Shown one piece after another: positions 1 to 64,000 of a DNA stretch of 64,000 bases. The notes beneath the pieces were generated by a model. That model did no database searches, had not been told where the DNA came from, and worked only from the letters and a program-made list of their open reading frames with translations. Made by a program: the position numbers and the translations under genes. How positions within the stretch are numbered: the stretch's first letter is position 1; each line of letters begins with the position of its first letter. Source of the DNA: Oscillospiraceae bacterium (GTDB taxonomy: Bacteria; Bacillota; Clostridia; Oscillospirales; Ruminococcaceae); the NCBI GenBank assembly GCA_009776305.1, contig WRLY01000001.1:496001-560000 (forward strand), in the 5' to 3' direction.

Positions 1-148
1 AGGGTCGTTGTTGCGGTGCAGTGCGTAACCGACTATACGTGCGCCGCGCGGTTTCCCCGCCGCGAAAGCTATATCGCCGTAGGTCGATACACAGCCTTGG
101 GGGATTTTGCGGACTAATTCAAAGACGCGGGCTGAAAATTCGGACATA
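1..148 (-). CDS. MGMT/alkyltransferase-like DNA-binding protein (N-terminal part, cut by window edge)
   Basis: Only the first 49 codons lie in the window. The readable protein begins MSEFSARVFELVRKIPQG and continues with VSTYGDIA and ARIVGYALHRN. This is the winged-helix DNA-binding part of the O6-alkylguanine transferase fold (the AdaC/MGMT/ATL family). In that family the Arg of RAVG-type motifs acts as the finger that flips the damaged base. The active-site Cys of true transferases (the PCHR motif) would lie beyond the edge, so it cannot be said whether this is a methyltransferase or a non-catalytic ATL protein. An AGGAGAGC ribosome-binding site sits just before the ATG. The gene reads leftward, away from the next gene's terminator. 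Confidence 0.8.
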
Positions 149-173
149 AGCTCTCCTGCGTATCGGCAAAACA

Positions 174-204
174 CCGCGCGGATTGCGTTTCACAATCCGC
201 GCGG
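174..204 (-). terminator. Hairpin terminator after the SCP2-like gene
   Basis: Perfect 12-bp arms (CCGCGCGGATTG at 174-185 and its complement at 193-204) with a 7-nt loop lie 22 nt past the stop codon of the leftward gene. On the minus strand the stem is followed by a short T-rich stretch (TGTTTTG). The U-tract is weak, so termination may be partial and may allow read-through into the MGMT-like gene. Confidence 0.7.
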
Positions 205-226
205 AATTTTAGGTTTAATTAAAAAC

Positions 227-832
227 TTAATCGAACAGGTCTGCTAAAATAAGCGCTTTTCTCACATCGCCCTGATAGCTTATAACACCTTTATTGATAG
301 CGGCTGAAAAATCATACTTGCCCTTTGCAATTTTCATGATTTCATCGTAAGAAACTTCAAGCGTGCCGTCGCGGTCATTGTAAACCTCTTGGATAATGTG
401 CTTGGTTTTTTTGCCGTCTTCTTCTTTAACCGCAATGAAGAACGTTCCGAAATCGTTTACTATAACCTGAATAGCTATAGGCGCCTCAACCCCGGAAACA
501 TCAACCTTTTCGATTTTCTGCCAAAGCGCAGTCGTAACGAGGTCAAGGGAGGGCTGAATCACCTTTTTCCTGCCGCCTCTCGCGGCTGTAGTTTCGGTTT
601 TGGGAGCTGTCTTTTTTGCCGCAGGTTTTGCTACAGATTTAGTTGCGGGTTTAGCCGCCGCTGTCTTTTTCGCCGCAGGTTTTGCTACTGCCGGTTTTAC
701 CGTTGCAGGTTTTGTTGCCGCCGGCTTTGCCGCAACAGGTTTTGTTGCTACGGGTTTTGCCGCAGTTTTCTGCTCTTTCGAGCTAACTGTAGGGGTTTTA
801 ACAACTGTTGTGATTTTTACATCATCTGCCAT
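227..832 (-). CDS. SCP2-like domain protein with an Ala/Lys/Pro-rich, histone-H1-like N-terminal tail
   Basis: The start is placed at the ATG giving MADDVKITTV because GAAAGGAA precedes it; the open frame extends 18 codons further upstream without a ribosome-binding site. The 201-residue protein has two parts. Residues about 22-85 are a low-complexity repeat of KPA, TKPV, KPAAKK and similar units, strongly basic and resembling bacterial histone-H1-like tails. The C-terminal 100 residues end with a GDVRKALILADLF-like segment that resembles the last helix of SCP2 sterol-carrier folds (typically GD..KALKL..LF). The SCP2 assignment rests on pattern only. The tail might bind nucleic acid or polyanions. 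No signal peptide or membrane segment is visible. It is a single-gene unit with its own terminator at 174-204. Confidence 0.6.
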   Translation of the reverse strand: MADDVKITTVVKTPTVSSKEQKTAAKPVATKPVAAKPAATKPATVKPAVAKPAAKKTAAAKPATKSVAKPAAKKTAPKTETTAARGGRKKVIQPSLDLVTTALWQKIEKVDVSGVEAPIAIQVIVNDFGTFFIAVKEEDGKKTKHIIQEVYNDRDGTLEVSYDEIMKIAKGKYDFSAAINKGVISYQGDVRKALILADLFD

Positions 833-924
833 GCCAATAAAATTCCTTTCAACACAAGTAAATTCACGGCACGCCGTCATTTGCAAAAATCAAGATATAG
901 TGTGCAAATTGTGTGCCAAACTTT

Positions 925-938
925 TTATGTATACATAA
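925..938. promoter_or_regulatory. 14-bp perfect palindrome upstream of the SCP2-like gene
   Basis: TTATGTATACATAA is a perfect palindrome about 95 bp upstream of the leftward gene's start. Its position fits an operator or promoter-proximal site, but AT-rich palindromes of this length can occur by chance. The rest of 833-1117 is AT-rich and holds no convincing gene on either strand. Confidence 0.35.
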
Positions 939-1117
939 TAACATAAAGATGTGCAGAATTCAAGGAAATATTTAAAAAGCATGACCATTAAAATGAAAAA
1001 TCAGCAAAATCACCAAAAAATACATCGAATCACATTATTAATTTGTCAATCATATAATTGTTTAAAGGCTAAAAACACACAAAAAATGTTTTGACGGTTC
1101 CGAAATGAAAAAAACTC

Positions 1118-1146
1118 TTGACAAAAATAAAAATGCTTGTTATAAT
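1118..1146 (+). promoter_or_regulatory. Consensus sigma-A promoter of the tRNA cluster
   Basis: TTGACA at 1118-1123 and TATAAT at 1141-1146 are separated by exactly 17 bp, a perfect match to the housekeeping consensus. The first tRNA starts 25 bp downstream of the -10 box. No other promoter is evident before the terminator at 1600, so Gly, Arg and His tRNAs are probably one transcript. Confidence 0.92.
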
Positions 1147-1171
1147 GTATGTCGTAAGTGTTTTAATTTTT

Positions 1172-1242
1172 GCGGGTGTAGTTCAATGGCAGAATCCCAG
1201 CCTTCCAAGCTGGTCGTGTGGGTTCGATTCCCATCACCCGCT
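1172..1242 (+). tRNA. tRNA-Gly (anticodon TCC)
   Basis: Acceptor arm GCGGGTG pairs with CACCCGC. The anticodon loop CTTCCAA gives TCC, and the T-arm contains GGTTCGATTCC. The discriminator base is T and the CCA end is not encoded. It is the first gene of a three-tRNA cluster. Confidence 0.96.
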
Positions 1243-1352
1243 TGCCGCGAGTTTGCGGCGCTTTATTCCGCCGCCCTATGAAACAAGCGATAATAAGCTT
1301 GATTGGTGGCGGGGTTTTTATCTTGATTTTTCTATATTGGTTTTTTCATTTT

Positions 1353-1426
<74 letters not shown>

Positions 1427-1500
1427 GTCGCGAGCTATGACGGGCGATGATAGCTTTTTCCTAACGGCAATCCGTAGTAATATTAACTATTCATTATCTT

Positions 1501-1574
1501 GGTGGGTATGGCGCAGTTGGTAGCGCGTCAGATTGTGGCTCTGAAGGCCGTGGGTTCGAACCCCACTATCCACC
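1501..1574 (+). tRNA. tRNA-His (anticodon GTG)
   Basis: Acceptor GTGGGTA pairs with TATCCAC. An extra 5' G at 1501 faces the discriminator C at 1574, the identity element of tRNA-His. The anticodon loop TTGTGGC gives GTG. CCA is not encoded. It is the last gene of the cluster, 26 bp before the terminator. Confidence 0.96.
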
Positions 1575-1599
1575 CTTTCTATTAATAAAGTATAAAAAA

Positions 1600-1630
1600 G
1601 CGGGAACTTTTAAAGTTCCCGCTTTTTTAT
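1600..1630 (+). terminator. Rho-independent terminator of the tRNA cluster
   Basis: A palindromic stem (GCGGGAACT at 1600-1608, AGTTCCCGC at 1614-1622) is followed by TTTTTTATTTTTT. An A-run precedes it, so it could also stop transcription from the other side. Confidence 0.92.
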
Positions 1631-1779
1631 TTTTTAGCTGTTGGTTTTTGTGGTTTTTTTGCCGAAAAATAACTGAAAAAATTTTTTTATTTTTAAAGAG
1701 TTTATTATTACTTTAACGGGTTTGTAAATAATGCCGAAAAAATTATTAACAAAAGGTGGGTTTTTGTGCTTGTTTTGCA

Positions 1780-1808
1780 TTGAATTTTGTTGGTTTTTGT
1801 CGTATAAT
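1780..1808 (+). promoter_or_regulatory. Sigma-A-type promoter of the Spo0A-like gene
   Basis: TTGAAT (1780-1785), a 17-bp spacer and TATAAT (1803-1808) lie 44 bp upstream of the ATG of the response regulator. The surrounding 1631-1779 stretch is AT-rich and shows no gene. Confidence 0.7.
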
Positions 1809-1851
1809 GGAAATAGAATATTAAAACCCTATTTTATTATGGGAGCGTGGC

Positions 1852-2649
1852 ATGGAAAGAAATCTTAAAGTGTTGCTTGTAGAAGACGAGCCCGCCGAGT
1901 GCAGAGCCATAATCCGTTATGTAAACAGCACCGATGGGGTACAACTTGTAGGTGTAACAAACAGCGCCGAAAGGGCTGTCGAACATGTGAAAGACAGTCT
2001 TCCCGATGCTGTTATTCTTGATATAGAGTTACACAAGGGTAGCGGTAACGGCATTTCTTTTATGCAGGAGTTGCGGGATTCGGAGATACCCGCATTTCCC
2101 TATATTTTGGTCACAACCAATAATTTAAGTTCGGTTACTCACGATATGGCACGGGAAGTCGGCGCGGATTTTATTATGTCTAAGTATCAGGACGATTACA
2201 GTGCCGAGAACGTGATTGAATTTCTAAAGTCTGTAAAAAGCGTTATACAAAGAAAAAAGCGGCAAAATGAAAGCTTTTTTGAATTTTTGACGCCGGAGGA
2301 AAAGCTGGAAGAAGAAAAAAGAATTGCCAAGAAAATAAACGCCGAGTTTGATTTGGTGGGCATAAGCCACAGGGTTATGGGGCGCAGGTATTTAGCCGAG
2401 GCTGTTCAAAGGGTTATGGTAAAAATAGGACCGAATGTAGCGAGCGAAATAGCCAAAAAGCATGGCAAAACCACCGCCAGCGTCGAGCGCGCCATGCAGA
2501 CCGCCATAATCGCCGCTTGGAGGAGTTCCTGTATTGAAGATTTAAGCAAGCATTATACTGCTAAAGTCAACCCTGTGCGGGGAATACCGACGGTTATGGA
2601 ATTTGTTCATTACTACGCTGAAAAAATGAATAACGATTACAAAATATAA
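1852..2649 (+). CDS. Response regulator with Spo0A-like C-terminal DNA-binding domain
   Basis: The protein has 265 residues. Residues 1-125 are a CheY-type receiver: acidic pocket E11-D12-E13, phospho-acceptor D57 in VILDIEL, a T/S switch in VTTNN, and K in MSKYQD. Residues about 165-262 match the Spo0A effector fold: GRRYLAEAV, then TTASVERAMQTAI.AAW (Spo0A has TPSRVERAIRHAIEVAW), and a terminal GIPTVMEFVHYYAEK. A roughly 35-residue charged linker joins them. The recognition helix is diverged from true Spo0A, so it is probably a paralogue with its own targets. GGGAGCG precedes the ATG. It has its own promoter and terminator, and a GHKL kinase lies 246 bp downstream and may be its partner. 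Confidence 0.85.
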   Translation: MERNLKVLLVEDEPAECRAIIRYVNSTDGVQLVGVTNSAERAVEHVKDSLPDAVILDIELHKGSGNGISFMQELRDSEIPAFPYILVTTNNLSSVTHDMAREVGADFIMSKYQDDYSAENVIEFLKSVKSVIQRKKRQNESFFEFLTPEEKLEEEKRIAKKINAEFDLVGISHRVMGRRYLAEAVQRVMVKIGPNVASEIAKKHGKTTASVERAMQTAIIAAWRSSCIEDLSKHYTAKVNPVRGIPTVMEFVHYYAEKMNNDYKI

Positions 2650-2666
2650 ATTACTTTAACAAAACC

Positions 2667-2715
2667 AAAACCAAAACAACCGCTCATCGAAACGACGGCG
2701 GTTGTTTTGGTTTTT
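2667..2715 (+). terminator. Long-stem terminator after the Spo0A-like gene
   Basis: An AAAACCAAAACAACCGC arm at 2667-2683 pairs with its complement starting at 2698; the stem ends in GGTTTTTG. The 17-bp stem is AT-rich on the outside and GC-rich near the loop, as in other terminators of this window. Confidence 0.88.
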
Positions 2716-2787
2716 GCTTTATTATCCGAAAGCAGCTCTGATATATTTCATGAAAGTTTCAAAAAAAGTCACAACAAGCTCACCTCC

Positions 2788-2810
2788 ACAATGTAATCTA
2801 TTTACATTGT
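2788..2810. promoter_or_regulatory. Perfect 9-bp inverted repeat upstream of the GHKL kinase (candidate operator)
   Basis: ACAATGTAA (2788-2796) and TTACATTGT (2802-2810) flank TCTAT. The site lies 86 bp upstream of the kinase start codon and is not followed by a T-run, so a protein-binding site is more likely than a terminator. It could be a target of the adjacent Spo0A-like regulator, but no known box was matched. Confidence 0.5.
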
Positions 2811-2895
2811 ACAGTGAATCCAAAAAAAAACGCATTTGTTTAAGTAATCGGTTTCTGTCGGAAATTTATTTGTTTATGACTTTTTCGGAGGGCAA

Positions 2896-4323
2896 ATGGA
2901 GGCTTTAGTTTTAAGGTATTTCGCAATCATTTTTTGTTCTTTAGTTGTTTTTGCGAAATCACTGAATTATAAAATACGTTATAAAATGCTTATATCGCAG
3001 ATTATTTATTCTGCTTTAACAGCTTTTGCGGTTACGGGATTGTATATAAATTTTCCCGAAGCTACAACCTTGCTTATATTTTTTTTGGCGTGCGTTTTTA
3101 ACAAATTTGCTTTTAAAAACAAATGGGATATTACGATAATAACTTCTGTTATATCCTGCGGGATAGGCTACGCTTTTCATACGGCGGCAAACGTTATAGT
3201 TTCTTTTATTGTCGGTATTTTTAATTTCGCATTTAGAATAGAAACTAATCTAATAATATTTTTCGTTTACAGCTTTATTCTTACGGCTTTACTTGTCCTT
3301 ATTTTATTCAAAATCAAAAGATTCAGGAAAGGCTTTGCGTTTTTAATTCAAAAAAACATAAGCTTTATCGGTGTTTTTATAAGCTTAATCATACCTTTAT
3401 ATTATACTTTTATAATTTTTCTGATTAACAGATATGATACTATGGATGCTTTTATATTGATGTTTTTGTCGGGGATTATTTTGTGCGCCGTGCTTATAAT
3501 TATATGGTGGCGGACGGGGATTACCAAAACCTACAGGGACGGATTGTTTACGCGGGAGATTGAGGAACTGAATATAATTATTGCCCAAAGGGACGAATGT
3601 ATCGCCAAACTCTCAAAAAGCAACGAGGAATTAGCTAAAATCATACACAGCGACAATAAATTAATTCCCGCGCTTGCGCTTGCGGTACGGGAATTTGCGG
3701 AATTCGGTTCGCCTAAGAATAAAGATGAAATTCTGTCAATTCTTGAAAAAATAGAGCGGGAGCGCTTGAAGACTGTTAATAAAAGCGAAAAAGAGCAGGA
3801 AGAAGTCCCCGTCACCAAAATCCCCACCCTTGACATTATACTTAAATTCATGGGGCAGAAAGCGCGGGAGCATAATATTAAGTTTGAAACCATTATAAGA
3901 GGAAACATCAGTTATATGACCGAAAACCTAATACAGGAAGAAAATCTTCGCACCGTCACAGCTGATTTGTTGGATAACGCCATTATCGCGGTTAAAGCCT
4001 GCAAATTTTCAGAATCGTCCGAAAACAAAAAAATCCTTTTTTCAATAGGGGAAATTGGCGGATTTTATGAAATTTCTATATCGGACAGCGGCATTGATTT
4101 TGAAGAGGAGACCCTGCGGGACTTTGGGCGGTATTTAGGTAAAAAAAGAATCACCACACGCAAAGATGAGGGCGGCAGCGGGATAGGCATTAGTACCACT
4201 TTTGAAATTTTGAACGAAACAGGGGCGAGCCTGCTTATCGAAAAGTATAAAGAAAACCCCGCCGGATTTACCAAGCGGGTTTGCGTGAGATTTGATGGGG
4301 AGAACGGATATAGGTATAGTTGA
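2896..4323 (+). CDS. Membrane GHKL-type sensor histidine kinase
   Basis: The protein has 475 residues. The first about 215 are very hydrophobic, with six or seven predicted membrane spans, as in AgrC-like kinases. A short coiled segment (EIEELNIIIAQRDECIAKL) leads to an H-box-like IIHSDNKLIPAL, the GHKL-type site for autophosphorylation. The C-terminal ATPase domain shows an N-box (TADLLDNAIIAVKA), a G1 box (ISDSGIDF) and a G2 box (GGSGIGISTTFEIL). GGAGGG precedes the ATG. No agrB or agrD and no LytTR regulator is adjacent. The Spo0A-like receiver upstream is the only nearby candidate partner; that pairing is inference. Confidence 0.85.
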   Translation: MEALVLRYFAIIFCSLVVFAKSLNYKIRYKMLISQIIYSALTAFAVTGLYINFPEATTLLIFFLACVFNKFAFKNKWDITIITSVISCGIGYAFHTAANVIVSFIVGIFNFAFRIETNLIIFFVYSFILTALLVLILFKIKRFRKGFAFLIQKNISFIGVFISLIIPLYYTFIIFLINRYDTMDAFILMFLSGIILCAVLIIIWWRTGITKTYRDGLFTREIEELNIIIAQRDECIAKLSKSNEELAKIIHSDNKLIPALALAVREFAEFGSPKNKDEILSILEKIERERLKTVNKSEKEQEEVPVTKIPTLDIILKFMGQKAREHNIKFETIIRGNISYMTENLIQEENLRTVTADLLDNAIIAVKACKFSESSENKKILFSIGEIGGFYEISISDSGIDFEEETLRDFGRYLGKKRITTRKDEGGSGIGISTTFEILNETGASLLIEKYKENPAGFTKRVCVRFDGENGYRYS

Positions 4324-4339
4324 ATTTTTATATAGCACA

Positions 4340-6034
4340 TCAAAGCAGGTCAGTTAAGCGAAAAAACAAATGCGAACCTCGACACTCAACTCTCAACGAA
4401 CTTATAGTCGTGTGAGAATATTGCGTGTCGAGGCTCTCGACCAGAGTCTGATGTTCTAAATACGAACCACCAACGTCAACATCTTTGCTTCCTGTAGTGG
4501 AGCTGTGATATTGCCTGCGGTGGCTCACCGCCGGGGGACTCGGTTCACAATAAGAACACCCCCCGCCCCCATTGCCACCGCTTTCACCACACACGCTAAG
4601 TATATTATAATCAAATTGCAGCGTTTTGTCAATCCCGTTGAAAAATATAACAGCGTGGTCGTCGTAGAGGTAAACGGCGTTGATAAAAATAGATATAAGG
4701 GCGCGTTTGTATTTTATATCGTTTTCGTCGCCATTCTTCAACCGCTCAAAGAAAAATTTAACTTCGCTTTCGGTGATTTCGGTTTTTTCCCATTGCTCAC
4801 GGGCAAGGGCGTTTTCAAGTGTCGATTTTTCAAGTTTCTTTTGTGTTATTCGCTCCGATAACAAGTCAATATGCTCCCCGTTTTCAATGGCTGTTACAAG
4901 ATTTTCTATCGCCTTTTCATTTTCCTTTAATTTCTTTTTGAGGTCTGAAATAATTGGTGTATGGTTTTCCAGTTTTGAAATTTCAAGCAATATTTTTGTA
5001 ACGTAGTTAATATTATCGTCCGTCAACTGCTCCCGCGCTTTTTCGAGTATGAAGTTTTCAATCCACTCTTTTTGCACCGATTTTTTGTTACATCCCTTTT
5101 TATTCCAAATGTGCTTGCATGTGTAGTAACAATGCTTTTTGCCTGATTTGCTTGTCCCTGAAACACCTACAAGCATAACTCGCTTGTCAAGTTCTCGTCC
5201 GTGATACCCGCAAAACAACTTAGTTGTCAACAAATATTCTGCGTTGTCCCTCGTACTTGCGGGGGATTTTTTCTTTTTGCTTCGGATTTGCTGAACCTTT
5301 TCAAATAAACCGTCCTCAATTATTCGAGGCATACCGTCTTTGACTTCTGCACCTCGAGTATACACGCCGATGTAGTTCCTGTTGTCTAATATTCGGTTAA
5401 TGCTGTTGCTGATATTCCCAAAAAACTTTTTACCAAATTGTTCTGTTATAGCCGTGTCAATCTTTCTAATAGTAAACCCTGCGGAGTACAATTCATAGAT
5501 TTTTTGAACAACGGGCGCGGTTAGGGGGTCTATTATGTATTTCTTGTTGTCGTCTAATTTATAGCCTATAGGCACAACCCCGCCAACATGCTTGCAATCC
5601 GCTATAGCCAAAGCTTGCCCCCGTTTGACCTTGGCTGAAAGTTCGGCGCTGTAATATTCAGCCATTGCTTCAAGCACACCTTCAACCATAATTCCCGCGG
5701 GGTCGTCGCTTATCGGTTCAGTCGCACTTACTACTCTGACGTTGTGCTTTTTTAAGTGCGATTTGTGGATAGCTGAATCATAGCGGTTACGGGCGAAACG
5801 GTCAGTACTATATATTAGTACAACCTCAAATTTTTGTTTTGCACTATCAGACAACATTTTTTGAAACATTGCGCGGCGGTCTGTTGTTCCCGTTTTGGCT
5901 CTGTCGGCGTACTCGCGAATTACTTCAAATCCGTTATCTTTTGCGAACTTTTCAACAACTACACGTTGCCCCTCAATGGAGGTCTCTTTCTGTCCTCGCG
6001 ACGAGTACCTATAGTAAGTTACAGCTTTAATCAT
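4340..6034 (-). CDS. Large serine recombinase (site-specific integrase/resolvase)
   Basis: The 564-residue protein starts MIKAVTYYRYSSRGQ; S11 in the Y-R-Y-S motif is the likely nucleophile. YSTDRFARNR holds the conserved arginines. After a resolvase domain (about 1-140) comes the recombinase domain (VPIGYKLD; RNYIGVYTRG). A zinc ribbon follows (CGYHG, then CYYTCKHIWNKKGC), then a coiled coil (about 350-420). From residue about 478 the protein runs into an 85-residue Gly/Ser/His-rich tail (SVCGESGGNGGGGC onward) with no family resemblance. The DNA encoding it holds inverted repeats (4377-4433) and a 15-mer also found in tsaD. The tail may be host or repeat sequence fused on integration. The gene overlaps the upstream zinc-ribbon gene by 4 nt and so shares its promoter. 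Confidence 0.93.
   Translation of the reverse strand: MIKAVTYYRYSSRGQKETSIEGQRVVVEKFAKDNGFEVIREYADRAKTGTTDRRAMFQKMLSDSAKQKFEVVLIYSTDRFARNRYDSAIHKSHLKKHNVRVVSATEPISDDPAGIMVEGVLEAMAEYYSAELSAKVKRGQALAIADCKHVGGVVPIGYKLDDNKKYIIDPLTAPVVQKIYELYSAGFTIRKIDTAITEQFGKKFFGNISNSINRILDNRNYIGVYTRGAEVKDGMPRIIEDGLFEKVQQIRSKKKKSPASTRDNAEYLLTTKLFCGYHGRELDKRVMLVGVSGTSKSGKKHCYYTCKHIWNKKGCNKKSVQKEWIENFILEKAREQLTDDNINYVTKILLEISKLENHTPIISDLKKKLKENEKAIENLVTAIENGEHIDLLSERITQKKLEKSTLENALAREQWEKTEITESEVKFFFERLKNGDENDIKYKRALISIFINAVYLYDDHAVIFFNGIDKTLQFDYNILSVCGESGGNGGGGCSYCEPSPPAVSHRRQYHSSTTGSKDVDVGGSYLEHQTLVESLDTQYSHTTISSLRVECRGSHLFFRLTDLL
4377..4433. repeat. Inverted repeat in the recombinase tail
   Basis: CCTCGACAC (4377-4385) and GTGTCGAGG (4425-4433) are perfect 9-bp arms 39 bp apart, within the part of the recombinase frame that has no protein-family resemblance. 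They overlap the 15-bp repeat at 4427-4441. The site lies next to the presumed left junction. Confidence 0.55.
4427..4441. repeat. 15-bp palindromic repeat GTCGAGGCTCTCGAC, copy 1
   Basis: GTCGAGGCTCTCGAC has 6-bp arms around GCT. An identical copy occurs inside tsaD at 18576-18590. A chance 15-mer match in 64 kb is very unlikely, so this may be a member of a small dispersed repeat family. Confidence 0.6.
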
Positions 6035-6588
6035 TTATACTTCTCCTTCCGCTTTTGAGCTCTTTCTACAATTATATCGTCATATTTTATAGCGATTCTT
6101 CTTAACGTGTGTACCGATATGTTCAAACGTTCTGCAATTTCAGTTACAAACCATGCGTGAATATGATACCCGTCCTCGCCTTTTTTGCCGTCAACATATA
6201 CTAAATATTTTGCTAAAATTTTCTCTTCTTCTATGAGCCGTTCTATTGTTTCTTTAGTGAAATATTTTTTACACTTCCTGCACTTGAAACGCTGTAATTT
6301 TTCGTCAAAATCCCCCTTGCTAATTGCTCCATCTTTTATCACATCATCTTTACTCTTGCAATAAGGACAATGCAAAATTGATTCTATCCGCGCCCGCGCT
6401 TTTGCTCTGTCTTCTATTTTTCTGTTGTGCTTAAAATCTTCGCTTTCGGTAGTATCAACCGTAAAGCGCATACCGCATAGCTTACATGAAAACCTTTGCC
6501 TTAAAGCGCTGGTGCGCCCATTTGCCACAATGCCCCTAACCTCTTTGCATTGCAAACAGGCGGGCTTTTCGGTGTTGTTATTACTCAT
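6031..6588 (-). CDS. Double zinc-ribbon, HTH-containing protein of the mobile element
   Basis: The protein has 185 residues. Two successive zinc ribbons are visible: CLQCKEV with CKLCGMRF (about residues 11-42), and CPYCKSK with CRKCKKYF (about 74-110). They resemble the IS1-type transposase N-terminal ribbons. The C-terminal third (EIAERLNISVHTLRRIAIKY) looks like a helix-turn-helix. GGAGG precedes the ATG. The last 4 nt overlap the recombinase start (ATGA), so the two are translationally coupled. The context suggests a DNA-binding partner such as a repressor or recombination directionality factor. That role is inference, since no transposase catalytic motif (DDE) is present. Confidence 0.75.
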   Translation of the reverse strand: MSNNNTEKPACLQCKEVRGIVANGRTSALRQRFSCKLCGMRFTVDTTESEDFKHNRKIEDRAKARARIESILHCPYCKSKDDVIKDGAISKGDFDEKLQRFKCRKCKKYFTKETIERLIEEEKILAKYLVYVDGKKGEDGYHIHAWFVTEIAERLNISVHTLRRIAIKYDDIIVERAQKRKEKYK

Positions 6589-6618
6589 ATTAGTGTACCT
6601 CCATATTGCCTTTTTTTA

Positions 6619-6647
6619 ATTATATCATAATTTTTCAGCGACGTCAA
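6619..6647 (-). promoter_or_regulatory. Sigma-A promoter of the zinc-ribbon/recombinase operon
   Basis: Read on the minus strand, TTGACG (6647-6642), a 17-bp spacer and TATAAT (6624-6619) lie about 30 bp upstream of the zinc-ribbon gene's ATG. The near-consensus strength implies that the recombinase operon is expressed unless repressed. Confidence 0.85.
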
Positions 6648-6753
6648 CCACCGAAAACGATTTTTGTTTAAACATTTGTGAATAAGGTAATATAATGTTT
6701 TTTTAAACGAGTAAATAAAAAATCGTATATCAACCATATAAAACGATTATCGC

Positions 6754-6782
6754 TTGTGCTCGTCGCAAATATAGAGTATAAG
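6754..6782 (+). promoter_or_regulatory. Possible promoter of the rightward replication genes
   Basis: TTGTGC (6754-6759), a 17-bp spacer and TATAAG (6777-6782) lie just before the ribosome-binding site (CAGGAGGGG) of the first rightward ORF. A second TATAAT at 6691-6696 has no good -35 box. The match is moderate only. Confidence 0.45.
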
Positions 6783-6804
6783 GCAATATTCAGGAGGGGT
6801 TTGA

Positions 6805-6972
6805 GTGATAACATTAGACAAAACAGGCGCGGAGATACTGGCGCGGCTTGTTATGGAAGATATAAGGGGTTACGCCGCCCGCTTCCCACAAGAATATGAG
6901 GAATTTTTAGCAAGAAATCAACCAATCCCCACCCCAACTATAAAAAGACGTAAACGGAAAGAGGTGTCGTAA
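6805..6972 (+). CDS. Small unknown protein of the mobile element (55 aa)
   Basis: A GTG start follows CAGGAGGGG. The protein begins MITLDKTGAEILARLVMED, has a central amphipathic helix (GYAARFPQEYEEFLARN) and ends in a basic tail (IKRRKRKEVS). The stop codon overlaps the next ATG (TAATG), so the two small genes are coupled. No family is recognised. Size, basic tail and position upstream of the Rep fit a small regulator, but nothing more can be said. Confidence 0.65.
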   Translation: MITLDKTGAEILARLVMEDIRGYAARFPQEYEEFLARNQPIPTPTIKRRKRKEVS

Positions 6973-7151
6973 TGAAGAAAATGGAAACAGGCGAGGTAAC
7001 AATTAATATAGGTGTCAAAGAATTTCTTGTGGCATGGCGGGAGGCTGACGACGTCTTTATGCTCCGAGAAGTCAACGGGTTTCATGCACGTTATATTTCA
7101 CAAGCGTTTTATGAAGCAATCCGCGCTGAATTTTCTGCAATCTCGCCATAA
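6972..7151 (+). CDS. Small unknown protein of the mobile element (59 aa)
   Basis: The ATG overlaps the stop of the preceding small ORF. The protein begins MKKMETGEVTINIGVKEF and continues WREADDVFMLREVNG, then RYISQAFYEAIRAEF. Alternating strand and helix character suggests a compact fold. No family is recognised. It lies 62 bp before the next gene and belongs to the rightward operon. Confidence 0.6.
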   Translation: MKKMETGEVTINIGVKEFLVAWREADDVFMLREVNGFHARYISQAFYEAIRAEFSAISP

Positions 7152-7213
7152 CGGCGTGTAATATATATTCTTTGGTGTAACCATTATTTTTGGAGAAAGG
7201 AGGAAAAAAGAAA

Positions 7214-7486
7214 ATGAAATTTAAAGTTCCCGAAACTGTAAGGGTTACCGCCCTTAAAAAAATTACAAGTAAAGCTGGCAACGAGCTGACTTTCGTGACT
7301 TTCGCGAATAAGTCAACTTTTGAAGTACTTGAAGTCAAGCTCACGCTTGCTGAGGGACAAAACGCCGCCGCAATTGTTGAGGGGCGCGACTACGCAGCGA
7401 TTGTCGATTTTGACGGTAATTACGGCTCTGTGACATTGACTCCCGCTGTAACCAAAACCGCGGCAACAACTCCCGCGGCGCGGTAA
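7214..7486 (+). CDS. Small beta-rich protein, possible ssDNA-binding protein of the rolling-circle element
   Basis: The start is the ATG giving MKFKVPETVRVTALKK, 10 nt after AAAGGAGG; an in-frame TTG 24 nt upstream precedes that site and is unlikely. The 90-residue protein is predicted to be mostly beta strand (ELTFVTFANKSTFEVLEVKL; DYAAIVDFDGNYGSVTL) with an Ala/Thr-rich tail. Size, beta content and position upstream of a Rep resemble the single-stranded-DNA-binding proteins of filamentous phages and rolling-circle elements (OB-like, 80-100 aa). That is analogy only; no diagnostic motif is visible. Confidence 0.6.
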   Translation: MKFKVPETVRVTALKKITSKAGNELTFVTFANKSTFEVLEVKLTLAEGQNAAAIVEGRDYAAIVDFDGNYGSVTLTPAVTKTAATTPAAR

Positions 7487-7494
7487 TAGCCGAA

Positions 7495-7514
7495 ACACCC
7501 GCCCGCGCGGGTGT
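7495..7514 (+). other. Hairpin between mobile-element genes
   Basis: ACACCCGC and GCGGGTGT form an 8-bp perfect stem with a 4-nt loop, 8 nt after the preceding stop codon. No T-run follows, so it may stabilise or partly attenuate the operon mRNA. Confidence 0.5.
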
Positions 7515-7578
7515 CCGTCGGGTGTGACTGACCCGCCGCTGACGAGGCAAGTCAAATAAATATAACTTGGAGGAAATT

Positions 7579-8304
7579 ATGAACAAAGCAATGAGCGCGA
7601 TAAGTGAGGGAATTGGCAAGGGCGCGGCAACAATAAAATCAGCCTATACCGATTCGGTTGAAAAGAAAGCGAAAGACAAGGAAAGGGTTAAAAGGGTGAG
7701 TAGGCTGTGGTTTGTGGCGATAATGTACAAATTTATAGCGTTAGAAATCAGCGAGATTTTCAATGCAACGGCAAAAGTGATTGGTTGCATTGATGAAACT
7801 GCGCCCCGCGAGATTCTTCTTACAACCAAAGCCGAAGATGTAAACGAAAATTCCCTCTACTACAAAATTCCTAAAGTGATTTGTGACGGCGAGAAGCCCC
7901 ATATCTCCGTCATACAGGACACCGCAAACGCTATAGGTCAAAAGCGGTTTAAGAGTGCGCTATCCCCCTTTCGTGTGCCTTTGGAGTGTACCCTGGAAGA
8001 AAGGGGCGGGGATTATCTTGTAAAGGTTGACGACGTTATAAGTAAACCGAAAAGACCATACAGACATAAGGGTTTAGGTTCTTGTATCGGCGTATTTAAT
8101 CATCGTGAGGGTAGTGAGTATTTTGAGGTTATCTCAAAAAAAGTTCACTATGTGACATTCGGCGACTCTTTTGAAGTGCTTAGCGGCGGGGTATTTGAAA
8201 AGGTGCGGATTGACTTCGACGGTGGAATTACTTTTGCTTCGGGCGCGCGGTATCCTATTAAATCGCTTGGCGGTAAGTTTGTGAGAATTGGCGAAAAGCT
8301 GTAA
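7579..8304 (+). CDS. Unknown protein of the rolling-circle element (241 aa)
   Basis: The start is the ATG giving MNKAMSAISEGIGKG; GGAGG lies 6 nt before it. The N-terminal 60 residues are helical and basic (SVEKKAKDKERVKRVSRLW). Then come FVAIMYKFIALEISEIF, too polar for a clear membrane span, and a beta-rich C-terminal half with many Val/Gly/Asp residues (FEVLSGGVFEKVRIDFDGG). No family is recognised. It sits between the possible ssDNA-binding protein and the Rep, so a role in replication or in a defective particle is conceivable but unsupported. A structured RNA element (8311-8353) follows. Confidence 0.65.
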   Translation: MNKAMSAISEGIGKGAATIKSAYTDSVEKKAKDKERVKRVSRLWFVAIMYKFIALEISEIFNATAKVIGCIDETAPREILLTTKAEDVNENSLYYKIPKVICDGEKPHISVIQDTANAIGQKRFKSALSPFRVPLECTLEERGGDYLVKVDDVISKPKRPYRHKGLGSCIGVFNHREGSEYFEVISKKVHYVTFGDSFEVLSGGVFEKVRIDFDGGITFASGARYPIKSLGGKFVRIGEKL

Positions 8305-8310
8305 GAAAAA

Positions 8311-8353
8311 AGGGCGGCGAGTGTAGCGCCAACGGCGCGGAGCTTGCCGCCCT
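8311..8353 (+). other. Two-part stem-loop between the unknown protein and Rep
   Basis: An outer stem (AGGGCGGCGAG at 8311-8321 with CTTGCCGCCCT at 8343-8353, one G-U pair) encloses an inner GCGCC/GGCGC stem. It lies 62 bp upstream of the Rep start and has no T-run. It could be an attenuator limiting Rep synthesis or part of a replication origin. Confidence 0.5.
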
Positions 8354-8414
8354 ATTATCTTGTTTATACGCTAACTTCTCACCGCGAAAGCAAGCAGATT
8401 ATAGGAGGTGAACC

Positions 8415-9428
8415 GTGTCAAAAGCAACTTTCAACCGTCAAAATAAAGCGCATCCAATACCCCGAAAAGCACTTGTAAAAGTCACGGAAATGAACCACAT
8501 AGTAGAATTGGTTTATACCCATAATGTTTCAAATACACTTGAAAAATACGTCAAACTTGACAAAAATTCCTATGCTGTAATTGAGCGTGAGACGGGTGAA
8601 GTCTTAGAGGTCAAGGACTATGAAATAAAGGAAAATCGCGCCCAAAATATAGCGGGATTAAAGCGTAGCATGAAAAAAATACGTGACCTAATAAACAACA
8701 ATTTCACAGGCGGGTTAAATGAGTTATTCATAACGCTTACATATGCACTTGTAGACGGGAAACCCATGACCGACACCAAAAAGGCTTCGCGTGATTTTCA
8801 AACTTTCATTAAACGCTTCAAGCGGAAATTTCACGATGCCGTTTGGCTTGCGGTCTTAGAGCCGCAAGCTTCGGGGGCTTGGCACTGGCACCTGTTGGTA
8901 AAATTTACCGATTGGAAAAGTCCCGCGCAAATACGAATTGACAACAACGAAGTCATATTTCCGCTTTGGGGTCACGGTTGGACAAAGACCAAAAGCCTAA
9001 ACCGTGTTGATAATATCGGTGCTTACCTCGGCGGTTATCTTTCTTCGGTTGAGATTTCAGAGGAAAACCGCGAAGAAATCTTTGATACTGTCTATAAGAG
9101 CGGGCGGGATTTGTCGATTGAGGAAAAAGAGGTTACAGGCGCAAACGGCAAGAAAATCTCGAAAAAATTTGTTAAGGGCGGGCGTCTACACCTCTATCCG
9201 AGCGGTACAAATATATATAGGTGTTCCCGCGAAATAAAGCCGCCGAAAACGCAAAACATTACATACGGCGAGGCTAAAGAATTAGTCGGCAACAGACCGC
9301 CTGATTACGCCCAAACTGTCATTGTCGAGAGCGGGGAGCGTGACGAACACCACAATTCGCGGCAATTTAACAAGATAGTTTATGAAAATTATAACCTTAA
9401 ACGCAACTCAACCACACCCGCCAAATAG
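8415..9428 (+). CDS. HUH-type rolling-circle replication initiator (Rep)
   Basis: The protein has 337 residues, a GTG start and a strong AGGAGGTGA site. Three motifs identify it: motif I LFITLTYA (104-111), motif II AWHWHLL with the metal-binding HUH pair H157/H159, and motif III IGAYLGGYLSS with candidate catalytic tyrosines Y204 and Y208. These match replication-associated proteins of the ORF2/G2P type found in rolling-circle plasmids and small phages. Such enzymes nick a double-strand origin and stay bound to the 5' end through Tyr. The usual Lys after the Tyr is not evident. No helicase domain is attached, so a host helicase would be needed. A terminator follows at 9433. Confidence 0.88.
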   Translation: MSKATFNRQNKAHPIPRKALVKVTEMNHIVELVYTHNVSNTLEKYVKLDKNSYAVIERETGEVLEVKDYEIKENRAQNIAGLKRSMKKIRDLINNNFTGGLNELFITLTYALVDGKPMTDTKKASRDFQTFIKRFKRKFHDAVWLAVLEPQASGAWHWHLLVKFTDWKSPAQIRIDNNEVIFPLWGHGWTKTKSLNRVDNIGAYLGGYLSSVEISEENREEIFDTVYKSGRDLSIEEKEVTGANGKKISKKFVKGGRLHLYPSGTNIYRCSREIKPPKTQNITYGEAKELVGNRPPDYAQTVIVESGERDEHHNSRQFNKIVYENYNLKRNSTTPAK

Positions 9429-9432
9429 AACA

Positions 9433-9458
9433 GCCCCGCCCAAATTGGCGGGGTTTTC
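9433..9458 (+). terminator. Terminator after the Rep gene
   Basis: CCCCGCC (9434-9440) and GGCGGGG (9447-9453) form the stem, followed by TTTTCC. It closes the rightward operon. Confidence 0.8.
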
Positions 9459-9487
9459 CTTTACAAATTATCGCTCTGTTGTTCCCC

Positions 9488-9618
9488 CGAGGTGAACCAC
9501 CTCGCCCATTATACAAGCATAGCCCGTGGTTTTCGTGCTAAACTTGCAGGGGCGACGGGGGACGGTCTACATGTTATCACCCCGCTGCCCCCGTCGGCAA
9601 CCGCCACAAGCACGAAAA
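9488..9618. other. Structured non-coding region after Rep (candidate origin)
   Basis: No convincing gene lies between the Rep stop and about 9760. The stretch holds nested inverted repeats. CGAGGTG/CACCTCG (9488-9504) is a tight hairpin with a 3-nt loop. TTTTCGTGCT (9530-9539) pairs with AGCACGAAAA (9609-9618). Between them are GACGGGGG and a complementary CCCCCGTC. Such multi-hairpin regions are typical of single- or double-strand origins of rolling-circle replicons; this assignment is inference. Confidence 0.5.
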
Positions 9619-10163
9619 TTCGCGGCAGTCAAGGGGAATGTGGAATAAACAAGGGAGGGCTTATATGCTTTTGCGACGTCGGCAGATGATAATTTTATTG
9701 ATAGAAGAAGTGGCGGGTTTATGCCGCAAAAGCCCCTTGACTGCCGCGAAAACGGGCGGGGGTAGGGGTAAACACCGAAGAACATAATACTGTTTTGTAC
9801 TTCGGGTCTCGTCCATGACACATAAGAGCGCCTGAATTGTTGAGCTAAAGCGGTATTTACTGACATGCCGTCATAGCCTTCATTCCAAGACGTATTTGCC
9901 GGTTTTTCTAATGAAGTATCTTTCTTTTGAAGCTTGCTTTCGTCTCTGTCGATTATATAATCTGGGTTGTTTGTGAGGAAGACGGCAAAACCTGAATAAC
10001 CTACACGTATGTTAGTGGTCGAAAGTGTTGCACCTTGTGTACCGCCGACACCGTCACTATTACTTGCGAACGCCTCGATTGTAAACATTTGTATGGCAAA
10101 GACCATTGCAAGCAATAGGGTTATTGCTGTACGGAATTTTCTTTTAATGGCTGTCTTGAACAT
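9567..10163 (-). pseudogene. Exported protein gene, probably truncated at its 3' end by the mobile-element junction
   Basis: The start is the ATG giving MFKTAIKRKFRTAI; AGGGGGAC lies 8 nt before it. Residues 1-33 form a signal peptide ending IEAFA. The next about 100 residues look like real protein (NIRVGYSGFAVFLTNNPDY, YIIDRDESKLQKK, NEGYDGMSVNTALAQQF). From about residue 138 (after GVYPYPRP) the frame runs through the inverted-repeat region and becomes Cys/Arg/Pro-rich noise (GCRRGQRGDNM), ending at 9567. Probably only the N-terminal portion of a secreted host or accessory protein remains. No family is recognised. Confidence 0.5.
9619..9750. repeat. 18-bp perfect inverted repeat flanking 96 bp at the right end of the element
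   Basis: TTCGCGGCAGTCAAGGGG (9619-9636) recurs as its exact reverse complement at 9733-9750. The 96 bp between hold no gene of note. The right arm coincides with the point where the leftward exported-protein gene loses protein-like character. It could be an element terminus, a recombination site or a small inverted-repeat insertion. Confidence 0.7.
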
Positions 10164-10299
10164 ATCTGAAGTCCCCCTATATAATAAAAGACTGATTAAT
10201 AGCTGATAAAAGGAGTAACACACGCCTGAATCTGAAGAGCGTGTTAAAAAAGTTTTTATTAGGGAACTTGTATAGGCATACGGTAAAGTGCAAAATAAA

Positions 10300-10331
10300 A
10301 ACACCTTATCCGAAAAATCAGATAAGGTGTT
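10300..10331 (-). terminator. Terminator of the leftward transglutaminase operon
   Basis: AACACCTTATC (10300-10310) pairs with GATAAGGTGTT (10321-10331). On the minus strand the stem is followed by TTTTATTTTG, a good U-tract. It lies about 100 bp past the stop of the Cys-rich mini-protein. Confidence 0.85.
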
Positions 10332-10348
10332 GGTGTGTTTGGTATAGG

Positions 10349-10412
10349 GGCGTGGATAACCCCGCCTGCAGGGAAACTCGCCGTGAAGTATTGCGGCGTA
10401 GATAACCCCGCC
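10349..10412. repeat. Two near-identical 18-bp direct repeats in a 3' untranslated region
   Basis: GGCGTGGATAACCCCGCC (10349-10366) and GGCGTAGATAACCCCGCC (10395-10412) differ at one base and are spaced 46 bp start to start. Each is followed by a GCAGG motif. They lie between a stop codon and its terminator. Confidence 0.65.
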
Positions 10413-10430
10413 GCAGGCAATTAATTATCT

Positions 10431-10634
10431 TTATTGCATTTGACAATATGGACACGACTCGCATAGCTTATCAGCAAGTGCAGGGTCAAAATCAGGAACG
10501 AGGGAATCTTTTTTCATCATTTTACCCCTAACCGACTGAATATCATAGCACAGCCCTCGGTCAATATCGGATTTTATCAGGGGGCAAGGGTAAAATTCCT
10601 GAAACAAAATCCGTGTGTCTATTTTTTTCTGCAT
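10431..10634 (-). CDS. Small Cys-rich protein (67 aa), unknown
   Basis: It begins MQKKIDTRILFQEFYPCP and ends CESCPYCQMQ. The terminal C-E-S-C-P-Y-C cluster and the two earlier cysteines (YPCPL, GLCYD) could bind zinc. It overlaps the end of the upstream gene by 16 nt, implying translational coupling, and is the last gene before the terminator at 10300-10331. No family is recognised. Following a possible toxin-fold protein, an immunity or accessory role is conceivable; that is context only. Confidence 0.55.
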   Translation of the reverse strand: MQKKIDTRILFQEFYPCPLIKSDIDRGLCYDIQSVRGKMMKKDSLVPDFDPALADKLCESCPYCQMQ

Positions 10635-10993
10635 TTCTTTACCTCCTCAATAATCCTGCGAATTGACGCATCGAACTCATTTCGCGTGTAGATTGTAACA
10701 ACATACCCGTTATCTACTTGAACTACCACATTACCGTCCGCAGATAGATATAGTCTTTGTAGTCCGTTATTTTGAACAAACATTACTATAGCTGAATTAA
10801 CGTAACCCTGCGCCGTGACAATAATTTTATTCGCAGGTATTCCGCGCTGTGCCGCTCTTTTTGCCGCATGTGGTGATACGCCAACAACACGTATAGGAAC
10901 TGTCGGGCGTGCTAAACCTATGCGTTGATTGACTTTCCTATGACGTTTTAATTGCCCGATAATACGATTTAATCTTGTGTAATCAATACTCAT
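10619..10993 (-). CDS. Small basic protein with DUF4258-like/toxin-fold pattern
   Basis: The start is the ATG giving MSIDYTRLNRIIGQ, preceded by GAGGGTGG; the open frame runs 16 codons further upstream. The 124-residue protein has a basic N-terminal helix. Its second half has the order HAAKRAAQRGI, then IVTAQGYVNS, then VVVQVDNGYVVTIYT, and finally a helix. That H-x(4-6)-RG-I plus VVT-x-YT layout resembles DUF4258-type domains, several of which are RNase-like toxins. No signal peptide is present. It is the second gene of an operon led by a secreted transglutaminase-like protein. The similarity is by eye and weak. Confidence 0.55.
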   Translation of the reverse strand: MSIDYTRLNRIIGQLKRHRKVNQRIGLARPTVPIRVVGVSPHAAKRAAQRGIPANKIIVTAQGYVNSAIVMFVQNNGLQRLYLSADGNVVVQVDNGYVVTIYTRNEFDASIRRIIEEVKKCRKK

Positions 10994-11049
10994 TAAGGCC
11001 ACCCTCAATCTTTTTTTACAAAGAATAGAGGGTAGGCACATAATAATTT

Positions 11050-12207
11050 TTATTTTATCTCGCGAGTTTTTGAAACTGAAGTAGCGACTCCCGCTCTTAG
11101 TTGCTCGTCAGTTATTGGTATACGTATTTCCCATTTTAAATAGGTCTTACCATTCTTCTCTATAATTTCAACGGAACGAAAATACTGGTCTCCGCTATCA
11201 GCGACTATAATATCTGCAGGACGTTTTAATTTAGTAAACTTGTCACTCGCCGTATCATACGCATAAATATCATACCAGTCGTTGAAGTAAACTTTCCCAT
11301 TGTGAATACCGATATATTCCAGGTTTCCGCCTGCGGATTTCGGGGGAGTGGGGGTACGAGTTGTTTTTGATTTTATGTCAAACACAGTTAAGGAAGCGGA
11401 GCCGTCTTCGGTGTTGGAGAAGAAAGCGGTGTCGCCTTGGACGGTGATGAGGTTGCCTTCGATAGAGTGAGGGGTTTTGGTGTTGGTGCGGTAGTTGTAG
11501 AAAACATATCCGTTGGCGGTTTTGTACTCAATGTAATCTCCGTATTTTCCGAGACAAGGGTCGGTAATGTTTGACTCGAAGGTGGTGGTTTTTTTGGTGG
11601 TTGCGTTGTATCTTTTAATTTGTTTTTTGTCGCGGTCGAAGTAGTATACTGAGTCGCCTGCGGGGACGAATTCGCCTGAACTTCTGGTATTGGTGGCGTA
11701 TGAATTTTTTGCTGTGGCAGGATACCGTTCCCGATTCCATTCGTGTGTTTTTCTTGCTAACGCGTCGTCAGAAATTAGGAAATTGTTATATTTATTCATG
11801 TCTTTAAACAATGTGTCCATGTGATACCACTTGCCGTCGAGTTTAACAAGATTCCAAGCATGACCTTCTCTCCCGAAAGTCCCTGACGCGGTACCCACGA
11901 TATACATATTTTCTATTTCCGCTTCCGTGAGCAGACGCTGTACACTACGCGCAAATCCGTCGCAATTCCCTTGCTTTTCTACCAACGCAGAATGAATTGA
12001 TGACTTTGACCTTGTGTATATGACATTATCATTCATCCAATCATAAAATATTGTAATCTTTTCAAGGTCAGTAGCATTTTTCGGAACTGTTTTCATGATT
12101 TCCGCTACTGCTTCGTCTACTGTTTTTGCAGAGGAAGCGGACGCAGGCAATGTGAATACCGAAAGTGCTATCGCGAATAAAAGTAGGCAAGTTGTTAGTT
12201 TTTTCAT
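11050..12207 (-). CDS. Secreted transglutaminase-like protein with C-terminal beta-propeller-like region
   Basis: The 385-residue protein has a signal peptide (MKKLTTCLLLFAIALSVF, cleavage near PASAS). Residues about 30-150 are a transglutaminase-like core: catalytic Cys in GNCDGFARSVQ, His in EGHAWNLVKL and Asp in WYHMDTLF, the papain-like triad. These domains act as cysteine peptidases or transglutaminases outside the cell. Residues about 170-370 contain repeated short strands (DSVYYFDRDKK, GDTAFFSNTEDG, NGKVYFNDWYDI), resembling DUF5050-like propellers that may bind a surface polymer. GGAGGA precedes the ATG. It leads an operon with the two small genes downstream. Confidence 0.82.
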   Translation of the reverse strand: MKKLTTCLLLFAIALSVFTLPASASSAKTVDEAVAEIMKTVPKNATDLEKITIFYDWMNDNVIYTRSKSSIHSALVEKQGNCDGFARSVQRLLTEAEIENMYIVGTASGTFGREGHAWNLVKLDGKWYHMDTLFKDMNKYNNFLISDDALARKTHEWNRERYPATAKNSYATNTRSSGEFVPAGDSVYYFDRDKKQIKRYNATTKKTTTFESNITDPCLGKYGDYIEYKTANGYVFYNYRTNTKTPHSIEGNLITVQGDTAFFSNTEDGSASLTVFDIKSKTTRTPTPPKSAGGNLEYIGIHNGKVYFNDWYDIYAYDTASDKFTKLKRPADIIVADSGDQYFRSVEIIEKNGKTYLKWEIRIPITDEQLRAGVATSVSKTREIK

Positions 12208-12227
12208 GGTTTGAATCCTCCATTATG

Positions 12228-12458
12228 TTATGTACTTTCTTGGTAACACTCGTATTTTTTATTATCCGAGGCGTTTACGGATAAAATTGACGCGCGCCCG
12301 ACTGGTTTGCGATTTGTTTGTAATTCTACTTTTCCCGAAGAGGAAGTAGTCAAGGATTGTTTGGTGAAATAAAGAATTATGTTGCCGCTTTCACGCTTTA
12401 TGCGGTATACATAATAACCGCGGTTTGTTTCCCCGTCATAAATAACAACGCCTTGCAA
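12228..12458 (-). CDS. Uncertain small ORF upstream of the transglutaminase gene
   Basis: The open frame reads LQGVVIYDGETNRGYYVYR and ends KKYECYQEST, 20 bp before the transglutaminase start. The composition looks protein-like, but no ribosome-binding site or ATG precedes it. A possible -10 box (TATACT on the minus strand, 12468-12463) lies immediately before the TTG. It may be a gene remnant or the long 5' leader of the downstream gene. No family is recognised. Confidence 0.3.
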   Translation of the reverse strand: MQGVVIYDGETNRGYYVYRIKRESGNIILYFTKQSLTTSSSGKVELQTNRKPVGRASILSVNASDNKKYECYQEST

Positions 12459-12552
12459 TACCAGTATAACACATATTGAAAGTATTTGTAAATGGGAGAT
12501 TTGCAGAAATTTTTGGGTTTGATTTGGTGATTTTGATAAAATAGCAGACAAA

Positions 12553-12580
12553 GAACGCCAAGGTAAACACCTTGACGTTC
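12553..12580 (-). terminator. Hairpin after tRNA-Ser
   Basis: GAACGCCAAGGT (12553-12564) and ACCTTGACGTTC (12569-12580) pair with one mismatch. On the minus strand the stem is followed by TTTGTCTGC, and on the plus strand by TCTTTT, so it may work from either side. It lies about 77 bp past the tRNA 3' end. Confidence 0.6.
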
Positions 12581-12656
12581 TCTTTTCGGTTTATAAATCC
12601 ACCCAAACAGCAAACCCGCCGTTGAATATTATGGTGTTCGTATATAAACCGATTCG

Positions 12657-12742
12657 CGGAGGTGAAGGGATTCGAACCCCTGTGGGCTTGCACCCAAACG
12701 GTTTTCAAGACCGCCCCGTTATGACCACTTCGGTACACCTCC
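12657..12742 (-). tRNA. tRNA-Ser (anticodon TGA)
   Basis: On the minus strand the acceptor GGAGGTG pairs with CACCTCC. The loop CTTGAAA gives anticodon TGA. The 86-nt length and long variable arm are typical of tRNA-Ser. CCA is not encoded. Its 3' end faces the accessory region, but no duplicated tRNA end was found that would mark an integrated island. Confidence 0.96.
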
Positions 12743-12792
12743 AAATTCTGAAAGTCAACCATAAAATATAATAACACATCGCGACGGTTTTG

Positions 12793-13056
12793 TCAACTGT
12801 AATTTAAATGCTCGTGAAACATTTCGAGAATTCGCTCTGCCATATCGTCGGGATGCTGTATGCCGTTGGCTCTGAACATTTCCATAAATTCCCGATTCGG
12901 GCAAATTTTATTACTTCGCAGCCATAATCCGATTCCCGAATGATATTTATAAAACTCGTCCCTATTTGCGTTTTTGAAGGTTTCTAATTCTTTTCCTAAT
13001 TTTCTTTTTAAACTCGGGAAGAGATTTTTTATTTCCTTGCATAAATCTTCATTCAT
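12793..13056 (-). CDS. DUF6794-like small protein
   Basis: The protein has 87 residues. The second half carries FYKYHSGIGLWLRSN, a FRANGIQHPDDMAERIL segment and a terminal helix. This resembles the YH.G.G.W.RN ... GI.HPDDMS..IL pattern of DUF6794-type proteins, which are often encoded in accessory or toxin-immunity neighbourhoods. No signal or membrane segment is seen. A G-rich ribosome-binding site (GGGGGGCGAG) precedes the ATG. It is divergent from the RHH gene, sharing a 13-bp inverted repeat in the promoter region. The function is unknown. Confidence 0.65.
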   Translation of the reverse strand: MNEDLCKEIKNLFPSLKRKLGKELETFKNANRDEFYKYHSGIGLWLRSNKICPNREFMEMFRANGIQHPDDMAERILEMFHEHLNYS

Positions 13057-13065
13057 AAACTCGCC

Positions 13066-13100
13066 CCCCTATGTGTTACCATTATAATAACACATAGGGG
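13066..13100. promoter_or_regulatory. 13-bp perfect inverted repeat with embedded -10 boxes between divergent genes
   Basis: CCCCTATGTGTTA (13066-13078) and TAACACATAGGGG (13088-13100) flank a 9-nt centre. The centre and arm edges contain TATAAT on the plus strand (13083-13088) and on the minus strand. A protein bound here would cover the promoter of the DUF6794-like gene (start 13056) and could affect the RHH gene. The adjacent RHH protein is the obvious candidate ligand. Confidence 0.65.
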
Positions 13101-13169
13101 CTATTCGTGTCAATATTAAATTAGTATTATTGTAGTATCATTATTATAACGTTAAGGGAACATATTGTT

Positions 13170-13358
13170 ATGGATTTGACAAAAAAGCAAACAAATTTAA
13201 GAATTGATGAAATTTTACATGCGAAATTAAAAATCATCGCCGCCAAAGAACGCCGTTCGGCAAATAATATGATGGAATATTTTATTGCCAAAAGCATTGA
13301 AAAATATGAAACCGAGAACGGGGAAATTATTTTGACGGAAGACGACGTGGAAGAATAA
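13170..13358 (+). CDS. Ribbon-helix-helix DNA-binding protein
   Basis: The 62-residue protein begins MDLTKKQTNLRIDEILHAKL, giving the beta strand of an Arc/CopG fold (T-N-L-R-I). Two helices follow (LHAKLKIIAAKERRSANNMM and EYFIAKSIEKYE), then an acidic tail (LTEDDVEE). RHH proteins dimerise and bind palindromes, commonly as autoregulated antitoxins or plasmid copy-control repressors. AAGGGA lies 9 nt before the ATG. It is divergent from the DUF6794-like gene across a 13-bp inverted repeat, suggesting that it regulates both. Confidence 0.82.
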   Translation: MDLTKKQTNLRIDEILHAKLKIIAAKERRSANNMMEYFIAKSIEKYETENGEIILTEDDVEE

Positions 13359-13363
13359 AAACG

Positions 13364-13400
13364 GTGGGGCAGCTTAAACTGCCCCGCTTCTCTTGTTTTA
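13364..13400. terminator. Terminator between the convergent RHH and deacetylase genes
   Basis: GGGGCAG (13366-13372) pairs with CTGCCCC (13379-13385), followed on the plus strand by GCTTCTCTTGTTTT. It overlaps the 3' end of the convergent gene. Confidence 0.65.
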
Positions 13401-14720
13401 ATCTTTTACAAAATAATCCTCAGCCAACCTCTCAACCTGCCCCGCGTTCATTTGGTTATTCTGCATATTCTGTTCATTCTGCCCGCTCATATCGAAAAAC
13501 TGTTCAATAGCCTCACGCTCGAATCCGGACTCCTCTTCAATTTCCTGTTCAAGCCCCTCGACGTTTTCGTAGTCTTCGCCTTTTTCAAATTCAAATTCTT
13601 CGGCGTTAAAGCTCTCTCCCGAGTGTTCAATCTCGGAATAACCGTCCTTTTGGTTGAAATCAGGGGTTACGCGGTTTTCCGCCGCTAAAATAGCGGCAAT
13701 CAAGGCTTCGGTTTCCTCCGCCGTAAGCTCCGAAAGTGCGGCAATATGCTCGCTCGAAAGGTGCGGCGCTAACTTATCGGTGATTTCCTGAGGTATTTCA
13801 GACAGCCCGTGGCTAAGAGAAGCGATTTCCTCAAGGCTCAGATTAGATACGATTATGGCAATGGCTTCGTTGAGGAGAGGATTTCCCAATTCGGGGAAGT
13901 TCGGAATGTTGCCCGTGTTTTCCGAATCATTGCCCGAAACCGGAATAATGGTTTTCACATCGCGGATTTGCCTGCCGGAATGGTCAATGTGATAATCTTC
14001 GTTATAAATCAAATCTCCTACCCGAACAAACTGGAAACCGCCCTGCCGTAATTTTGTAAGGATTTCAGGCAACGCCTCGGTTGTGTTTTCAAGGTCATTG
14101 TGGAAAAGCAGGATTGAACCCGAATCGGTCTTGTCTGTCACGCGTTTTACTATGGTAGCTGGGTCGGGCTCTTGCCAGTCTATGCTGTCCACCGACCACT
14201 GAATGAAATTATAGCCCAATCCCTCAATGGTTTTCAAGGCGTTTGCGTCATATTCGCCGTAGGGGGCGCGGTACAGCGCGGGGCGGCTTCCTGTAATCAT
14301 CATGATTTTGCGTTCACTTTCCCGCGTGTCCTCGATTATTTTGTTAATGTTCATGCCTTTTAAGTGAGGATGGGCGTCGGAATGGTTGCCAATTTCATGA
14401 CCGGCGTTCATTATTTTGCGAACGTCGTCGGGGAATTTTTCGCTGAATTCCCCCGTTATAAAAAACGTGGCGAAAACATTATGCTCATCTAAAATAGCCA
14501 GCAATTCATCGGTGTTTGAATTTCCCCAGGCGCAGTTGAAAGAAAGAGCAATTTTATTGTCGTTCCTCTCGACCGAATAAATGGGAAGCCTGGTTTCTGA
14601 CGCACCGGTGTTTATTGATGTGAGAACGGCGGCAATTCCGACGGCTACGCCGATGAACACCGCTAAAATGATTAACGCCGCTCGAAGGGCGCGCTTTCCG
14701 GACATAGTTAAAACAAACAT
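13398..14720 (-). CDS. Membrane-anchored polysaccharide deacetylase (PdaB-like), possibly inactive
   Basis: The start is the ATG giving MFVLTMSGKRALRA, preceded by AAAGGGGATT; the upstream frame continues for 30 codons without a site. The 440-residue protein has an N-terminal membrane anchor (about 11-35) and a NodB-fold domain (about 60-255). It shows IALSFNCAWGN, FATFFITG, HEIGNHSDAHPHL, YRAPYGEYD and SILLFHND. The H-x3-H zinc ligands are present, but the usual catalytic Asp (F-D-x-x-W-G in PdaB proteins) is Asn here. A 170-residue acidic, Gln/Asn-rich tail follows (EQNMQNNQMNAGQ). PdaB-like proteins act on spore-cortex or cell-wall peptidoglycan. It follows two degenerate signalling genes on the same strand. 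Confidence 0.82.
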   Translation of the reverse strand: MFVLTMSGKRALRAALIILAVFIGVAVGIAAVLTSINTGASETRLPIYSVERNDNKIALSFNCAWGNSNTDELLAILDEHNVFATFFITGEFSEKFPDDVRKIMNAGHEIGNHSDAHPHLKGMNINKIIEDTRESERKIMMITGSRPALYRAPYGEYDANALKTIEGLGYNFIQWSVDSIDWQEPDPATIVKRVTDKTDSGSILLFHNDLENTTEALPEILTKLRQGGFQFVRVGDLIYNEDYHIDHSGRQIRDVKTIIPVSGNDSENTGNIPNFPELGNPLLNEAIAIIVSNLSLEEIASLSHGLSEIPQEITDKLAPHLSSEHIAALSELTAEETEALIAAILAAENRVTPDFNQKDGYSEIEHSGESFNAEEFEFEKGEDYENVEGLEQEIEEESGFEREAIEQFFDMSGQNEQNMQNNQMNAGQVERLAEDYFVKD

Positions 14721-14887
14721 ATAAATCCCCTTTCCATTGGCTTTTACGCTTAAACCTTTAAATAATAAGCGGGCGATTTGGACGCGCCGCCAACTTTGAG
14801 GTGGGCGCATTGCGTCCGAGGCTCGGTAAAAGACGAGAATAGTATTTGGTGGATTATATGCTTGTTAGGCTTGTTTTATGTCGTTTC

Positions 14888-15247
14888 CTAAACGAAAAAC
14901 GAATTTATTAAGTTTTTCATATTATCCGACGTAATGCTTGTACCTGTTACGGCGGCGTTTTTCATTTCTACTGTGTCTACCAATGTTTTTAATATAGACG
15001 CATCTGCCAGTACAATCAACGGCAGATTCTCCGTGGCGGCGTTTTGTCTTAGTTGCTTGTAAAATTCAAACAGACGACTTAAATCCGTCCCGGTATGAAA
15101 AATCGTAATATCAGTGGTTTTGCCCTGCAAAACATTTACGGCGCTTTCAGCTGAATTTGTCGCGCTGACCTTAAAATCGGAATCGAAAAACCGCCTGAGT
15201 CGGTTTATTTCCCTTATACTGTCGCTTATAATTAATACATTTTTCAT
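14888..15247 (-). CDS. Degenerate receiver (pseudo-response-regulator) domain protein
   Basis: The 119-residue protein begins MKNVLIISDSIREINRLRRF and keeps the receiver fold: helix-strand alternation, and LPLIVLADAS where the T/S switch strand lies. The phospho-acceptor position reads DITIFHTG, with His or Thr in place of Asp, and the N-terminal acidic pair is reduced to SDS. It is therefore unlikely to be phosphorylated and more likely serves as a binding module. It starts 18 nt after the degenerate receiver-GGDEF gene and is probably in the same operon. Confidence 0.72.
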   Translation of the reverse strand: MKNVLIISDSIREINRLRRFFDSDFKVSATNSAESAVNVLQGKTTDITIFHTGTDLSRLFEFYKQLRQNAATENLPLIVLADASILKTLVDTVEMKNAAVTGTSITSDNMKNLINSFFV

Positions 15248-15265
15248 AGAAATGTTCCTTTTTCT

Positions 15266-16111
15266 TTACCATGTGTAGAATTTAGCGATATTCTTACCGT
15301 GATTACGGGCTTCTCCGAGACCTTTGTCGCAGGCTTTATATAAATCCTCGTAATTTTTGCCGTGGCGTTCCGAAACAGCAAGACCGATTGAAACAAAAAC
15401 GGTTTCGTTGACCTTTTCAAGGATTTTGCCTATCAGTCGGTTTGCGTAGTCCTGCACCTTTTCCCGCTCCCGCAAGTCCCGTACAAAAAGCAGAAACCCG
15501 CCGCCCTTAACTACCGAAAGCACGGCGTTCCCATCGTCTTTTCGGACTTCCTCCTGAATAACGTCACGACAGGCAATCATGGTATTGTCACTGACCGAAG
15601 TGCTTAAAAAGCTGTAATAATCAAGGTCAACTAACATAAGCGCGCCTTTTTTCCCATCGCTTAATAATTTTGAAATGCGCTCCTGCCCGACATATCTTTT
15701 AGGAAGACCCGTAACGGGGTCGGGGCGTTCGCGGGAGGGAGAGAATTTTATTAGAAGCTCTTCAACCTTAATGTCGAATTCTATAGGCTCAAAAGGCAGT
15801 TTTACTATATCCGAGATGTTATTTTTGTGCGCGTTTGATATAATTTCAGGGGTGATGAAAGCGCCCGCCATAAGTGCGGGGATTTGACTATAACGCGAAT
15901 CTTTGCCCCGCAAATGTTCAAGAAAGCGGAAACTGTCCGCTTTTTTCATGTTCGGGGTCAGAATGATAAGATTCAGCGGGTATTGTTCAAGCAGGGAAAA
16001 AGCGTCTTCTTCGGTTTCGGCAAAAAATACCGCGTGCCGACCTCTGAAAACCGCCTCGATAATTAAATGGAAATTTCTCGAATCGCTTATAACCAAAAGA
16101 TTTTTCTTCAT
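15266..16111 (-). CDS. Degenerate receiver-GGDEF protein (probably catalytically inactive)
   Basis: The start is the ATG giving MKKNLLVISDSRN. The 281-residue protein has a receiver-like domain (about 1-120; LNLIILTPN stands where Asp should be). A GGDEF-fold domain follows (about 135-281), recognised by DPVTGLPKR, GALMLVDLDYYSF and FVSIGLAVSE. The signature motif itself reads VKGGGFLLF instead of GGDEF, so cyclic-di-GMP synthesis is not expected. The first receiver residues (LLVISDSRN) closely match those of the next gene (VLIISDSIRE), suggesting a shared origin. It is divergent from rsmA. A role as a c-di-GMP or partner-binding scaffold is inference. Confidence 0.78.
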   Translation of the reverse strand: MKKNLLVISDSRNFHLIIEAVFRGRHAVFFAETEEDAFSLLEQYPLNLIILTPNMKKADSFRFLEHLRGKDSRYSQIPALMAGAFITPEIISNAHKNNISDIVKLPFEPIEFDIKVEELLIKFSPSRERPDPVTGLPKRYVGQERISKLLSDGKKGALMLVDLDYYSFLSTSVSDNTMIACRDVIQEEVRKDDGNAVLSVVKGGGFLLFVRDLREREKVQDYANRLIGKILEKVNETVFVSIGLAVSERHGKNYEDLYKACDKGLGEARNHGKNIAKFYTW

Positions 16112-16174
16112 GTTTTTAAAAACCCCCGTTAAAACAATAATATCACAAACGAGGAAAAAAATCAATAGGGTATG

Positions 16175-16203
16175 TTGACTATTACGGTTTGTCGTTATAT
16201 AAT
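16175..16203 (+). promoter_or_regulatory. Promoter placing the rsmA transcription start at its AUG (leaderless)
   Basis: TTGACT (16175-16180), a 17-bp spacer and TATAAT (16198-16203) are followed after 6 bp by the rsmA ATG at 16210. A start 7 bp past the -10 box coincides with the A of the start codon. No ribosome-binding site lies between them. Confidence 0.75.
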
Positions 16204-16209
16204 AAAAAC

Positions 16210-17091
16210 ATGAACCTAACATCTGTAAAAACTATAAAAGAGCTACTTTCACGTCATGGCTTTTCTTTTTCAAAGTCGCTTGGGCAGAATTTTTTAATTA
16301 ATCCCTCAATATGTCCGAGAATTGTAGCCGACGCGGTTTTGGGCGGCGGCGAATCTTCGGCGGCAATGCGTTTCGGGTTTGAAATAGGGGCGGGAATCGG
16401 CGTACTTACAAAAGAGCTTGCAAAAACCTGCGAAAAAGTAGTAGTGGTTGAAATAGACCAAACACTCAAACCTGTTCTTGAAGAAACCCTTGCCGAATTT
16501 TCCAATGTGGAAATAATTTGGGGCGATGTGCTGAAGTTGGACTTAAAACGGCTTTTCGCGGAGCGGTTTAATGGGCAGGGCGAGATTATATGTTGCGCGA
16601 ATCTGCCCTATTATATAACCTCGCCCGTCATCATGCGGCTGTTGGAGGAGCGTCTGCCTCTTAAATCCATCACCGTCATGGTGCAAAAGGAAGCCGCCTT
16701 GCGTTTGTGTGCCCCGCCGGGAACACGCGATTGCGGCGCGGTCAGCGCGGCGGTGCGGTATTACAGCCAGCCTAAAAAGCTTTTCGATGTGTCAAGGGGC
16801 AGTTTTATGCCCTCCCCGAATGTAGACAGCGCGGTTATTACGCTTAAATGTCATGAAAAAACAAGGGAAGACATAGCCGATGAAAAGCTGTTTTTCCGAA
16901 TAATCCGCACGGCTTTTTCGCAAAGGCGCAAGCAATTGGTAAATCCCGTTTCGGAAAATTTAAAGCTTTCCAAAGAATCGGTTAGAAACGCACTTGGAGC
17001 CTGCGGAATTAATAAAACCGCAAGGGCGGAGGAGCTGACGTTGGAGGAATTTGCGGAATTTTATAAAATCATAAAGGAGCTATTGCCGTGA
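16210..17091 (+). CDS. rsmA: 16S rRNA (adenine1518/1519-N6)-dimethyltransferase RsmA/KsgA
   Basis: It dimethylates two adjacent adenines in helix 45 of 16S rRNA, a late 30S-assembly step. The 293-residue protein shows SKSLGQNFLIN at the start, the SAM-binding GFEIGAGIGVLT, acidic VVEIDQ, and the catalytic NLPYYITSP (family NLPY). It continues with MVQKE and the C-terminal FSQRRKQLVN. The start is the ATG giving MNLTSVKTIKELL. An in-frame upstream alternative would lie inside the promoter. No Shine-Dalgarno is seen, and the promoter position implies a leaderless mRNA. It overlaps the nitroreductase gene by 4 nt (GTGA). Confidence 0.95.
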   Translation: MNLTSVKTIKELLSRHGFSFSKSLGQNFLINPSICPRIVADAVLGGGESSAAMRFGFEIGAGIGVLTKELAKTCEKVVVVEIDQTLKPVLEETLAEFSNVEIIWGDVLKLDLKRLFAERFNGQGEIICCANLPYYITSPVIMRLLEERLPLKSITVMVQKEAALRLCAPPGTRDCGAVSAAVRYYSQPKKLFDVSRGSFMPSPNVDSAVITLKCHEKTREDIADEKLFFRIIRTAFSQRRKQLVNPVSENLKLSKESVRNALGACGINKTARAEELTLEEFAEFYKIIKELLP

Positions 17092-17618
17092 ATATTTTAG
17101 AAACTATTAAGGGCAGAACAAGTTATCGCGGAGCATACAAAAACATAGCAGTTCCGAGGGAAGACCTTGTAAAAATAATGGAGGCGGGGCTTTCGGCGCC
17201 GTCGGGGTGCAATATGCAAACGACAAGCCTGATTGCCGTAGACAATGCTGATTTAATGCGGAAATTGCTCAGGGTCATTAAACCGTGCGCCGCTCGAACC
17301 GCTCCTGCAATGATTTGTGTGCTGACGAAAAAAATCATTGCTTACAGAGACCGGTGTTTTTACATTCAGGATTATTCGGCGGCAATTGAAAACATGCTAC
17401 TGGCGGCGGTGGCACTTGGTTATGAAAGCTGTTGGTATGAGGGGCATGTTACCGACGCCGACAAAATCGGGCGCAAAATGGCGGACATATTAGGCGTTCC
17501 CGACGATTACGAATTGGTCTGCTTTTTGCCCTTAGGACAAGCGGCAGAGCCTTTAAATTATGTAAATAAAAAGCCTTTTGGAGAAAGGGCATGGTTTAAC
17601 GGGTTTAAAGGAGAATGA
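17088..17618 (+). CDS. Nitroreductase-family flavoprotein
   Basis: The 176-residue protein starts with GTG overlapping the rsmA stop. MNILETIKGRTSYRGAY carries the R-x-S-x-R FMN-phosphate motif of the family. APSGCNMQTTSL replaces the usual APSxxNxQPW, and AAIENMLLAAVALGYESCWYEG is the dimer-interface segment. FLPLGQAAEPL and KPFGERAW close the fold. Family members reduce nitro compounds, flavins or quinones with NAD(P)H. The physiological substrate cannot be told. It is co-transcribed with rsmA and probably tsaD. Confidence 0.88.
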   Translation: MNILETIKGRTSYRGAYKNIAVPREDLVKIMEAGLSAPSGCNMQTTSLIAVDNADLMRKLLRVIKPCAARTAPAMICVLTKKIIAYRDRCFYIQDYSAAIENMLLAAVALGYESCWYEGHVTDADKIGRKMADILGVPDDYELVCFLPLGQAAEPLNYVNKKPFGERAWFNGFKGE

Positions 17619-17619
17619 C

Positions 17620-17709
17620 ATGGACGAAATGTTTGAAAACGGAACGCGAATGTTTCACCATGACGGGTTTATGTCACTTGATGATATTGAAACTTATGGG
17701 TTTTTCTAA
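17620..17709 (+). CDS. Possible 29-residue small protein
   Basis: An ATG with an excellent AAAGGAGA site begins MDEMFENGTRMFHHDGF and ends at TYGFF, directly after the nitroreductase stop and 31 bp before tsaD. It is acidic with no membrane segment. It may be a real microprotein, or the start of a decayed gene whose remainder is gone. Confidence 0.4.
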   Translation: MDEMFENGTRMFHHDGFMSLDDIETYGFF

Positions 17710-17740
17710 ATGAAAATTTACGCTGATAGCGGGGAATAAA

Positions 17741-18802
17741 ATGAAAATATTAGCTATAGAAACCTCCTGCGATGAAACTGCCTGCGCTGTCGTCGAGGAC
17801 GGTCGCAGAATTTTATCAAACATAATCGCCTCTCAAATTGACGCCCATAAGCTCTACGGCGGCGTAGTGCCTGAAATAGCCTCCCGCCTCCACTCCGAAA
17901 GCATTGTAGGTGTGTGCGAAGAGGCGCTCGCGGGGGCAGGCTGTAAGCTCTCGGATATTGATGCGGTTGCGGTGACTTATGCTCCGGGGTTAATCGGCGC
18001 GCTTTTGGTAGGCGTAAACTTTGCCAAAGGCTTGGCTCTTGCTGTGAACAAGCCCCTTATTCCCGTACATCATATAAAAGGTCATGCCGCCGCTAATTAT
18101 CTTGCCTACCCTGAATTAGAGCCGCCCTATCTTTGCCTTGCGGTTTCGGGCGGGCACAGCCAGATTATGGAGGTCAAAAGCTATACCGAATTTTCCGTTA
18201 TCGGCAGAACAATCGATGACGCGGCGGGAGAAGCTTTTGATAAAGCGGCGCGGGCGCTCGGCTTTCCTTATCCGGGCGGGGTTTATATTGACAAAGCCGC
18301 CTTGAGCGCCTTGACACGCAATACTTCGCTTAATTCCCAAAGCTATCATCTCCCTTATCCTAAAACCCCGAATGAGCTTGATTTCAGTTTTTCGGGACTT
18401 AAAACAGCCGTAATTAACCTTATTCACAATACGGAACAGCGGGGGGAAGAATTAGACAAAGACGCCGTTGCCGCCGCGTTTCAGAACAAGATTTGTGAAA
18501 TTTTAACAACTAAACTCTTAAAAGCCGCTGAAATAACGCAAAATAACGCTGGTGGGGGCGGCTCTCGACAAGCGGGTCGAGGCTCTCGACAAAAAATCGC
18601 CCTTACGGGCGGGGTGGCTGCGAATTCGGGGTTAAGACAAATGCTGACCGAGCGTGCGGGAGGGGATTTTGAAATTTATATTCCGCCTTTATCGCTGTGC
18701 GGGGATAACGCGGCGATGATTGCAAGCCAGGGGTATTATGAATACCTTGCGGGGAATACGGCGGGAATGGATTTGAACGCGTTTGCGAATTTGGATTTGT
18801 GA
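17741..18802 (+). CDS. tsaD: tRNA N6-adenosine threonylcarbamoyltransferase TsaD
   Basis: It transfers threonylcarbamoyl to A37 of ANN-decoding tRNAs, together with TsaB and TsaE (not in this window). The 353-residue protein begins ILAIETSCDETACAVVE. Metal-binding histidines sit in PVHHIKGHAA, and LAVSGGHSQI, TIDDAAGEAFDKAAR, ELDFSFSGLKTA and ALTGGVAANSGLR follow in family order. Residues about 269-284 are an odd Gly/Ser/Arg/Gln insertion (NAGGGGSRQAGRGSRQ) just before the GGVAAN loop. It is encoded by a repeat that includes the 15-mer shared with the recombinase tail. GGGGA precedes the ATG. Confidence 0.96.
   Translation: MKILAIETSCDETACAVVEDGRRILSNIIASQIDAHKLYGGVVPEIASRLHSESIVGVCEEALAGAGCKLSDIDAVAVTYAPGLIGALLVGVNFAKGLALAVNKPLIPVHHIKGHAAANYLAYPELEPPYLCLAVSGGHSQIMEVKSYTEFSVIGRTIDDAAGEAFDKAARALGFPYPGGVYIDKAALSALTRNTSLNSQSYHLPYPKTPNELDFSFSGLKTAVINLIHNTEQRGEELDKDAVAAAFQNKICEILTTKLLKAAEITQNNAGGGGSRQAGRGSRQKIALTGGVAANSGLRQMLTERAGGDFEIYIPPLSLCGDNAAMIASQGYYEYLAGNTAGMDLNAFANLDL
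18576..18590. repeat. 15-bp palindromic repeat GTCGAGGCTCTCGAC, copy 2 (inside tsaD)
   Basis: It is identical to 4427-4441. A partial copy, GGCTCTCGAC, lies just upstream at 18560-18569, so the block looks like an in-frame repeat insertion into a variable surface loop of TsaD. Confidence 0.6.
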
Positions 18803-18818
18803 TTAAGTAATATGTAAA

Positions 18819-18848
18819 AGCGGGGACTTGTCCCCCGCTCTTTTTTTA
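18819..18848 (+). terminator. Terminator of the rsmA-tsaD operon
   Basis: The stem AGCGGGGAC / GTCCCCCGCT (18819-18839) with a short loop is followed by CTTTTTTTATT. It lies between convergent genes and overlaps the end of the diguanylate cyclase gene by a few bases. Confidence 0.88.
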
Positions 18849-19760
18849 TTTCTTCTCAAAATTACAAACCCTGTTCCGACCCTTTTGCTTGGCGGCGTAA
18901 AGCGCCATATCCGCTCCCGAAACAAACTCGCAGGTGGTAATACTGCGACCGTGTACCCGCGTATTAACGCCTATGCTGATGGTCAGTCCGGTCACACCGT
19001 CGCCGCTCACGCTCGGAATTTCCATTCCCTCGATTTTCCCGCGTATTTTCTCAGCCACTCCAATAGCCCCGTAAGAATCAGTATTAGGTAGCAATACAAT
19101 AAATTCCTCGCCGCCCCAACGCGCCACAAAGTCAACCGAACGCTTCAATACATCGTGAAAAACTGCGGCGATGGCTTTCAGCGCAGCGTCACCCTGCTGA
19201 TGCCCGTAGGCGTCGTTATAGTTTTTGAAATTATCGGCGTCAAGCATCAAAACGCTAATCGGTTCGCGCTCGCGCAAGGCGCGTCCCCATTCGGCTTGTA
19301 ACCTTACTTCAAAACTGCGACGATTGGGTAATTCGGTTAGCTGGTCGGTCATGCTCAACCGCTCAATAGTGCGGAGTTGGTCAAGCATCATGATTTGATT
19401 GCGGATTCTTAATTTTACAATAACGGGAGAAAACGGCTTGCTGATATAATCCGCCGCCCCCAGTGTTAATCCCTTTTCCTCATCGTCGGTGTCGCTTAAT
19501 CCGGTTATGAAAATAACGGGGATTTTTTTTGTAATGCTTGAGCTTTTCAGGGTTTCAATTACAGAGTAGCCGTCCATTTCAGGCATAAGAATATCAAGCA
19601 AAATAATGTCGGGGAGATGTTTTTCCGCCGCATTAATCGCGCTCTGTCCGTTTTTTGCCGCATAAACAGTATACTCGGGGCTTAATATAGCGTTAAGCGC
19701 TGTAATGTTTGAGCTTTCATCGTCAACAACTAATATACTGTACTTGTTTAATTCTTCCAT
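18846..19760 (-). CDS. Receiver-GGDEF diguanylate cyclase
   Basis: The 304-residue protein makes cyclic-di-GMP from GTP under receiver control. Residues 8-125 are an intact receiver: VVDDESSN acidic pocket, phospho-acceptor in IILLDILMPEMDGY, FITGLSD switch and SKPFSP lysine. Residues about 135-300 are a GGDEF domain with DQLTELPNRR, MLDADNFKNYND and the active-site RWGGEEF. An RxxD inhibitory site (RSVD) lies exactly five residues before GGEEF, so product feedback is expected. The gene starts 6 nt after the 1,401-residue hybrid kinase, whose HPt domain is the likely phosphodonor. Confidence 0.95.
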   Translation of the reverse strand: MEELNKYSILVVDDESSNITALNAILSPEYTVYAAKNGQSAINAAEKHLPDIILLDILMPEMDGYSVIETLKSSSITKKIPVIFITGLSDTDDEEKGLTLGAADYISKPFSPVIVKLRIRNQIMMLDQLRTIERLSMTDQLTELPNRRSFEVRLQAEWGRALREREPISVLMLDADNFKNYNDAYGHQQGDAALKAIAAVFHDVLKRSVDFVARWGGEEFIVLLPNTDSYGAIGVAEKIRGKIEGMEIPSVSGDGVTGLTISIGVNTRVHGRSITTCEFVSGADMALYAAKQKGRNRVCNFEKK

Positions 19761-19766
19761 GATTGT

Positions 19767-22700
19767 TTACACCCATTTCTTCTTTAGTTCGGCAAGCGCC
19801 TGCGACGCGGACTCGAAGTTATAATTTTCCACGTAGCGTACAAGCTCTTCCGAGCCGGGTACGGTTTTTAAATCGTCAATCAAGTCATTGCAGTCGGGGC
19901 TTATATTTTCGAGCATTGACCCTAACGTTTCAAATAAAGACATCACCTGTTCAGGGTTAAGAGGGGGCATCTGCTTTGCCTCATGTTCTTCAAGCAACGG
20001 TCGAAGATTCTCTAAAGACGACGTCAGCTCAGTCTTCAAAAGGCTCATTACCTCTTCCGTAACCTTTGAGGAATCACCTTTTTTTAGCAGATTTTCTATT
20101 TTGGCGGCGGCGTTATACAAGGCGGTTTCAGCGATTTGTCCTGCGTTGCCTTTAAGCGTATGGGTTACCCTGTAGGCTGTTTTTATATCTTTTGACTTAA
20201 TAGCGTTTTTGATTTCGGAGAACACATTCTGATTATTTTTAACAAAGTTCAACCTTAATTTTTTAAGCAAATCGTTTTTATGCTGTTCCCGTGTTTTTTC
20301 ATCTATTAAGGTGCTGCCTACCGGCGTCATATACTTTAAAAGTAGCCGCCACAATTCCTGCGAAGTAAAAGGCTTGCCTAAACAATCCGGCATTCCGTGC
20401 TTTTTGTATTTTTCAAGCTCGCCGCTCATTACGTTGGCGGTCATGGCGATTACGGGGGTTTCAACATTCAGTTCATTTATTTTAGTGGCGGCTTCGATTC
20501 CGTCCATAACAGGCATGAACATATCCATGAAAACCAAGTCATAAGGGCTTTCCTGCCTCTCCATTCTTCCGCGAACCATTTCTATTGCGATTTTGCCGTT
20601 TTCGGCTTCATTTGATTCAATCCCCACCTGAATAAGATGCTCGCAAATCACCTCGCGATTCAGTTTATTGTCATCGCAGACTAAGATTGAACCTTCAAAC
20701 CGAGGCTTGGTCAGCGTATTAAATTGATTGTCGTCAGAGCCGTGTACGGAAGAATCTACGGTTTCAAACACAATTTCAAAGCCGAAAGTACTGCCTTTGC
20801 CCTCGGCGCTTTCCACTTTAAGCTCCCCGCCCATAAGCGCTACCAAATTCGCGGTTATGGTCAGCCCGAGCCCCGTACCGCCATAATTGCGGGTGGTGCT
20901 GGAATCGGCTTGAACAAAGGGCTTAAAGATTCTTTGTTTCTGCTCTTCATTCATACCTATGCCGCTGTCTTTTACCTCAAAATACACAGTAGCGCTGTTT
21001 TTGCCTGAGCTTTTTAACAGCGACGAAAACTTTATGTTTCCGGAATCGGTAAACTTCACCGCGTTTGACAAAAGATTCATCAATACCTGATAAAGACGCA
21101 CTGCATCTCCGAGCAGTTTTTTCTCAACAGGGGATTCGGCGTATACGTTTAGCTCAAGCCCCTTTTCCTTAGCGACCGGCAATATGACTGCCTGACAGCG
21201 GGAGAAAACGTCGTAGAGGTCAAACGGCACACTTTCGAGTTCCATTTTCCCCGACTCGATTTTTGAAATATCCAAAATATCGTTTATAATATTCAAAAGC
21301 CATTTTGTGCTGTCGGTTATTTTTTCCAAATAATCCCTGACCTGCGGATTTACAGCTTTATCAAGAGCAAGCTCCGCGAATCCCATTATACTGTTCATAG
21401 GGGTACGGATTTCATGGCTCATAACGGCTAAAAATTCCGATTTGGCATGGTTTGCCATTTCAGCCGCTTCAAGTTGCCGCCGCTCGGTAATGTCGGTGTA
21501 ATAGCCCTCCACAAGACTTGAATTACCGTCCGCTCCTCTTTCAACAACGCGACTGCGCTCCCATATCCATTTAACGTTGCCGTCTTTGGTAATGAAACGG
21601 AAAGTCGCCTCAAACGGCAGACCCGCAAGCAATGTTTCGGCGCTGATTTTTTCAATATAACTAATATCGTCGGGGTGCAGTATATCGAAAAACTTTACCT
21701 CTTTGTTGTCCACAAGTTCATCAGGGGAATATCCCAAAAGCTCTCGACAGCCCTTGCTGACAAAAGTATAGGAGTAATGGGGGGGGGCATAAACGCTTTG
21801 GAAAACCATTCCGGGCAGATTGTCCATTATTGCGCTCAATCTCGCAGACACGCGCTTTGCCAAATTTTCAGCTTCTTTGCGCTCGGTTATATCTACGGCA
21901 ATTCCCAAAAGCCCTATTACCTTGCCGTCCTGAATTAAAGGCGCTCTGGTAATTTCCTTAGCACGGCGAGTTCCGTCGATATATTGATACCAACCCTCGG
22001 TCACTACAGTGACCTTTTCGTTAATAACCTTCAAGTTTGCGTTGGCAAACTCGTTTACGGCTTTTCTGTCGTGTACCGCTATATCCTGAAAGTCTTTGCC
22101 TATCAGATGCTCCTCGCTGACATTTGCTTCCTCCAAAAACTTGCTGTTAAAACTGGTGTAGGTGTTTTGCAGGTCTTTGGTAAACACCATTGCGGGTATT
22201 GAATGATATATGGCGGTAAGCGTTGCCGCCTGTCCCGCTATGGTTTTGCTTTTTCGCCTGTTTTTAATATATATGATTGTAAGAAACACCAGCATAAGCC
22301 CCATAATGATTACCGCAGTTACTATCCACGGCATCTGAGCCCGTGCGACCTTTACGCGATAGTCGTAGGTTTTGCGAAGCCACTGCCCCGAAATAGCGTC
22401 AACGTCAATCATTCCGAGGCTCTTGTCAACTATTGAGAGTAAAATCTCCTGCTCTTTATTAAACCCAAAGACAGAGTCAAATTTACTGTCAAATACAAAA
22501 TTCGCCTTATAACCCGCAAGCTCTAAATAATTTGTCAGGTATAAAAGGCTGACGGTACTGGTCATCAACATGTCTAATTCGCCGCTCTCGAGGGCACTTA
22601 TTGCGTCCTCCTGACTGGCGTACTCAAACGTATATGGGTGGTCGGGAAACCATCTCATGAACAGTTCCGCGTGAACGCCGCCCCTTGTGTACCCCACTCT

Positions 22701-23972
22701 TGCCGATAATATTTCATTTATGCTGTTGATATTGGGATAATCGGCTTTTGATATAAGGGCGGAATAGTCGGTTAAAAACGAACGCTCCGACCACAAAAAC
22801 CGTCCCTCGCGTTCTTTTGAACGAACCAGCTCCGAAAGAATATAGGCTTCTCCGGTTTCAAGTTTCCACATCATTTCAGACCATTCGGTGTTTCGGTCGT
22901 TGACGATTCTGAACTCAAGTCCTGTAAGCGCACTCACCCTCTCAAGTACATCAAAAGCTATCCCCTGCCACTCTCCGTAGCGGGAATTGTAAAAACTTAC
23001 GGGATAGTTGTCATGTTCCGCTAAAAACGGTATGACGGGGTTGTTTTCTATATATTTGATTTCCTCTTCGGTCAGCCGTTGGAAAAGCTGATGTTTCCTG
23101 TACTGGTTGTAACCTTGACTGTATAATTGGCTTAAATGGCTGTTTGCGCCGTTTTTGAGCGCTTTTTGCACGACCGAAATAACAGGCTCAAGCTCGGGGT
23201 TTTGCGCCGTCAGGGAAACAGGGCTGTAAATCAGCGGTAAAAAATCCCTTGCCGTAATGTCCTCGTAAGAGTCAAAGACGGCTTCCACCGTGTTTTCGGC
23301 GACAAGGGCGTCTATTTCCCCGCTTTTCAAAAGCGGGTAGGCTTCCCGATACTCTGATATGTACACGGGCGTAAATTCCTCAATGATGTTATGTATAACA
23401 TTATCTGCCGTGACCGTACCCGACAAAAGCGCGTATTTCGGCTTGCGGTTTTCAATGATATTCTGTAGCGGCTCGGCATCCGTCAATCTGAAATATTTTA
23501 CCGAACGCTGTGCAATCGCATCGGTCATGTAGTATATTTGTCTGCGCTCCTCATTGGGCGTAAGATTTCCCACAAAGTCTACTTTACCGTTTTCAAGCCC
23601 GCCGATTAAATCGCTCCATGTAACCTTAGTCGGGACAAAATCTATTTCAAACAGTTCACTCAACCATTCACACAAAAGAACCGAAAACCCGCTCAGTTCC
23701 CCGTCCTGGGAGAGAAATGCCTCGGTGTTCAGCAACACCCCGAAAACAAAAGCTTCATTATTTGCCTGCAATGCTTCAATCGCGGCAATTTCCTCGCCTG
23801 TAACGCCGGGAATGTCGCGGAAAGAAGAAAAGCGCCACGAAGGATTAGGTTTATCCGACGAAACGGAAACATTGGCAGAGGCGGATAATCCGCAGAAAAA
23901 CACAGATAACAGCATTGCCGTAAAAAGCAAGGCGCATATAAATCTGCCTGTTTTCCTGCCGAATTTTTTCAT
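19767..23972 (-). CDS. Hybrid sensor histidine kinase with two solute-binding domains, PAS, receiver and HPt
   Basis: The protein has 1,401 residues. In order: signal/anchor (about 8-33); two SBP_bac_3-type sensor domains (about 70-290 and 310-545) facing outside; a membrane span (about 553-575, PWIVTAVIIMGLMLVFLTII); and two PAS/PAC domains (about 590-705 and 715-840, each ending VDITERK or TDITERR). Next come HisKA with MSHEIRTPMNSIMG, HATPase with NLLSNAVKFT, DSGIGM and GGTGLGL, a receiver (VFMDMFMPVMDG), and a C-terminal HPt with VTHTLKGNAGQI. This is a complete phosphorelay in one chain, BvgS-like in layout. It is the first gene of a two-gene operon with the receiver-GGDEF protein 6 nt downstream. 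Confidence 0.95.
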   Translation of the reverse strand: MKKFGRKTGRFICALLFTAMLLSVFFCGLSASANVSVSSDKPNPSWRFSSFRDIPGVTGEEIAAIEALQANNEAFVFGVLLNTEAFLSQDGELSGFSVLLCEWLSELFEIDFVPTKVTWSDLIGGLENGKVDFVGNLTPNEERRQIYYMTDAIAQRSVKYFRLTDAEPLQNIIENRKPKYALLSGTVTADNVIHNIIEEFTPVYISEYREAYPLLKSGEIDALVAENTVEAVFDSYEDITARDFLPLIYSPVSLTAQNPELEPVISVVQKALKNGANSHLSQLYSQGYNQYRKHQLFQRLTEEEIKYIENNPVIPFLAEHDNYPVSFYNSRYGEWQGIAFDVLERVSALTGLEFRIVNDRNTEWSEMMWKLETGEAYILSELVRSKEREGRFLWSERSFLTDYSALISKADYPNINSINEILSARVGYTRGGVHAELFMRWFPDHPYTFEYASQEDAISALESGELDMLMTSTVSLLYLTNYLELAGYKANFVFDSKFDSVFGFNKEQEILLSIVDKSLGMIDVDAISGQWLRKTYDYRVKVARAQMPWIVTAVIIMGLMLVFLTIIYIKNRRKSKTIAGQAATLTAIYHSIPAMVFTKDLQNTYTSFNSKFLEEANVSEEHLIGKDFQDIAVHDRKAVNEFANANLKVINEKVTVVTEGWYQYIDGTRRAKEITRAPLIQDGKVIGLLGIAVDITERKEAENLAKRVSARLSAIMDNLPGMVFQSVYAPPHYSYTFVSKGCRELLGYSPDELVDNKEVKFFDILHPDDISYIEKISAETLLAGLPFEATFRFITKDGNVKWIWERSRVVERGADGNSSLVEGYYTDITERRQLEAAEMANHAKSEFLAVMSHEIRTPMNSIMGFAELALDKAVNPQVRDYLEKITDSTKWLLNIINDILDISKIESGKMELESVPFDLYDVFSRCQAVILPVAKEKGLELNVYAESPVEKKLLGDAVRLYQVLMNLLSNAVKFTDSGNIKFSSLLKSSGKNSATVYFEVKDSGIGMNEEQKQRIFKPFVQADSSTTRNYGGTGLGLTITANLVALMGGELKVESAEGKGSTFGFEIVFETVDSSVHGSDDNQFNTLTKPRFEGSILVCDDNKLNREVICEHLIQVGIESNEAENGKIAIEMVRGRMERQESPYDLVFMDMFMPVMDGIEAATKINELNVETPVIAMTANVMSGELEKYKKHGMPDCLGKPFTSQELWRLLLKYMTPVGSTLIDEKTREQHKNDLLKKLRLNFVKNNQNVFSEIKNAIKSKDIKTAYRVTHTLKGNAGQIAETALYNAAAKIENLLKKGDSSKVTEEVMSLLKTELTSSLENLRPLLEEHEAKQMPPLNPEQVMSLFETLGSMLENISPDCNDLIDDLKTVPGSEELVRYVENYNFESASQALAELKKKWV

Positions 23973-24042
23973 CTTAATATACCATACCTGTCCGGCGCCA
24001 ACGCACCATGAAATATTTCTTCTCTTTTGCTTGAGTTTAAAA

Positions 24043-25377
24043 CTATTTCACCTTTTTAATAAAATCTTTCATTACGTCTTCCATGTCGGGTTTTCCGATT
24101 TCCTGCAAAGCGTACTCCACCCTTGTGTTAGGCTTGTTGATTTTAATAACCCGCGTTAAATCAATGGGCGTGGCAATTACCACAGAATCACAGTCTGCAC
24201 GCTCAATGGTAGCCGTAAGGTCGCGGATTTGCTCCTCGCCGTAGCCCATAGCGGGCAACAAGTTGCCTATCTCGGGGTAAAGCCGATAGGTTTCGGCTAA
24301 TTTTCCCACCGCATAAGGCTTGGGGTCTATAATTTCAGCCGCACCGAAACGCTTTGCCGCGACTACGCCCGCGCCTATTTTCATGTTACCGTGGGTAAGG
24401 GTGGGACCGTCTTCTATAACCAAAACCCGCTTGCCGCGAATAATTTCGGGGTTTTGAACCTTTATGGTGGAAGCCGCGTCAACTACGACGGCTTTAGGGT
24501 TGACCCGCTCAATATTTTCACGGACAATTTGTATATTGTCAAAGTCTGCGCTGTCTATTTTATTTATTACCGCAACATCGGCGATTCTTAACGTTACCTC
24601 TCCGGGATAATAAGCAAGCTCGTGTCCCGGTCTGTGTGGGTCAACCACGGTAATCATAAGGTCGGGCTTATAAAACGGAAAATCATTGTTTCCGCCGTCC
24701 CAGAGAATCACGTCACAGCCGTTAGGGTCGTCTTCAGCCGCACGCAGAATTGCTTCATAATCCACACCCGCGTAAATCACATTTCCGCGCTTTATATGAG
24801 GCTCGTATTCTTCCATTTCCTCAATCGTGCAACGGTGCTTTGAAAGGTCTTCTATATCTGCAAAACGCTGAACCTTCTGCGCTTCTAAGTCGCCGTAAGG
24901 CATGGGGTGACGCACGGCAATTACTTTTAAGCCGTGAGACATCAGAATTTCCACTATGCGGCAAGATGTCTGGCTTTTGCCGCAGCCTGTCCGAGTAGCT
25001 CCGACGGCGATTACGGGTTTTGTGCTTTTGAGCATGGTGTTTTTATAACCCATTAAGGAGAAATCCGCGCCCGCCGCGTTGACCATTGCCCCAATGCCCA
25101 TAACCGTGGAATACGAAACATCGCTGTATGAAAAAACACACTCGTCAACCTCAAGTTCTTTTATAAGTCTTTCCAGGTCTTCCTGCGGGTAAATCGGAAT
25201 ACCTTCAGGGTAAAGCTTGCCGCAGAGGCTCGCGGGGTATTTACGACCGGCTATGTCGGGGATTTGCGCGGCGGTGAAAGCCGCGACCTTATAAGCGGGG
25301 TTATCCCTGTAAAAAGTGTTAAAATTGTGAAAATCGCGTCCCGCCGCGCCTATGATTATAATTTTACGTTGTGCCAT
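24043..25377 (-). CDS. Cyclic 2,3-diphosphoglycerate synthetase-like P-loop NTPase (COG2403 type)
   Basis: The 444-residue protein has an N-terminal Rossmann-like region (IIIIGAAGRDFHNFNTFY). A P-loop, GATRTGCGKSQTS, starts at about residue 126, then VIAVRHPMPYGDL. A Walker-B-like segment reads VILWDGGNNDFPFYKPDL, and the base-specificity-like segment VINKID is GTPase-like. These features match the family containing archaeal cDPG synthetase. Bacterial members have unproven activity. A perfect consensus promoter lies 42 bp upstream. It is a single gene, followed on the same strand by the hybrid kinase 70 bp downstream; that spacing suggests separate control. Confidence 0.82.
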   Translation of the reverse strand: MAQRKIIIIGAAGRDFHNFNTFYRDNPAYKVAAFTAAQIPDIAGRKYPASLCGKLYPEGIPIYPQEDLERLIKELEVDECVFSYSDVSYSTVMGIGAMVNAAGADFSLMGYKNTMLKSTKPVIAVGATRTGCGKSQTSCRIVEILMSHGLKVIAVRHPMPYGDLEAQKVQRFADIEDLSKHRCTIEEMEEYEPHIKRGNVIYAGVDYEAILRAAEDDPNGCDVILWDGGNNDFPFYKPDLMITVVDPHRPGHELAYYPGEVTLRIADVAVINKIDSADFDNIQIVRENIERVNPKAVVVDAASTIKVQNPEIIRGKRVLVIEDGPTLTHGNMKIGAGVVAAKRFGAAEIIDPKPYAVGKLAETYRLYPEIGNLLPAMGYGEEQIRDLTATIERADCDSVVIATPIDLTRVIKINKPNTRVEYALQEIGKPDMEDVMKDFIKKVK

Positions 25378-25418
25378 ATATACTGCCTTCCCTTCTTTCG
25401 ATTATGCGTTCATAATCT

Positions 25419-25447
25419 ATTATACACAGAATGTAGCTTTTTGTCAA
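25419..25447 (-). promoter_or_regulatory. Perfect consensus sigma-A promoter of the cDPG-synthetase-like gene
   Basis: On the minus strand TTGACA (25447-25442), a 17-bp spacer and TATAAT (25424-25419) lie 42 bp upstream of the ATG. Strong constitutive transcription is expected. Confidence 0.92.
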
Positions 25448-25584
25448 TATTCTATTCCGCGTGGAGTCTATAATTTTTTGACTTGACGGGGAAATAAAAA
25501 TATGATGAATTTAATATAATATTTTAATTATGCTGATTTTCAAAGCCAAAGGCGGGAAAAAGTAAATCCCCGCCCTGTTTTTAT

Positions 25585-28113
25585 TCACGCCGTTACAATC
25601 CCGTTAGCCGCCTCCAAGCCAAGCTTTTCAACCGCCTGCTCCCTCATCTTATACTTCAATATTTTCCCAGCCGCGTTCATGGGAAATTCTTTTACAAAGT
25701 CAATGTATCTCGGCTTTTTGTGCTTGGCAATATGGTCAAGGCAAAACTGCTGAATTTCCGCTTTCAGCTCCTCGCTCTCCTCTATACCGTCTTTCAGAAT
25801 GATACAAGCCATAATTTCCTCGCCGTATTGTTTGTCGGGCACGCCAATCACCTGCACATCGCGGACTTTCTCGTTGGTGTAGATAAAATCTTCTATTTCC
25901 TTGGGATAAATATTCTCCCCGCCCCGGATAATCATGTCACGTATTCTTCCGGTGATTTTATAATAGCCGTCCTCTTTTCGCCGCCGCGCCAAATCGCCTG
26001 TGTGAAGCCAGCCGTCGCCGTCAATAGCGGCAGAAGTGGCTTCGGGCATTTTGTAGTACCCTTTCATGATGTTATAACCCCGCGCACATAATTCGCCGTC
26101 TGTATCGTCAGGCAATTCTTCGCCCGTCACAGGGTCGGTGATTTTTACCTCCACCCCGAAAATAGGTCCGCCCACCGTGTTTACCCTTTGTTCAACCGTG
26201 TCGGAGGTCATGCTCATGGTGATGGCGGGAGAGCTTTCGGTCTGTCCGTAGGTAATACAAATGTCGCTCATATTCATTTTATTAAGCACGTCCTCCATGA
26301 CCTTTACGGGACAGGGAGAACCCGCCATTATACCCGTGCGAACCTGTGCAAAATCGGTTTTTTCAAAATCCTTATGCTCGAGCATGGCGATAAACATAGT
26401 CGGTACGCCGTGAAAGGCGGTTATGGAATTCTCGTTTATACATTTCAAGCCTTTAGAGGGAGAAAACGCCGTAATAGGGTACATAGAAGTGCCGTGGGTC
26501 ATTGCCGCTGTCATGCCGAGTACCATTCCGAAGCAGTGGAACATCGGAACCTGTATCATTAATTTATCATGATTGGAAAAATCAAGGCAGTCGCCTATAG
26601 CCTTGCCGTTGTTGACGACGTTATAATGAGTCAGCATAACCCCTTTTGGGAATCCCGTCGTGCCGCTGGTATACTGCATATTACAGACCTCGTCTTTATT
26701 AAGGGCAAGCCGCCTTGAACGCACAAGCGCCGCCTCGGCTTCCCCGCCTAAGTTAAACGCCTCGTCCCAGGTGTAACAGCCGTTCTGCTTTGAATCGACG
26801 GTTATAATATTTTTAAGCATCGGCAACCGCTTGCTTTCAAGCTTCCCCGGTTTGGAGGTTTTAAGTTCGGGGCAAACCTCTTTAATAATACCTATGTAAT
26901 CCGAATCCTTGTAGCCGTCAATCATAATCAGCGTATGGGTATCCGATTGGCGTAAAAGATATTCGGATTCATGGATTTTATAGGCGGTGTTGACGGTAAC
27001 AAGAACGGCGCCTATTTTAGTCGCCGCCCAAAAGGTAATAAACCATTGGGGTACATTAGTCGCCCAAATAGCTACATGCGAGCCTTTTTCCACCCCCATT
27101 TTTATAAGAGCGGCGGCGAATTTATCCACGTCCTCACGAAATTCGGGATAGGTTCTGGTATAATCCGTTTCCACGTACTTAAAGGCAATTTGGTCGGGAA
27201 ATTCATCGCAAACCCTGTCAAGCACATCGGGAAAGGTCTCGTCGATAAAGGCATTTTTCTCCCACGGATAATAGCCCGTATCGCGCAAATCGGCGTAAAC
27301 CGTCTTTCTTTTAATTATCCACGGCTCCATATATCGGGCGAAGTGGGGGAAAACAACCCCCGCATCCTCTAAATCGTCCGACCAGCGCTTTACCCATTCG
27401 AGTGAAACATAGCCGTCATAGCCCGATTTTTCAAGGGTTCTGAGCATTTCGGCAAGCGGCAAATCGCCCTCGCCCATTAAACGGTATTTAATCTTCCCGC
27501 CCTCGTAAACGCTGTCTTTAATATGAACGTATTTTATATAATCGCCGAGATTGGCTATAGTTTCTTCTCCGCTTTGGTTGAAATAGCGGTAGGGGTGGTG
27601 CATATCCCACAACGCCGCCACATGAGGGGAGTTCACCCCGTCCAAAAGCTTGCGAAGTCTTTTGGTGTCGGCGTAAACCCCATTAGTTTCAACCAAAAGT
27701 GTTACCCCGCCTGTTTTAGCTATTTCGGCTAAGGCGCGCAATTCGCTTTCAATAAATTTATCGTCAACCTCTTCCGAAGCGTGCGGCTCGGAATCTGCCA
27801 AAACCCGTATATAAGGCGTATTAAGCTGTCCCGCAAGTTTTACATACTGCTCTATTTCGGCATGGTTACAGCTTTGTCGAGCGGCGTTTTTAAGGAAACA
27901 GCCGGAGGAAAGGCAGGGTATTTCAAGCCCTGTTCTCTTTAAAGTTTCTTTGGTGTTATCAATATCCGCCGAAAAAGGTTTCGCCTTTACCGCAAATATA
28001 TCGTCTCCGAGCCCCCTGATTTCAACTCCGTTAAAGCCGAGGTCTTTTGCCATAGAGTAAATTTCCGTCCATGAAAAGTCGGGGCAGGCGAGTGTGGAAA
28101 AGCTGATTTTCAT
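25585..28113 (-). CDS. Fusion of sugar-phosphate isomerase/epimerase (TIM barrel) and AMP-dependent acyl-CoA synthetase
   Basis: The start is the ATG giving MKISFSTLACPDFSW, after GAAAGGAC; an ATG six codons upstream overlaps that site. The protein has 842 residues. Residues 1-270 are an AP-endonuclease-2/xylose-isomerase-like TIM barrel with the metal-ligand order LLVETNG, ALWDMHH, YVHIKDS and YVSLEWV. Residues about 285-840 are an acyl-CoA ligase: A3 loop YTSGTTGFPKGV, YGQTESSP, GWLHTGDLA, RIRDMIIRGGENIYP, and the catalytic-Lys tail NAAGKILK. Ligase hallmarks are complete. The reading frame runs uninterrupted through the junction (around RYMEPWIIKRKTVY). The substrate of neither half is evident. 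A single gene with its own promoter, it is divergent from glgP. Confidence 0.9.
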   Translation of the reverse strand: MKISFSTLACPDFSWTEIYSMAKDLGFNGVEIRGLGDDIFAVKAKPFSADIDNTKETLKRTGLEIPCLSSGCFLKNAARQSCNHAEIEQYVKLAGQLNTPYIRVLADSEPHASEEVDDKFIESELRALAEIAKTGGVTLLVETNGVYADTKRLRKLLDGVNSPHVAALWDMHHPYRYFNQSGEETIANLGDYIKYVHIKDSVYEGGKIKYRLMGEGDLPLAEMLRTLEKSGYDGYVSLEWVKRWSDDLEDAGVVFPHFARYMEPWIIKRKTVYADLRDTGYYPWEKNAFIDETFPDVLDRVCDEFPDQIAFKYVETDYTRTYPEFREDVDKFAAALIKMGVEKGSHVAIWATNVPQWFITFWAATKIGAVLVTVNTAYKIHESEYLLRQSDTHTLIMIDGYKDSDYIGIIKEVCPELKTSKPGKLESKRLPMLKNIITVDSKQNGCYTWDEAFNLGGEAEAALVRSRRLALNKDEVCNMQYTSGTTGFPKGVMLTHYNVVNNGKAIGDCLDFSNHDKLMIQVPMFHCFGMVLGMTAAMTHGTSMYPITAFSPSKGLKCINENSITAFHGVPTMFIAMLEHKDFEKTDFAQVRTGIMAGSPCPVKVMEDVLNKMNMSDICITYGQTESSPAITMSMTSDTVEQRVNTVGGPIFGVEVKITDPVTGEELPDDTDGELCARGYNIMKGYYKMPEATSAAIDGDGWLHTGDLARRRKEDGYYKITGRIRDMIIRGGENIYPKEIEDFIYTNEKVRDVQVIGVPDKQYGEEIMACIILKDGIEESEELKAEIQQFCLDHIAKHKKPRYIDFVKEFPMNAAGKILKYKMREQAVEKLGLEAANGIVTA

Positions 28114-28156
28114 ATTTAAAAGTCCTTTCATATTATTGCAACAGCGTATTTTTAAT

Positions 28157-28186
28157 ATAATATCATGTTCAAAGCCGTGTTGTCAA
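28157..28186 (-). promoter_or_regulatory. Promoter of the isomerase-ligase fusion gene
   Basis: On the minus strand TTGACA (28186-28181), an 18-bp spacer and TATTAT (28162-28157) lie 44 bp upstream of the chosen start. It is back to back with the glgP promoter, leaving a 32-bp gap. Confidence 0.75.
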
Positions 28187-28218
28187 CATTATTTTACATT
28201 CCGGGGCTTGCTATGCAA

Positions 28219-28247
28219 TTGACAGATTCGGTTATTTATGTTAAAAT
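28219..28247 (+). promoter_or_regulatory. Promoter of glgP
   Basis: TTGACA (28219-28224), a 17-bp spacer and TAAAAT (28242-28247) lie 52 bp upstream of the glgP start. Confidence 0.8.
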
Positions 28248-28299
28248 TCAATAATACGGCATTTATAATGAATATTATTTTTTGAGAGGAATCAAAATT

Positions 28300-30774
28300 A
28301 TGGGTTTTTCCGATATGATTAAAAATATGCGTAGCAGTTCGCAGGGCGCGGAAAGGATTCGAGAACCGCTTTCAGTCCCCGACGGCAAAATGAGCTTTAC
28401 CGCTCTTTTGAAAAGTCTGCACGCCGCTCCAAACGTTAGCCCCCATGATATTCACAACGCGATTTCTGCGGCGGTTATGGACGGCATTGCCGACGACTGG
28501 CAAAAAAGCGCAAATCCCGACGCGACATCAGACAAAAAAGCCGAATCGGCAAGACGCGCCTTTTACTTATCAATGGAATTTTTAATGGGGCGGGCGGTTT
28601 ATAACAACCTGCTGTGTCTTGGGCTTACCGAAGAGGTAAAAAAAGCCTTTGAGGAAATCGGTGCGGATTTTTCAGTAATGGAAGATGCTGAGGACGCCGC
28701 CCTCGGAAACGGCGGCTTAGGGCGGTTGGCGGCGTGCTTTTTAGACAGTGCGGCGGCATTGGGGCTACCTCTTGACGGCTACGGAATCCGCTATAAATAT
28801 GGTTTGTTCAAACAAAGCTTTGAGAACGGTTTCCAAAAGGAAGAAGCCGACGACTGGACAAAATACGGCGACCCGTGGAGCGTGCGGCGCGAGGAAGACG
28901 CAGTAGAGCTGATTTACGCCGATATGACGGTTAAAGCCGTGCCTTACGACATGCCGATAATCGGGCGGGGTACGGAAAATATCCGCACGTTAAGGCTTTG
29001 GCAGGCTGAACCTGTTGAAGAATTCGATTTCGCCGTGTTCGACAGGGGCGAATATTTAAAAGCGTCCGAAAGTGCGGTTTTAGCTCAAAATATTTCCCGC
29101 TGTCTTTATCCCAACGACAGTACCTACGAGGGCTTGAAATTAAGATTCAGGCAGGAATATTTCTTCAGCGCCGCCTCAATGCGGGATATAATAAAAAATC
29201 ACAAACAAAACGGCAGAAATATAAAAGAGCTTCCCGATTTTGTCAGCATACAGCTTAACGACACCCATCCCGTAGTTTCAATCCCTGAAATAATCAGGAT
29301 TTTAATTGACGAGGAGGGCTTGGAATTTTCCGAGGCGCTTGATATTTCCCGAAAAATATTTAACTATACTAACCATACGATTATGGCGGAAGCACTTGAA
29401 AAATGGAATACCGGACTGGTTCAGGAGCTCCTCCCGAGAATATATGAAATATGTCTGCAAATAAACGAAGCTTTTATCGCCGAGATGTATGCGCGCGGTT
29501 TTTCCACCGAGAAAATCAACGAGCTGCGTATTATTGCCGGGGAAAACCCCTCAACCCTGCACATGGCAAGAATGGCGGTTTACTGTTCGGCGGCGGTCAA
29601 CGGTGTGGCGGAACTTCATACCGAAATACTTAAAACCTCTGTTTTGAAAGACTGGTACGGGTTATATCCCGATAAATTCCAAAACAAGACCAACGGCATA
29701 ACCCCGCGCCGCTGGCTAAAACTCTGTAATCCAAAGCTTTCGGGGCTTATAACCGAGTTGCTTGGCGACAGCGAGTGGGCTTACGACCTTGACAGGCTGA
29801 AAGAGCTTCGCAAATACGCCAACGACAAAGGCGTGATTAACCGTTTTGCCGAAATCAAGCACCAAAACAAAAAAGAGCTTGCCGATTATATCCAAAAAAG
29901 CGAGGGCATTACAATCAACCCCGACAGCATTTTCGATATACAGGTTAAGCGTCTGCATGAATATAAGCGTCAGCTTTTAAACGCTTTTTCTGTCCTTTAT
30001 CTTTATTTCGGAATCAAGGACGGAAGATATAAGGATTTTCACCCCACCACGTTTATTTTCGGCGCTAAAAGCGCCCCCGCTTACGCGAGGGCAAAGGGAA
30101 TTATAAAATATATAAACGAAATATCTGCGCTGATTGAAAGAGACAAGGACGTGCGAGAGCTTATAAAAGTAGTTTTCGTGCAGAACTATAACGTTTCCTA
30201 CGCCGAAAGATTGGTTTCCGCCGCCGACGTGTCGGAGCAGATTTCGCCGGCGGGAACAGAGGCTTCCGGCACGGGTAACATGAAATTCATGCTCAACGGC
30301 ACTGTAACGCTCGGCACTATGGACGGCGCTAATATTGAAATCGTGGAAGAGGCGGGTGCTGAAAACAACTACATTTTCGGAGCGGACGCCGAGGGTTTAA
30401 AGAAGATTATGCCCGATTATGAGCCGCGCAAGATTGTTGCCACCGATAAGCAAATCGACAGGGTTTTGCATACTTTAATTGACGGAATTTTCCACGTCAA
30501 TCATGGCAGTCAGGTTAATAACGACGCCACCGATATTTTCCGCGAGCTGTATTTTTCGCTTTTGGACGGCGCTTCATGGCATGTTCCCGACCATTATTAT
30601 CTGCTCGGCGACTTTAATTCTTACGTAAACGCAAAACTTTTAATAAACGCCGATTACAGAGATAAGCGGGAAGAATTCCACAAAAAATGCTGGCTTAACA
30701 TGGCAAGCGCGGGCAAGTTCAGCTCCGACCGTACGATAAAGGATTACGCCGAGAATATTTGGAGAATAAAATAA
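28300..30774 (+). CDS. glgP: Glycogen/starch phosphorylase
   Basis: It releases glucose-1-phosphate from alpha-1,4-glucans using PLP. The start is the ATG giving MGFSDMIKNM, after GAGAGGAATC; a TTG 18 nt upstream is ignored. The 824-residue length is normal. Family marks in order are YLSMEFLMGRA, LGNGGLGRLAACFLDS, IQLNDTHPV, KTNGITPRRWL, IFDIQVKRLHEYKRQLLN, and the PLP-lysine signature EASGTGNMKFMLNG (the Lys forms the Schiff base). No glg biosynthesis genes are adjacent. It indicates glycogen storage, common in spore-formers before sporulation. Confidence 0.97.
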   Translation: MGFSDMIKNMRSSSQGAERIREPLSVPDGKMSFTALLKSLHAAPNVSPHDIHNAISAAVMDGIADDWQKSANPDATSDKKAESARRAFYLSMEFLMGRAVYNNLLCLGLTEEVKKAFEEIGADFSVMEDAEDAALGNGGLGRLAACFLDSAAALGLPLDGYGIRYKYGLFKQSFENGFQKEEADDWTKYGDPWSVRREEDAVELIYADMTVKAVPYDMPIIGRGTENIRTLRLWQAEPVEEFDFAVFDRGEYLKASESAVLAQNISRCLYPNDSTYEGLKLRFRQEYFFSAASMRDIIKNHKQNGRNIKELPDFVSIQLNDTHPVVSIPEIIRILIDEEGLEFSEALDISRKIFNYTNHTIMAEALEKWNTGLVQELLPRIYEICLQINEAFIAEMYARGFSTEKINELRIIAGENPSTLHMARMAVYCSAAVNGVAELHTEILKTSVLKDWYGLYPDKFQNKTNGITPRRWLKLCNPKLSGLITELLGDSEWAYDLDRLKELRKYANDKGVINRFAEIKHQNKKELADYIQKSEGITINPDSIFDIQVKRLHEYKRQLLNAFSVLYLYFGIKDGRYKDFHPTTFIFGAKSAPAYARAKGIIKYINEISALIERDKDVRELIKVVFVQNYNVSYAERLVSAADVSEQISPAGTEASGTGNMKFMLNGTVTLGTMDGANIEIVEEAGAENNYIFGADAEGLKKIMPDYEPRKIVATDKQIDRVLHTLIDGIFHVNHGSQVNNDATDIFRELYFSLLDGASWHVPDHYYLLGDFNSYVNAKLLINADYRDKREEFHKKCWLNMASAGKFSSDRTIKDYAENIWRIK

Positions 30775-30809
30775 AAGGGGCTTTGTCCTTGTTCTTGTCA
30801 CGCCTTTCA

Positions 30810-31496
30810 TCAAATATCCCTGCCGGTCAAAAATCTGATTGCCCGTTGTGGAGAAGTCGAGATATGCTCCATATCGGGAGTATTTAGCCGTCCTGCGTTC
30901 CTGTAGTCAAAGCTGTCGCAAAAATCATTTACATTGGAGTTCAGCGTTTCGGCGTATTCCGAAACCACCTTGTTAAGAACTTTCAAAAATTCAATGCGGG
31001 CATTTTTAGAAATATGCTCGGACTTAAAGGCAAGAAAATGATAATGCGGCAGGCAAAAAAATTCCTGCCCGCTGAAAAGCTCTCTGAAATCTTTGTCTTT
31101 TTCAAACAGCGTAAAAACAGTCTTCAACATGTGATTAATGCCCCAGTCAACCTTTTCGCAGACAAAGCAGGTACTTGAAAGATTGTCGGTGCGTTTCCCC
31201 TTTAAGCTTTTCAGCCCGGCGTGAGAAACAAGAAATTTCTGCCTCGTCACATTAAGGTGGGAATTAAGCACTAACCCGAGGGACAGCCGATTTCCCTGCT
31301 CTGCCAGCATAGAAAAGTGAGTGAGGCAGAAACCGAGCTTGTTGGTTTCCTCCCGAACGTCGGGTTCCATCATTGCCGCCCCCATTATGTATTCGGAAAT
31401 ATGCCCCTCCACCGTATCGCGCATACGGCAAATCGGGCAACCCTCTTTCGGCTCAAAAACTTCGTTTACGGGGATTGTCAGTATGCTTTCTCTCAT
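30810..31496 (-). CDS. DUF6062-family protein
   Basis: The start is the ATG giving MRESILTIPVNEVFEP, after GGAGGAAAA; the frame extends 33 codons upstream without a site. The 228-residue protein carries a CPICRM pair near the N-terminus. It then shows LGFCLTHFSMLAEQGN, SSTCFVCEKVDWGINHM and FFCLPHYHFLAF. This is a repeated C..C / C..H arrangement suggesting two related metal- or cofactor-binding halves. It resembles the clostridial DUF6062 family of unknown function. No signal peptide is seen. Convergent with glgP. Confidence 0.8.
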   Translation of the reverse strand: MRESILTIPVNEVFEPKEGCPICRMRDTVEGHISEYIMGAAMMEPDVREETNKLGFCLTHFSMLAEQGNRLSLGLVLNSHLNVTRQKFLVSHAGLKSLKGKRTDNLSSTCFVCEKVDWGINHMLKTVFTLFEKDKDFRELFSGQEFFCLPHYHFLAFKSEHISKNARIEFLKVLNKVVSEYAETLNSNVNDFCDSFDYRNAGRLNTPDMEHISTSPQRAIRFLTGRDI

Positions 31497-31636
31497 TGAG
31501 TTTTCCTCCGGAATAATTATTTGCAGTTGAAATTTTAAAACACATAAGTGCCTATTTCTGACTTCACCGCCTAATATAGGCTTTGACGCCTGCACCTCTT
31601 TTAGGGGCGGCGCGCCGATAAAATCATAAAAATATA

Positions 31637-31665
31637 TTGTAATTATAATTAAATTGTATTATAAT
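31637..31665 (+). promoter_or_regulatory. Promoter of the DNA-glycosylase cluster
   Basis: TTGTAA (31637-31642), a 17-bp spacer and TATAAT (31660-31665) lie 35 bp upstream of the OGG-type gene. The sequence around it is very AT-rich. Confidence 0.7.
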
Positions 31666-31699
31666 ATAGAAGAATAATCAATAGGTTTTGTGAACTTTC

Positions 31700-32515
31700 A
31701 TGGATTTTTTTATTGAAACCGATTTTTTCAAGCCCGAGCTGACCCTCGCGGGCGGTCAGGCGTTTCGCTGGACTAAAACGGCGGGTAATGGTAATCGCTA
31801 TTTCGGAATAGCGGGAAACCGCCCGCTTGAGCTTTTATTTGAACCTGACGGCATAAGGCTTATAGGCGTTGCGGATAACGCTCTGCCTTTTTGGTTAGAA
31901 TATTTTGATACAGGCAGGGATTATAAAAGCGTTATTGAACGTTTTTCGCAAGACCCGCTCTTAAAAAAAGCCTGCCGCTATGCCTACGGACTGCGGCTTT
32001 TACGGCAGGAGCCTTTTGAAACCTTAATAAGCTTTATAATATCCCAAAACAACAATATACCGCGCATAAAGATGATTATAAAGAGACTGTGCGAGGGATT
32101 CGGCGAAAAAATTCGCGGCAATCATTTTGCTTTCCCGATGGCGCGGGTTTTAGCCGCCCTTGAACCGTCCGATTTAGAGCCGCTTAAATGCGGATACCGC
32201 GCAAAATACATAATCGACGCGGCAAGAAAAGTAAACAGCGGTGTGATTGATTTAAACGCGCTTTACCAAAAAGAAACTGAAGACATAAAGCAGGAGCTTT
32301 TAAAAATAAAAGGCGTAGGTGAAAAGGTAGCCGACTGCGTACTGCTGTTTGCCTACGGTAAAAGCGGCGCTTTCCCGAAAGACATTTGGGTCAAGCGCGT
32401 ACTGTCTGAATTTTACCCCGATGGACTCCCCGACTGCATAATCGGTAACGAGGGGTTGGCACAGCAGTATTTATTTGAATATATCCGAAACAATCACAAT
32501 AATTATAAATTATAA
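31700..32515 (+). CDS. 8-oxoguanine DNA glycosylase/AP lyase (OGG1-type)
   Basis: The 271-residue protein excises 8-oxoG. It begins FKPELTLAGGQAFRWTK, the N-terminal OGG fold with the G-Q-x-F-R-W motif. SFIISQNNNIPRIKMIIKRL belongs to the core. The helix-hairpin-helix reads LKIKGVGEKVADCVLLFAYG, with the catalytic Lys in GEKVADC, and FPKDIWVKR carries the catalytic Asp. These residues match human OGG1 K249 and D268, so both glycosylase and lyase activity are expected. Its own promoter lies 35 bp upstream. It leads a three-gene run with a zinc-ribbon protein and ung. Confidence 0.93.
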   Translation: MDFFIETDFFKPELTLAGGQAFRWTKTAGNGNRYFGIAGNRPLELLFEPDGIRLIGVADNALPFWLEYFDTGRDYKSVIERFSQDPLLKKACRYAYGLRLLRQEPFETLISFIISQNNNIPRIKMIIKRLCEGFGEKIRGNHFAFPMARVLAALEPSDLEPLKCGYRAKYIIDAARKVNSGVIDLNALYQKETEDIKQELLKIKGVGEKVADCVLLFAYGKSGAFPKDIWVKRVLSEFYPDGLPDCIIGNEGLAQQYLFEYIRNNHNNYKL

Positions 32516-32528
32516 ATGGAGGAATCTT

Positions 32529-33068
32529 ATGTTCTGTTCAAAATGCGGAAGCCGTTTAAGCGGCGGCAGTAATTTTTGTCATTCTTGCGGGGCTAAAACG
32601 GCGCAGGTTAATAACCCTGTTCCCGATATAAACGTTTACCCGCTACCGACCCAAGCCTACCCCGGTCAAGACGTACCCGATATTATATTTCCGCAAGCTC
32701 CCATTTTTCCGGATATTCATGAGCCCTCTGAAGCACCAAATTTACCCGTACCTCCCTTTACCGCTGAAAACACGGCGGTAACCGAAGGAGTAGCCCCCGA
32801 GGCAGCCTCTCTTTTCCCTGAAAACGAGCCCGTAGCAGAGCCGCAAACAGCTTCTTTCTCAACACCGCTACCCGAACTCCGGGCTGCGGAATCGGACAAC
32901 GCTTTTGATAATATCGAAGAAAATGATTTTCAGGCTGAACCCGCCCCATTTTTAAAACCCGAAAAAGCATACTTCGGAAAGCCCGCACTCATTTTTTGCC
33001 TTGTCGTAATCGGGATTTTATCTGTGACCTGCGGAGTTTTCGCCACTCTTTATTTCGGAGGGTTTTGA
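32529..33068 (+). CDS. Zinc-ribbon protein with Pro/Glu-rich linker and C-terminal membrane anchor
   Basis: The start is the ATG giving MFCSKCGSRL, after GGAGGAATC. The 179-residue protein has an N-terminal zinc ribbon (CSKCG at 3-7, CHSCG about 14 residues later). A roughly 110-residue Pro/Glu/Ala-rich disordered linker follows, then one C-terminal membrane span (PALIFCLVVIGILSVTCGVF) ending GGF. Such zinc_ribbon_2 proteins are common in Firmicutes and have no assigned function. It lies between two DNA glycosylase genes, 13 nt after one and 4 nt before the other, so it is co-expressed with them. Confidence 0.8.
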   Translation: MFCSKCGSRLSGGSNFCHSCGAKTAQVNNPVPDINVYPLPTQAYPGQDVPDIIFPQAPIFPDIHEPSEAPNLPVPPFTAENTAVTEGVAPEAASLFPENEPVAEPQTASFSTPLPELRAAESDNAFDNIEENDFQAEPAPFLKPEKAYFGKPALIFCLVVIGILSVTCGVFATLYFGGF

Positions 33069-33072
33069 AACT

Positions 33073-33744
33073 ATGGTGAATCTTGAAAACGACTGGAATG
33101 AGCTTTTAAAAGATGAATTCCGAAAACGTTATTACGCAAATCTCAGGGAATTTCTGAAACGCGAGTACGAAAAGTTCAACATTTTCCCTGATATGAACAA
33201 TATATTCAACGCGCTGAAACTAACCGCTTATTCTGATGTAAAGGCGGTTATACTCGGTCAGGACCCCTACCACGAACCGGGACAGGCGCACGGGCTTTGC
33301 TTTTCCGTACAAAAAGGTACAAAACGCCCCCCCTCACTTGAAAACATTTTTAAGGAGCTGACCGACGACACCGGCATAATCCCGCCGAGTCACGGAGATT
33401 TATCAAGTTGGGCAAAGAACGGCGTACTGCTCTTGAATACAGTCCTGACCGTTCGGCAGGGCGCGGCAAACAGCCACAAGGCGCAAGGGTGGGAATATTT
33501 CACCGATAAAATCATAGAGCTGTTAAATCAACGGGATAAGCCTATAGCTTTCATTCTTTGGGGCATGAACGCCAGAGCAAAGGCGCAGATTTTAACCAAC
33601 CCGATACATATAGTTTTAACTTCGGCGCACCCCAGTCCGCTTTCGGCATATAACGGTTTCTTCGGTTGCCGTCATTTTTCAAAGGCAAATATTTTCCTCG
33701 AACAAAATAAAGCAGAACCTGTCAACTGGCGGATTGAAGACTAA
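33073..33744 (+). CDS. ung: Uracil-DNA glycosylase (family 1)
   Basis: It removes uracil from DNA. The 223-residue length is normal. The water-activating motif reads AVILGQDPYHEPGQAHGLCF, with the catalytic Asp in GQDPYH; the leucine-loop motif is SAHPSPLSAYNGFFG, with its His. LLLNTVLTV and FILWGMNA complete the family pattern. GGAGGG precedes the ATG, which lies 4 nt after the zinc-ribbon gene. A 24-bp-stem terminator follows directly. Confidence 0.97.
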   Translation: MVNLENDWNELLKDEFRKRYYANLREFLKREYEKFNIFPDMNNIFNALKLTAYSDVKAVILGQDPYHEPGQAHGLCFSVQKGTKRPPSLENIFKELTDDTGIIPPSHGDLSSWAKNGVLLLNTVLTVRQGAANSHKAQGWEYFTDKIIELLNQRDKPIAFILWGMNARAKAQILTNPIHIVLTSAHPSPLSAYNGFFGCRHFSKANIFLEQNKAEPVNWRIED

Positions 33745-33752
33745 AACCAAAT

Positions 33753-33808
33753 AAAACGACAACACTCCGTATAATTCGCGTTAAATTATACGGAGTGTTG
33801 TCGTTTTT
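33753..33808 (+). terminator. Terminator with a 24-bp perfect stem after ung
   Basis: The arms at 33753-33776 and 33784-33807 are perfectly complementary (AAAACGACAACACTCC... / ...GGAGTGTTGTCGTTTT), with a 7-nt loop and terminal T-run. The symmetric A and T ends let it serve the convergent PC4-like gene too. Confidence 0.93.
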
Positions 33809-33825
33809 CCGAAAAGCAGGAGCGT

Positions 33826-34062
33826 TCATTCAAAAGAATCTTCCTCGTCCCGTTCGTTAAACAGCGTTACCAATGCCTGCATCTCCTCCTCGGTGAGGGT
33901 TATGCCCTTGCCCATGCGCTCGCGTCCCGGCGACCAGTTGCGAATGTCGTACTTTGGCGGGTGGTCGTTCCAGCTTACCATATTAAGTTCAACCTTCCAG
34001 CCTTTTTGGTTTTCGGAAATAACGCCGAGTTCCTTTGTGATTTCATACTTGATTTCTGCCAT
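33826..34062 (-). CDS. YdbC/PC4-family ssDNA-binding protein
   Basis: The 78-residue protein begins MAEIKYEITKELGVISENQK, continues GWKVELNMVSWNDHPPKYDI and RNWSPGRERMGKGITLTEEE. This is the pattern of the small Firmicutes YdbC proteins, homologous to the PC4/Sub1 transcription-coactivator fold that binds single-stranded DNA as a dimer. The length matches the family. It is convergent with ung. The biological role in bacteria is unclear. Confidence 0.88.
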   Translation of the reverse strand: MAEIKYEITKELGVISENQKGWKVELNMVSWNDHPPKYDIRNWSPGRERMGKGITLTEEEMQALVTLFNERDEEDSFE

Positions 34063-34124
34063 GAAAAATTCTCCTTTTGCGTTTTTTAAATTTTGACCTA
34101 TTTACAGACGCGCAGTACGCGCCC

Positions 34125-34835
34125 CTATTGGTTATATTTTATTACCTCATCAGACCTCATAACCCTGTCGAACAGCGCGTAGTATTTACTGGTTACCACC
34201 TTGTTAATATGATGATTCCCGAAAAACCAACGCTCAAACGAGCAACTTTCGCCTAATATATCAAGATACGCGTTAGCGCGGCTTTTATCGGAATTGGGTA
34301 ATTCAAGGAACTCGGCGATTTTACAGGGAGCTTCGTGGCTTACTATGTAATCAACCTTGCCGCCGTGGCGCGTTATTGCCTGAAGTCCGTTTCTGTATTC
34401 CGATTCTTTGGGAATTTCAGGGAGTGTTTCAAGCTCGCTTTCGGCAATCCTCTCGGACAGCGTTTCCTCTTCGTCAAGCCGTCCTCCCCCGAACGCCAAA
34501 AGCGTCCTGCCCCCAAGTGTAAATATTTCACCCCGCATAAGATAACGCAGATTCCCGCTTATTTTACGGGTCATGCCGCCGTTCCATTCCTCTTCGGGGT
34601 AAGAATTAAGCTCCGAAAAATTCTCGTGTAAGCCGTCTACAAAAAGAATGTGGAACTTCCTCCTGCCAAGACGCTTTAACATGCGTTTTTCTTTTTTTGT
34701 GCCACTCCAAATAAAGCCGAAATCTCCGCAGACGATTAGAAAATCGCCTTTACGAAGCCTTTTAAGTTTTTTGAAACGGGTAAAATCCCCGTGGGTGTCG
34801 CCCGTGATATAAATGTAATTTTGATGTTTTTTCAT
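34125..34835 (-). CDS. Calcineurin-type metallophosphoesterase
   Basis: The 236-residue protein shows the binuclear-metal motifs in order: GDTHGDF (D-x-H), IVCGDFGF (GD), a GLHENF segment in place of GNHE, VSHEAP, and FFGNHH near the end. It begins MKKHQNYIYITGDTHGD with no signal peptide, so it is cytoplasmic. Substrates in the family range from phosphoproteins to cyclic nucleotides and diadenosine compounds; none can be chosen here. It is a separate unit from the YdbC-like gene, with a 62-bp gap. Confidence 0.88.
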   Translation of the reverse strand: MKKHQNYIYITGDTHGDFTRFKKLKRLRKGDFLIVCGDFGFIWSGTKKEKRMLKRLGRRKFHILFVDGLHENFSELNSYPEEEWNGGMTRKISGNLRYLMRGEIFTLGGRTLLAFGGGRLDEEETLSERIAESELETLPEIPKESEYRNGLQAITRHGGKVDYIVSHEAPCKIAEFLELPNSDKSRANAYLDILGESCSFERWFFGNHHINKVVTSKYYALFDRVMRSDEVIKYNQ

Positions 34836-35023
34836 TATTTTACCTTATGTGAAATATTTGTTATAGTCTGTTTTTCATAATTTTCCTTTCCTATTTTTGA
34901 AAATATTATAAAATAATTACAAATTTCAAAAAAGGCTTTAAATTATAAAGAAATTATGATAGAATAATAAAGATAACAAGCCCGCTCTTTATTATTATAT
35001 ATAAACCGGAGGAATTTGTCTAT

Positions 35024-36463
35024 ATGATAAACGCAAAAAGTCTAAAAAATGCAAAAAAACTTATTATTTTTTGCGCCGTTCTGCTTATAATGGCGCAAAA
35101 CATAACTTTAAAATCTTCAGCTTTCGCTCCCGACGCCGAAATTTACAGTCATGGCGTATTTATGGTGAATTTAGATACCGATTTGACCGTTTTCAAGAAA
35201 AACGAGTTTGAAACCGTTTATCCCGCTTCCACCACCAAAATCATGACGGCTTTAGTCGTACTCGATAACGTAAGCGACCTTAACACACCTGTAGTCGTAA
35301 CCAACGCCATGAATACCGGTTTCGGTGAAAACCCCAACTTCACGGGGGCGGGGGTTGCCGACTTCGCGGTCGGACAGGAAAATTTAACATACGCGGACTG
35401 CCTTTACGCCTTAATGGTTCATTCGGCATGTGACGCGGCGAATATTTTAGCCTACAGCGTCGGGGGAGATATTCCGACATTCGTGGAAATGATGAATCAA
35501 AAAGCCGCCGAGCTCGGCGCTGTCAAAACTAATTTCGCCAACCCTCACGGGCTGCACCAAAAGAATAATTACTCCTGCGCTTATGATATGTTCCTGATTA
35601 CAAGACACGCTTATGAGAAGTACCCTCAGTTTATGGAAATAGCCAATACCACAACCTACGAGCTACCCGAAAACAGCAGAAACGCTTATCCTTACTCAAT
35701 CCATAATACCAATCGCCTGATTCGCAACTTTGAGGGCAATTCTCATTTTTATGAATTCGCAAGAGGCGTAAAAACAGGAAGTATGAACTGGTTCTACGAT
35801 GTTGACACAGGCGAATACTCGGAGGGGAACTTCTGCCTCGTTTCCACTGCATCAAGAGGCGGCTATACATACATGTTGGTTACCCTCGGTGCGCCTTTCC
35901 ACAAAATTGACAGCCCGTCCTATAGCAACCCGCCTACGGACAACATGTCTGACAGGGCGCTCTATGCCTATGATGACCACTTATCGCTCTACAGGTGGGC
36001 GTTTTCCACCCTTGAATACCAGTCGGTGCTGTCGGCGGACGACGTAATTTCCCAGGTTGCCGTGAGAAACGGGCAGGAAGCCGACCGGGTACAACTTAAA
36101 CCGGCACGCGACTACAACACCTTACTGCCGAACAATTTGGACGGAACAGCTATTTTAAGAGACATAACCCTGTTTGATGAGGAGGTTGAGGCGCCCGTTG
36201 CCAAAGGAGACGTTCTCGGCTACGTTGAGCTGAAACTTATGGGGGAAACCCTTATTGACGGCAGAATAGACCTTGTCGCCGCAACCGATGTGCAAAAATC
36301 CACCACCGCCGAAGTAGCGCAAAAAATAGCCGGGATTTTCAGTGAAACATGGTTTAAGGTCGGCGCAGGGATTATCGTTGTTTTAATCATTTTTGTGACG
36401 ATACTTCGCATTATGAAAAAATCAAGTAATAAAAACCGTAATAACCGCAAAATAAGAAGATGA
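35024..36463 (+). CDS. D-alanyl-D-alanine carboxypeptidase (DacF-type PBP)
   Basis: The 479-residue protein trims peptidoglycan stem peptides. N-terminal signal (about 10-33, IIFCAVLLIMAQNI). The SxxK motif is in YPASTTKIMTALVV, with the catalytic Ser. The second motif reads VHSACDAANIL, that is S-x-C rather than S-x-N. The KTG motif is RGVKTGSMNW. A C-terminal membrane span (about 443-463, VGAGIIVVLIIFVTI) and a basic tail anchor it. GGAGGAA precedes the ATG. It overlaps rlmH by 4 nt. Sporulation-linked paralogues (DacB, DacF) exist in the family, but no sporulation promoter was recognised here. Confidence 0.92.
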   Translation: MINAKSLKNAKKLIIFCAVLLIMAQNITLKSSAFAPDAEIYSHGVFMVNLDTDLTVFKKNEFETVYPASTTKIMTALVVLDNVSDLNTPVVVTNAMNTGFGENPNFTGAGVADFAVGQENLTYADCLYALMVHSACDAANILAYSVGGDIPTFVEMMNQKAAELGAVKTNFANPHGLHQKNNYSCAYDMFLITRHAYEKYPQFMEIANTTTYELPENSRNAYPYSIHNTNRLIRNFEGNSHFYEFARGVKTGSMNWFYDVDTGEYSEGNFCLVSTASRGGYTYMLVTLGAPFHKIDSPSYSNPPTDNMSDRALYAYDDHLSLYRWAFSTLEYQSVLSADDVISQVAVRNGQEADRVQLKPARDYNTLLPNNLDGTAILRDITLFDEEVEAPVAKGDVLGYVELKLMGETLIDGRIDLVAATDVQKSTTAEVAQKIAGIFSETWFKVGAGIIVVLIIFVTILRIMKKSSNKNRNNRKIRR

Positions 36464-36927
36464 CAATAAATTTAATTCTGCTCGGCAAGCTTAAAGAAGA
36501 TTATTTTAAAGAAACCTGCGCCGAGTACGAAAAAAGGCTGTCGGCGTATTGCAAATTAAATATAATGGAGCTTTCTCCGGTAAAAATAAGCCAAAATCCG
36601 TCAGCGGCGGAGATAAAAGCCGCCCTTTTAAAAGAAGCCGAAATGATAAACGCCAAAACCCTCAAGTCTTTTAAAATCGCCCTATGCCTTGAAGGTGAAA
36701 AATTCACGAGCGAGGGACTGGCGAAAAAGCTTTTTAACATTGAAAGCAATAACATCAGTTTCATAATAGGCAGTTCAGAAGGGTTGTCAGATAGCGTAAA
36801 GCAAAGCGCGGATTTACGCCTTTCCCTTTCGGACATGACCTTTCCGCACAGATTAGCGCGGATTATGCTTTCTGAACAGCTCTACCGCGCCTTTTCAATA
36901 CAAAACAACGGGAAGTATCATAAATAG
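36460..36927 (+). CDS. rlmH: 23S rRNA pseudouridine-1915 N3-methyltransferase RlmH
   Basis: This SPOUT-fold enzyme methylates Psi1915 on assembled 70S ribosomes. The 155-residue length is exact for the family. Diagnostic segments are SFIIGSSEGLSDSV (SAM-binding knot) and SLSDMTFPHRLARIMLSEQL followed by YRAFSIQNNGKYHK, which ends the protein as in all homologues. It overlaps the carboxypeptidase gene by 4 nt (ATGA) and is translationally coupled to it. Confidence 0.97.
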   Translation: MTINLILLGKLKEDYFKETCAEYEKRLSAYCKLNIMELSPVKISQNPSAAEIKAALLKEAEMINAKTLKSFKIALCLEGEKFTSEGLAKKLFNIESNNISFIIGSSEGLSDSVKQSADLRLSLSDMTFPHRLARIMLSEQLYRAFSIQNNGKYHK

Positions 36928-36975
36928 AAAAATTATAAAATATAAGGGGCGGCGTTCTGCCGTCCGGGAGTAAAA

Positions 36976-38415
36976 ATGTACAGATTATACCTATACAAAG
37001 CGGGGCTTTTATTTTACGGAGTCCTCCTGGTAACCCTCGGAATCGTAGTATTGGCGCAAGGTCGGGTAGTGTTGGAGGTTGCCTCGGTTTTCGGCGGAGT
37101 AATCCTGATTCTCCACGGCGCGCATATATTTTTCAGCATAATTATGAAACACGGACCGTTTCGCACCTCCCGAAAAACAAACCCCGAGGTTGCTAAAAAA
37201 CTGTTGCCCGCTCTGATTGCGGGAGGTTTCAACGTTGTCTGCGGGCTTTCGGCAATATTTCTTCCTTATTTAACCATTCGTGCTTTAATGTTTTTGTTTA
37301 CGGTATACGTTTTTTTGAACGCTACGGTAAAATATATCGACTTTTTTATCGCTAAAAAAAACAACTCGCGGCGAATTTTCGCACATTTTGCCGGAGCAGT
37401 GTTTTTCACGGTTTTCGGGGTAGTTACGGTTATGGCGAGCGTCGGAATATGGTCGTTGCTTGTGGTTGCAGGGATTTATTTGATTCTTTACGGGCTTTGT
37501 CAGCTTAATGATTTTTTAGCGCTCGTAGTACACCAAAGAAAAAAAACGGGGTTGCGGCGCGGGATTCGGATTTCCCTGCCGGTATTCGTTTCGGCGTTCA
37601 TGCCTTACAGGTTCATGAATTCTTTCAACAGGTTTCTTTCCTCCTACGGCGAAGACGAGGAAATGCCGCCTAACAAAAAATTTGTAATCCGGCAAAAAGA
37701 CCCCCAACCCGCTGAAATTGAACTCCTCATACATGTTTCGAGCCGCGGAGCCGGGAGAATGGGGCACTGCGACCTGATTACCGACGGAAAGGTTTATTCT
37801 TACGGAAATTACGATATAAGCTCGTCTAAATTATTCCGAATATACGGAGATGGCGTACTGTTCAAAGCCGACAAGGAAAAATACATAGAATACTCGGTAG
37901 AAGAAGAAAATAAAATAGTGATTTGTTACGGATTGCGCCTTAACCCAAATCAGGTAGAGCTTATTAAAAATGAAATAAAATTATTGGAAGAACAGACCTA
38001 CGAATGGAAACCACCCGCCTTAGAGGATTTGGAGAATAAGGGCGACGGCAAGAGCAAAATAAAGAGCCGCGTTAAAACCGAACGTCGGCTTCGTATGTGG
38101 CAAAGTACCGACTCAAAATGCTATAAATTCAAAACAGGGCGGTTTAAGAATTACTTTGTTTTAAGCACCAACTGCGTTTTGCTTGCCGATTCTGTTTTAG
38201 GCAAGGCGGGAACAGACCTAATAAAAATAAACGGCATAATCACGCCGGGTTCTTATTTCGACTATTTGCAGAATCAGTTTTTCATTGAAGACGGTATAGT
38301 TTCCTCGCGAGTTATACACAGCCGTATCGCCCGCACCGCCCAGCGCAAGCGTGAACGCGCAATGTTAGCAGCTATTGAAAATTCGGATTTGCCGGTTGAA
38401 CTGCGTGCGGAATAG
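36976..38415 (+). CDS. DUF308 membrane domain fused to a permuted NlpC/P60-like domain
   Basis: The 479-residue protein has six hydrophobic spans in the first 190 residues (LLFYGVLLVTLGIVVLAQG and similar), typical of DUF308/HdeD-like proteins. Residues about 235-450 form a soluble domain with a His in GAGRMGHCDLITDGKVYSYG and a Cys in YFVLSTNCVLLADSVLG. The His-before-Cys order fits circularly permuted NlpC/P60 or Lnb-type (DUF4105-like) papain-fold domains, whose substrates are peptides or acyl groups. A Lys/Arg-rich insertion separates the two. The active-site assignment is inference. GGGAG precedes the ATG. It is 48 bp downstream of rlmH. Confidence 0.7.
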   Translation: MYRLYLYKAGLLFYGVLLVTLGIVVLAQGRVVLEVASVFGGVILILHGAHIFFSIIMKHGPFRTSRKTNPEVAKKLLPALIAGGFNVVCGLSAIFLPYLTIRALMFLFTVYVFLNATVKYIDFFIAKKNNSRRIFAHFAGAVFFTVFGVVTVMASVGIWSLLVVAGIYLILYGLCQLNDFLALVVHQRKKTGLRRGIRISLPVFVSAFMPYRFMNSFNRFLSSYGEDEEMPPNKKFVIRQKDPQPAEIELLIHVSSRGAGRMGHCDLITDGKVYSYGNYDISSSKLFRIYGDGVLFKADKEKYIEYSVEEENKIVICYGLRLNPNQVELIKNEIKLLEEQTYEWKPPALEDLENKGDGKSKIKSRVKTERRLRMWQSTDSKCYKFKTGRFKNYFVLSTNCVLLADSVLGKAGTDLIKINGIITPGSYFDYLQNQFFIEDGIVSSRVIHSRIARTAQRKRERAMLAAIENSDLPVELRAE

Positions 38416-38487
38416 GTGTTGAATTAAAACACATTTCCCGCCCGTCTATGTACAAAAAATTCTGACATCAGAAAGGAATACAAAATT

Positions 38488-39645
38488 ATGGCAAAAGAAA
38501 TCACCGTAAACGAAAGATTTGAGGGCGCGTTTTTAGGATTCGCGATTGGGGACTCTTTCGGTTATCCCATCAGGGATATGGATTTTGAAACTATGTGTGA
38601 AAGGTTTGAAAAACACGGCTGCCTTGAACTCAGCGTCAGCCAAAAGACCGAAACCGCGCTTTTTACCGACGCTACGCAAATGGCGCTGTTTACGGCGGAC
38701 GGAATAGTCTGGGCGGACAGAGAGGCTAAGGGCGGTGAAATCAATTATACCACCTACGTTTTTTATGCCTATCAGTACTGGCTTTACACCCAGACTAACA
38801 CAATAGCAGGCAAGGAATACGCTTGGCTTTTCGATAACCAGAAAAACCACCACAAATGTCGCCTACTGAAAGCCAAAGGGCTTTATCAAAACCGATTTGC
38901 CGACCGTACAAATATAGACGCGTTACTCGGAGCACGCGACAGCAAATACGGCAGACTTATTTCAAAAATAAATGATAATTCAGATAACGGCGGATTAAAG
39001 CGGGTGTTGCCGGCAGGGCTTTATTTTAACTATGACTCCGAAATAGCTTTTCGGGCGGGCGCGGATTTTGCCGCAATTACCCACACCGCACCAACGGGCT
39101 ACCTTGCGGCGGGCTGTTACTGTGCAATAATTGCAGACCTCTTGAACGGGGAACCCCTTGACAACGCCATAAAGAAAACCTTGCGGATTCTTAAAGGCTA
39201 CGAATTTCATGAACAATGCTATCTCGCAATAGACGCGGCGCTGACCTTGATTTATGACGATTCCACAGGACCTCGCGAGGCAGTAGAACGTCTCGGAAAC
39301 GGAAAAAGCGCCGAAGAGGCGCTTGCGATTGCGCTTTTTTGCGTTGCGTTACACTCGGACGATTTTGTAAATGCAATCCGTCTCGCCGCCAATCACGACG
39401 GCGCGAGCGACGTCTGCGCGGCGTTGGCGGGGGGGCTTTTCGGCGCATACAGAGGCGTTCAGGCAATTCCCAAGCGCTGGCTCAAAAAAATGCAGTATTA
39501 CAATATGCTTATGGACATTCAGGAGGAGCTTTTCGGCGTGACTGTATTTAATGAAAAAAAGGCGGATTACCGAAATGACGACGAGGATATAAAAGCTTGG
39601 GGAGATGGTGGTACGGGCGCGTTCGATGATTTTAAGTTTGAGTAA
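38488..39645 (+). CDS. ADP-ribosylglycohydrolase-family protein with degenerate metal site
   Basis: The 385-residue all-helical protein opens with FEGAFLGFAIGDSFGYP, the family signature. The first metal motif, usually TDDT, reads FTDATQMAL. The loop after it reads LKRVLPAGLYF, where active enzymes have GA.MR..P. The C-terminal GGD(S/T)DT motif reads NHDGASDVCAALAGGLFGAY. Several Mg-binding aspartates are therefore missing, and hydrolysis of ADP-ribosyl groups is doubtful. It may bind ADP-ribose or serve another role. It is a single gene with its own 19-bp-stem terminator. Confidence 0.85.
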   Translation: MAKEITVNERFEGAFLGFAIGDSFGYPIRDMDFETMCERFEKHGCLELSVSQKTETALFTDATQMALFTADGIVWADREAKGGEINYTTYVFYAYQYWLYTQTNTIAGKEYAWLFDNQKNHHKCRLLKAKGLYQNRFADRTNIDALLGARDSKYGRLISKINDNSDNGGLKRVLPAGLYFNYDSEIAFRAGADFAAITHTAPTGYLAAGCYCAIIADLLNGEPLDNAIKKTLRILKGYEFHEQCYLAIDAALTLIYDDSTGPREAVERLGNGKSAEEALAIALFCVALHSDDFVNAIRLAANHDGASDVCAALAGGLFGAYRGVQAIPKRWLKKMQYYNMLMDIQEELFGVTVFNEKKADYRNDDEDIKAWGDGGTGAFDDFKFE

Positions 39646-39690
39646 AAAACAACCCTCCGAAGAATTCACTTCTTCGGAGGGTTGTTTTGA
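39646..39690 (+). terminator. Terminator after the ADP-ribosylglycohydrolase-like gene
   Basis: The arms at 39646-39664 and 39670-39688 (AACCCTCCGAAGAA / TTCTTCGGAGGGTT with A and T extensions) form a 19-bp perfect stem with a 5-nt loop. Confidence 0.93.
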
Positions 39691-39756
39691 CTTATATAAA
39701 ATTAAAATTGCCCATGACCTTTGTAAAATTCACATCTTTACAGTATTTAAAATAAA

Positions 39757-39788
39757 CGGGCGGGGAAATTTTCCCCGCCCTGTTTTTA
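39757..39788. terminator. Terminator facing the DUF6033 gene
   Basis: GGGCGGGGA (39758-39766) and TCCCCGCCC (39772-39780) lie about 20 bp past the stop of the leftward gene. T-rich sequence on both sides makes it usable from either strand. Confidence 0.8.
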
Positions 39789-39798
39789 TCCTCTTAAC

Positions 39799-40599
39799 TC
39801 ACGACACAAACCCGTCTCTTCTTCCTCTCACATACGAAAAATCATGTTTTGAGTGGTTGTGGTTGTTCATGTATATGATTTCTTCAAAAATATCGGATTT
39901 TGTTTCAGCTGTCTTGTCCCGGTCGTTGCCGTTTGCAGTTTTTTCGATAAGCAATTCTTTTTTTGCCGATATGATTTCCTCAAGCTTTGCCAAAAGCTCC
40001 TCGATTGAACCTGCGGTGAGGGTTTTGGGTGAATCGCCGGATTTATAGCCCTTGTCGATTTTCTTGTTTTCCGACTTTTCGGCGGCTTTTTTTTCATACA
40101 TACCTTTTAAGCTGTCGCTTAAAGTGAGTATATAATCCACCGTTCCGTCGTTGTTGACCTTTACTCCGTAGCTCTTGATGTATTTTGCAAGACCTTTATC
40201 CTCTATGGTTTGTTTAAGTTCATCTACCTTTAAAACCGAATCGGAGATGATGCCCTCATATTTTTCGGCTACCGACTCATCAGCCGCCATGCGTTCAAGC
40301 AAGTCCGCGCTAATGAAACAATTATATTCCTTGCCGCCACCTTTGTAATTGGCGGTATCCTTATCGGAAAAATCGCCTATGACAAAGTTTATATTGCCGA
40401 ATTTTTCCTGAAGATTAGAGAGATAGGCTTGTGCCTTTTCGCTTAAACCCGATTTCTCAATTTTTTCGGTATTTTCAGCTTTTTGCACGCTGAATGTTTC
40501 CTGGGGCTTTGAGGCTGGTTGCGGCTTTGCGCCGGCTTGTGACTTAAAGGTGCTTTTCGCAAAGTTTGAAAACACCGAATTTAATGAATTTACTGACAT
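39799..40599 (-). CDS. DUF6033-family protein
   Basis: The 266-residue protein starts MSVNSLNSVFSNFAKSTF. It continues through a Pro/Gln-rich linker into LSEKAQAYLSNLQEKFGNIN, FVIGDFSDKDTANYKGGGKE, and a helical region with IKSYGVKVNNDGTVDYILTL. The C-terminal part is Lys/Glu-rich and ends in a His-rich stretch (NNHNHSKHDF). The order matches the clostridial DUF6033 family; flagellar or sporulation links have not been shown. No signal peptide is seen. It is a single-gene unit; the 225 bp upstream (40600-40824) hold no gene. Confidence 0.72.
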   Translation of the reverse strand: MSVNSLNSVFSNFAKSTFKSQAGAKPQPASKPQETFSVQKAENTEKIEKSGLSEKAQAYLSNLQEKFGNINFVIGDFSDKDTANYKGGGKEYNCFISADLLERMAADESVAEKYEGIISDSVLKVDELKQTIEDKGLAKYIKSYGVKVNNDGTVDYILTLSDSLKGMYEKKAAEKSENKKIDKGYKSGDSPKTLTAGSIEELLAKLEEIISAKKELLIEKTANGNDRDKTAETKSDIFEEIIYMNNHNHSKHDFSYVRGRRDGFVS

Positions 40600-40824
40600 G
40601 ATAAATTACCCTCCCCGAATTTCGGCAAATTTCAACCGAAAATTACGATATTTTTATATTTCTACGCTTGTCGTAATTATTATATCGGCAGGGGAAAGAA
40701 AAAGTTTAGCTAAAAATTAATAAAAAAAATAATTTATAATAAATATATCATGGTCACTCAAATACACCCCGACTCATACGCGTCCTCAATCTTTCATAAA
40801 GGTCGCAGTTCTCAACGGATTTTT

Positions 40825-42177
40825 TTAATTCTTCAAACTCTGCAAAGGCGCGGGGATTCTCCCCCCCCTGTTTATAAACTTGAGCGGCGAGAATTTGTTT
40901 ATTGCCATAATCGGCGCGCTACCGAAAAGCCCTCCGAAATCAATGATTTCGCCTTCTTTCATGCCGATTGCGGGAATAACTCTTACGGCTGTGGTTTTGT
41001 TGTTGACCATGCCGATTGCCGCTTCGTCGGCTATGATGGCTGAAATTATTTCAGGAGACGTATCCCCCGGTACAGCCACCATATCAAGCCCCACCGAGCA
41101 AACCGCCGTCATAGCCTCTAATTTTTCAAGGCAGAGCGCACCCGCCTTGACTGCCGCAATCATGCCCGCGTCCTCGGAAACGGGAATAAACGCTCCTGAA
41201 AGCCCCCCAACATGAGAAGAAGCCATTACCCCGCCCTTTTTAACAGCGTCATTGAGCAAAGCAAGTGCGGCTGTCGTCCCGTAAGCTCCGCATTTTTCAA
41301 GCCCTATTTCCTCCAAGATATACGCCACGCTGTCGCCTATCGCGGGCGTAGGGGCAAGCGACAAGTCCACAGTGCCGAAAGGCACTCCGAGCGCACGGCT
41401 CGCCTCAGAGCCTACAAGCTGCCCCATTCGGGTGATTTTGAACGCCGTGCGTTTGATTTGCTCGGCGATTTGGTCAATATTAGCATCGGGCATTTTAGCA
41501 ACCGCCGCCCGAACCACGCCCGGACCGCTTACCCCTACGTTTATAACCGCGTCGGGTTCTCCAAAACCATGAAAGGCCCCCGCCATAAACGGATTATCCT
41601 CAACAGCATTACAGAAAACCACAATTTTAGCCGCGCCGAAATAGGAATTATCGGCGGTTTTCCGAGCCGCCTCAATTATAATATCTCCCATAAGCCGCAC
41701 GGCGTCCATATTGATGCCCGCCGCCGTCGAACCTATGTTGACCGACGAGCAAACCCTCTCGGTTACCGAAAGCGCGTCGGGAATGGACTTTATCAACTCC
41801 AAATCCCCCGGCGAAAAGCCTTTCTGCACCAACGCCGAATACCCACCGACAAAATCCACGCCGGTTTCTTTAGCCGCTTGGTCTAAGGTTAAGGCTAACC
41901 TTACGGGGTCGCAAGCAGTCGCCAATATGGCGGCAATCGGCGTCACCGAGAGCCGCTTGTTTATGATGGGGATTCCGTAGCGTTTTTCTATGTCTTTCCC
42001 TGTTTTCACATGGTTTTGCGCCACGCGGGTAATTTTATCGTAGACCCTGGCACAGGTTTTTTCAATATCGGGAGAGATACAGTCAAGGAGGGAAATCCCC
42101 ATTGTAATCGTGCGTATATCAAGGTTTTCTTCTTGTATCATTTTTATGGTTTCTAAAATGTCGGTGTTATTAAGCAT
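40825..42177 (-). CDS. PFL-like (UPF0210/DUF711) protein
   Basis: The 450-residue protein has the length and patterns of UPF0210: [40 protein letters not shown]-like [46 protein letters not shown], and the terminal [14 protein letters not shown]. The family has a pyruvate-formate-lyase-like fold and unknown reaction. It is normally encoded next to the ACT-domain protein UPF0237, as here, but a lipoprotein gene is inserted between the two. It starts 10 nt after the lipoprotein stop and belongs to a three-gene leftward operon. Confidence 0.93.
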
Positions 42178-42187
42178 AAATACCTCG

Positions 42188-42982
42188 TTAATAAAATATA
42201 TTTTCCTCTAAATACGTCATCCGCTCCTCGGGACTGCCCGTAAACACTAAATCTCTAAAATCAACCATTTCGTAGGGTGTTATGTACTCGTCAATCGCGG
42301 CAAAAAATTCCTCGCGGCTTACGTCCGCGTCGTCTAATCTGAAAGTTTCATATTCGGGACTGCCATCTATTAAGATTACCACCTCAAGATTGCCGCCTGC
42401 TCCGGCTTCAAGAACTGTGTAATAAATGATTTTTTCCCACATTGAGTTGTGACCGCCGTAAAAAACCACAATACGTTCTGTTTCGGGTTGCAAAAAGAGG
42501 GCATAATTCGAGGTGGACGTGGGGTAATAGATAAAATTATCGACAATTTCGTTTTCCCCGTATAGTAGAAGATGTGTTGGATAATTCCAACCGGCGGACT
42601 GAATAAACAAGTCGGGAATACTGTCGCCGTCCATGTCCTTTACATATAAGCCGCTTACGAAAATGTTCCACCATTGCTCTTTGCCGCCAATCCCCAAGGC
42701 TTCAAAATCCCCGTTTAAATAATCAACATAAGCTGTTTGCCAGTCGGCGGGGTTATCGGGAAGATTGAAAACAATAGAGGACCGGTCGGTTTGGGGTGAC
42801 GCGGTAACCGATTCGTAAACGGTTTCGGTTGTTGCGCGTGTCGTCGTCATAAGCGGTTCATTATGCTGTTCAGCAGGCGTCGGCGTCATAAACAGTTCAT
42901 TATACTGTTCAGCGGGCGGCGGGTCGCCCCCGCAAGCCGCCATTAACACCACGGCAATTAAAAAGCAGGCTGTTTTTTTCAT
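42188..42982 (-). CDS. Secreted lipoprotein of unknown function
   Basis: The 264-residue protein has a lipoprotein signal ([18 protein letters not shown], lipid-attached Cys at about 17). A linker contains an imperfect duplication ([13 protein letters not shown] / [13 protein letters not shown]) and Thr-rich sequence. The mature domain carries [17 protein letters not shown], an Asp-rich FG-GAP/VCBS-like calcium motif, and LLLYGENE. Its tail is [14 protein letters not shown]. The duplication is also visible in DNA near 42850-42930. Its placement between UPF0237 and DUF711, with 8- and 10-nt gaps, is unusual. No enzymatic family is recognised. Confidence 0.8.
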
Positions 42983-42990
42983 AATGTCCT

Positions 42991-43269
42991 CTATATTTTG
43001 TGCATCGAATTAAAAATATCCTCGTGCATTACATGCACCTGAAGATTCATGTCCCCGCCCATAGCTTTCAGCCTGTCCGACAATTCCGAAAAACCCCCGA
43101 AATTCTCATTAAGCGACGAAATATCAATCAGCATGGTCATAGCGAACAAATCCTGCATGATTGTCTGGGTCACGTCCATGACGTTAGCATTGGCGTCGGC
43201 GCAAATCCCCGTAACTTTTGCCAAAATCCCCACGGTATCTTTTCCTATAACGGTAATAACGGCTTTCAT
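42991..43269 (-). CDS. ACT-domain protein UPF0237
   Basis: The 92-residue protein begins MKAVITVIGKDTVGILAKVT, a single ACT domain with the ligand-binding G-I-L loop. It continues ANANVMDVTQTIMQDLFAM and ends MHEDIFNSMHKI. These proteins bind small regulatory ligands and are paired with UPF0210. It leads the operon with the lipoprotein and DUF711 genes. The ligand is unknown. Confidence 0.93.
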   Translation of the reverse strand: MKAVITVIGKDTVGILAKVTGICADANANVMDVTQTIMQDLFAMTMLIDISSLNENFGGFSELSDRLKAMGGDMNLQVHVMHEDIFNSMHKI

Positions 43270-43341
43270 GTTGTTTCCTCCGAATTTGAAAATGGTCTAA
43301 TATATATTATATCATTTTTTTAGCAAATGTAAATATTTCAA

Positions 43342-43370
43342 TGGACAAAATTTGCAATTTGTGGTACAAT
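43342..43370 (+). promoter_or_regulatory. Promoter of the PHP phosphatase gene
   Basis: TGGACA (43342-43347), a 17-bp spacer and TACAAT (43365-43370) lie 32 bp upstream of the ATG. Confidence 0.7.
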
Positions 43371-43402
43371 AAATAATATTAATATATTATTTCGGAGATT
43401 AA

Positions 43403-44215
43403 ATGAATATTATCGACACCCATACCCATACAAGTTTTTCTTTCGACGGGGAAAACACGCCCCGCGAAATGGCGGAAAAAGCCATTGAACTCGGTGTTCA
43501 AGCTCTGACCTTTACCGACCATATTGACGTGAACGATTACTACGATTCTTACTATAAAGAAAGCACGCTCATGCCAAAAGCCGCCAAAGCAATCCCGCCG
43601 CTTAAAGACGAGTATGAAAATAAAATCAGAATCGGTTTCGGGGGGGAAATCGGGCAGTTTATGCAAAACCCGCCGCTTGCCGAAAAGCTTATAAGGGATT
43701 TCAACCTTGATTATGTAATAGGCTCTACCCACAGCGTAAAAGGATATGAGGATTTTTATTTTCTGAATTTTCATAAGCATGACGCAATGATGTTTTTGCG
43801 GCTTTATTTTGCCGAAACCCTTGATATGGTTAAAAACGCCGACATTGACGTTATAGCTCACCTGACATATCCTCTGCGGTATATTACCGGGAATTATAAC
43901 ATAGAGGTCGATATGGGCGAATTTGACGATATTATTCGCGATATATTCGGAGCCGCCGCCGAAAGGGGAATCGGGCTTGAAATAAACACCGGAGGTCTGA
44001 GAAAGCCCGAATACGGCAAAGCCGACCCCGATTCTTATTATGTCAAGCTTTTCCGTGAATCGGGCGGGGAAATTATAACAATAGGCTCGGATGCCCATCG
44101 TATAAGCGACCTTGCCGCAAATTTCAAAAAAGGCGCTGAAATCGCAAGGTCGGCGAGGTTTAAGCAGATTGCTTTTTTCGAGAAAAGAAAACCTGTTTTT
44201 GTAGACTTGCTTTGA
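43403..44215 (+). CDS. PHP-domain phosphatase (histidinol-phosphatase type)
   Basis: The 270-residue protein shows the PHP metal-binding sites: IIDTHTHTSFSFDG, ALTFTDHIDV, GGEIGQF, VIGSTHSV, VIAHLTYPLRY, GLEINTGG and ITIGSDAHR. This is the HisJ/HisK-type trinuclear centre. The best guess is L-histidinol-phosphate phosphatase, but other PHP phosphoesterases look similar and no his genes are near. TCGGAG precedes the ATG. It has its own promoter. Confidence 0.88.
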   Translation: MNIIDTHTHTSFSFDGENTPREMAEKAIELGVQALTFTDHIDVNDYYDSYYKESTLMPKAAKAIPPLKDEYENKIRIGFGGEIGQFMQNPPLAEKLIRDFNLDYVIGSTHSVKGYEDFYFLNFHKHDAMMFLRLYFAETLDMVKNADIDVIAHLTYPLRYITGNYNIEVDMGEFDDIIRDIFGAAAERGIGLEINTGGLRKPEYGKADPDSYYVKLFRESGGEIITIGSDAHRISDLAANFKKGAEIARSARFKQIAFFEKRKPVFVDLL

Positions 44216-44298
44216 TTTTACAGCGCTTGGTTTAGGACGGGAGATTTCCTTACCCCCCGCTGAAACAAAAGAAAAATTACATGTAAAGGAGAAGAATC

Positions 44299-44793
44299 AT
44301 GGACGACCTCAGAAACAAAATCATTAACATTCTTCGCACCAGCGCCCGTCTTACCGACGGGCAAATCGCGGCTATGCTCGACATCACGCCCGAACAGGTT
44401 AAGGAAGAAATAAACGACCTTGAGGATAAGGGCATCATCATAGGTTATTCGGCGATTATCAATGAAGAAAAACACGACAGGAGCGCCGTTACGGCGGTTA
44501 TTGAGCTGAAAGTTTCTCCGCAGATAAAAAACGGTTACGGCGCGGTGGCAAGTAAAATCGCGCAACACAGGCAGGTCGAGAGCGTTCAGCTTATGAGTAG
44601 CGGCTCTTATGATTTAGCGGTAACGGTAAGGGGAGAAGACCTGCGCGAAGTTGCACTGTTTGTATCCGAAAATCTTGCCCCTATGGACGGCGTACTCAGT
44701 ACCGCCACCCATTTTATATTACAACGGTACAAAGAAAAAGGCGCGGTGTTTTTCTCCGACAACGACGACGAAAGGAGTCTTGTGTCCCCTTAA
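44299..44793 (+). CDS. Lrp/AsnC-family transcriptional regulator
   Basis: The 164-residue protein has an N-terminal HTH: LRNKIINILRTSARLTDGQI, MLDITPEQVKEEINDLEDKG. An AsnC-type RAM ligand domain follows (about 60-150) with GSYDLAVTVRG. RAM domains bind amino acids. AAAGGAGAA precedes the ATG. The aminotransferase follows after 81 bp containing a perfect 20-bp palindrome, the probable site of action. In Clostridia this regulator-aminotransferase pair is common. Confidence 0.9.
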   Translation: MDDLRNKIINILRTSARLTDGQIAAMLDITPEQVKEEINDLEDKGIIIGYSAIINEEKHDRSAVTAVIELKVSPQIKNGYGAVASKIAQHRQVESVQLMSSGSYDLAVTVRGEDLREVALFVSENLAPMDGVLSTATHFILQRYKEKGAVFFSDNDDERSLVSP

Positions 44794-44836
44794 TTTGTAT
44801 CTTTTGCGCTTATAGTAAAGTTGCGACAAAGATATC

Positions 44837-44856
44837 GCGTTGTCATTTGACAACGC
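44837..44856. promoter_or_regulatory. 20-bp perfect palindrome between the Lrp-type regulator and the aminotransferase
   Basis: GCGTTGTCA (44837-44845), TT, TGACAACGC (44848-44856). It lies 18 bp upstream of the aminotransferase ATG and has no T-run, so an operator for the adjacent AsnC-type protein is the simplest reading. A hairpin limiting translation is the alternative. Confidence 0.65.
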
Positions 44857-44874
44857 AGGGCGTCAGTAAAAACT

Positions 44875-46050
44875 ATGAACTATGAAAATATTTTATCCGA
44901 AAGGGTAAAAAATGTTGAATTTTCGGGTATAAGAAAATTCTTCGACATAGCCGCCACCATGGATAATATCATTTCTTTGTCGGTGGGCGAGCCGGATTTT
45001 AAAACCCCGTGGGCAATCCGCAGAAAAGCCATTCTATCCCTTGAAAAGGGGCGTACCAACTATTCGTCAAACGCGGGCATAGCCGAACTGCGGGAAAAAA
45101 TCTGTGAATACACGCGGGATACCATAGGCGTTAATTATTGCCCTAAAAACGAAGCTGTCGTAACCGTCGGCGGCTCGGAAGCGATTGATTTGGCAATCCG
45201 CGTACTTGTAAACCCCGGCGATGAGGTTTTAGTGCCTGAGCCGAGTTTTGTTTGCTATTCCCCAATCGTTTCTTTCGCGGGCGGCGTTCCCGTGCCAATT
45301 GTTACAAAACAGGAAAATTCCTTTAAACTAATGCCTGAAGCGTTAAAAGCCGCAATAACCCCGAAAACCAAAGTTTTAATCCTGCCTTTCCCCAATAACC
45401 CTACCGGCGCGGTTATGAGGTATGACGAACTTGAAAAAATTGCGGAAATTATCAGAAATACCGACATAATGCTCCTCAGCGACGAGATTTATGCCGAGCT
45501 TACTTACGGCGACAAACACGTTTCAATCGCCTCCTTTGAGGGTATGAGAGAACGGACAATCGTAATAAATGGCTTTTCAAAAACCTTTGCCATGACCGGC
45601 TGGCGGTTGGGCTGGGCTGTGGCCCCGGAGCCTATCCTGACCCAAATGCTGAAAATTCATCAATACGCCGTTATGTGTAGTCCCACCATCAGCCAGTACG
45701 CGGCAATAACCGCCCTGTCCGACCCCGAAGCCAGGCGAGATGTGGACTACATGGTAGGCGAATACGATATGCGCCGCCGCCTTTGCGTCAAAACTTTCAA
45801 CGATATGGGGTTAGCGTGTTTCAACCCCGAGGGGGCGTTTTACGTGTTCCCTTGTGTTAAATCCACGGGGCTTTCCTCCGCTGAATTCTGCGAAAAGCTA
45901 ATTCGCTCAAAACGCGTGGCGGTAGTACCGGGCGAGGCGTTCGGGAAAAGCGGCGAGGGTTTTATACGGGTTTGCTACGCCTATTCGCTCCGTCACCTGA
46001 CCGACGCTATGGGTAGAATCGAGGAGTTTTTGAAAGAGCAGAACTCATGA
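44875..46050 (+). CDS. PLP-dependent class I/II aminotransferase
   Basis: The 391-residue protein shows ISLSVGEPDFKTPWAI, NPGDEVLVPEPSFVCY, LILPFPNNPTGAVM (substrate-carboxylate contact), LLSDEIYAELTY (PLP-ring Asp) and GFSKTFAMTGWRLGW (Schiff-base Lys), then RVCYAYS with the second carboxylate-binding Arg. It resembles aspartate/aromatic-type aminotransferases (PatA-like) of Firmicutes. The amino-acid substrate is not determinable by eye. The ribosome-binding site is weak (CAGGG). It overlaps ispE by 4 nt. Confidence 0.93.
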   Translation: MNYENILSERVKNVEFSGIRKFFDIAATMDNIISLSVGEPDFKTPWAIRRKAILSLEKGRTNYSSNAGIAELREKICEYTRDTIGVNYCPKNEAVVTVGGSEAIDLAIRVLVNPGDEVLVPEPSFVCYSPIVSFAGGVPVPIVTKQENSFKLMPEALKAAITPKTKVLILPFPNNPTGAVMRYDELEKIAEIIRNTDIMLLSDEIYAELTYGDKHVSIASFEGMRERTIVINGFSKTFAMTGWRLGWAVAPEPILTQMLKIHQYAVMCSPTISQYAAITALSDPEARRDVDYMVGEYDMRRRLCVKTFNDMGLACFNPEGAFYVFPCVKSTGLSSAEFCEKLIRSKRVAVVPGEAFGKSGEGFIRVCYAYSLRHLTDAMGRIEEFLKEQNS

Positions 46051-46853
46051 ATATCACCGTAAAAGCTTATGCCAAACTAAATCTTTTTCTCGATATTTTG
46101 GGAAAACGCCCCGACGGCTACCATGAAATTGTAACCGCAATGCAATTAATCAGTTTAGCCGATGATGTAACGGTTAAAATCGGCGACGGACATGGAGTTC
46201 ATATAACCTGTTCCGACCCCAAAATCCCGCTTAACAACAAAAACACCGCGTATAAAGCGGCGCAGATTTTTTTTTCTGAAACAGGTTTGAAAAAGCGCGT
46301 AGATATTAATATTATCAAAAAAATCCCGGTTATGGCGGGACTCGGCGGCAGTAGTGCCGATGCTGCTGCGGTTTTAAGGGCGCTGAACGCGCTTTGCGGT
46401 AACCCTTTCAGTTTGGACGAGCTTCTGCGAATCGGCGCTGAAACGGGCTCGGACGTGCCTTTTTGTATTCACGGCGGCTTTGCTTTATGCAAAGGCACGG
46501 GAACTGAAATAGCGGAAACTTTGCCCTCTTTAAATTGCGCTTTTGTGATTATTAAGCCCGAGTTTTCCTGTTCCTCTAAGGAAGCCTACGCTCTTTACTC
46601 TGAAAATCCGCTCTCTAAAAAAGAAAAGACCGAGTACTTCTACAACGCCTTTGAAATGCTTTATAACAACCCTGAAATTGAGAAAATAAAGCGTAAGCTT
46701 ATGGGCTCGGGGGCGTCGGGCGCATGTCTGACAGGTAGCGGAAGTGCTGTTTTCGGGGTTTTTGACAACATGAAAAAAGCGGAGGAAGCCTTTGAAAAGT
46801 TAAATTATAAGGAAAAATTCATGGCGTTTCCGCTCCAAAGACTTGAAAATTAA
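46047..46853 (+). CDS. ispE: 4-diphosphocytidyl-2-C-methyl-D-erythritol kinase IspE
   Basis: This GHMP kinase of the non-mevalonate isoprenoid pathway phosphorylates CDP-ME at the 2-OH. The 268-residue protein begins ITVKAYAKLNLFLDILGKRP, with Lys and Asn contacts, then DGYHEIVTAMQ. The GHMP ATP loop is PVMAGLGGSSADAAAVLRAL, the catalytic Asp lies in GSDVPFCIHGGFA, and LTGSGSAVFGVF is the third motif. The ATG overlaps the aminotransferase stop. Confidence 0.96.
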   Translation: MNITVKAYAKLNLFLDILGKRPDGYHEIVTAMQLISLADDVTVKIGDGHGVHITCSDPKIPLNNKNTAYKAAQIFFSETGLKKRVDINIIKKIPVMAGLGGSSADAAAVLRALNALCGNPFSLDELLRIGAETGSDVPFCIHGGFALCKGTGTEIAETLPSLNCAFVIIKPEFSCSSKEAYALYSENPLSKKEKTEYFYNAFEMLYNNPEIEKIKRKLMGSGASGACLTGSGSAVFGVFDNMKKAEEAFEKLNYKEKFMAFPLQRLEN

Positions 46854-46935
46854 TTAATTTTATAGTATTATATCTTTTAGGGGCAAACTTAAAGCCCGCG
46901 TAATACATCAAAAAAGACCGAAAGGCAGGCTCATT

Positions 46936-47301
46936 ATGGTTGTTTCCAATAATCATCTTGGCAGTATAAGCATATCCAAGCAATTTTTTACTACCCTTAT
47001 CGGCGGCACGGCGACGGGTTGTTTCGGCGTGGTTGGAATGAACTCAGGCAGTCCGTGGCAAAACGCGGTTGAGTTTCTGCCGCTTTTGCGCTCTAAAAAA
47101 CAACCTTATGCAGACAAGGGTGTAACCGTCAAGGCAATCGACGGCATGATTCACATAGATTTGCATATTACAGTTTCTTACGGCGTAAACGTTTCATCGG
47201 TGGTAAAGAGTATACAGCACAAAGTCACCTACGTCGTCGAGGAGCAAACCGGTATGAAAGTCGGTCGGGTTAATGTTTTTATTGACGCAATAAAATCTTA
47301 G
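46936..47301 (+). CDS. Asp23/Gls24-family envelope stress protein (YloU-like)
   Basis: The 121-residue protein has ISISKQFFTTLIGGTATGCF in place of the usual ISDEVIATIAG..A, then VTVKAIDGMIHIDLHITVSY, GVNVSSVVKSIQHKV, and MKVGRVNVFIDAI. It is the standard upstream neighbour of the DAK2-domain kinase (yloU-yloV order in Bacillus). GAAAGGCAG precedes the ATG. No membrane segment is seen. Confidence 0.9.
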   Translation: MVVSNNHLGSISISKQFFTTLIGGTATGCFGVVGMNSGSPWQNAVEFLPLLRSKKQPYADKGVTVKAIDGMIHIDLHITVSYGVNVSSVVKSIQHKVTYVVEEQTGMKVGRVNVFIDAIKS

Positions 47302-47352
47302 GGGGTAGCCCCCCGCAAAATAAATTAATAATTCAATGCGAGGGAAAAGGTT

Positions 47353-48999
47353 TTGAGCATTAACGGAAAAATATTAAAAAACGCCATAATTTCAGGCGCA
47401 AATAATATAGTAAATCAAAAAATTACGGTTGACGAAATGAACGTCTTTCCGGTACCCGACGGCGATACCGGAACTAATATGTCGGCGACAATAAAAAGCG
47501 CTGTTGCCGAATTACAGCTTTTGCCCGAAGATTCTCAAGTCGGAATAGTAGCCGAAACCGCGGCTTCAGCTATGCTGAGGGGCGCGAGAGGAAATTCGGG
47601 GGTTATTCTTTCACTCCTTTTCAGGGGGCTTGCGAAAGGTCTTGAGGGAAAAAATTCAGCCACACCAAAAGAATATTGCAAAGCTGTGAAAATGGGGGTT
47701 GACGCGGCTTATAAATCGGTTATGAAACCCACCGAGGGTACGATTTTAACCGTCGCGAGAGAGTCAGCCGACGCGGCTTTGAAAAAAGCTGAAAAGGGCG
47801 GCAGTATTGCCGAAATTTTCGATATACTTGTAACCGCCGCCGAAACTTCTCTTGAAAAAACGCCCGAGCTTCTGCCGGTGCTGAAAAAAGCCGGCGTAGT
47901 TGATGCGGGCGGAATGGGCTATTTGGTTATTTTAAAAGGCATGCGACAGGTTATAAGCGGCGGCGCGGTGATTGAAGCCGCCTCTCCCGGCAAAGAAACC
48001 GAGCGGGTTGTCACAAACGCCGCAGGTTCTCTCGAAGCCGATATAAAATTCACCTACTGTACTGAATATTTAGTCGTGAAATCACAGGAAGCTAAAGATT
48101 CCGCGATTTTACGGGCATATCTCGAAACCATAGGCGACAGCGCCGTTGTGGTTGACGGCGGCGATATAATAAAAGTCCACGTCCATACCGAAAATCCGGG
48201 CAAGGCGTTGGAGGAGGGGCTTTTATTCGGTGCGCTCACAAACATGAAAATTGAGAACATGAAAGAACAGCATAAGCAGGAAAGCGTCAAGGCGGGCTTG
48301 CAGAAAAAACGCGTCCTTGAGCCGCAAAAGCCCGAAAACAAATACGGTTTTGTGGCGGTTGCAAGCGGCGCGGGTATTGAAAACCTGTTTAAAGACTTAG
48401 GCGTTGACCATATAGTTCGCGGCGGGCAGACACAAAATCCTTCCACAGAGGATATATTGGAGGCTGTTTTAGCCACGCCCGCCCATAATGTTTTTGTTTT
48501 GCCAAACAACAAAAATATAATTATGACGGCGGAACAGGCGACAAAATTGGCAAAAGACAGAAAAGTCGTCGTTTTGCAGTCGCGCTCAATCCCGCAGGGT
48601 CTTTCCGCAATGCTGTGCTTTGACGAAAATACGGACATCGGCGAAAACAGTGTTGCCATGACAAAGGCTTTAGACAGGGTTGGGACGGGCGCCGTCACCT
48701 ACGCGGCGCGGGACAGCACTTTTGAGGGCAGAAAAATAAAGTCGGGCGATATAATGGCTCTCGAAAACGGCAAGCTGTCCTTTACCGAAAAGGAATCCTC
48801 AAAGGCGTTGGTTAAGCTTACCCGAAAAATGATTAAAAATGACACGACTTATATTACGGTCATCTACGGCGCGGATGTAACCGATGAGGCGGCGGAGTTA
48901 GCTTATGCCGCCCTGCGTGAAAAGGTCGGCGAAAATATAGAAATAGGGCTTGTAAACGGCGGACAGCCTGTTTATTATTATTTGATTTCTGTGGAATGA
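47353..48999 (+). CDS. DAK2-domain fatty acid kinase FakA-like protein (YloV)
   Basis: The 548-residue protein starts with TTG after GAGGGAAAAGG, reading SINGKILKNAIISGANNI. It has an N-terminal DAK2 ATP-binding domain: NVFPVPDGDTGTNMSATI with the metal-binding aspartates, and ARGNSGVILSLLFRGLAKGL. A middle region carries VVVDGGDIIKVHVHTENPG, followed by a C-terminal EDD-like region (ENLFKDLGVDHIVRGGQTQN). FakA phosphorylates FakB-bound fatty acids for phospholipid synthesis. No fakB is in the window. It is paired with the Asp23-family gene. Confidence 0.93.
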   Translation: MSINGKILKNAIISGANNIVNQKITVDEMNVFPVPDGDTGTNMSATIKSAVAELQLLPEDSQVGIVAETAASAMLRGARGNSGVILSLLFRGLAKGLEGKNSATPKEYCKAVKMGVDAAYKSVMKPTEGTILTVARESADAALKKAEKGGSIAEIFDILVTAAETSLEKTPELLPVLKKAGVVDAGGMGYLVILKGMRQVISGGAVIEAASPGKETERVVTNAAGSLEADIKFTYCTEYLVVKSQEAKDSAILRAYLETIGDSAVVVDGGDIIKVHVHTENPGKALEEGLLFGALTNMKIENMKEQHKQESVKAGLQKKRVLEPQKPENKYGFVAVASGAGIENLFKDLGVDHIVRGGQTQNPSTEDILEAVLATPAHNVFVLPNNKNIIMTAEQATKLAKDRKVVVLQSRSIPQGLSAMLCFDENTDIGENSVAMTKALDRVGTGAVTYAARDSTFEGRKIKSGDIMALENGKLSFTEKESSKALVKLTRKMIKNDTTYITVIYGADVTDEAAELAYAALREKVGENIEIGLVNGGQPVYYYLISVE

Positions 49000-49074
49000 C
49001 AGCGTATGGTCGGTTAATGATTATACAGTAAAATTAATGCAACCAAAAAGCATTTTCTACAGCGAGGTGAAATT

Positions 49075-49788
49075 GTGAAAAAAATACTTGTTTGCGAGGA
49101 CGAAGACGCCATACGCGACTTTGTGGTCATTAATTTAAAAAGAGCCGATTATGAGGTAGTCGATACAAATTCGGGTGAAAAGGCTTTAGCCGAATTCAGG
49201 AAAGCCTTGGATTCCGAAGAGCGTCCTTTCGACGTTGCGCTTTTAGACATAATGATGCCCGGAATGGACGGCATAGAGCTTTGCAGGCAGATTCGCGAGG
49301 AAAGCAAGGCGGTCGGTATTATCATGCTGTCGGCGAAATCGCAGGAAATGGACAAGGTAAACTGCCTTATGCTCGGCGCTGACGATTATGTCACCAAGCC
49401 CTTTTCCCCGTCGGAATTAGTTGCGCGGGTTGACGCCATATACCGCCGTGTAAATATTAATTCTTCCACCGACGGAAGCGTTAAAGAAATTAATTCCGGT
49501 CCATTCAAAGTCAACACCAAAAGCCGTATAATTTCCAAGAATGGCGACAGCCTTGAACTTACGCAGGTGGAATATCAAATACTTGAATATTTTATAAAAA
49601 ACAGTGGCGTGGCGTTAGACAGAAAAAGTATTTTAGTGCATATTTGGGGCGACGCATATTTCGGCGACGACAAAATAGTTGACGTAAACATCAGACGACT
49701 CCGCATGAAGGTGGAAAACGACCCCTCCGCGCCGGTTTTTATTCAAACCGTGTGGGGCTACGGGTACAAATGGATGGCTGACAGTTAA
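49075..49788 (+). CDS. OmpR/PhoB-family response regulator
   Basis: The 237-residue protein starts with GTG after GCGAGGTGA. Its receiver has ILVCEDEDAIRDF, phospho-acceptor Asp in VALLDIMMPGMDG, MLSAKS and DYVTKPFSP. The winged helix (about 135-235) has LELTQVEYQILEYF, VDVNIRRLRMKVE and TVWGYGYKW, the PhoB-type signature. It lies 55 bp upstream of its cognate histidine kinase. The target genes are unknown. Confidence 0.95.
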   Translation: MKKILVCEDEDAIRDFVVINLKRADYEVVDTNSGEKALAEFRKALDSEERPFDVALLDIMMPGMDGIELCRQIREESKAVGIIMLSAKSQEMDKVNCLMLGADDYVTKPFSPSELVARVDAIYRRVNINSSTDGSVKEINSGPFKVNTKSRIISKNGDSLELTQVEYQILEYFIKNSGVALDRKSILVHIWGDAYFGDDKIVDVNIRRLRMKVENDPSAPVFIQTVWGYGYKWMADS

Positions 49789-49843
49789 TAATTATCAATT
49801 ATTTCGGCGACATATTTTATAAAAATTACCGATTGGTGGAAAA

Positions 49844-51268
49844 ATGATAAGAAAAAGCATCGCGGGACGCTGGTTTGTCAATAGTTTCAGCGTAGTAGTG
49901 GTTTTCCTTTTAATAGTGAATGTCAGCGTTTATTTCGCGCTCAGGAATTATTACTACAGCGCGGTAAAGCAATACCTCAACACGCAGGCAAATATCACCT
50001 ACGGTGTTTTGTCTTACATGGACGATTACGCGCCCGAAATAAGGCGGGCTATTGAAGAATTCGACAGTAAAAACCATGCCGAGCTTATGGCGATTACCGC
50101 CGACGGCAGGGTTGACATAACCTCCAGCGGTTTCTCCCCGAGTAGCGGCATTGACATGCCCGATTATGAAAGGGCGCGGATTTCGGAGGACGGCACGGGC
50201 GATTTTGTGGGCTTTATGCCGAATTCAGAGCGTTATATGGCAATGACGGTTATGCTGTCGGGAGACGTTTATGACGCGATTCGGGTGGTTTCCTCCCTTG
50301 ACCGCGTGGACGCGCAGGTTTACGCCGCCACGTTAATCATCGCGCTGTTAAGCGCGGCGGTCATGTTCCTTGTTTTGTTTTTGGGAATGTATTTTATAAA
50401 ATCCATAGTTTCGCCTTTACGGCGTATAGGCAACTCGGCAAAGAAATTAGCGGCGGGGGATTTTTCAGGTCGCGTGCCGCTCACCAAAAACGACGACGAA
50501 ATAGGCGAGCTTTGCAGGATTTTTAATTCAATGGCAGACGAACTTGAAAATTCCGAAAAAATAAAAAATGATTTCATCTCCTCGGTTTCGCACGAACTAC
50601 GCACACCTTTGACGGCAATCAGAGGTTGGAGCGAAACCATTCTCGAATCGGGAGAATCAAGCGAAGCGGTCAAATCAGGAATCTGCGCCGATGAAGAATC
50701 CCGCCTGACCTTCTCAAAAGGCATGAGGGTAATAGTGTCCGAGACCTCGCGCTTATCGGTTTTGGTTGAGGATTTATTAGACTTTTCAAAAATACAAAGC
50801 GGACGGCTTAAACTTCAAAAAACCAATATGGACGCACTTGCGGAACTTTCGGACGCGCTCTCGATTTATGCCGAAAAAGCTAAAAAAGAGCAAATTGAAC
50901 TTGTTTATGAAGAGCCTGACAGCATCGTTGTGATTCACGGTGACAAAAACAGAATCCGGCAGGTTTTTATAAATATAATCGACAACGCCGTAAAGTACAG
51001 CTCGCCGGGCGGCTCTGTAACGGTTGACGCGAAAATAAGCGGCACAAGGCTTATCATTACCATAAGCGACAAAGGTTGCGGCATTTCCGAGAAGGATTTA
51101 CCGAGGATTAAAACCCGCTTTTTCAAAGCTAATAATTCCGTCAGAGGTTCAGGTATCGGTCTTGCCGTTGCTGATGAAATCATAGTCATGCACGGCGGCG
51201 CACTTGACATAGAAAGCGTGCAGGGGAAAGGAACGACGGTTAAGATTACCCTGCCTTTAATGAAATAA
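49844..51268 (+). CDS. Membrane sensor histidine kinase (HAMP-HisKA-HATPase)
   Basis: The 474-residue protein has a first membrane span at about 12-32 and an extracellular sensor of about 135 residues. A second span (about 168-188, LIIALLSAAVMFLVLFLGMY) leads to HAMP (SPLRRIGNSAKKLAAGDFSG). HisKA follows with SSVSHELRTPLTAIRGWSET, then HATPase with NIIDNAVKYSS, ISDKGCGI and GSGIGLAVADEI. It is WalK/PhoR-like in layout and forms a two-component system with the OmpR-type regulator just upstream. Confidence 0.95.
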   Translation: MIRKSIAGRWFVNSFSVVVVFLLIVNVSVYFALRNYYYSAVKQYLNTQANITYGVLSYMDDYAPEIRRAIEEFDSKNHAELMAITADGRVDITSSGFSPSSGIDMPDYERARISEDGTGDFVGFMPNSERYMAMTVMLSGDVYDAIRVVSSLDRVDAQVYAATLIIALLSAAVMFLVLFLGMYFIKSIVSPLRRIGNSAKKLAAGDFSGRVPLTKNDDEIGELCRIFNSMADELENSEKIKNDFISSVSHELRTPLTAIRGWSETILESGESSEAVKSGICADEESRLTFSKGMRVIVSETSRLSVLVEDLLDFSKIQSGRLKLQKTNMDALAELSDALSIYAEKAKKEQIELVYEEPDSIVVIHGDKNRIRQVFINIIDNAVKYSSPGGSVTVDAKISGTRLIITISDKGCGISEKDLPRIKTRFFKANNSVRGSGIGLAVADEIIVMHGGALDIESVQGKGTTVKITLPLMK

Positions 51269-51294
51269 ATAATATATTTAAGGAACAAAAGAAC

Positions 51295-52362
51295 ATGAGC
51301 AATAAAACCAAGGACGCAAAAATATGCAAAATCGGCGGTCAAGCCCTTTTTGACGGCATTATGATGCGCGGGGAGACAAAGGGTGCTATGGCTGTCCGTA
51401 AAAAAGACGGCTCGATTCACGTTGAGGAGTGGGAGTTAAAAAAGAAAAAATGGTATCAAAAGGCTCCTTTTATACGCGGGGTTTTTAATTTTGTAATCCA
51501 AATGGGCGACGGTTATCGCTATATGATGAAGTCGGCTGAAATTTCGGGCGCGTTTGACGAAGATGAAACTTCCGCCGAGCCCGGCAGATTTGAAAAATGG
51601 TTAGAGGAGAAATTCGGGGATAAGCTGATGTCGTTTATCATGGTGCTCGGGGTTGTTCTCGGGGTGGCTTTGGCGCTTTTGCTGTTCATGTTTTTACCAA
51701 CCTGGATTTTCACCGGAATAAAATCGCTTTTCCCCAATACCGACATAACATCATGGCGTTCGTTTTTTGAGGGCATAATAAAAATTATAATTTTCGTGGG
51801 GTATTTGGGTTTCACCTCTTTTATGAAAGATATTCGCAAAACCTATCAGTATCACGGCGCGGAGCATAAAACTATTTTCGCTTACGAGTCGGGCGCGGAA
51901 TTAACACCCCAAAGCATAAAAAATTATAAGCGTTTTCACCCCCGTTGCGGAACAAGCTTTATTTTTCTGACGCTTGCAATCAGTATTTTGTTTTATTCGG
52001 TTCTGCCGATTAACAGTGAGGTTTTCGTGGAATTGTTGGGCGTTAATGCCTTTATCGCGGATATAATACGAACTGTTTTCAAATTATTGCTGTTGCCCGT
52101 TTTAGTCGGAATTTCCTACGAGCTTTTGAAACTTGCGGGAAAATATGACAAAAATATTGTAATGAAAATCATTTCAGCCCCGGGTCTCGGTATTCAGCGG
52201 CTAACCACCAAAGAGCCGAGCCTCGAGCAGATTGAAATAGCCGTGGCGGCGTTTTTACCGGTTCTTCCGAAAGAAGACGCCCGCAATATAACCCCGCATG
52301 ACAAACAATTAGCGGTTAGCGGCGAAGAGTCGGATGAAACCGATAGCGACATTGTGTCATGA
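51295..52362 (+). CDS. DUF1385-family membrane protein (YqhQ-like)
   Basis: The 355-residue protein shows IGGQALFDGIMMRGETKGAM near the start, PFIRGVFNF, four to five membrane segments (VLGVVLGVALALLLFMFLPT), the family core YQYHGAEHKTIFAYESG, and FHPRCGTSFIFL. The function is unknown, although it is conserved across Firmicutes next to prmC as here. The 3' end overlaps prmC by 4 nt. Confidence 0.95.
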   Translation: MSNKTKDAKICKIGGQALFDGIMMRGETKGAMAVRKKDGSIHVEEWELKKKKWYQKAPFIRGVFNFVIQMGDGYRYMMKSAEISGAFDEDETSAEPGRFEKWLEEKFGDKLMSFIMVLGVVLGVALALLLFMFLPTWIFTGIKSLFPNTDITSWRSFFEGIIKIIIFVGYLGFTSFMKDIRKTYQYHGAEHKTIFAYESGAELTPQSIKNYKRFHPRCGTSFIFLTLAISILFYSVLPINSEVFVELLGVNAFIADIIRTVFKLLLLPVLVGISYELLKLAGKYDKNIVMKIISAPGLGIQRLTTKEPSLEQIEIAVAAFLPVLPKEDARNITPHDKQLAVSGEESDETDSDIVS

Positions 52363-53078
52363 CCCGTCAGGAAACAAAATGGCTGAATGAATTTGCGAAA
52401 AAAAGCGGACAGAATTTTGACGCTCTTATAAAACGCCGCGAAAACGGCGAGCCTTTGCAGTATATCTTAGGCGAGTGGGAATTCTACGGTTATAACTTCA
52501 AGGTTGGAAAAGGGGTTTTAATACCACGCCCCGAAACGGAGCTTTTAGTTGATTTGGCAAAAGAGCATTGCGACAGAAGAACTATTGTTGTGGACCTTTG
52601 CGCCGGAACGGGTTGCGTGGGAATTGCACTTGCAAAAGAAATAAAATGCAAAGTCATTGCAGTTGAAAAATCAGAAGAAGCCATTTATTATCTAAAGCAA
52701 AACATAGAACTAAATGATGTTTCAGACAAGGTCGAAATAATACAAGGCGATGTATTAAAGCAAACGCGTTCGCTAATAAAAAACGAGGTTGTTTTAATAA
52801 ACTCACCTTATTTGTCGAAACAGGATATGCAAAATTTACAAAAAGAAGTCACGTACGAGCCAAAGATGGCATTATACGGCGGCGACGACGGGCTTGATTT
52901 TTACAGGCAGTTTTTCAGTGTTTGGAAATACTTACAATACGCATCTCTTTTCGCCTGCGAGGTCGGCGACGGTCAGGCGGAGGCTGTCTGCAAGCTAATG
53001 ATAAAAATCGGTCTTAACCCTAAAATAAAAAAAGACTATTCAGGAATTGAACGCGTGATTTACGCGATAAAAACATAA
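52359..53078 (+). CDS. prmC: Peptide chain release factor N5-glutamine methyltransferase PrmC (short, NSPY variant)
   Basis: It methylates the GGQ glutamine of RF1/RF2. The 239-residue protein is shorter than the usual about 280: the N-terminal helical domain is abbreviated. [53 protein letters not shown] and VEKSEEA match the family. The catalytic NPPY motif reads NSPYLS ([13 protein letters not shown]), an uncommon Pro-to-Ser change. It follows DUF1385 with a 4-nt overlap. No prfA gene is adjacent. Confidence 0.9.
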
Positions 53079-53094
53079 TAAGGAGAAAACCCAA

Positions 53095-54294
53095 ATGCCC
53101 AAAAAAGAATCACCTAAAAAAACCGTAAACATATCATCTGGTGCGGACGAAAAACAAAAAGCGTTGCAAACTGCAATTGCCAACATCGAAAAGCAATTCG
53201 GCGCGGGCGCTGTCATGTACATGAGCGGTGAACACAGCAAAATGAACGTTGAGTCCCTGCCAACGGGCTCGCTGACCCTTGATATAGCTCTCGGAATCGG
53301 AGGATTACCCAAAGGCAGAATTTCCGAAATCTACGGTCCCGAAAGCGGCGGGAAAACCACTGTTTCACTTCACGCCGTTGCAGAAGCCCAGAAAAAAGGC
53401 GGTATTGCGGCTTTCATAGACGTTGAGCATGCTTTAGACCCCGTTTACGCCAGGTCTCTCGGGGTTAATGTAGACCAGCTTATCGTTTCACAGCCCGACA
53501 CAGGTGAGCAGGCGCTCGAAATTATAGAAGCGCTGACCCGCTCGGGTGCAGTGGATATAATCGTATTAGACAGCGTTGCGGCTATGACCACCAAAGCCGA
53601 AATCGAGGGGGAAATGGGTTCGGCAATCGTAGGTATGCAGGCGAGATTAATGTCGTCGTCGCTTAGAAAGCTTACCAGCGTTATTTCAAAAACAAACACG
53701 GTAGCGGTTTTCATAAACCAAATCCGTGAGAAAATAGGCGGCTACGGCAACCCTGAAACCACGCCCGGCGGCAGAGCGTTAAAATTCTACGCATCGGTAA
53801 GAATTGAAGTCCGCAAAGGCGAGCCTATTAAGGACGGCGCTGAGATTATCGGCGCGAGGACAAAGTGCAAAGTAGTGAAAAACAAGGTCGCCCCACCTTT
53901 CAAATCCTGTGAATTTGATATGATTTTCGGCAAAGGGATTTCAAAGACAGGCGAAATATTGGACATAGCTACAGAAATCGGCGTAACCCGGAAGAGCGGC
54001 GCATGGTTTTATTACGGTGACGAAAGACTTGGGCAAGGCAGAGAAAACGCCAAGGCTTTTCTTTCGCAGAACCCCGATTTAATGGAAGAAATTGAAAAGA
54101 AAGTCCGCGAACAGGCGGATAAGGTCGAGCTTTCTTCCGGCGGCGAAGAAGACGCAATAAGCACCACTCCGCATGAATCCCCTGAAACCCCGCAATCGTC
54201 CGAAAGCCCTCCCGCACCCGCAAAAAAATCCAAAAAGACTGTCGTTGTTGAAGCTGACGATAATTTTGAAGAATTTTCACCGGACGAATTATGA
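53095..54294 (+). CDS. recA: Recombinase RecA
   Basis: It forms filaments on ssDNA for homologous recombination and SOS induction. The 399-residue protein has [14 protein letters not shown], the P-loop [32 protein letters not shown], the Walker-[13 protein letters not shown], and loop L2 with [21 protein letters not shown] roughly 70-residue acidic Ser/Pro/Glu-rich tail ends in [15 protein letters not shown] precedes the ATG. No LexA-like box was seen in the 16-bp gap after prmC. It overlaps recX by 4 nt. Confidence 0.98.
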
Positions 54295-54800
54295 TAGAAC
54301 TGTCAAACGATTTTGATAAAGCCAAAGCCTACGCGCTAAAGCTTCTGAGTATGCGCGATTATTCAGGCGGAGAACTATTAAATAAGCTGAATAAAACCTA
54401 CGGTGAAGAAACCTGCCTTGCCGCCCTTGAAAGGGTGCGTGATTTAGGTTATCAGGACGATTTTAAGTATGCCGAAAAATTAGCCGCCTACTTAGTTGAG
54501 ACCAAGTACTACGGCATAAGGCGGGTTAGCTATGAAATGAAACTCAAAGGGCTTTCCGCCGAAACCATAGCCGGCGCCCTCGAAAAATACACAGAGGATG
54601 AAATCCCGAAAAAAATCATTGAGGTTTTAAACCGCAAGTATCTTAATATTATTAAAGGGCTTGATAGCACTGACAGGGCGAAAAACAGGCGGGATTTGAA
54701 AAAAATAATAGATGCATTAGCCCGCCGCGGCTACGAATACAACGATATAAAAGCGGGAATAGAACGCGTTTGCGAGGATATGGAAATAGATTATGAATAA
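54291..54800 (+). CDS. recX: RecA regulatory protein RecX
   Basis: It binds in the RecA filament groove and inhibits or modulates RecA. The 169-residue all-helical protein has [60 protein letters not shown] and [20 protein letters not shown], the repeated three-helix units of the family. Its ATG overlaps the recA stop and its 3' end overlaps rimO by 8 nt. Confidence 0.93.
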
Positions 54801-56130
54801 CGAAAACATTGCAAAAATAGGTATGGTTTCTCTCGGTTGTCCAAAAAACCAGTGCGACGCCGAGCTTATGCTTGACAAAATAACAAGGGCGGGGTTCCCG
54901 CTTGTGAGCGAGCCGGGACTTGCCGATGTGGTAATAATAAACACCTGCGGATTTATTCAAAGCGCAAAGGAAGAGGCAATAGCTGAAATCCTTGAAGCGG
55001 TCAGCCGTAAAAGTGACGGGTTCAATAAAAAAATCATTGTAACCGGCTGTCTTGCCCAGCGTTATAAAGCGCAAATGGAAGACGAATTTCCCGAAGTTGA
55101 CGCCATTCTCGGAATCGGCAAAAACGACGACATTGTAGAAGCTGTTCATTCAGTTTTACTTGATAAAAAAATCAGCGCTTTCACCGAGCCTGAAGAACTC
55201 AATATGGAGGGAGGGCGACTGCTTTCCACCCTGTCCCATTACGCCTATCTGCGAATCGCTGACGGTTGTAACAACCGCTGTTCTTATTGCGCTATACCTT
55301 TAATAAGGGGGGAATTCCGCTCGCGCAAAATCGAAAACATCATTTCCGAAGCAAGAGAGCTCGCCCAAAAAGGCGTAAAGGAATTGATTCTTGTGGCGCA
55401 GGATACTACAAGCTACGGCATTGATTTATACAACGAATATAAACTGCCGGAGCTTTTGAACCGCCTTTGCGAAATAGAGGACATAAAATGGATTCGTATC
55501 ATGTACTGCTACCCCGAAAAAATAACCGACGAGCTTATTTCTGTCATAAAAAAACAAGAAAAAATCGCTAAATACATGGATATTCCCATTCAGCACTGCA
55601 ACGGGGAAATCCTCCGCGCCATGAATAGGAGCAAAAACGAGCAGTCATTGAGGGAATTAATAAACAAACTTCGCAAAGAAATCGACGGCGTTATAATCCG
55701 AACAACGGTAATAGCGGGTTTCCCGGGCGAGACCGAAGAGCAGTTCACCGAGCTTGCCGAATTCTTAAACGACATGAACTTTGAGCGGCTTGGTTGTTTT
55801 GCATATTCTGAAGAAGAAGACACCAAAGCGGCGGAGTTTGAATTTCAGGTAGACCCAAAAGAGCGTCTTCACCGCTCTGAAATCATCAACGAACAACAGG
55901 AAATCCGCATGGGTGAATTCTACAACAGCCTCATTGGCAGGGAATACGAGGTGGTTGTCGAGGGCTACGACAGATTGTTTGAAATGTACTTTGGGCGTAG
56001 TTACATGTTCGCCCCCGAAATCGACGGAATGATTTACTTTACGGGCAAAAATCTGCAAATTTCCGACTTTGTAAACGTAAAAATTACTGACGTGGTTGAC
56101 AATAATTTAATAGGGGAAGTTGTGACATGA
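54793..56130 (+). CDS. rimO: Ribosomal protein uS12 methylthiotransferase RimO
   Basis: This radical-SAM enzyme methylthiolates Asp of ribosomal protein S12. The 445-residue protein has three N-terminal cluster cysteines (SLGCPKNQCDAE, INTCGFI, VTGCLAQRY), the radical-SAM motif CNNRCSYCAIPLIRG, MDIPIQHCNGEILRAMNR, TTVIAGFPGETEEQF and a C-terminal TRAM domain (about 375-445). The KNQ-C-D variant and RSRK-type segment (FRSRKIENI) favour RimO over MiaB. The ATG lies inside the recX end. Confidence 0.95.
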   Translation: MNNENIAKIGMVSLGCPKNQCDAELMLDKITRAGFPLVSEPGLADVVIINTCGFIQSAKEEAIAEILEAVSRKSDGFNKKIIVTGCLAQRYKAQMEDEFPEVDAILGIGKNDDIVEAVHSVLLDKKISAFTEPEELNMEGGRLLSTLSHYAYLRIADGCNNRCSYCAIPLIRGEFRSRKIENIISEARELAQKGVKELILVAQDTTSYGIDLYNEYKLPELLNRLCEIEDIKWIRIMYCYPEKITDELISVIKKQEKIAKYMDIPIQHCNGEILRAMNRSKNEQSLRELINKLRKEIDGVIIRTTVIAGFPGETEEQFTELAEFLNDMNFERLGCFAYSEEEDTKAAEFEFQVDPKERLHRSEIINEQQEIRMGEFYNSLIGREYEVVVEGYDRLFEMYFGRSYMFAPEIDGMIYFTGKNLQISDFVNVKITDVVDNNLIGEVVT

Positions 56131-56675
56131 ATTTAGCGAACAGGCTAACAATATTAAGGGTTTTGATGCTCCCGCCTTTCATATTTTTTATGAGTTTTAG
56201 GCTCTTTTGGTTGGCGCTGATTATTTTCGTTTTAGCAAGCGTTACTGACTGGCTTGACGGCTTTATCGCACGAAAGTATAACATGATTACCGACTTCGGC
56301 AAATTTTTAGACCCCCTTGCGGATAAGGTTCTTGTGTCGAGCGCGCTTATATGTCTTGTCGGATTTGTTCCCGCATGGACGGTTGCCGTTATAATAGCAC
56401 GTGAGTTTATTGTGACGGGATTTAGGCTTGCCGTTGTAAGCAAAGATAACACCGCGGTGATTGCCGCCGATATATGGGGCAAAATAAAAACTGCTTTTAC
56501 AATGGTTGCTGTTTGTGTGATTTTAGTGATGTTGTCTCTTTGGATTGATAAACATATAATTGATGCGCGTTGGGTTGCCTTAATATCTGCCTTTCTTATG
56601 TATATTTGCACCGCTCTGACCGTCTTCAGCGGCTTTACCATGATTTGGAAAAACAGAAAATTATTTGGAGAATAA
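56127..56675 (+). CDS. pgsA: CDP-diacylglycerol-glycerol-3-phosphate 3-phosphatidyltransferase PgsA
   Basis: This membrane enzyme makes phosphatidylglycerol-phosphate. The 182-residue protein has four spans. It begins NLANRLTILRVLMLPPFIFF and carries the CDP-alcohol phosphotransferase motif SVTDWLDGFIARKYNMITDF then GKFLDPLADKVL (D-G-x2-A-R-x8-G-x3-D-x3-D). The ATG overlaps the rimO stop and leuS begins 2 nt after its stop, so it is deep inside the recA-leuS operon. Confidence 0.96.
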   Translation: MNLANRLTILRVLMLPPFIFFMSFRLFWLALIIFVLASVTDWLDGFIARKYNMITDFGKFLDPLADKVLVSSALICLVGFVPAWTVAVIIAREFIVTGFRLAVVSKDNTAVIAADIWGKIKTAFTMVAVCVILVMLSLWIDKHIIDARWVALISAFLMYICTALTVFSGFTMIWKNRKLFGE

Positions 56676-56677
56676 AT

Positions 56678-59143
56678 ATGAACAACTACAATTTTACCGC
56701 AATCGAAAAAAAATGGCAGAAATACTGGGAGGACAACAAAACCTTCCGCGCCGAAATCGACAAAACCAAGCCGAAGTTTTTTGCGCTGATTGAATTCCCC
56801 TACCCGTCGGGGCAGGGACTGCATGCGGGACACCCGCGCCCCTACACGGCTATGGACATCATCGCCAGAAAACGCCGTATGCAGGGGTATAACGTGCTTT
56901 TCCCGATTGGCTGGGACGCTTTCGGTCTGCCTACCGAAAACTACGCTATTAAAAATAAAATTCATCCTAAAAAAATCACAGCAGATAATATTGCCCGCTT
57001 TACCGAGCAGTGCAAGAGTTTCGGCTGGTCGTTTGACTGGGAGCGGGAGGTTGATACGACAAACCCCGATTATTACCGCTGGACGCAGTGGCTTTTCATA
57101 CAATTTTTCAAGAACGGTTTAGCCTATAAAAAAGAAATGGCGGTCAACTGGTGTACCGAGTGCAAAGTAGTGCTTGCCAACGAGGAGGTTATTCAGGGCG
57201 AGTGCGAACGCTGTCACGGCGAGGTCGTCCGCAAGGTGAAAAGCCAGTGGATGCTTAAAATCACCGAATATGCCCAACAGCTTATAGATGGGCTTGAAGA
57301 CGTTGATTATCCCGAGCGGATTAAATATTCACAAATCAACTGGATTGGACGCTCCACAGGTGCGGAGGTGGATTTCACGGCACGCGCCGTCGGTGATATT
57401 AGTACAGATGAAGATGTCTTGCGGGTTTTTACAACCCGCCCTGACACCCTTTTCGGAGCGACCTATATGGTAATCGCTCCCGAACATCCCTATATTGAAA
57501 AATGGGCTGATTCTCTTGAAAACATAGAAGAAATCCGCCAATACGCCGAAAAAGCGGCGCGTAAATCCGACTTTGAGAGAAGTGAAATTGTAAAAGAAAA
57601 ATCAGGCGTACGGCTCGTCGGCGTAAACGCCGTAAACCCCGTAACTGAGAAAGAAATCCCGATTTTTATTTCAGACTATGTCTTAATGAGCTATGGAACG
57701 GGCGCAATTATGGCTGTGCCGGGACACGACCAAAGAGACTGGGAATTCGCAAAAAAATTCGATTTGCCCATTGTTGAAGTCGTAAAAGGAGGCGATATAG
57801 AAAAAGAAGCCTACACCGACGTCGAAGAGGGTGTTATGGTCAATTCGGGTTTCTTGAACGACCTTGACGTACCCGAAGCAAAGCAAAAAATCAAAAAATG
57901 GCTTAAAGAAAACAACAAAGGCAAAAGTAAAATAAATTATAAGCTCCGCGACTGGGTTTTTTCCCGTCAGCGCTACTGGGGCGAGCCTATTCCCATGATT
58001 TGGTGCGAAAAATGCGGCTGGATTCCCGTACCGGAGGAAGAACTGCCCCTGACCCTTCCCGAAGTGGATAATTATATGCCCGCCGAAAATGGTGAGTCGC
58101 CTCTTTCAACCCTCGAAAGTTTTATAAACACCACCTGCCCCGTCTGCAAAAGCCCCGCTAAACGCGAAACCGATACAATGCCTCAATGGGCTGGTTCGTC
58201 ATGGTATTATTTACGCTATGCAGACCCCCTGAATCAAAACGAATTTGTTTCTAAGGAAGCCCTTGAATACTGGTTACCTGTTGACTGGTACAACGGCGGT
58301 ATGGAGCATACCACTTTGCATTTGCTTTATTCCCGTTTCTGGCACAAGTTCTTATTCGGCATAGACAAGGTGAATACTCCCGAACCTTATTTAAAGCGTA
58401 CCGCCCACGGTATGATTTTAGGCGAGGACAGCCAAAAAATGTCAAAATCCCGCGGCAACACGGTTGACCCGAACATCTTAGCCGCCGAGTACGGCGCGGA
58501 CAGCATAAGGCTTTACGAAATGTTCATCGGCGACTTTGAGAAAACCGCTACATGGAACACGGCGGGAATCAAGGGCTGTAAGCGGTTTTTAGACCGCACT
58601 TTCGGGCTCGCGGACATACTCCGAGGTCATGAAAGCAGGGAATATTCCGATTCCCTCAAAGGCGCAATGCACCGCACGATTAAAAAGGTGAGTGAAGATA
58701 TTGAACAGATGAAGTTCAATACAGCCATAGCCGCCATGATGTCGCTGATTAACGAAATTTATGACAATGGCTCGATTAACTGTGCCGAGCTTAAAGACTT
58801 CCTGATTCTGCTTTCGCCTTTCGCGCCGCATATTTGTTCCGAGATGTATGAGATGCTTGGATTCGGTGACGGAGTTGAATCGGAAACAGGCGACTTAAAA
58901 CAGGTGCATGATGAAAAATGGCTTGACTTCGACCCCGAATTATGCGTTTTTGACGAGGTTGAGGTCGTACTCCAAATCAACGGCAAAATAAAAGGACGTC
59001 TGACAATCGAAAGCGGTGCGGACAAAAAAGCATTGCTCGCCGCCGCAAAGGAAAACGAGGCGTTTTGCGCCGCGCTTTTAGGTAAAGAAATCGTTAAAGA
59101 AATCGTTGTACCGGATAAGCTTGTTAATATTGTTATTAAATAA
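56678..59143 (+). CDS. leuS: Leucyl-tRNA synthetase
   Basis: The start is the ATG giving MNNYNFTAIEKKWQKYWEDN, after TTTGGAG; the frame extends 36 codons back into pgsA without a site. The 821-residue protein has the HIGH-type motif in GLHAGHPRPYTAMD, the CP1 editing domain with FTTRPDTLFGATYMVIAPEH and SYGTGAIMAVPGHDQRD, the leucine-specific FSRQRYWGEPIP, and KMSKSRGNTVDP. The anticodon-binding and C-terminal domains complete it. No T-box leader is possible because it sits 2 nt after pgsA. Confidence 0.98.
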   Translation: MNNYNFTAIEKKWQKYWEDNKTFRAEIDKTKPKFFALIEFPYPSGQGLHAGHPRPYTAMDIIARKRRMQGYNVLFPIGWDAFGLPTENYAIKNKIHPKKITADNIARFTEQCKSFGWSFDWEREVDTTNPDYYRWTQWLFIQFFKNGLAYKKEMAVNWCTECKVVLANEEVIQGECERCHGEVVRKVKSQWMLKITEYAQQLIDGLEDVDYPERIKYSQINWIGRSTGAEVDFTARAVGDISTDEDVLRVFTTRPDTLFGATYMVIAPEHPYIEKWADSLENIEEIRQYAEKAARKSDFERSEIVKEKSGVRLVGVNAVNPVTEKEIPIFISDYVLMSYGTGAIMAVPGHDQRDWEFAKKFDLPIVEVVKGGDIEKEAYTDVEEGVMVNSGFLNDLDVPEAKQKIKKWLKENNKGKSKINYKLRDWVFSRQRYWGEPIPMIWCEKCGWIPVPEEELPLTLPEVDNYMPAENGESPLSTLESFINTTCPVCKSPAKRETDTMPQWAGSSWYYLRYADPLNQNEFVSKEALEYWLPVDWYNGGMEHTTLHLLYSRFWHKFLFGIDKVNTPEPYLKRTAHGMILGEDSQKMSKSRGNTVDPNILAAEYGADSIRLYEMFIGDFEKTATWNTAGIKGCKRFLDRTFGLADILRGHESREYSDSLKGAMHRTIKKVSEDIEQMKFNTAIAAMMSLINEIYDNGSINCAELKDFLILLSPFAPHICSEMYEMLGFGDGVESETGDLKQVHDEKWLDFDPELCVFDEVEVVLQINGKIKGRLTIESGADKKALLAAAKENEAFCAALLGKEIVKEIVVPDKLVNIVIK

Positions 59144-59187
59144 CAGAAAACTGCGGACGCTTTAAAACGTCCGCAGTTTTCTGTTAT
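59141..59187 (+). terminator. Terminator of the recA-leuS operon, overlapping the leuS stop codon
   Basis: Arms at 59141-59159 and 59169-59187 form a 19-bp perfect stem (AGAAAACTGCGGACG / CGTCCGCAGTTTTCT core). The first arm begins with the leuS TAA and the second arm overlaps the end of the convergent gene. Confidence 0.92.
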
Positions 59188-59612
59188 TTGTTTATATCCC
59201 ATTCGCCCGCAATATACTTTACTTTATAATCTGCCGTAGCGGCTGATTCGGGAAGCTTATCTTTGCTGTAATTGGTAAGGTTGTTTTTAAGATTTTTCAG
59301 GATTTTGTATAAATTCCCGTTTCCAACGTTTTTCCAAATGTCATAAAACCCGAAAATTAAGCTTTCGGTATGAGTGCCGAGATTTGCCACAAGCTCGGCT
59401 GTCCACGTCGCTATTTCGTCATCTGTTGCGCTTTCGGTCGGCGGGACTAAATGCGCCCCCGAAATACTGCCGGTTTCCGAATTATAAACCGCGACCCCTA
59501 AGCATGAGGTAAATTTCGTGAAATTAATACCGCCTGCGGCAGGTATGCCGGTTATGTATTCCTTTTCCGCGATAAGTCTTGCAGGGTCTTCTACTCTTGT
59601 AAACTGATACAT
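59184..59612 (-). CDS. Unknown protein with CheD-like segment
   Basis: The 142-residue protein begins MYQFTRVEDPARLIAEKEYI. The central TSCLGVAVYNSETGSISGAH then LVPPTES resembles the GSCVGV.LYD......GG..H..LP core of CheD-type glutamine deamidases, but position and length differ and the match is by eye. The C-terminal half is helical (NGNLYKILKNLKNNLTNY). GGAGGAAA precedes the ATG. Convergent with leuS. The function is unassigned. Confidence 0.55.
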   Translation of the reverse strand: MYQFTRVEDPARLIAEKEYITGIPAAGGINFTKFTSCLGVAVYNSETGSISGAHLVPPTESATDDEIATWTAELVANLGTHTESLIFGFYDIWKNVGNGNLYKILKNLKNNLTNYSKDKLPESAATADYKVKYIAGEWDINK

Positions 59613-59699
59613 TGTTTTTCCTCCGAATAATTTTTATTTTTGTATAATTTTCTTATACAAGCTTATTATATATGAACCTAAGACGTGAAAAAATCATAT

Positions 59700-59739
59700 T
59701 TATACGGGCGGGGGTTTTAATTGCTCCCCGCCCGTATAA
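59700..59739 (-). terminator. Terminator after the 66-residue protein gene
   Basis: Arms TATACGGGCGGGG (59701-59713) and CCCCGCCCGTATA (59726-59738) pair perfectly with a 12-nt loop, directly after the stop codon of the leftward gene. The minus-strand T-tract is broken (AATATGATTTTTTC). Confidence 0.8.
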
Positions 59740-59740
59740 T

Positions 59741-59941
59741 TTATTCTATTCCCCATGTTTTGGATAAATTATCCACAAAGCTTCTCATTTCCTTTTTTGA
59801 GCCTATGCCGTGGGTTCGGTCGATAATCTGTTGTCTTTGCTGTTTTGAAAGCCCCGCGAAATGACTTAACGCGTCGCTGTTTTGAGCAAGCGCCATACCA
59901 AGCCCTAAAGGAATCCCGTTTTCCGAGTCATTTATACGCAT
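59741..59941 (-). CDS. Small conserved-looking protein (66 aa)
   Basis: The start is the ATG giving MRINDSENGIPLGLGMALAQ, after GCGAGGATT; the frame runs 7 codons further upstream. The second half is helical: LSKQQRQQIIDRTHGI, SKKEMRSFVDNLSKTW. The pattern G-L-G-M-A-L-A-x-N then LS..Q..QII is of a type seen in small clostridial hypothetical proteins. No function can be given. It is cytoplasmic by composition. Confidence 0.65.
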   Translation of the reverse strand: MRINDSENGIPLGLGMALAQNSDALSHFAGLSKQQRQQIIDRTHGIGSKKEMRSFVDNLSKTWGIE

Positions 59942-60141
59942 AAAAAATCCTCGCTTTTTCATAATAAATCAGAATACGTTATTATTTTTTGCAGGGGCAA
60001 ATTTTTTATAAGAGGTTTTCAATGGTGTATAAAAAATTACAATTTTAATTGAATAATATTGAAAATCCTGTTAAAACTAAAATCGTAATACATTAAGAAC
60101 CTGTGTCAGCGTGTTCTGATAATTCTGAAAGGAATGGATTT

Positions 60142-60888
60142 ATGAAAAAAGTTAAATTCGGCGACGTAAGGCGGGCGTTGAGAGGGAAAGGCTTCGTCAT
60201 AGCGCTGGGGATTTCGGTCATGGCGGTCGGCGTTTCGACATATATTGCCTATAATCAGGCGATTAATAAAATAGGTGAAACCCCGAGCTTTGGTGGTTAT
60301 GAACCCTTTGTTTACGAAAGCGAAAGCCCTGTAAACAAGCCGCAGACGGGCGTACCGCTGAATGAAGAAAACGATTCGCCGTCCGTAATTGATTTTGAGA
60401 ATGAATTTTTTGATGTCAGCGACGTCAACGATTTTGCCGGCGATTCTGCCGAGGAAGCAAACAACCCCATTCGTTCCACGCCTCCAATTGTTACACCCGT
60501 AGAGGGTGAAGTCGTTCAGCCTTTTTCAAATGGGGAATTAGTCAAGTCAAAAACCCTCGGCGTGTGGAAAACCCACGACGGCGTTGACATTACCGCCCCT
60601 CTCGGCACTGAGGTAAAAGCAATGACAAACGGCGTGGTGAGCGAGGTTTATTCCGACCCCCTTTGGGGCGTCTGCGTTGTCATTGACCACGGGGACGGTA
60701 TATTGGGGTGCTACTTCGGCTTGGACAAAAACGTAATGGTTTCTGTCGGGCAGGAAGTTAGCTCCGGCGATGTTATCGGCGCTGTGGGAGATACGGCGGA
60801 GATTGAGATTGCCGAGAGTCCCCATCTCCACTTCGGCATAAAAAAGAATGACGAGTGGATTGACCCGATGGAGTTTATTACGCAATAG
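60142..60888 (+). CDS. Membrane-anchored LytM/M23 peptidase, SpoIIQ-like
   Basis: The start is the ATG giving MKKVKFGDVRRALRGKG, after GAAAGGAATGG. The 248-residue protein has one N-terminal span (about 17-38, FVIALGISVMAVGVSTYIAY), an acidic linker, and a LytM domain (about 125-245) with WKTHDGVDITAPLGTEV (zinc His and Asp) and SPHLHFGIKK (H-x-H). All zinc ligands are present. In spore-formers SpoIIQ spans the forespore membrane and binds SpoIIIAH. Clostridial SpoIIQ proteins keep the zinc site, whereas the Bacillus protein lost it. Size, anchor and the nearby sigF operon favour SpoIIQ over a general endopeptidase. Confidence 0.8.
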   Translation: MKKVKFGDVRRALRGKGFVIALGISVMAVGVSTYIAYNQAINKIGETPSFGGYEPFVYESESPVNKPQTGVPLNEENDSPSVIDFENEFFDVSDVNDFAGDSAEEANNPIRSTPPIVTPVEGEVVQPFSNGELVKSKTLGVWKTHDGVDITAPLGTEVKAMTNGVVSEVYSDPLWGVCVVIDHGDGILGCYFGLDKNVMVSVGQEVSSGDVIGAVGDTAEIEIAESPHLHFGIKKNDEWIDPMEFITQ

Positions 60889-60917
60889 CTGAATTTTAAG
60901 ATTTGAGAAATCCACAT

Positions 60918-60972
60918 GAAAACAACCGGGAACAGATGTCGCTTGCGACTGAATCGTTTCCGGTTGTTTTTG
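60918..60972. terminator. Branched terminator after the SpoIIQ-like gene
   Basis: The outer stem AAAACAACCGGGAAC / GTTTCCGGTTGTTTT (one mismatch) encloses an inner GTCGC-TT-GCGAC stem. T-runs on both sides let it also end the leftward XRE transcript. Confidence 0.85.
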
Positions 60973-61038
60973 TTATTTTATTATACTGTTGGCGTATCTT
61001 ATTATCTTTTCAACGCTCTTTATATCTTTATTGCTCAT
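60973..61038 (-). CDS. Possible 21-residue ORF downstream of the XRE gene
   Basis: ATG after a G-run (GGGGG) reads MSNKDIKSVEKIIRYANSII ending in K. It stops exactly at the terminator. It looks like the N-terminus of a helical protein (HepT/DUF86-like beginnings are similar) and may be a remnant. Confidence 0.3.
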   Translation of the reverse strand: MSNKDIKSVEKIIRYANSIIK

Positions 61039-61105
61039 ATATTACAACCCCCGTATCTTGCAACTCTTTCTCCATGCGCGTGCCTTCCTTAATATTGTAT
61101 ACCAT
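61028..61105 (-). CDS. Possible 25-residue ORF downstream of the XRE gene
   Basis: An AGAGGTG site precedes ATG reading MVYNIKEGTRMEKELQDTG and ending VVIYEQ. It overlaps the next tiny ORF by 11 nt. Both lie between the XRE regulator and the shared terminator, so they are probably transcribed. Whether they are translated is unknown. Confidence 0.3.
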   Translation of the reverse strand: MVYNIKEGTRMEKELQDTGVVIYEQ

Positions 61106-61151
61106 AACGCGCACCTCTATAGCACAGCCTCCCCACTCATGTCAATTTTTA

Positions 61152-61367
61152 TCATTTCCTTTTCTCAATTGTTATTGTAACATCAAACTCTTTGGCTATT
61201 TTCATCAAAACGTCAATGCCGTAATTGGTTTTTCCAAGTTCATAATCTTGAACGCTGGGCTTACTTTTTCCTATCCTATCGGCAAATTCCTCCTGCGTTA
61301 ATTCCGTCCATTCCCTCATAAACTTGATAATCTCGCCCCTTGAATAATCGTTTGCTTTAAATTTCAT
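61152..61367 (-). CDS. XRE-family HTH regulator
   Basis: The 71-residue protein is a single HTH domain: IIKFMREWTELTQEEFADRI, GKSKPSVQDYELGKTNYGID and LMKIAKEFDVTITIEKR. It is of the SinR/Cro size class with no extra domain. A weak site precedes the ATG. It is divergent from the AbrB-like gene across a region with two perfect palindromes, so autoregulation and cross-regulation are likely. Confidence 0.88.
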   Translation of the reverse strand: MKFKANDYSRGEIIKFMREWTELTQEEFADRIGKSKPSVQDYELGKTNYGIDVLMKIAKEFDVTITIEKRK

Positions 61368-61380
61368 ATCATCACCCCTA

Positions 61381-61437
61381 TTGACAAGTATAGCGACACC
61401 ATGCTATACTTGTAAGAAAAACATGGTCACACCATGT
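61381..61437. promoter_or_regulatory. Promoter overlapped by two perfect palindromes between XRE and AbrB-like genes
   Basis: TTGACA (61381-61386), an 18-bp spacer and TATACT (61405-61410) form a rightward promoter. ACAAGTATAG (61384-61393) and CTATACTTGT (61404-61413) are perfect 10-bp arms spanning it. ACATGGT-CAC-ACCATGT (61421-61437) is a second palindrome at the predicted transcription start. The word CACCATG also occurs in the first loop. It is a likely operator cluster for one or both flanking regulators. Confidence 0.75.
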
Positions 61438-61452
61438 CTGTAGGCGGTAATT

Positions 61453-61713
61453 ATGATTATCAAAATCGAAGAAGTCGGTAAAATCTTTATTCCTATGGAT
61501 TATTTGCAGGAGCTTAGGCTAAACGAGGGGGACGAAATTGAGATAAATCTTTGCGAGGGCAGAATTATTATCAACCGCCTGATTCCGAGCTGTATTTTAT
61601 GCAATGCTGCGGGAAAGCTTGTACGATATGGCAGAAAATGCGTATGCCGCAACTGTATAGAGCGGTTGCAAAAAGCAAAGGACGGCGATTTTCTGTATCC
61701 TATATATTCATAA
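61453..61713 (+). CDS. AbrB/SpoVT-type DNA-binding domain fused to a zinc ribbon
   Basis: The 86-residue protein has a swapped-hairpin AbrB fold in the first 45 residues (VGKIFIPMDYLQELRLNEGD, EIEINLCEGRIIINRL). A compact zinc ribbon follows, with CILCNAAGKL and CVCRNCIERL. AbrB-like proteins are transition-state or development regulators. The added ribbon may mediate partner or DNA binding. It is expressed from the palindrome-covered promoter and closed by a strong terminator at 61718. The spoIIA operon follows. Confidence 0.82.
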   Translation: MIIKIEEVGKIFIPMDYLQELRLNEGDEIEINLCEGRIIINRLIPSCILCNAAGKLVRYGRKCVCRNCIERLQKAKDGDFLYPIYS

Positions 61714-61717
61714 AAAT

Positions 61718-61760
61718 AAAAATCGGCAAGGGCGTCAACCCTTGCCGATTTTTTCTTTTT
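61718..61760 (+). terminator. Terminator after the AbrB-like gene
   Basis: AAAAATCGGCAAGGG (61718-61732) pairs perfectly with CCCTTGCCGATTTTT (61739-61753), followed by TCTTTTT. It insulates the spoIIA operon. Confidence 0.93.
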
Positions 61761-61795
61761 CTCCCCCTCCCTTTTTTGACAATATTCTCAACCTT

Positions 61796-61819
61796 CCCTT
61801 GCTACAATAATAGCAAGGG
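61796..61819 (+). other. Hairpin in the spoIIA leader
   Basis: CCCTTGCTA and TAGCAAGGG form a 9-bp stem with a 6-nt loop followed by CTTTTTAAAT, only 13 bp before the AGGAGG site of spoIIAA. It could act as an attenuator or second terminator. TTGACA at 61776-61781 lies upstream, but no well-spaced -10 box was found. Confidence 0.55.
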
Positions 61820-61848
61820 CTTTTTAAATACAAGGAGGCGGTTATGAT

Positions 61849-62175
61849 TTGGGAACGGCAGAAATAACTAACAACGGCGAACGTCTTATTGTCGCCCTCT
61901 CGGGTGAAATAGACCATCACAGTCTTAAAACCCTGCGCGGCGTAATCGACGTACAGCTTGAAAATTACACGCCGCGATTGCTTGTGCTTGACTTCAGGGA
62001 GGTCGGTTTCATGGACAGTTCAGGCATAGGGCTTATTCTCGGTCGTAGACGAATAGCCGAAAGCTACGGCGGAAAGGTCGTTGTAAAAAACGTTTCGGGC
62101 TACGTGGAAAAGCTTATAAAATTAGCGGGGCTCGGCGCTATGATTTCAAAGCAACAGGAGGTGTGTCGCAAATAA
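61849..62175 (+). CDS. spoIIAA: Anti-sigma-F factor antagonist SpoIIAA
   Basis: This STAS-domain protein, once dephosphorylated, releases sigma-F from SpoIIAB in the forespore. The 108-residue protein begins GTAEITNNGERLIVALSGEI. The phosphorylated Ser lies in EVGFMDSSGIGLILGRRR, the family motif. The start is a TTG 10 nt after AGGAGG. An ATG at 61844, five bases upstream in another frame, would give only MIWERQK before a stop. The stop codon lies within the first arm of a 12-bp hairpin leading to spoIIAB. Confidence 0.93.
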   Translation: MGTAEITNNGERLIVALSGEIDHHSLKTLRGVIDVQLENYTPRLLVLDFREVGFMDSSGIGLILGRRRIAESYGGKVVVKNVSGYVEKLIKLAGLGAMISKQQEVCRK

Positions 62176-62200
62176 CATCATAAGCGGCGTTATTTGCGAC
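62165..62200 (+). promoter_or_regulatory. 12-bp perfect stem-loop between spoIIAA and spoIIAB
   Basis: GTCGCAAATAAC (62165-62176) pairs with GTTATTTGCGAC (62189-62200), with a 12-nt loop. The left arm includes the spoIIAA stop codon. The right arm ends 10 nt before the spoIIAB ATG, and no T-run or clear ribosome-binding site follows. A role in coupling or tuning SpoIIAB synthesis is plausible. Confidence 0.7.
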
Positions 62201-62210
62201 TGTATAAGTC

Positions 62211-62654
62211 ATGATTATAAATAACTTTATGAGGCTTATAATTCCAAGCCGCTCACAAAATGAAGCCTTTGCGCGGGCGGCGGTTACGGCTTTCGCGGCA
62301 GGGCTTGACCCTACCGTCGAGGAAATAAACGACATAAAGGCGGCGACCAGCGAAGCGGTGACAAACTCGATTGTACACGCCTACGCCGACCGAATAGGAA
62401 ATATAGAAATTTTAGCCCGAATACTTGAGCCTGATATTTTCTACATACGAATAAAGGATAAGGGATGCGGCATCGCCGATATAAAACAGGCAATGACGCC
62501 TCTGTTTACCACGTGTGCGGAAGGAGAGCGCGCGGGTTTGGGTTTCGCGGTTATGGAAAGCTTTATGGACAAGCTCCGCGTTACATCAAAGCCCGGAAAA
62601 GGTACAAGCGTAACAATGACCAAGCGCATAAAATCACGATATGAACAGAATTGA
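62211..62654 (+). CDS. spoIIAB: Anti-sigma-F factor / serine kinase SpoIIAB
   Basis: This GHKL-type kinase binds sigma-F and phosphorylates SpoIIAA. The 147-residue protein shows SRSQNEAFARAAVTAFAAGL, DIKAATSEAVTNSIVHAY (N-box), IKDKGCGIAD (G1), ERAGLGFAVMESFMD (G2) and KPGKGTSVTM. The start at 62211 aligns with family lengths; an ATG 18 nt later (MRLIIPSRS) is possible. No good Shine-Dalgarno is seen, and a stem-loop precedes it. It overlaps sigF by 14 nt. Confidence 0.95.
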   Translation: MIINNFMRLIIPSRSQNEAFARAAVTAFAAGLDPTVEEINDIKAATSEAVTNSIVHAYADRIGNIEILARILEPDIFYIRIKDKGCGIADIKQAMTPLFTTCAEGERAGLGFAVMESFMDKLRVTSKPGKGTSVTMTKRIKSRYEQN

Positions 62655-63291
62655 TGATGAATTTGCCGAACGCAATATGGGTTTGGTACACTCTCTTGCC
62701 AACCGTTTCAGGGGCAGGGGAATCGAGTATGAAGAACTTTTTTCGGCGGGCTGTGTGGGACTTGTGAAAGCGGGGAAGGGCTTTGACGAGAGCCGCGGCT
62801 TGCAGTTTTCGACTTATGCCGTCCCTGTAATTTTAGGCGAAATAAAACGCCTTTTTCGCGATGGAGGCGCGGTTAAGGTAAGCCGAGGCTTAAAAGAGCT
62901 GTCTTTGAAAGTCGCCAAAACCCGTGAAATCTTAGCGCAAAACGGTTCAGAGCCTCATCTTTCGGAAATTGCCGAGGCGCTCGGCATAACTATAGAACAG
63001 GTAAGCGAGGCGCTTTCGGTAAATCTGCCGCCCATTTCACTCACAGACAGCGATGAATCAGGGGGCGAATACGACCTGCCCGTAGAAGCTCCCCAGACAA
63101 GACTTACCGAAATAATCGCCCTCAAACAATCCTTGGGCAGGCTTTCCCCCGAGGACAGGAAGCTGATTATCCTGCGATACTGGGGCGGCAAAACCCAGGG
63201 CGAAACAGGCAGTCTTCTCGGAATGAGTCAGGTTCAGGTATCAAGAAGAGAACGGAAAATTTTGGAGGAGTTGAAGAAACAGTTGGTGTGA
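62641..63291 (+). CDS. sigF: RNA polymerase sigma-F factor (SpoIIAC)
   Basis: This is the first forespore-specific sigma factor. The 216-residue protein is slightly shorter than Bacillus sigma-F (about 255). Region 2 shows MGLVHSLANRFRGRGIEYEE, LFSAGCVGLVKAGKGFDESR and FSTYAVPVILGEIKRLFRD, the family signature. Region 3 includes REILAQNGSEPHLSEIAEAL. Region 4 ends GMSQVQVSRRERKILEELKK. The first residues are short (MNRIDDEFAERN). The ATG lies within the end of spoIIAB, giving tight stoichiometric coupling of the anti-sigma and sigma factors. Confidence 0.96.
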   Translation: MNRIDDEFAERNMGLVHSLANRFRGRGIEYEELFSAGCVGLVKAGKGFDESRGLQFSTYAVPVILGEIKRLFRDGGAVKVSRGLKELSLKVAKTREILAQNGSEPHLSEIAEALGITIEQVSEALSVNLPPISLTDSDESGGEYDLPVEAPQTRLTEIIALKQSLGRLSPEDRKLIILRYWGGKTQGETGSLLGMSQVQVSRRERKILEELKKQLV

Positions 63292-63307
63292 ATGTCAGAA
63301 TATATGT

Positions 63308-64000
63308 TCAATTATCAATGATTTTGATTTCCCCGACTTCAAAGGAATAAATCCACTTTTCCGTCACCTTGCCCCCCGTCATTTCCTCAATTGCACGCGC
63401 ATAAATTTCAAGTTGTCCGCTGTATTGTTCAATGAGCTTTTCGCAGGTTATGTTTCTGTTGGTTTTATAGTCCACAAGAATTATTCCGCCGTCCTCATAA
63501 AAGAACATGTCGGCTATACCCTGAACAAACGGCTTGTCATCGAAAATATCATCATACTCTTTCGGGTATCCGAGTTCCGAAAGGCTTATTTCAGTACAAA
63601 GCATAAATTCTTTGTGTATTTTAGGACTTTTTACAGCCCGTTTCCCAAGGGGGGAATTGAAAAAGCCCATAATTTTTCTTGGCTCAATCGCCGCGAATTC
63701 TTCTTCGGTAAAGCGGCTTTTTTGCTTCTCAATCTGTTTTTCATAATCGGGTTCTTTAAAATCAATAATCTCCATCATCTTATGATAGGCGTCGCCTCGC
63801 TTTTTACCGGTTAATTTTTTGTTGCCCATAAACGACGGACTCCTCGGGAATACCGTCGGCTCGTCCGCCATATCGTCGGTTCCGCCGCTTAATAAAATTT
63901 CGCCGTCTTCTTTATAACCCTCCGAAACGGCGGAGTTATGCCGCACGCCTATTTGCGTTGCCGTGACCCGACGCGGAATTTCAGTCAACGGCTGACGCGA
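63308..64000 (-). CDS. addA: ATP-dependent nuclease subunit AddA, C-terminal part (cut by window edge)
   Basis: The open frame reaches the window end, so only the last 230 codons are seen. PRRVTATQIG matches the linker of AddA proteins, and KKRGDAYHKMMEIID corresponds to G-x-x-x-H-x-x-L in the family. The nuclease site is FVQGIADMFFYEDGGIILVD followed by YKTNR: the G-I-(A/I)-D and D-Y-K-T triad of the AddA PD-(D/E)XK domain. Together with AddB it processes double-strand breaks for RecA. A stand-alone PD-(D/E)XK nuclease cannot be excluded without the helicase part. Confidence 0.82.
   Translation of the reverse strand, partial: SRQPLTEIPRRVTATQIGVRHNSAVSEGYKEDGEILLSGGTDDMADEPTVFPRSPSFMGNKKLTGKKRGDAYHKMMEIIDFKEPDYEKQIEKQKSRFTEEEFAAIEPRKIMGFFNSPLGKRAVKSPKIHKEFMLCTEISLSELGYPKEYDDIFDDKPFVQGIADMFFYEDGGIILVDYKTNRNITCEKLIEQYSGQLEIYARAIEEMTGGKVTEKWIYSFEVGEIKIIDN

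Follow-up and report, generated by a model that had tools for sequence, protein, structure and literature searches.

A proposed IME-like integrative rolling-circle element, about 8.1 kb long, between tRNA-Ser(tga) and the downstream repeat of the same tRNA

Gene content of the locus

The window, the whole stretch of 64,000 nucleotides analysed here, carries two divergent gene sets and a block of cargo genes to the left of a tRNA-Ser(tga) gene (Table 1). One set consists of a large serine recombinase (LSR) and a zinc-ribbon protein, and the opposing operon has an HUH Rep at its end. All three had been called in the original prediction, including the coupling of the zinc-ribbon partner to the recombinase, and all three calls were borne out. 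Their frames are open, which we count in favour of the explanation preferred below. The zinc-ribbon/HTH protein is a candidate directionality factor.

Table 1. Features of the locus in window coordinates
Feature	Position	Strand	Remarks
Host tRNA-trailer repeat	4331..4531	-	two units, separated from the tRNA; the LSR frame reads through it with its final 63 codons
LSR frame, 564 aa	4340..6034	-	Resolvase, Recombinase and Zn_ribbon_recom domains; lies on element DNA as far as about 4532
Proposed attP half-site P	4539..4561	-	LSR 3' end; left end of insertion at about 4532
Zinc-ribbon protein	6031..6588	-	weak excisionase-like HTH; overlaps LSR start by 4 nt
55-aa ORF	6805..6972	+	no significant family match
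59-aa ORF	6972..7151	+	no significant family match
90-aa protein	7214..7486	+	all-beta in a low-confidence single-sequence model (mean pLDDT 48.6)
Predicted type II hammerhead ribozyme (RF02276)	7488..7556	+	44.1 bits, gathering score 37
241-aa orphan protein	7579..8304	+	weak DUF5348 match below Pfam cut-off
Strong hairpin upstream of rep	8312..8352	+	DNA fold of 8300-8415
HUH Rep, REP_ORF2-G2P type (PF23343), 337 aa	8415..9428	+	E 9.6e-16; 58.3 bits, cut-off 27.8
Cargo ORF, signal-like N-terminus (our reading)	9567..10163	-	no Pfam match
18-bp perfect inverted repeat	9619..9750	.	arms 96 nt apart
Cargo ORF	10619..11041	-	weak DUF4258 match below cut-off
Cargo, transglutaminase-like protein	11050..12207	-	PF01841, E 2.8e-12
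Proposed attP half-site P'	12633..12655	-	adjoins tRNA; within 9430-12800, the best inverted match to the half-site at the LSR end
tRNA-Ser(tga), integration target	12657..12742	-	ARAGORN 12656-12742, Rfam 12657-12742; right end of insertion at about 12656

The assignment of the Rep to the RCR initiators of PF23343 rests on a profile score above the cut-off and on the HUH motif: among 12 aligned Reps H157 and H159 are invariant and Y204 is nearly so. The Rep profile found no match in the PDB. The hairpin upstream of rep marks a candidate origin region, and the inverted repeat beyond the gene may be a single-strand origin or another kind of hairpin.

The 90-aa protein encoded in the Rep operon had been put forward as a possible ssDNA-binding protein. 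This role found no confirmation but is still conceivable: searches of Pfam, PHROG and NCBIfam gave nothing for the protein at E values under 0.05, and its structure model, like that of the 241-aa protein, was too poor to serve as a search query. No relatives of the Rep and the 241-aa protein were confirmed in viral contigs. PADLOC returned no match for seven proteins, and a search of 70 further genomes from the genus gave no relative for the first cargo ORF.

A feature that the original prediction had overlooked is the predicted hammerhead ribozyme of the Rep operon, which scores above the Rfam gathering threshold and has the conserved core in the alignment.

Borders of the insertion

In this genome the trailer repeat is found mostly 3' of tRNA genes. 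The tRNA-Ser(tga) of the window has no trailer; the repeat sits on the same strand at a distance of 8.1 kb. In a congener (G027) the trailer directly follows tRNA-Ser(tga), and a homologous deacetylase gene is next to them. On the far side of the trailer G000 and G027 have different genes, which limits the synteny to the tRNA side and which we count against the preferred explanation. The kinase of the left flank has relatives in seven other genomes.

The 3' end of the LSR gene matches the bases following the tRNA imperfectly and in inverted orientation, the pattern expected of attP half-sites. The same inverted arrangement was found at six of the seven testable LSR loci, the window included, and in the direct-orientation control at none of the seven. 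At four of these loci the LSR end also repeats the final 6-8 bases of the tRNA. The match in the window itself is modest. Of 19,963 random pairs, 73 scored equally high; the two half-sites have no more than ...CCG as a common core; and the best direct partner outscores the inverted one by one unit, yet it is not near a tRNA. These three points were counted against our explanation.

Taken together, the displaced trailer and the attP-like half-sites point to an insertion of about 8.1 kb, which would extend from about 4532 to about 12656 and include the cargo. The LSR frame takes its final 63 codons from host DNA.

The original prediction had drawn a 5.4-kb element (about 4340-9750). Its genes are present, but its borders were wrong, since 4340-4531 belongs to the host. 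A unit of that size, perhaps ending near 4555 on one side and near 9771 on the other, is improbable. Both positions carry the 6-mer AACACC adjoining a 9-bp GC-rich inverted repeat, and an inverted match that long occurred in 76 of 20,000 random 30-mer pairs; however, these ends were chosen post hoc, and they leave the trailer-less tRNA-Ser(tga) and the half-site after it unexplained. They were dropped after the displaced-trailer and half-site results.

Distribution of the LSR-Rep pair

The pairing of an LSR with such a Rep recurs in Clostridia at four loci: L027, which has an LSR remnant, L149, L157 and L158. In the last three the LSR lies downstream of the Rep, on the same strand and within 0.3-0.9 kb. 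We count this recurrence in favour of our explanation, together with the likeness of the Rep to those of tiny cryptic plasmids. In contrast, none of 39 related LSR loci (L089-L127, taken as stretches no longer than 20 kb, a few of them truncated where the contig ends) holds such a Rep at E 1e-3, which counts against it. The LSR island at a tRNA-Gln gene of the same genome likewise has no Rep. The close relatives of the Rep are found on cryptic plasmids of 1.5-2.6 kb and in an island that combines a Rep with a tyrosine integrase near tRNA-Arg; the Rep tree places the window Rep with them, without strong support, which also counts against our explanation. The LSR and the Rep are separable modules. 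Independent occurrence in relatives, which the original prediction had named as evidence against itself, thus holds for these loci, but not for the four in which the pair recurs.

Nature of the element

We interpret the locus as an IME-like integrative rolling-circle element, about 8.1 kb long, between tRNA-Ser(tga) and the downstream repeat of that tRNA, and assign this reading a probability of roughly 0.6. As in IMEs, there is an integrase of its own, recognized by the LSR domains, and a specific site at a tRNA 3' end, marked by the half-sites. IMEs also have a relaxase, canonical or RCR-related; here the HUH Rep may fill this place, with a putative role in transfer. No coupling protein was found within the element, which counts against the assignment, as does the genome being 71% complete, which limits any judgement on helpers. 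The FtsK/SpoIIIE-type Tra protein of AICEs was not seen: there was no FtsK match among the scanned proteins of the element or in the window. The self-replicating integrative element of the original prediction is still the best reading, although its two modules are separable and it is larger than had been drawn. A larger phage or ICE spanning both sides had also been considered there; the element does exceed the drawn borders, but its surroundings showed neither a phage nor an ICE.

The strongest competing explanation, which we regard as rather unlikely, is a composite. In this view an LSR island residing at tRNA-Ser(tga) took up a cryptic rolling-circle plasmid or grew by accretion of another element, and the Rep is a passenger no longer driving the life cycle. 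The Rep-less LSR islands and the closest Reps on free plasmids agree with it, and so does the cargo half (9.5-12.6 kb), which is unrelated to the Rep operon. The recurrence of the pair, with the LSR closely following the Rep at three loci, and the open Rep frame speak against it.

A satellite that relies on a phage or filamentous phage for its packaging or export is very improbable: three phage records have a distant Rep (31-35%; the one record checked is of the Inoviridae) and the tailed-phage contigs L067 and L074 each carry an LSR and a Rep-like gene, but the tailed-phage Rep L187 falls on another branch of the tree and the scanned proteins include no phage structural gene. Pfam and PHROGs found no virion, Zot or terminase gene among the scanned proteins within the ends, and the window had no terminase, portal or capsid match. 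The absence of capsid, Zot and mobilisation genes noted originally was confirmed to the extent that these searches found no capsid, Zot or canonical relaxase in the scanned proteins, whereas no evidence was found for the satellite option offered with it.

Proposed life cycle

Excision, replication and transfer of the IME-like element would proceed as follows. The serine integrase would recombine attP, whose half-sites are now the 3' end of the integrase gene and the stretch adjoining the tRNA, with the tRNA 3' end, a step that the comparison of loci supports. Such recombination would leave the tRNA whole and give the integrase gene a host-encoded C-terminus. The zinc-ribbon/HTH protein may direct excision. 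The divergent operon would produce the Rep, and the hammerhead ribozyme would cleave the transcript of this operon at a point separating the 90-aa gene from the 241-aa gene. On the excised circle the Rep would nick an origin and start rolling-circle copying; possibly it doubles as a relaxase for transfer via a resident conjugative element.

Relation to known systems

The closest parallels are streptococcal IMEs with RCR-type relaxases (including class PHA00330). According to the published reports (PMC5357655, PMC5704250) these are small, combine an integrase with an RCR-initiator-like protein, lack a T4SS, sometimes lack a coupling protein and include tRNA 3' ends among their targets. The present element resembles them in size, in the integrase and initiator-like protein, in having no T4SS and in the tRNA 3' end; it differs by its serine integrase, theirs being tyrosine integrases, and by the hammerhead ribozyme. 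The survey lists 128 tyrosine and 16 serine integrases; there every RCR-type relaxase goes with a tyrosine integrase, and the serine integrases go with canonical relaxases. Among its 144 streptococcal IMEs none combines a serine integrase and an RCR-type Rep while lacking a coupling protein, as the present element does. Both parts, a phage-type serine integrase and a small-plasmid replication protein, are of known kinds; their combination is uncommon.

AICEs share integration by a recombinase and replication by an RCR initiator. In the AICE paper (PMC3218068) some have a serine recombinase with RepSA, and some of these reside at a tRNA-Leu gene, but they have an FtsK-like Tra protein, for which no counterpart was found here. 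The filamentous phage phiRSM1, named there, is a phage with virion genes; none were seen here. The AICE paper calls the use of tRNA 3' ends by serine integrases rare, and the loci described here would form a group with this habit.

The cryptic RCR plasmids pEXIG02 and pBAW301 have a Rep of the same family (39-42% identical), but they are free 1.8-kb circles whose gene tables contain no integrase, whereas our element is integrated. The nearest Rep in the tree (46%) belongs to the L148 island of a Defluviitaleaceae MAG, likewise compact and 40 bp to 4 kb from tRNA-Arg, which unlike the element studied here has a tyrosine integrase and an XRE gene.

Half-site rule, ribozyme and trailer repeats

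The pairing of the LSR 3' end with the bases after the tRNA provides a simple finder of true island ends in draft genomes, and the predicted ribozyme within the Rep operon opens the processing of mRNA to experiment in elements of this kind.

A right-end hairpin (9489-9503) was tried as a further trailer unit and rejected. With model R1 it scored 18.2 bits (E 0.0066), close to the score of an unrelated match at 59655; the best score of one unit was reached by 1 of 100 shuffles, and most units scored no higher than shuffles.

Several trailer units end in GGTTCG[CT]ATTT, resembling the LSR half-site. Some 27-29 nt after this motif stands a tRNA-end-like TCCG or CTCGA, where the following unit begins, again with a hairpin. 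It is a doubtful but conceivable reading that the trailer repeats of about 93 nt, present after many tRNA genes here and in a few congeners, were left as tandem scars by the same tRNA-targeting serine-integrase system or are its minimal non-autonomous units. If so, the element would be one autonomous member of a family that extends down to units of about 90 bp.

Gene content and borders of the element

The original prediction listed the genes correctly: the large serine recombinase (LSR), its zinc-ribbon partner and the rolling-circle protein Rep all gave domain matches, and the LSR falls into PHROG 95 (integrase, E 4e-95). The borders it drew, 4340 and 9750, were wrong. The host repeat that mostly lies 3′ of tRNA genes (the trailer) is displaced by 8.1 kb from tRNA-Ser(tga) on the same strand, leaving this tRNA gene without one, and since the trailer repeat at the LSR 3′ end is found after tRNA genes, the LSR frame ends in 63 codons of host DNA. 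The element is real and integrated, and is a variant among known integrative rolling-circle elements. The source genome comprises 1.54 Mb and is 71% complete; the window occupies positions 496001-560000 of its contig C1.

Coordinates and matches of features in the window
Feature	Position	Strand	Match
LSR frame	4340-6034	-	Resolvase E 7.1e-26; Recombinase 1.3e-10; Zn_ribbon_recom 1.3e-6
LSR partner	6031-6588		zinc-ribbon, IS1 and IS256 type; weak excisionase-like HTH
Type II hammerhead ribozyme	7488-7556		Rfam, 44.1 bits (gathering score 37)
Rep	8415-9428	+	PF23343, E 9.6e-16
tRNA-Ser(tga)	12657-12742	-	
Inferred insertion	~4532-12656		

The zinc-ribbon partner had a single further match, a weak one (E 6.6e-4), in 197 genomes of the family including its own. 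A 241-aa protein was confined to its own genome among 295 genomes of the order; it had no match in plasmids and no confirmed relative in the viral contigs searched.

Positions 4331-4534 have a 91% copy directly 3′ of tRNA-Ser(gga), with related repeats behind further tRNA genes. A 6-bp hairpin is common to 12 aligned trailer units, with changes on both sides in three of its six pairs. The trailer covariance model found 19 matches in the source genome and 18 in four of 59 other genomes. Comparison with ARAGORN placed the start of 18 of 25 arrays at a tRNA 3′ end (Ser, Pro, Val, Ala, Lys, Leu). The seven exceptions are the window array, L019:4053, L253, L260, L266, and L275 and L276, where the matches are weak. 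Most related LSR genes share a conserved sequence at the corresponding position, e.g. GGTTCGGATTT...CACCA. A host-derived 3′ end of an integrated serine-integrase gene was already known from streptococcal rumA elements (PMC4701971).

The trailer unit, a structured repeat of ~93 nt that opens with the hairpin, starts at the discriminator base in many tRNA genes (window 4331-4531, L019-L023, L272-L274, genomes G027, G021, G017 and G006); its stems differ among copies, both strands of a stem being changed, and some arrays are tandem. At L019:2435-4350 (source genome, C1 about 109-111 kb) 1.5 kb separates tRNA-Pro(tgg) from a same-strand trailer array, whereas in the congeneric genome G027 (L258) the trailer directly follows this tRNA. 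The L019 gap may mark a second such insertion, one that lacks an LSR.

Right end and attachment half-sites

In G027 a deacetylase gene, homologous to window 13722-14642 (55% over 311 aa), and tRNA-Ser(tga) are directly followed by two trailer units. The gene past the trailer differs between the two genomes, thus synteny is established only on the side of the tRNA.

The LSR-end half-site was aligned with the reverse complement of the tRNA-adjacent bases (GGTGTTCTTATTGTGAACCGA / GGTGTTCGTA-TATAAACCGA), which are its best inverted partner within 9430-12800; 73 of 19,963 random pairs equalled or exceeded the score. The test across LSR loci is stronger than this match. Seven of 39 LSR hits had a same-strand upstream tRNA together with a GTTC motif close to the end. 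In six (window Ser, L104 Ala, L110 Glu, L113 Ala, L121 Glu, L127 Gln; islands of 5.2-9.9 kb) the best inverted partner lay within 20 nt of a tRNA 3′ end, L123 (tRNA-Leu) being the one miss. The direct-orientation control placed the best partner there in none of the seven; in five, direct partners elsewhere outscored the inverted one or came within 2 units of its score. At L110 the motif used by the script lay past the LSR stop; with the conserved half-site alone the best partner was again directly after tRNA-Glu. In L104, L110, L113 and L121 the final 6-8 bases of the tRNA recur at the LSR end. The window tRNA lacks an encoded CCA, and the common core is just ...CCG (4532 and 12657 side).

Association of LSR and Rep

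Rep had no match in the 39 LSR loci L089-L127 (stretches of up to 20 kb, some cut by contig ends), among them a second LSR island of the source genome with other genes; this absence counts against a fixed LSR-Rep pair. On a tree of 30 Reps chosen by us the LSR label requires three changes, at least two forced by starred branches, which makes more than one origin of the pairing probable. The nearest row to the window Rep is L148 (46%), a placement without strong support; L148 combines Rep with a tyrosine integrase near tRNA-Arg.

The second island (L127:3037-10830, C2) lies at tRNA-Gln. Its half-site pair is near-perfect, and a shift or stop interrupts the LSR frame close to the end. The cargo includes what we take to be a DUF262-type protein and, presumably, a PDDEXK-type nuclease.

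Rep tblastn matched 31 plasmid records, 18 with at least 80% query coverage and 29 typed non-mobilizable. The best two among the matches listed (44% and 42% identity) are on records 1.6 and 1.8 kb long, and some others on larger plasmids; three phage records matched at 31-35%. Five of 98 other genomes among relatives had a match: Rep occurs with an FtsK-like ATPase and a tyrosine integrase in L025 and L026, with an FtsK-like gene in L028, with an LSR remnant in L027 (the two next to tRNA-Ala), and on a phage-like contig in L029. Scanning genome contigs with the single Rep protein gave no confirmed locus; a two-sequence profile gave 12, whose neighbours were identified by phmmer with few queries. 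Six (L149, L153, L154, L155, L157, L158) had an LSR within 6 kb of Rep, and L149 has an apparent single operon of a 119-aa gene, Rep, a 68-aa gene and LSR. Within the order, 74 of 345 genomes contain PF23343; six of 60 stretches from this list had an LSR within 6 kb and a number had terminase matches, the script calling no Rep in seven. In L215 (G416:C7:425000-444000) three equal-scoring PF23343 matches (430394, 433300, 436206) are spaced exactly 2,906 bases, possibly a head-to-tail integrated plasmid multimer.

Proposed mechanism and published elements

Comparison supports the view that a serine integrase inserted the element at the tRNA-Ser(tga) 3′ end. From their families, Rep would drive rolling-circle replication of the excised circle and possibly double as relaxase, the zinc-ribbon/HTH protein may be the directionality factor, and the ribozyme may process the operon mRNA. 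No coupling protein was found in the element, a feature shared with 35 of 118 streptococcal RCR-type IMEs in a survey (PMC5704250).

In the survey of 144 streptococcal IMEs, RCR-type relaxases all accompanied tyrosine integrases, and serine integrases solely canonical relaxases (PMC5357655). A paper on AICEs has serine recombinases co-occurring with RCR-type Reps, terms their integration into tRNA genes rare and cites phiRSM1 as at tRNA-Ser (PMC3218068). Titles and abstract openings, with the subscription literature mostly uncovered, yielded no published description of this gene combination in Clostridia.

Bacterial hammerheads occur near prophages and integrase genes, according to one study (PMC3088659). 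Type II matches (E ≤0.01) were present in 17 of 199 relatives, own genome included. Scanning 13 other hammerhead loci with our query set detected Rep in none and an LSR in L125 only, ~1.9 kb away. In three further congeneric species (L241, G030; L242, G031; L243, G029) type II hammerheads lie upstream of large genes, which we take to be Mu-type transposases.
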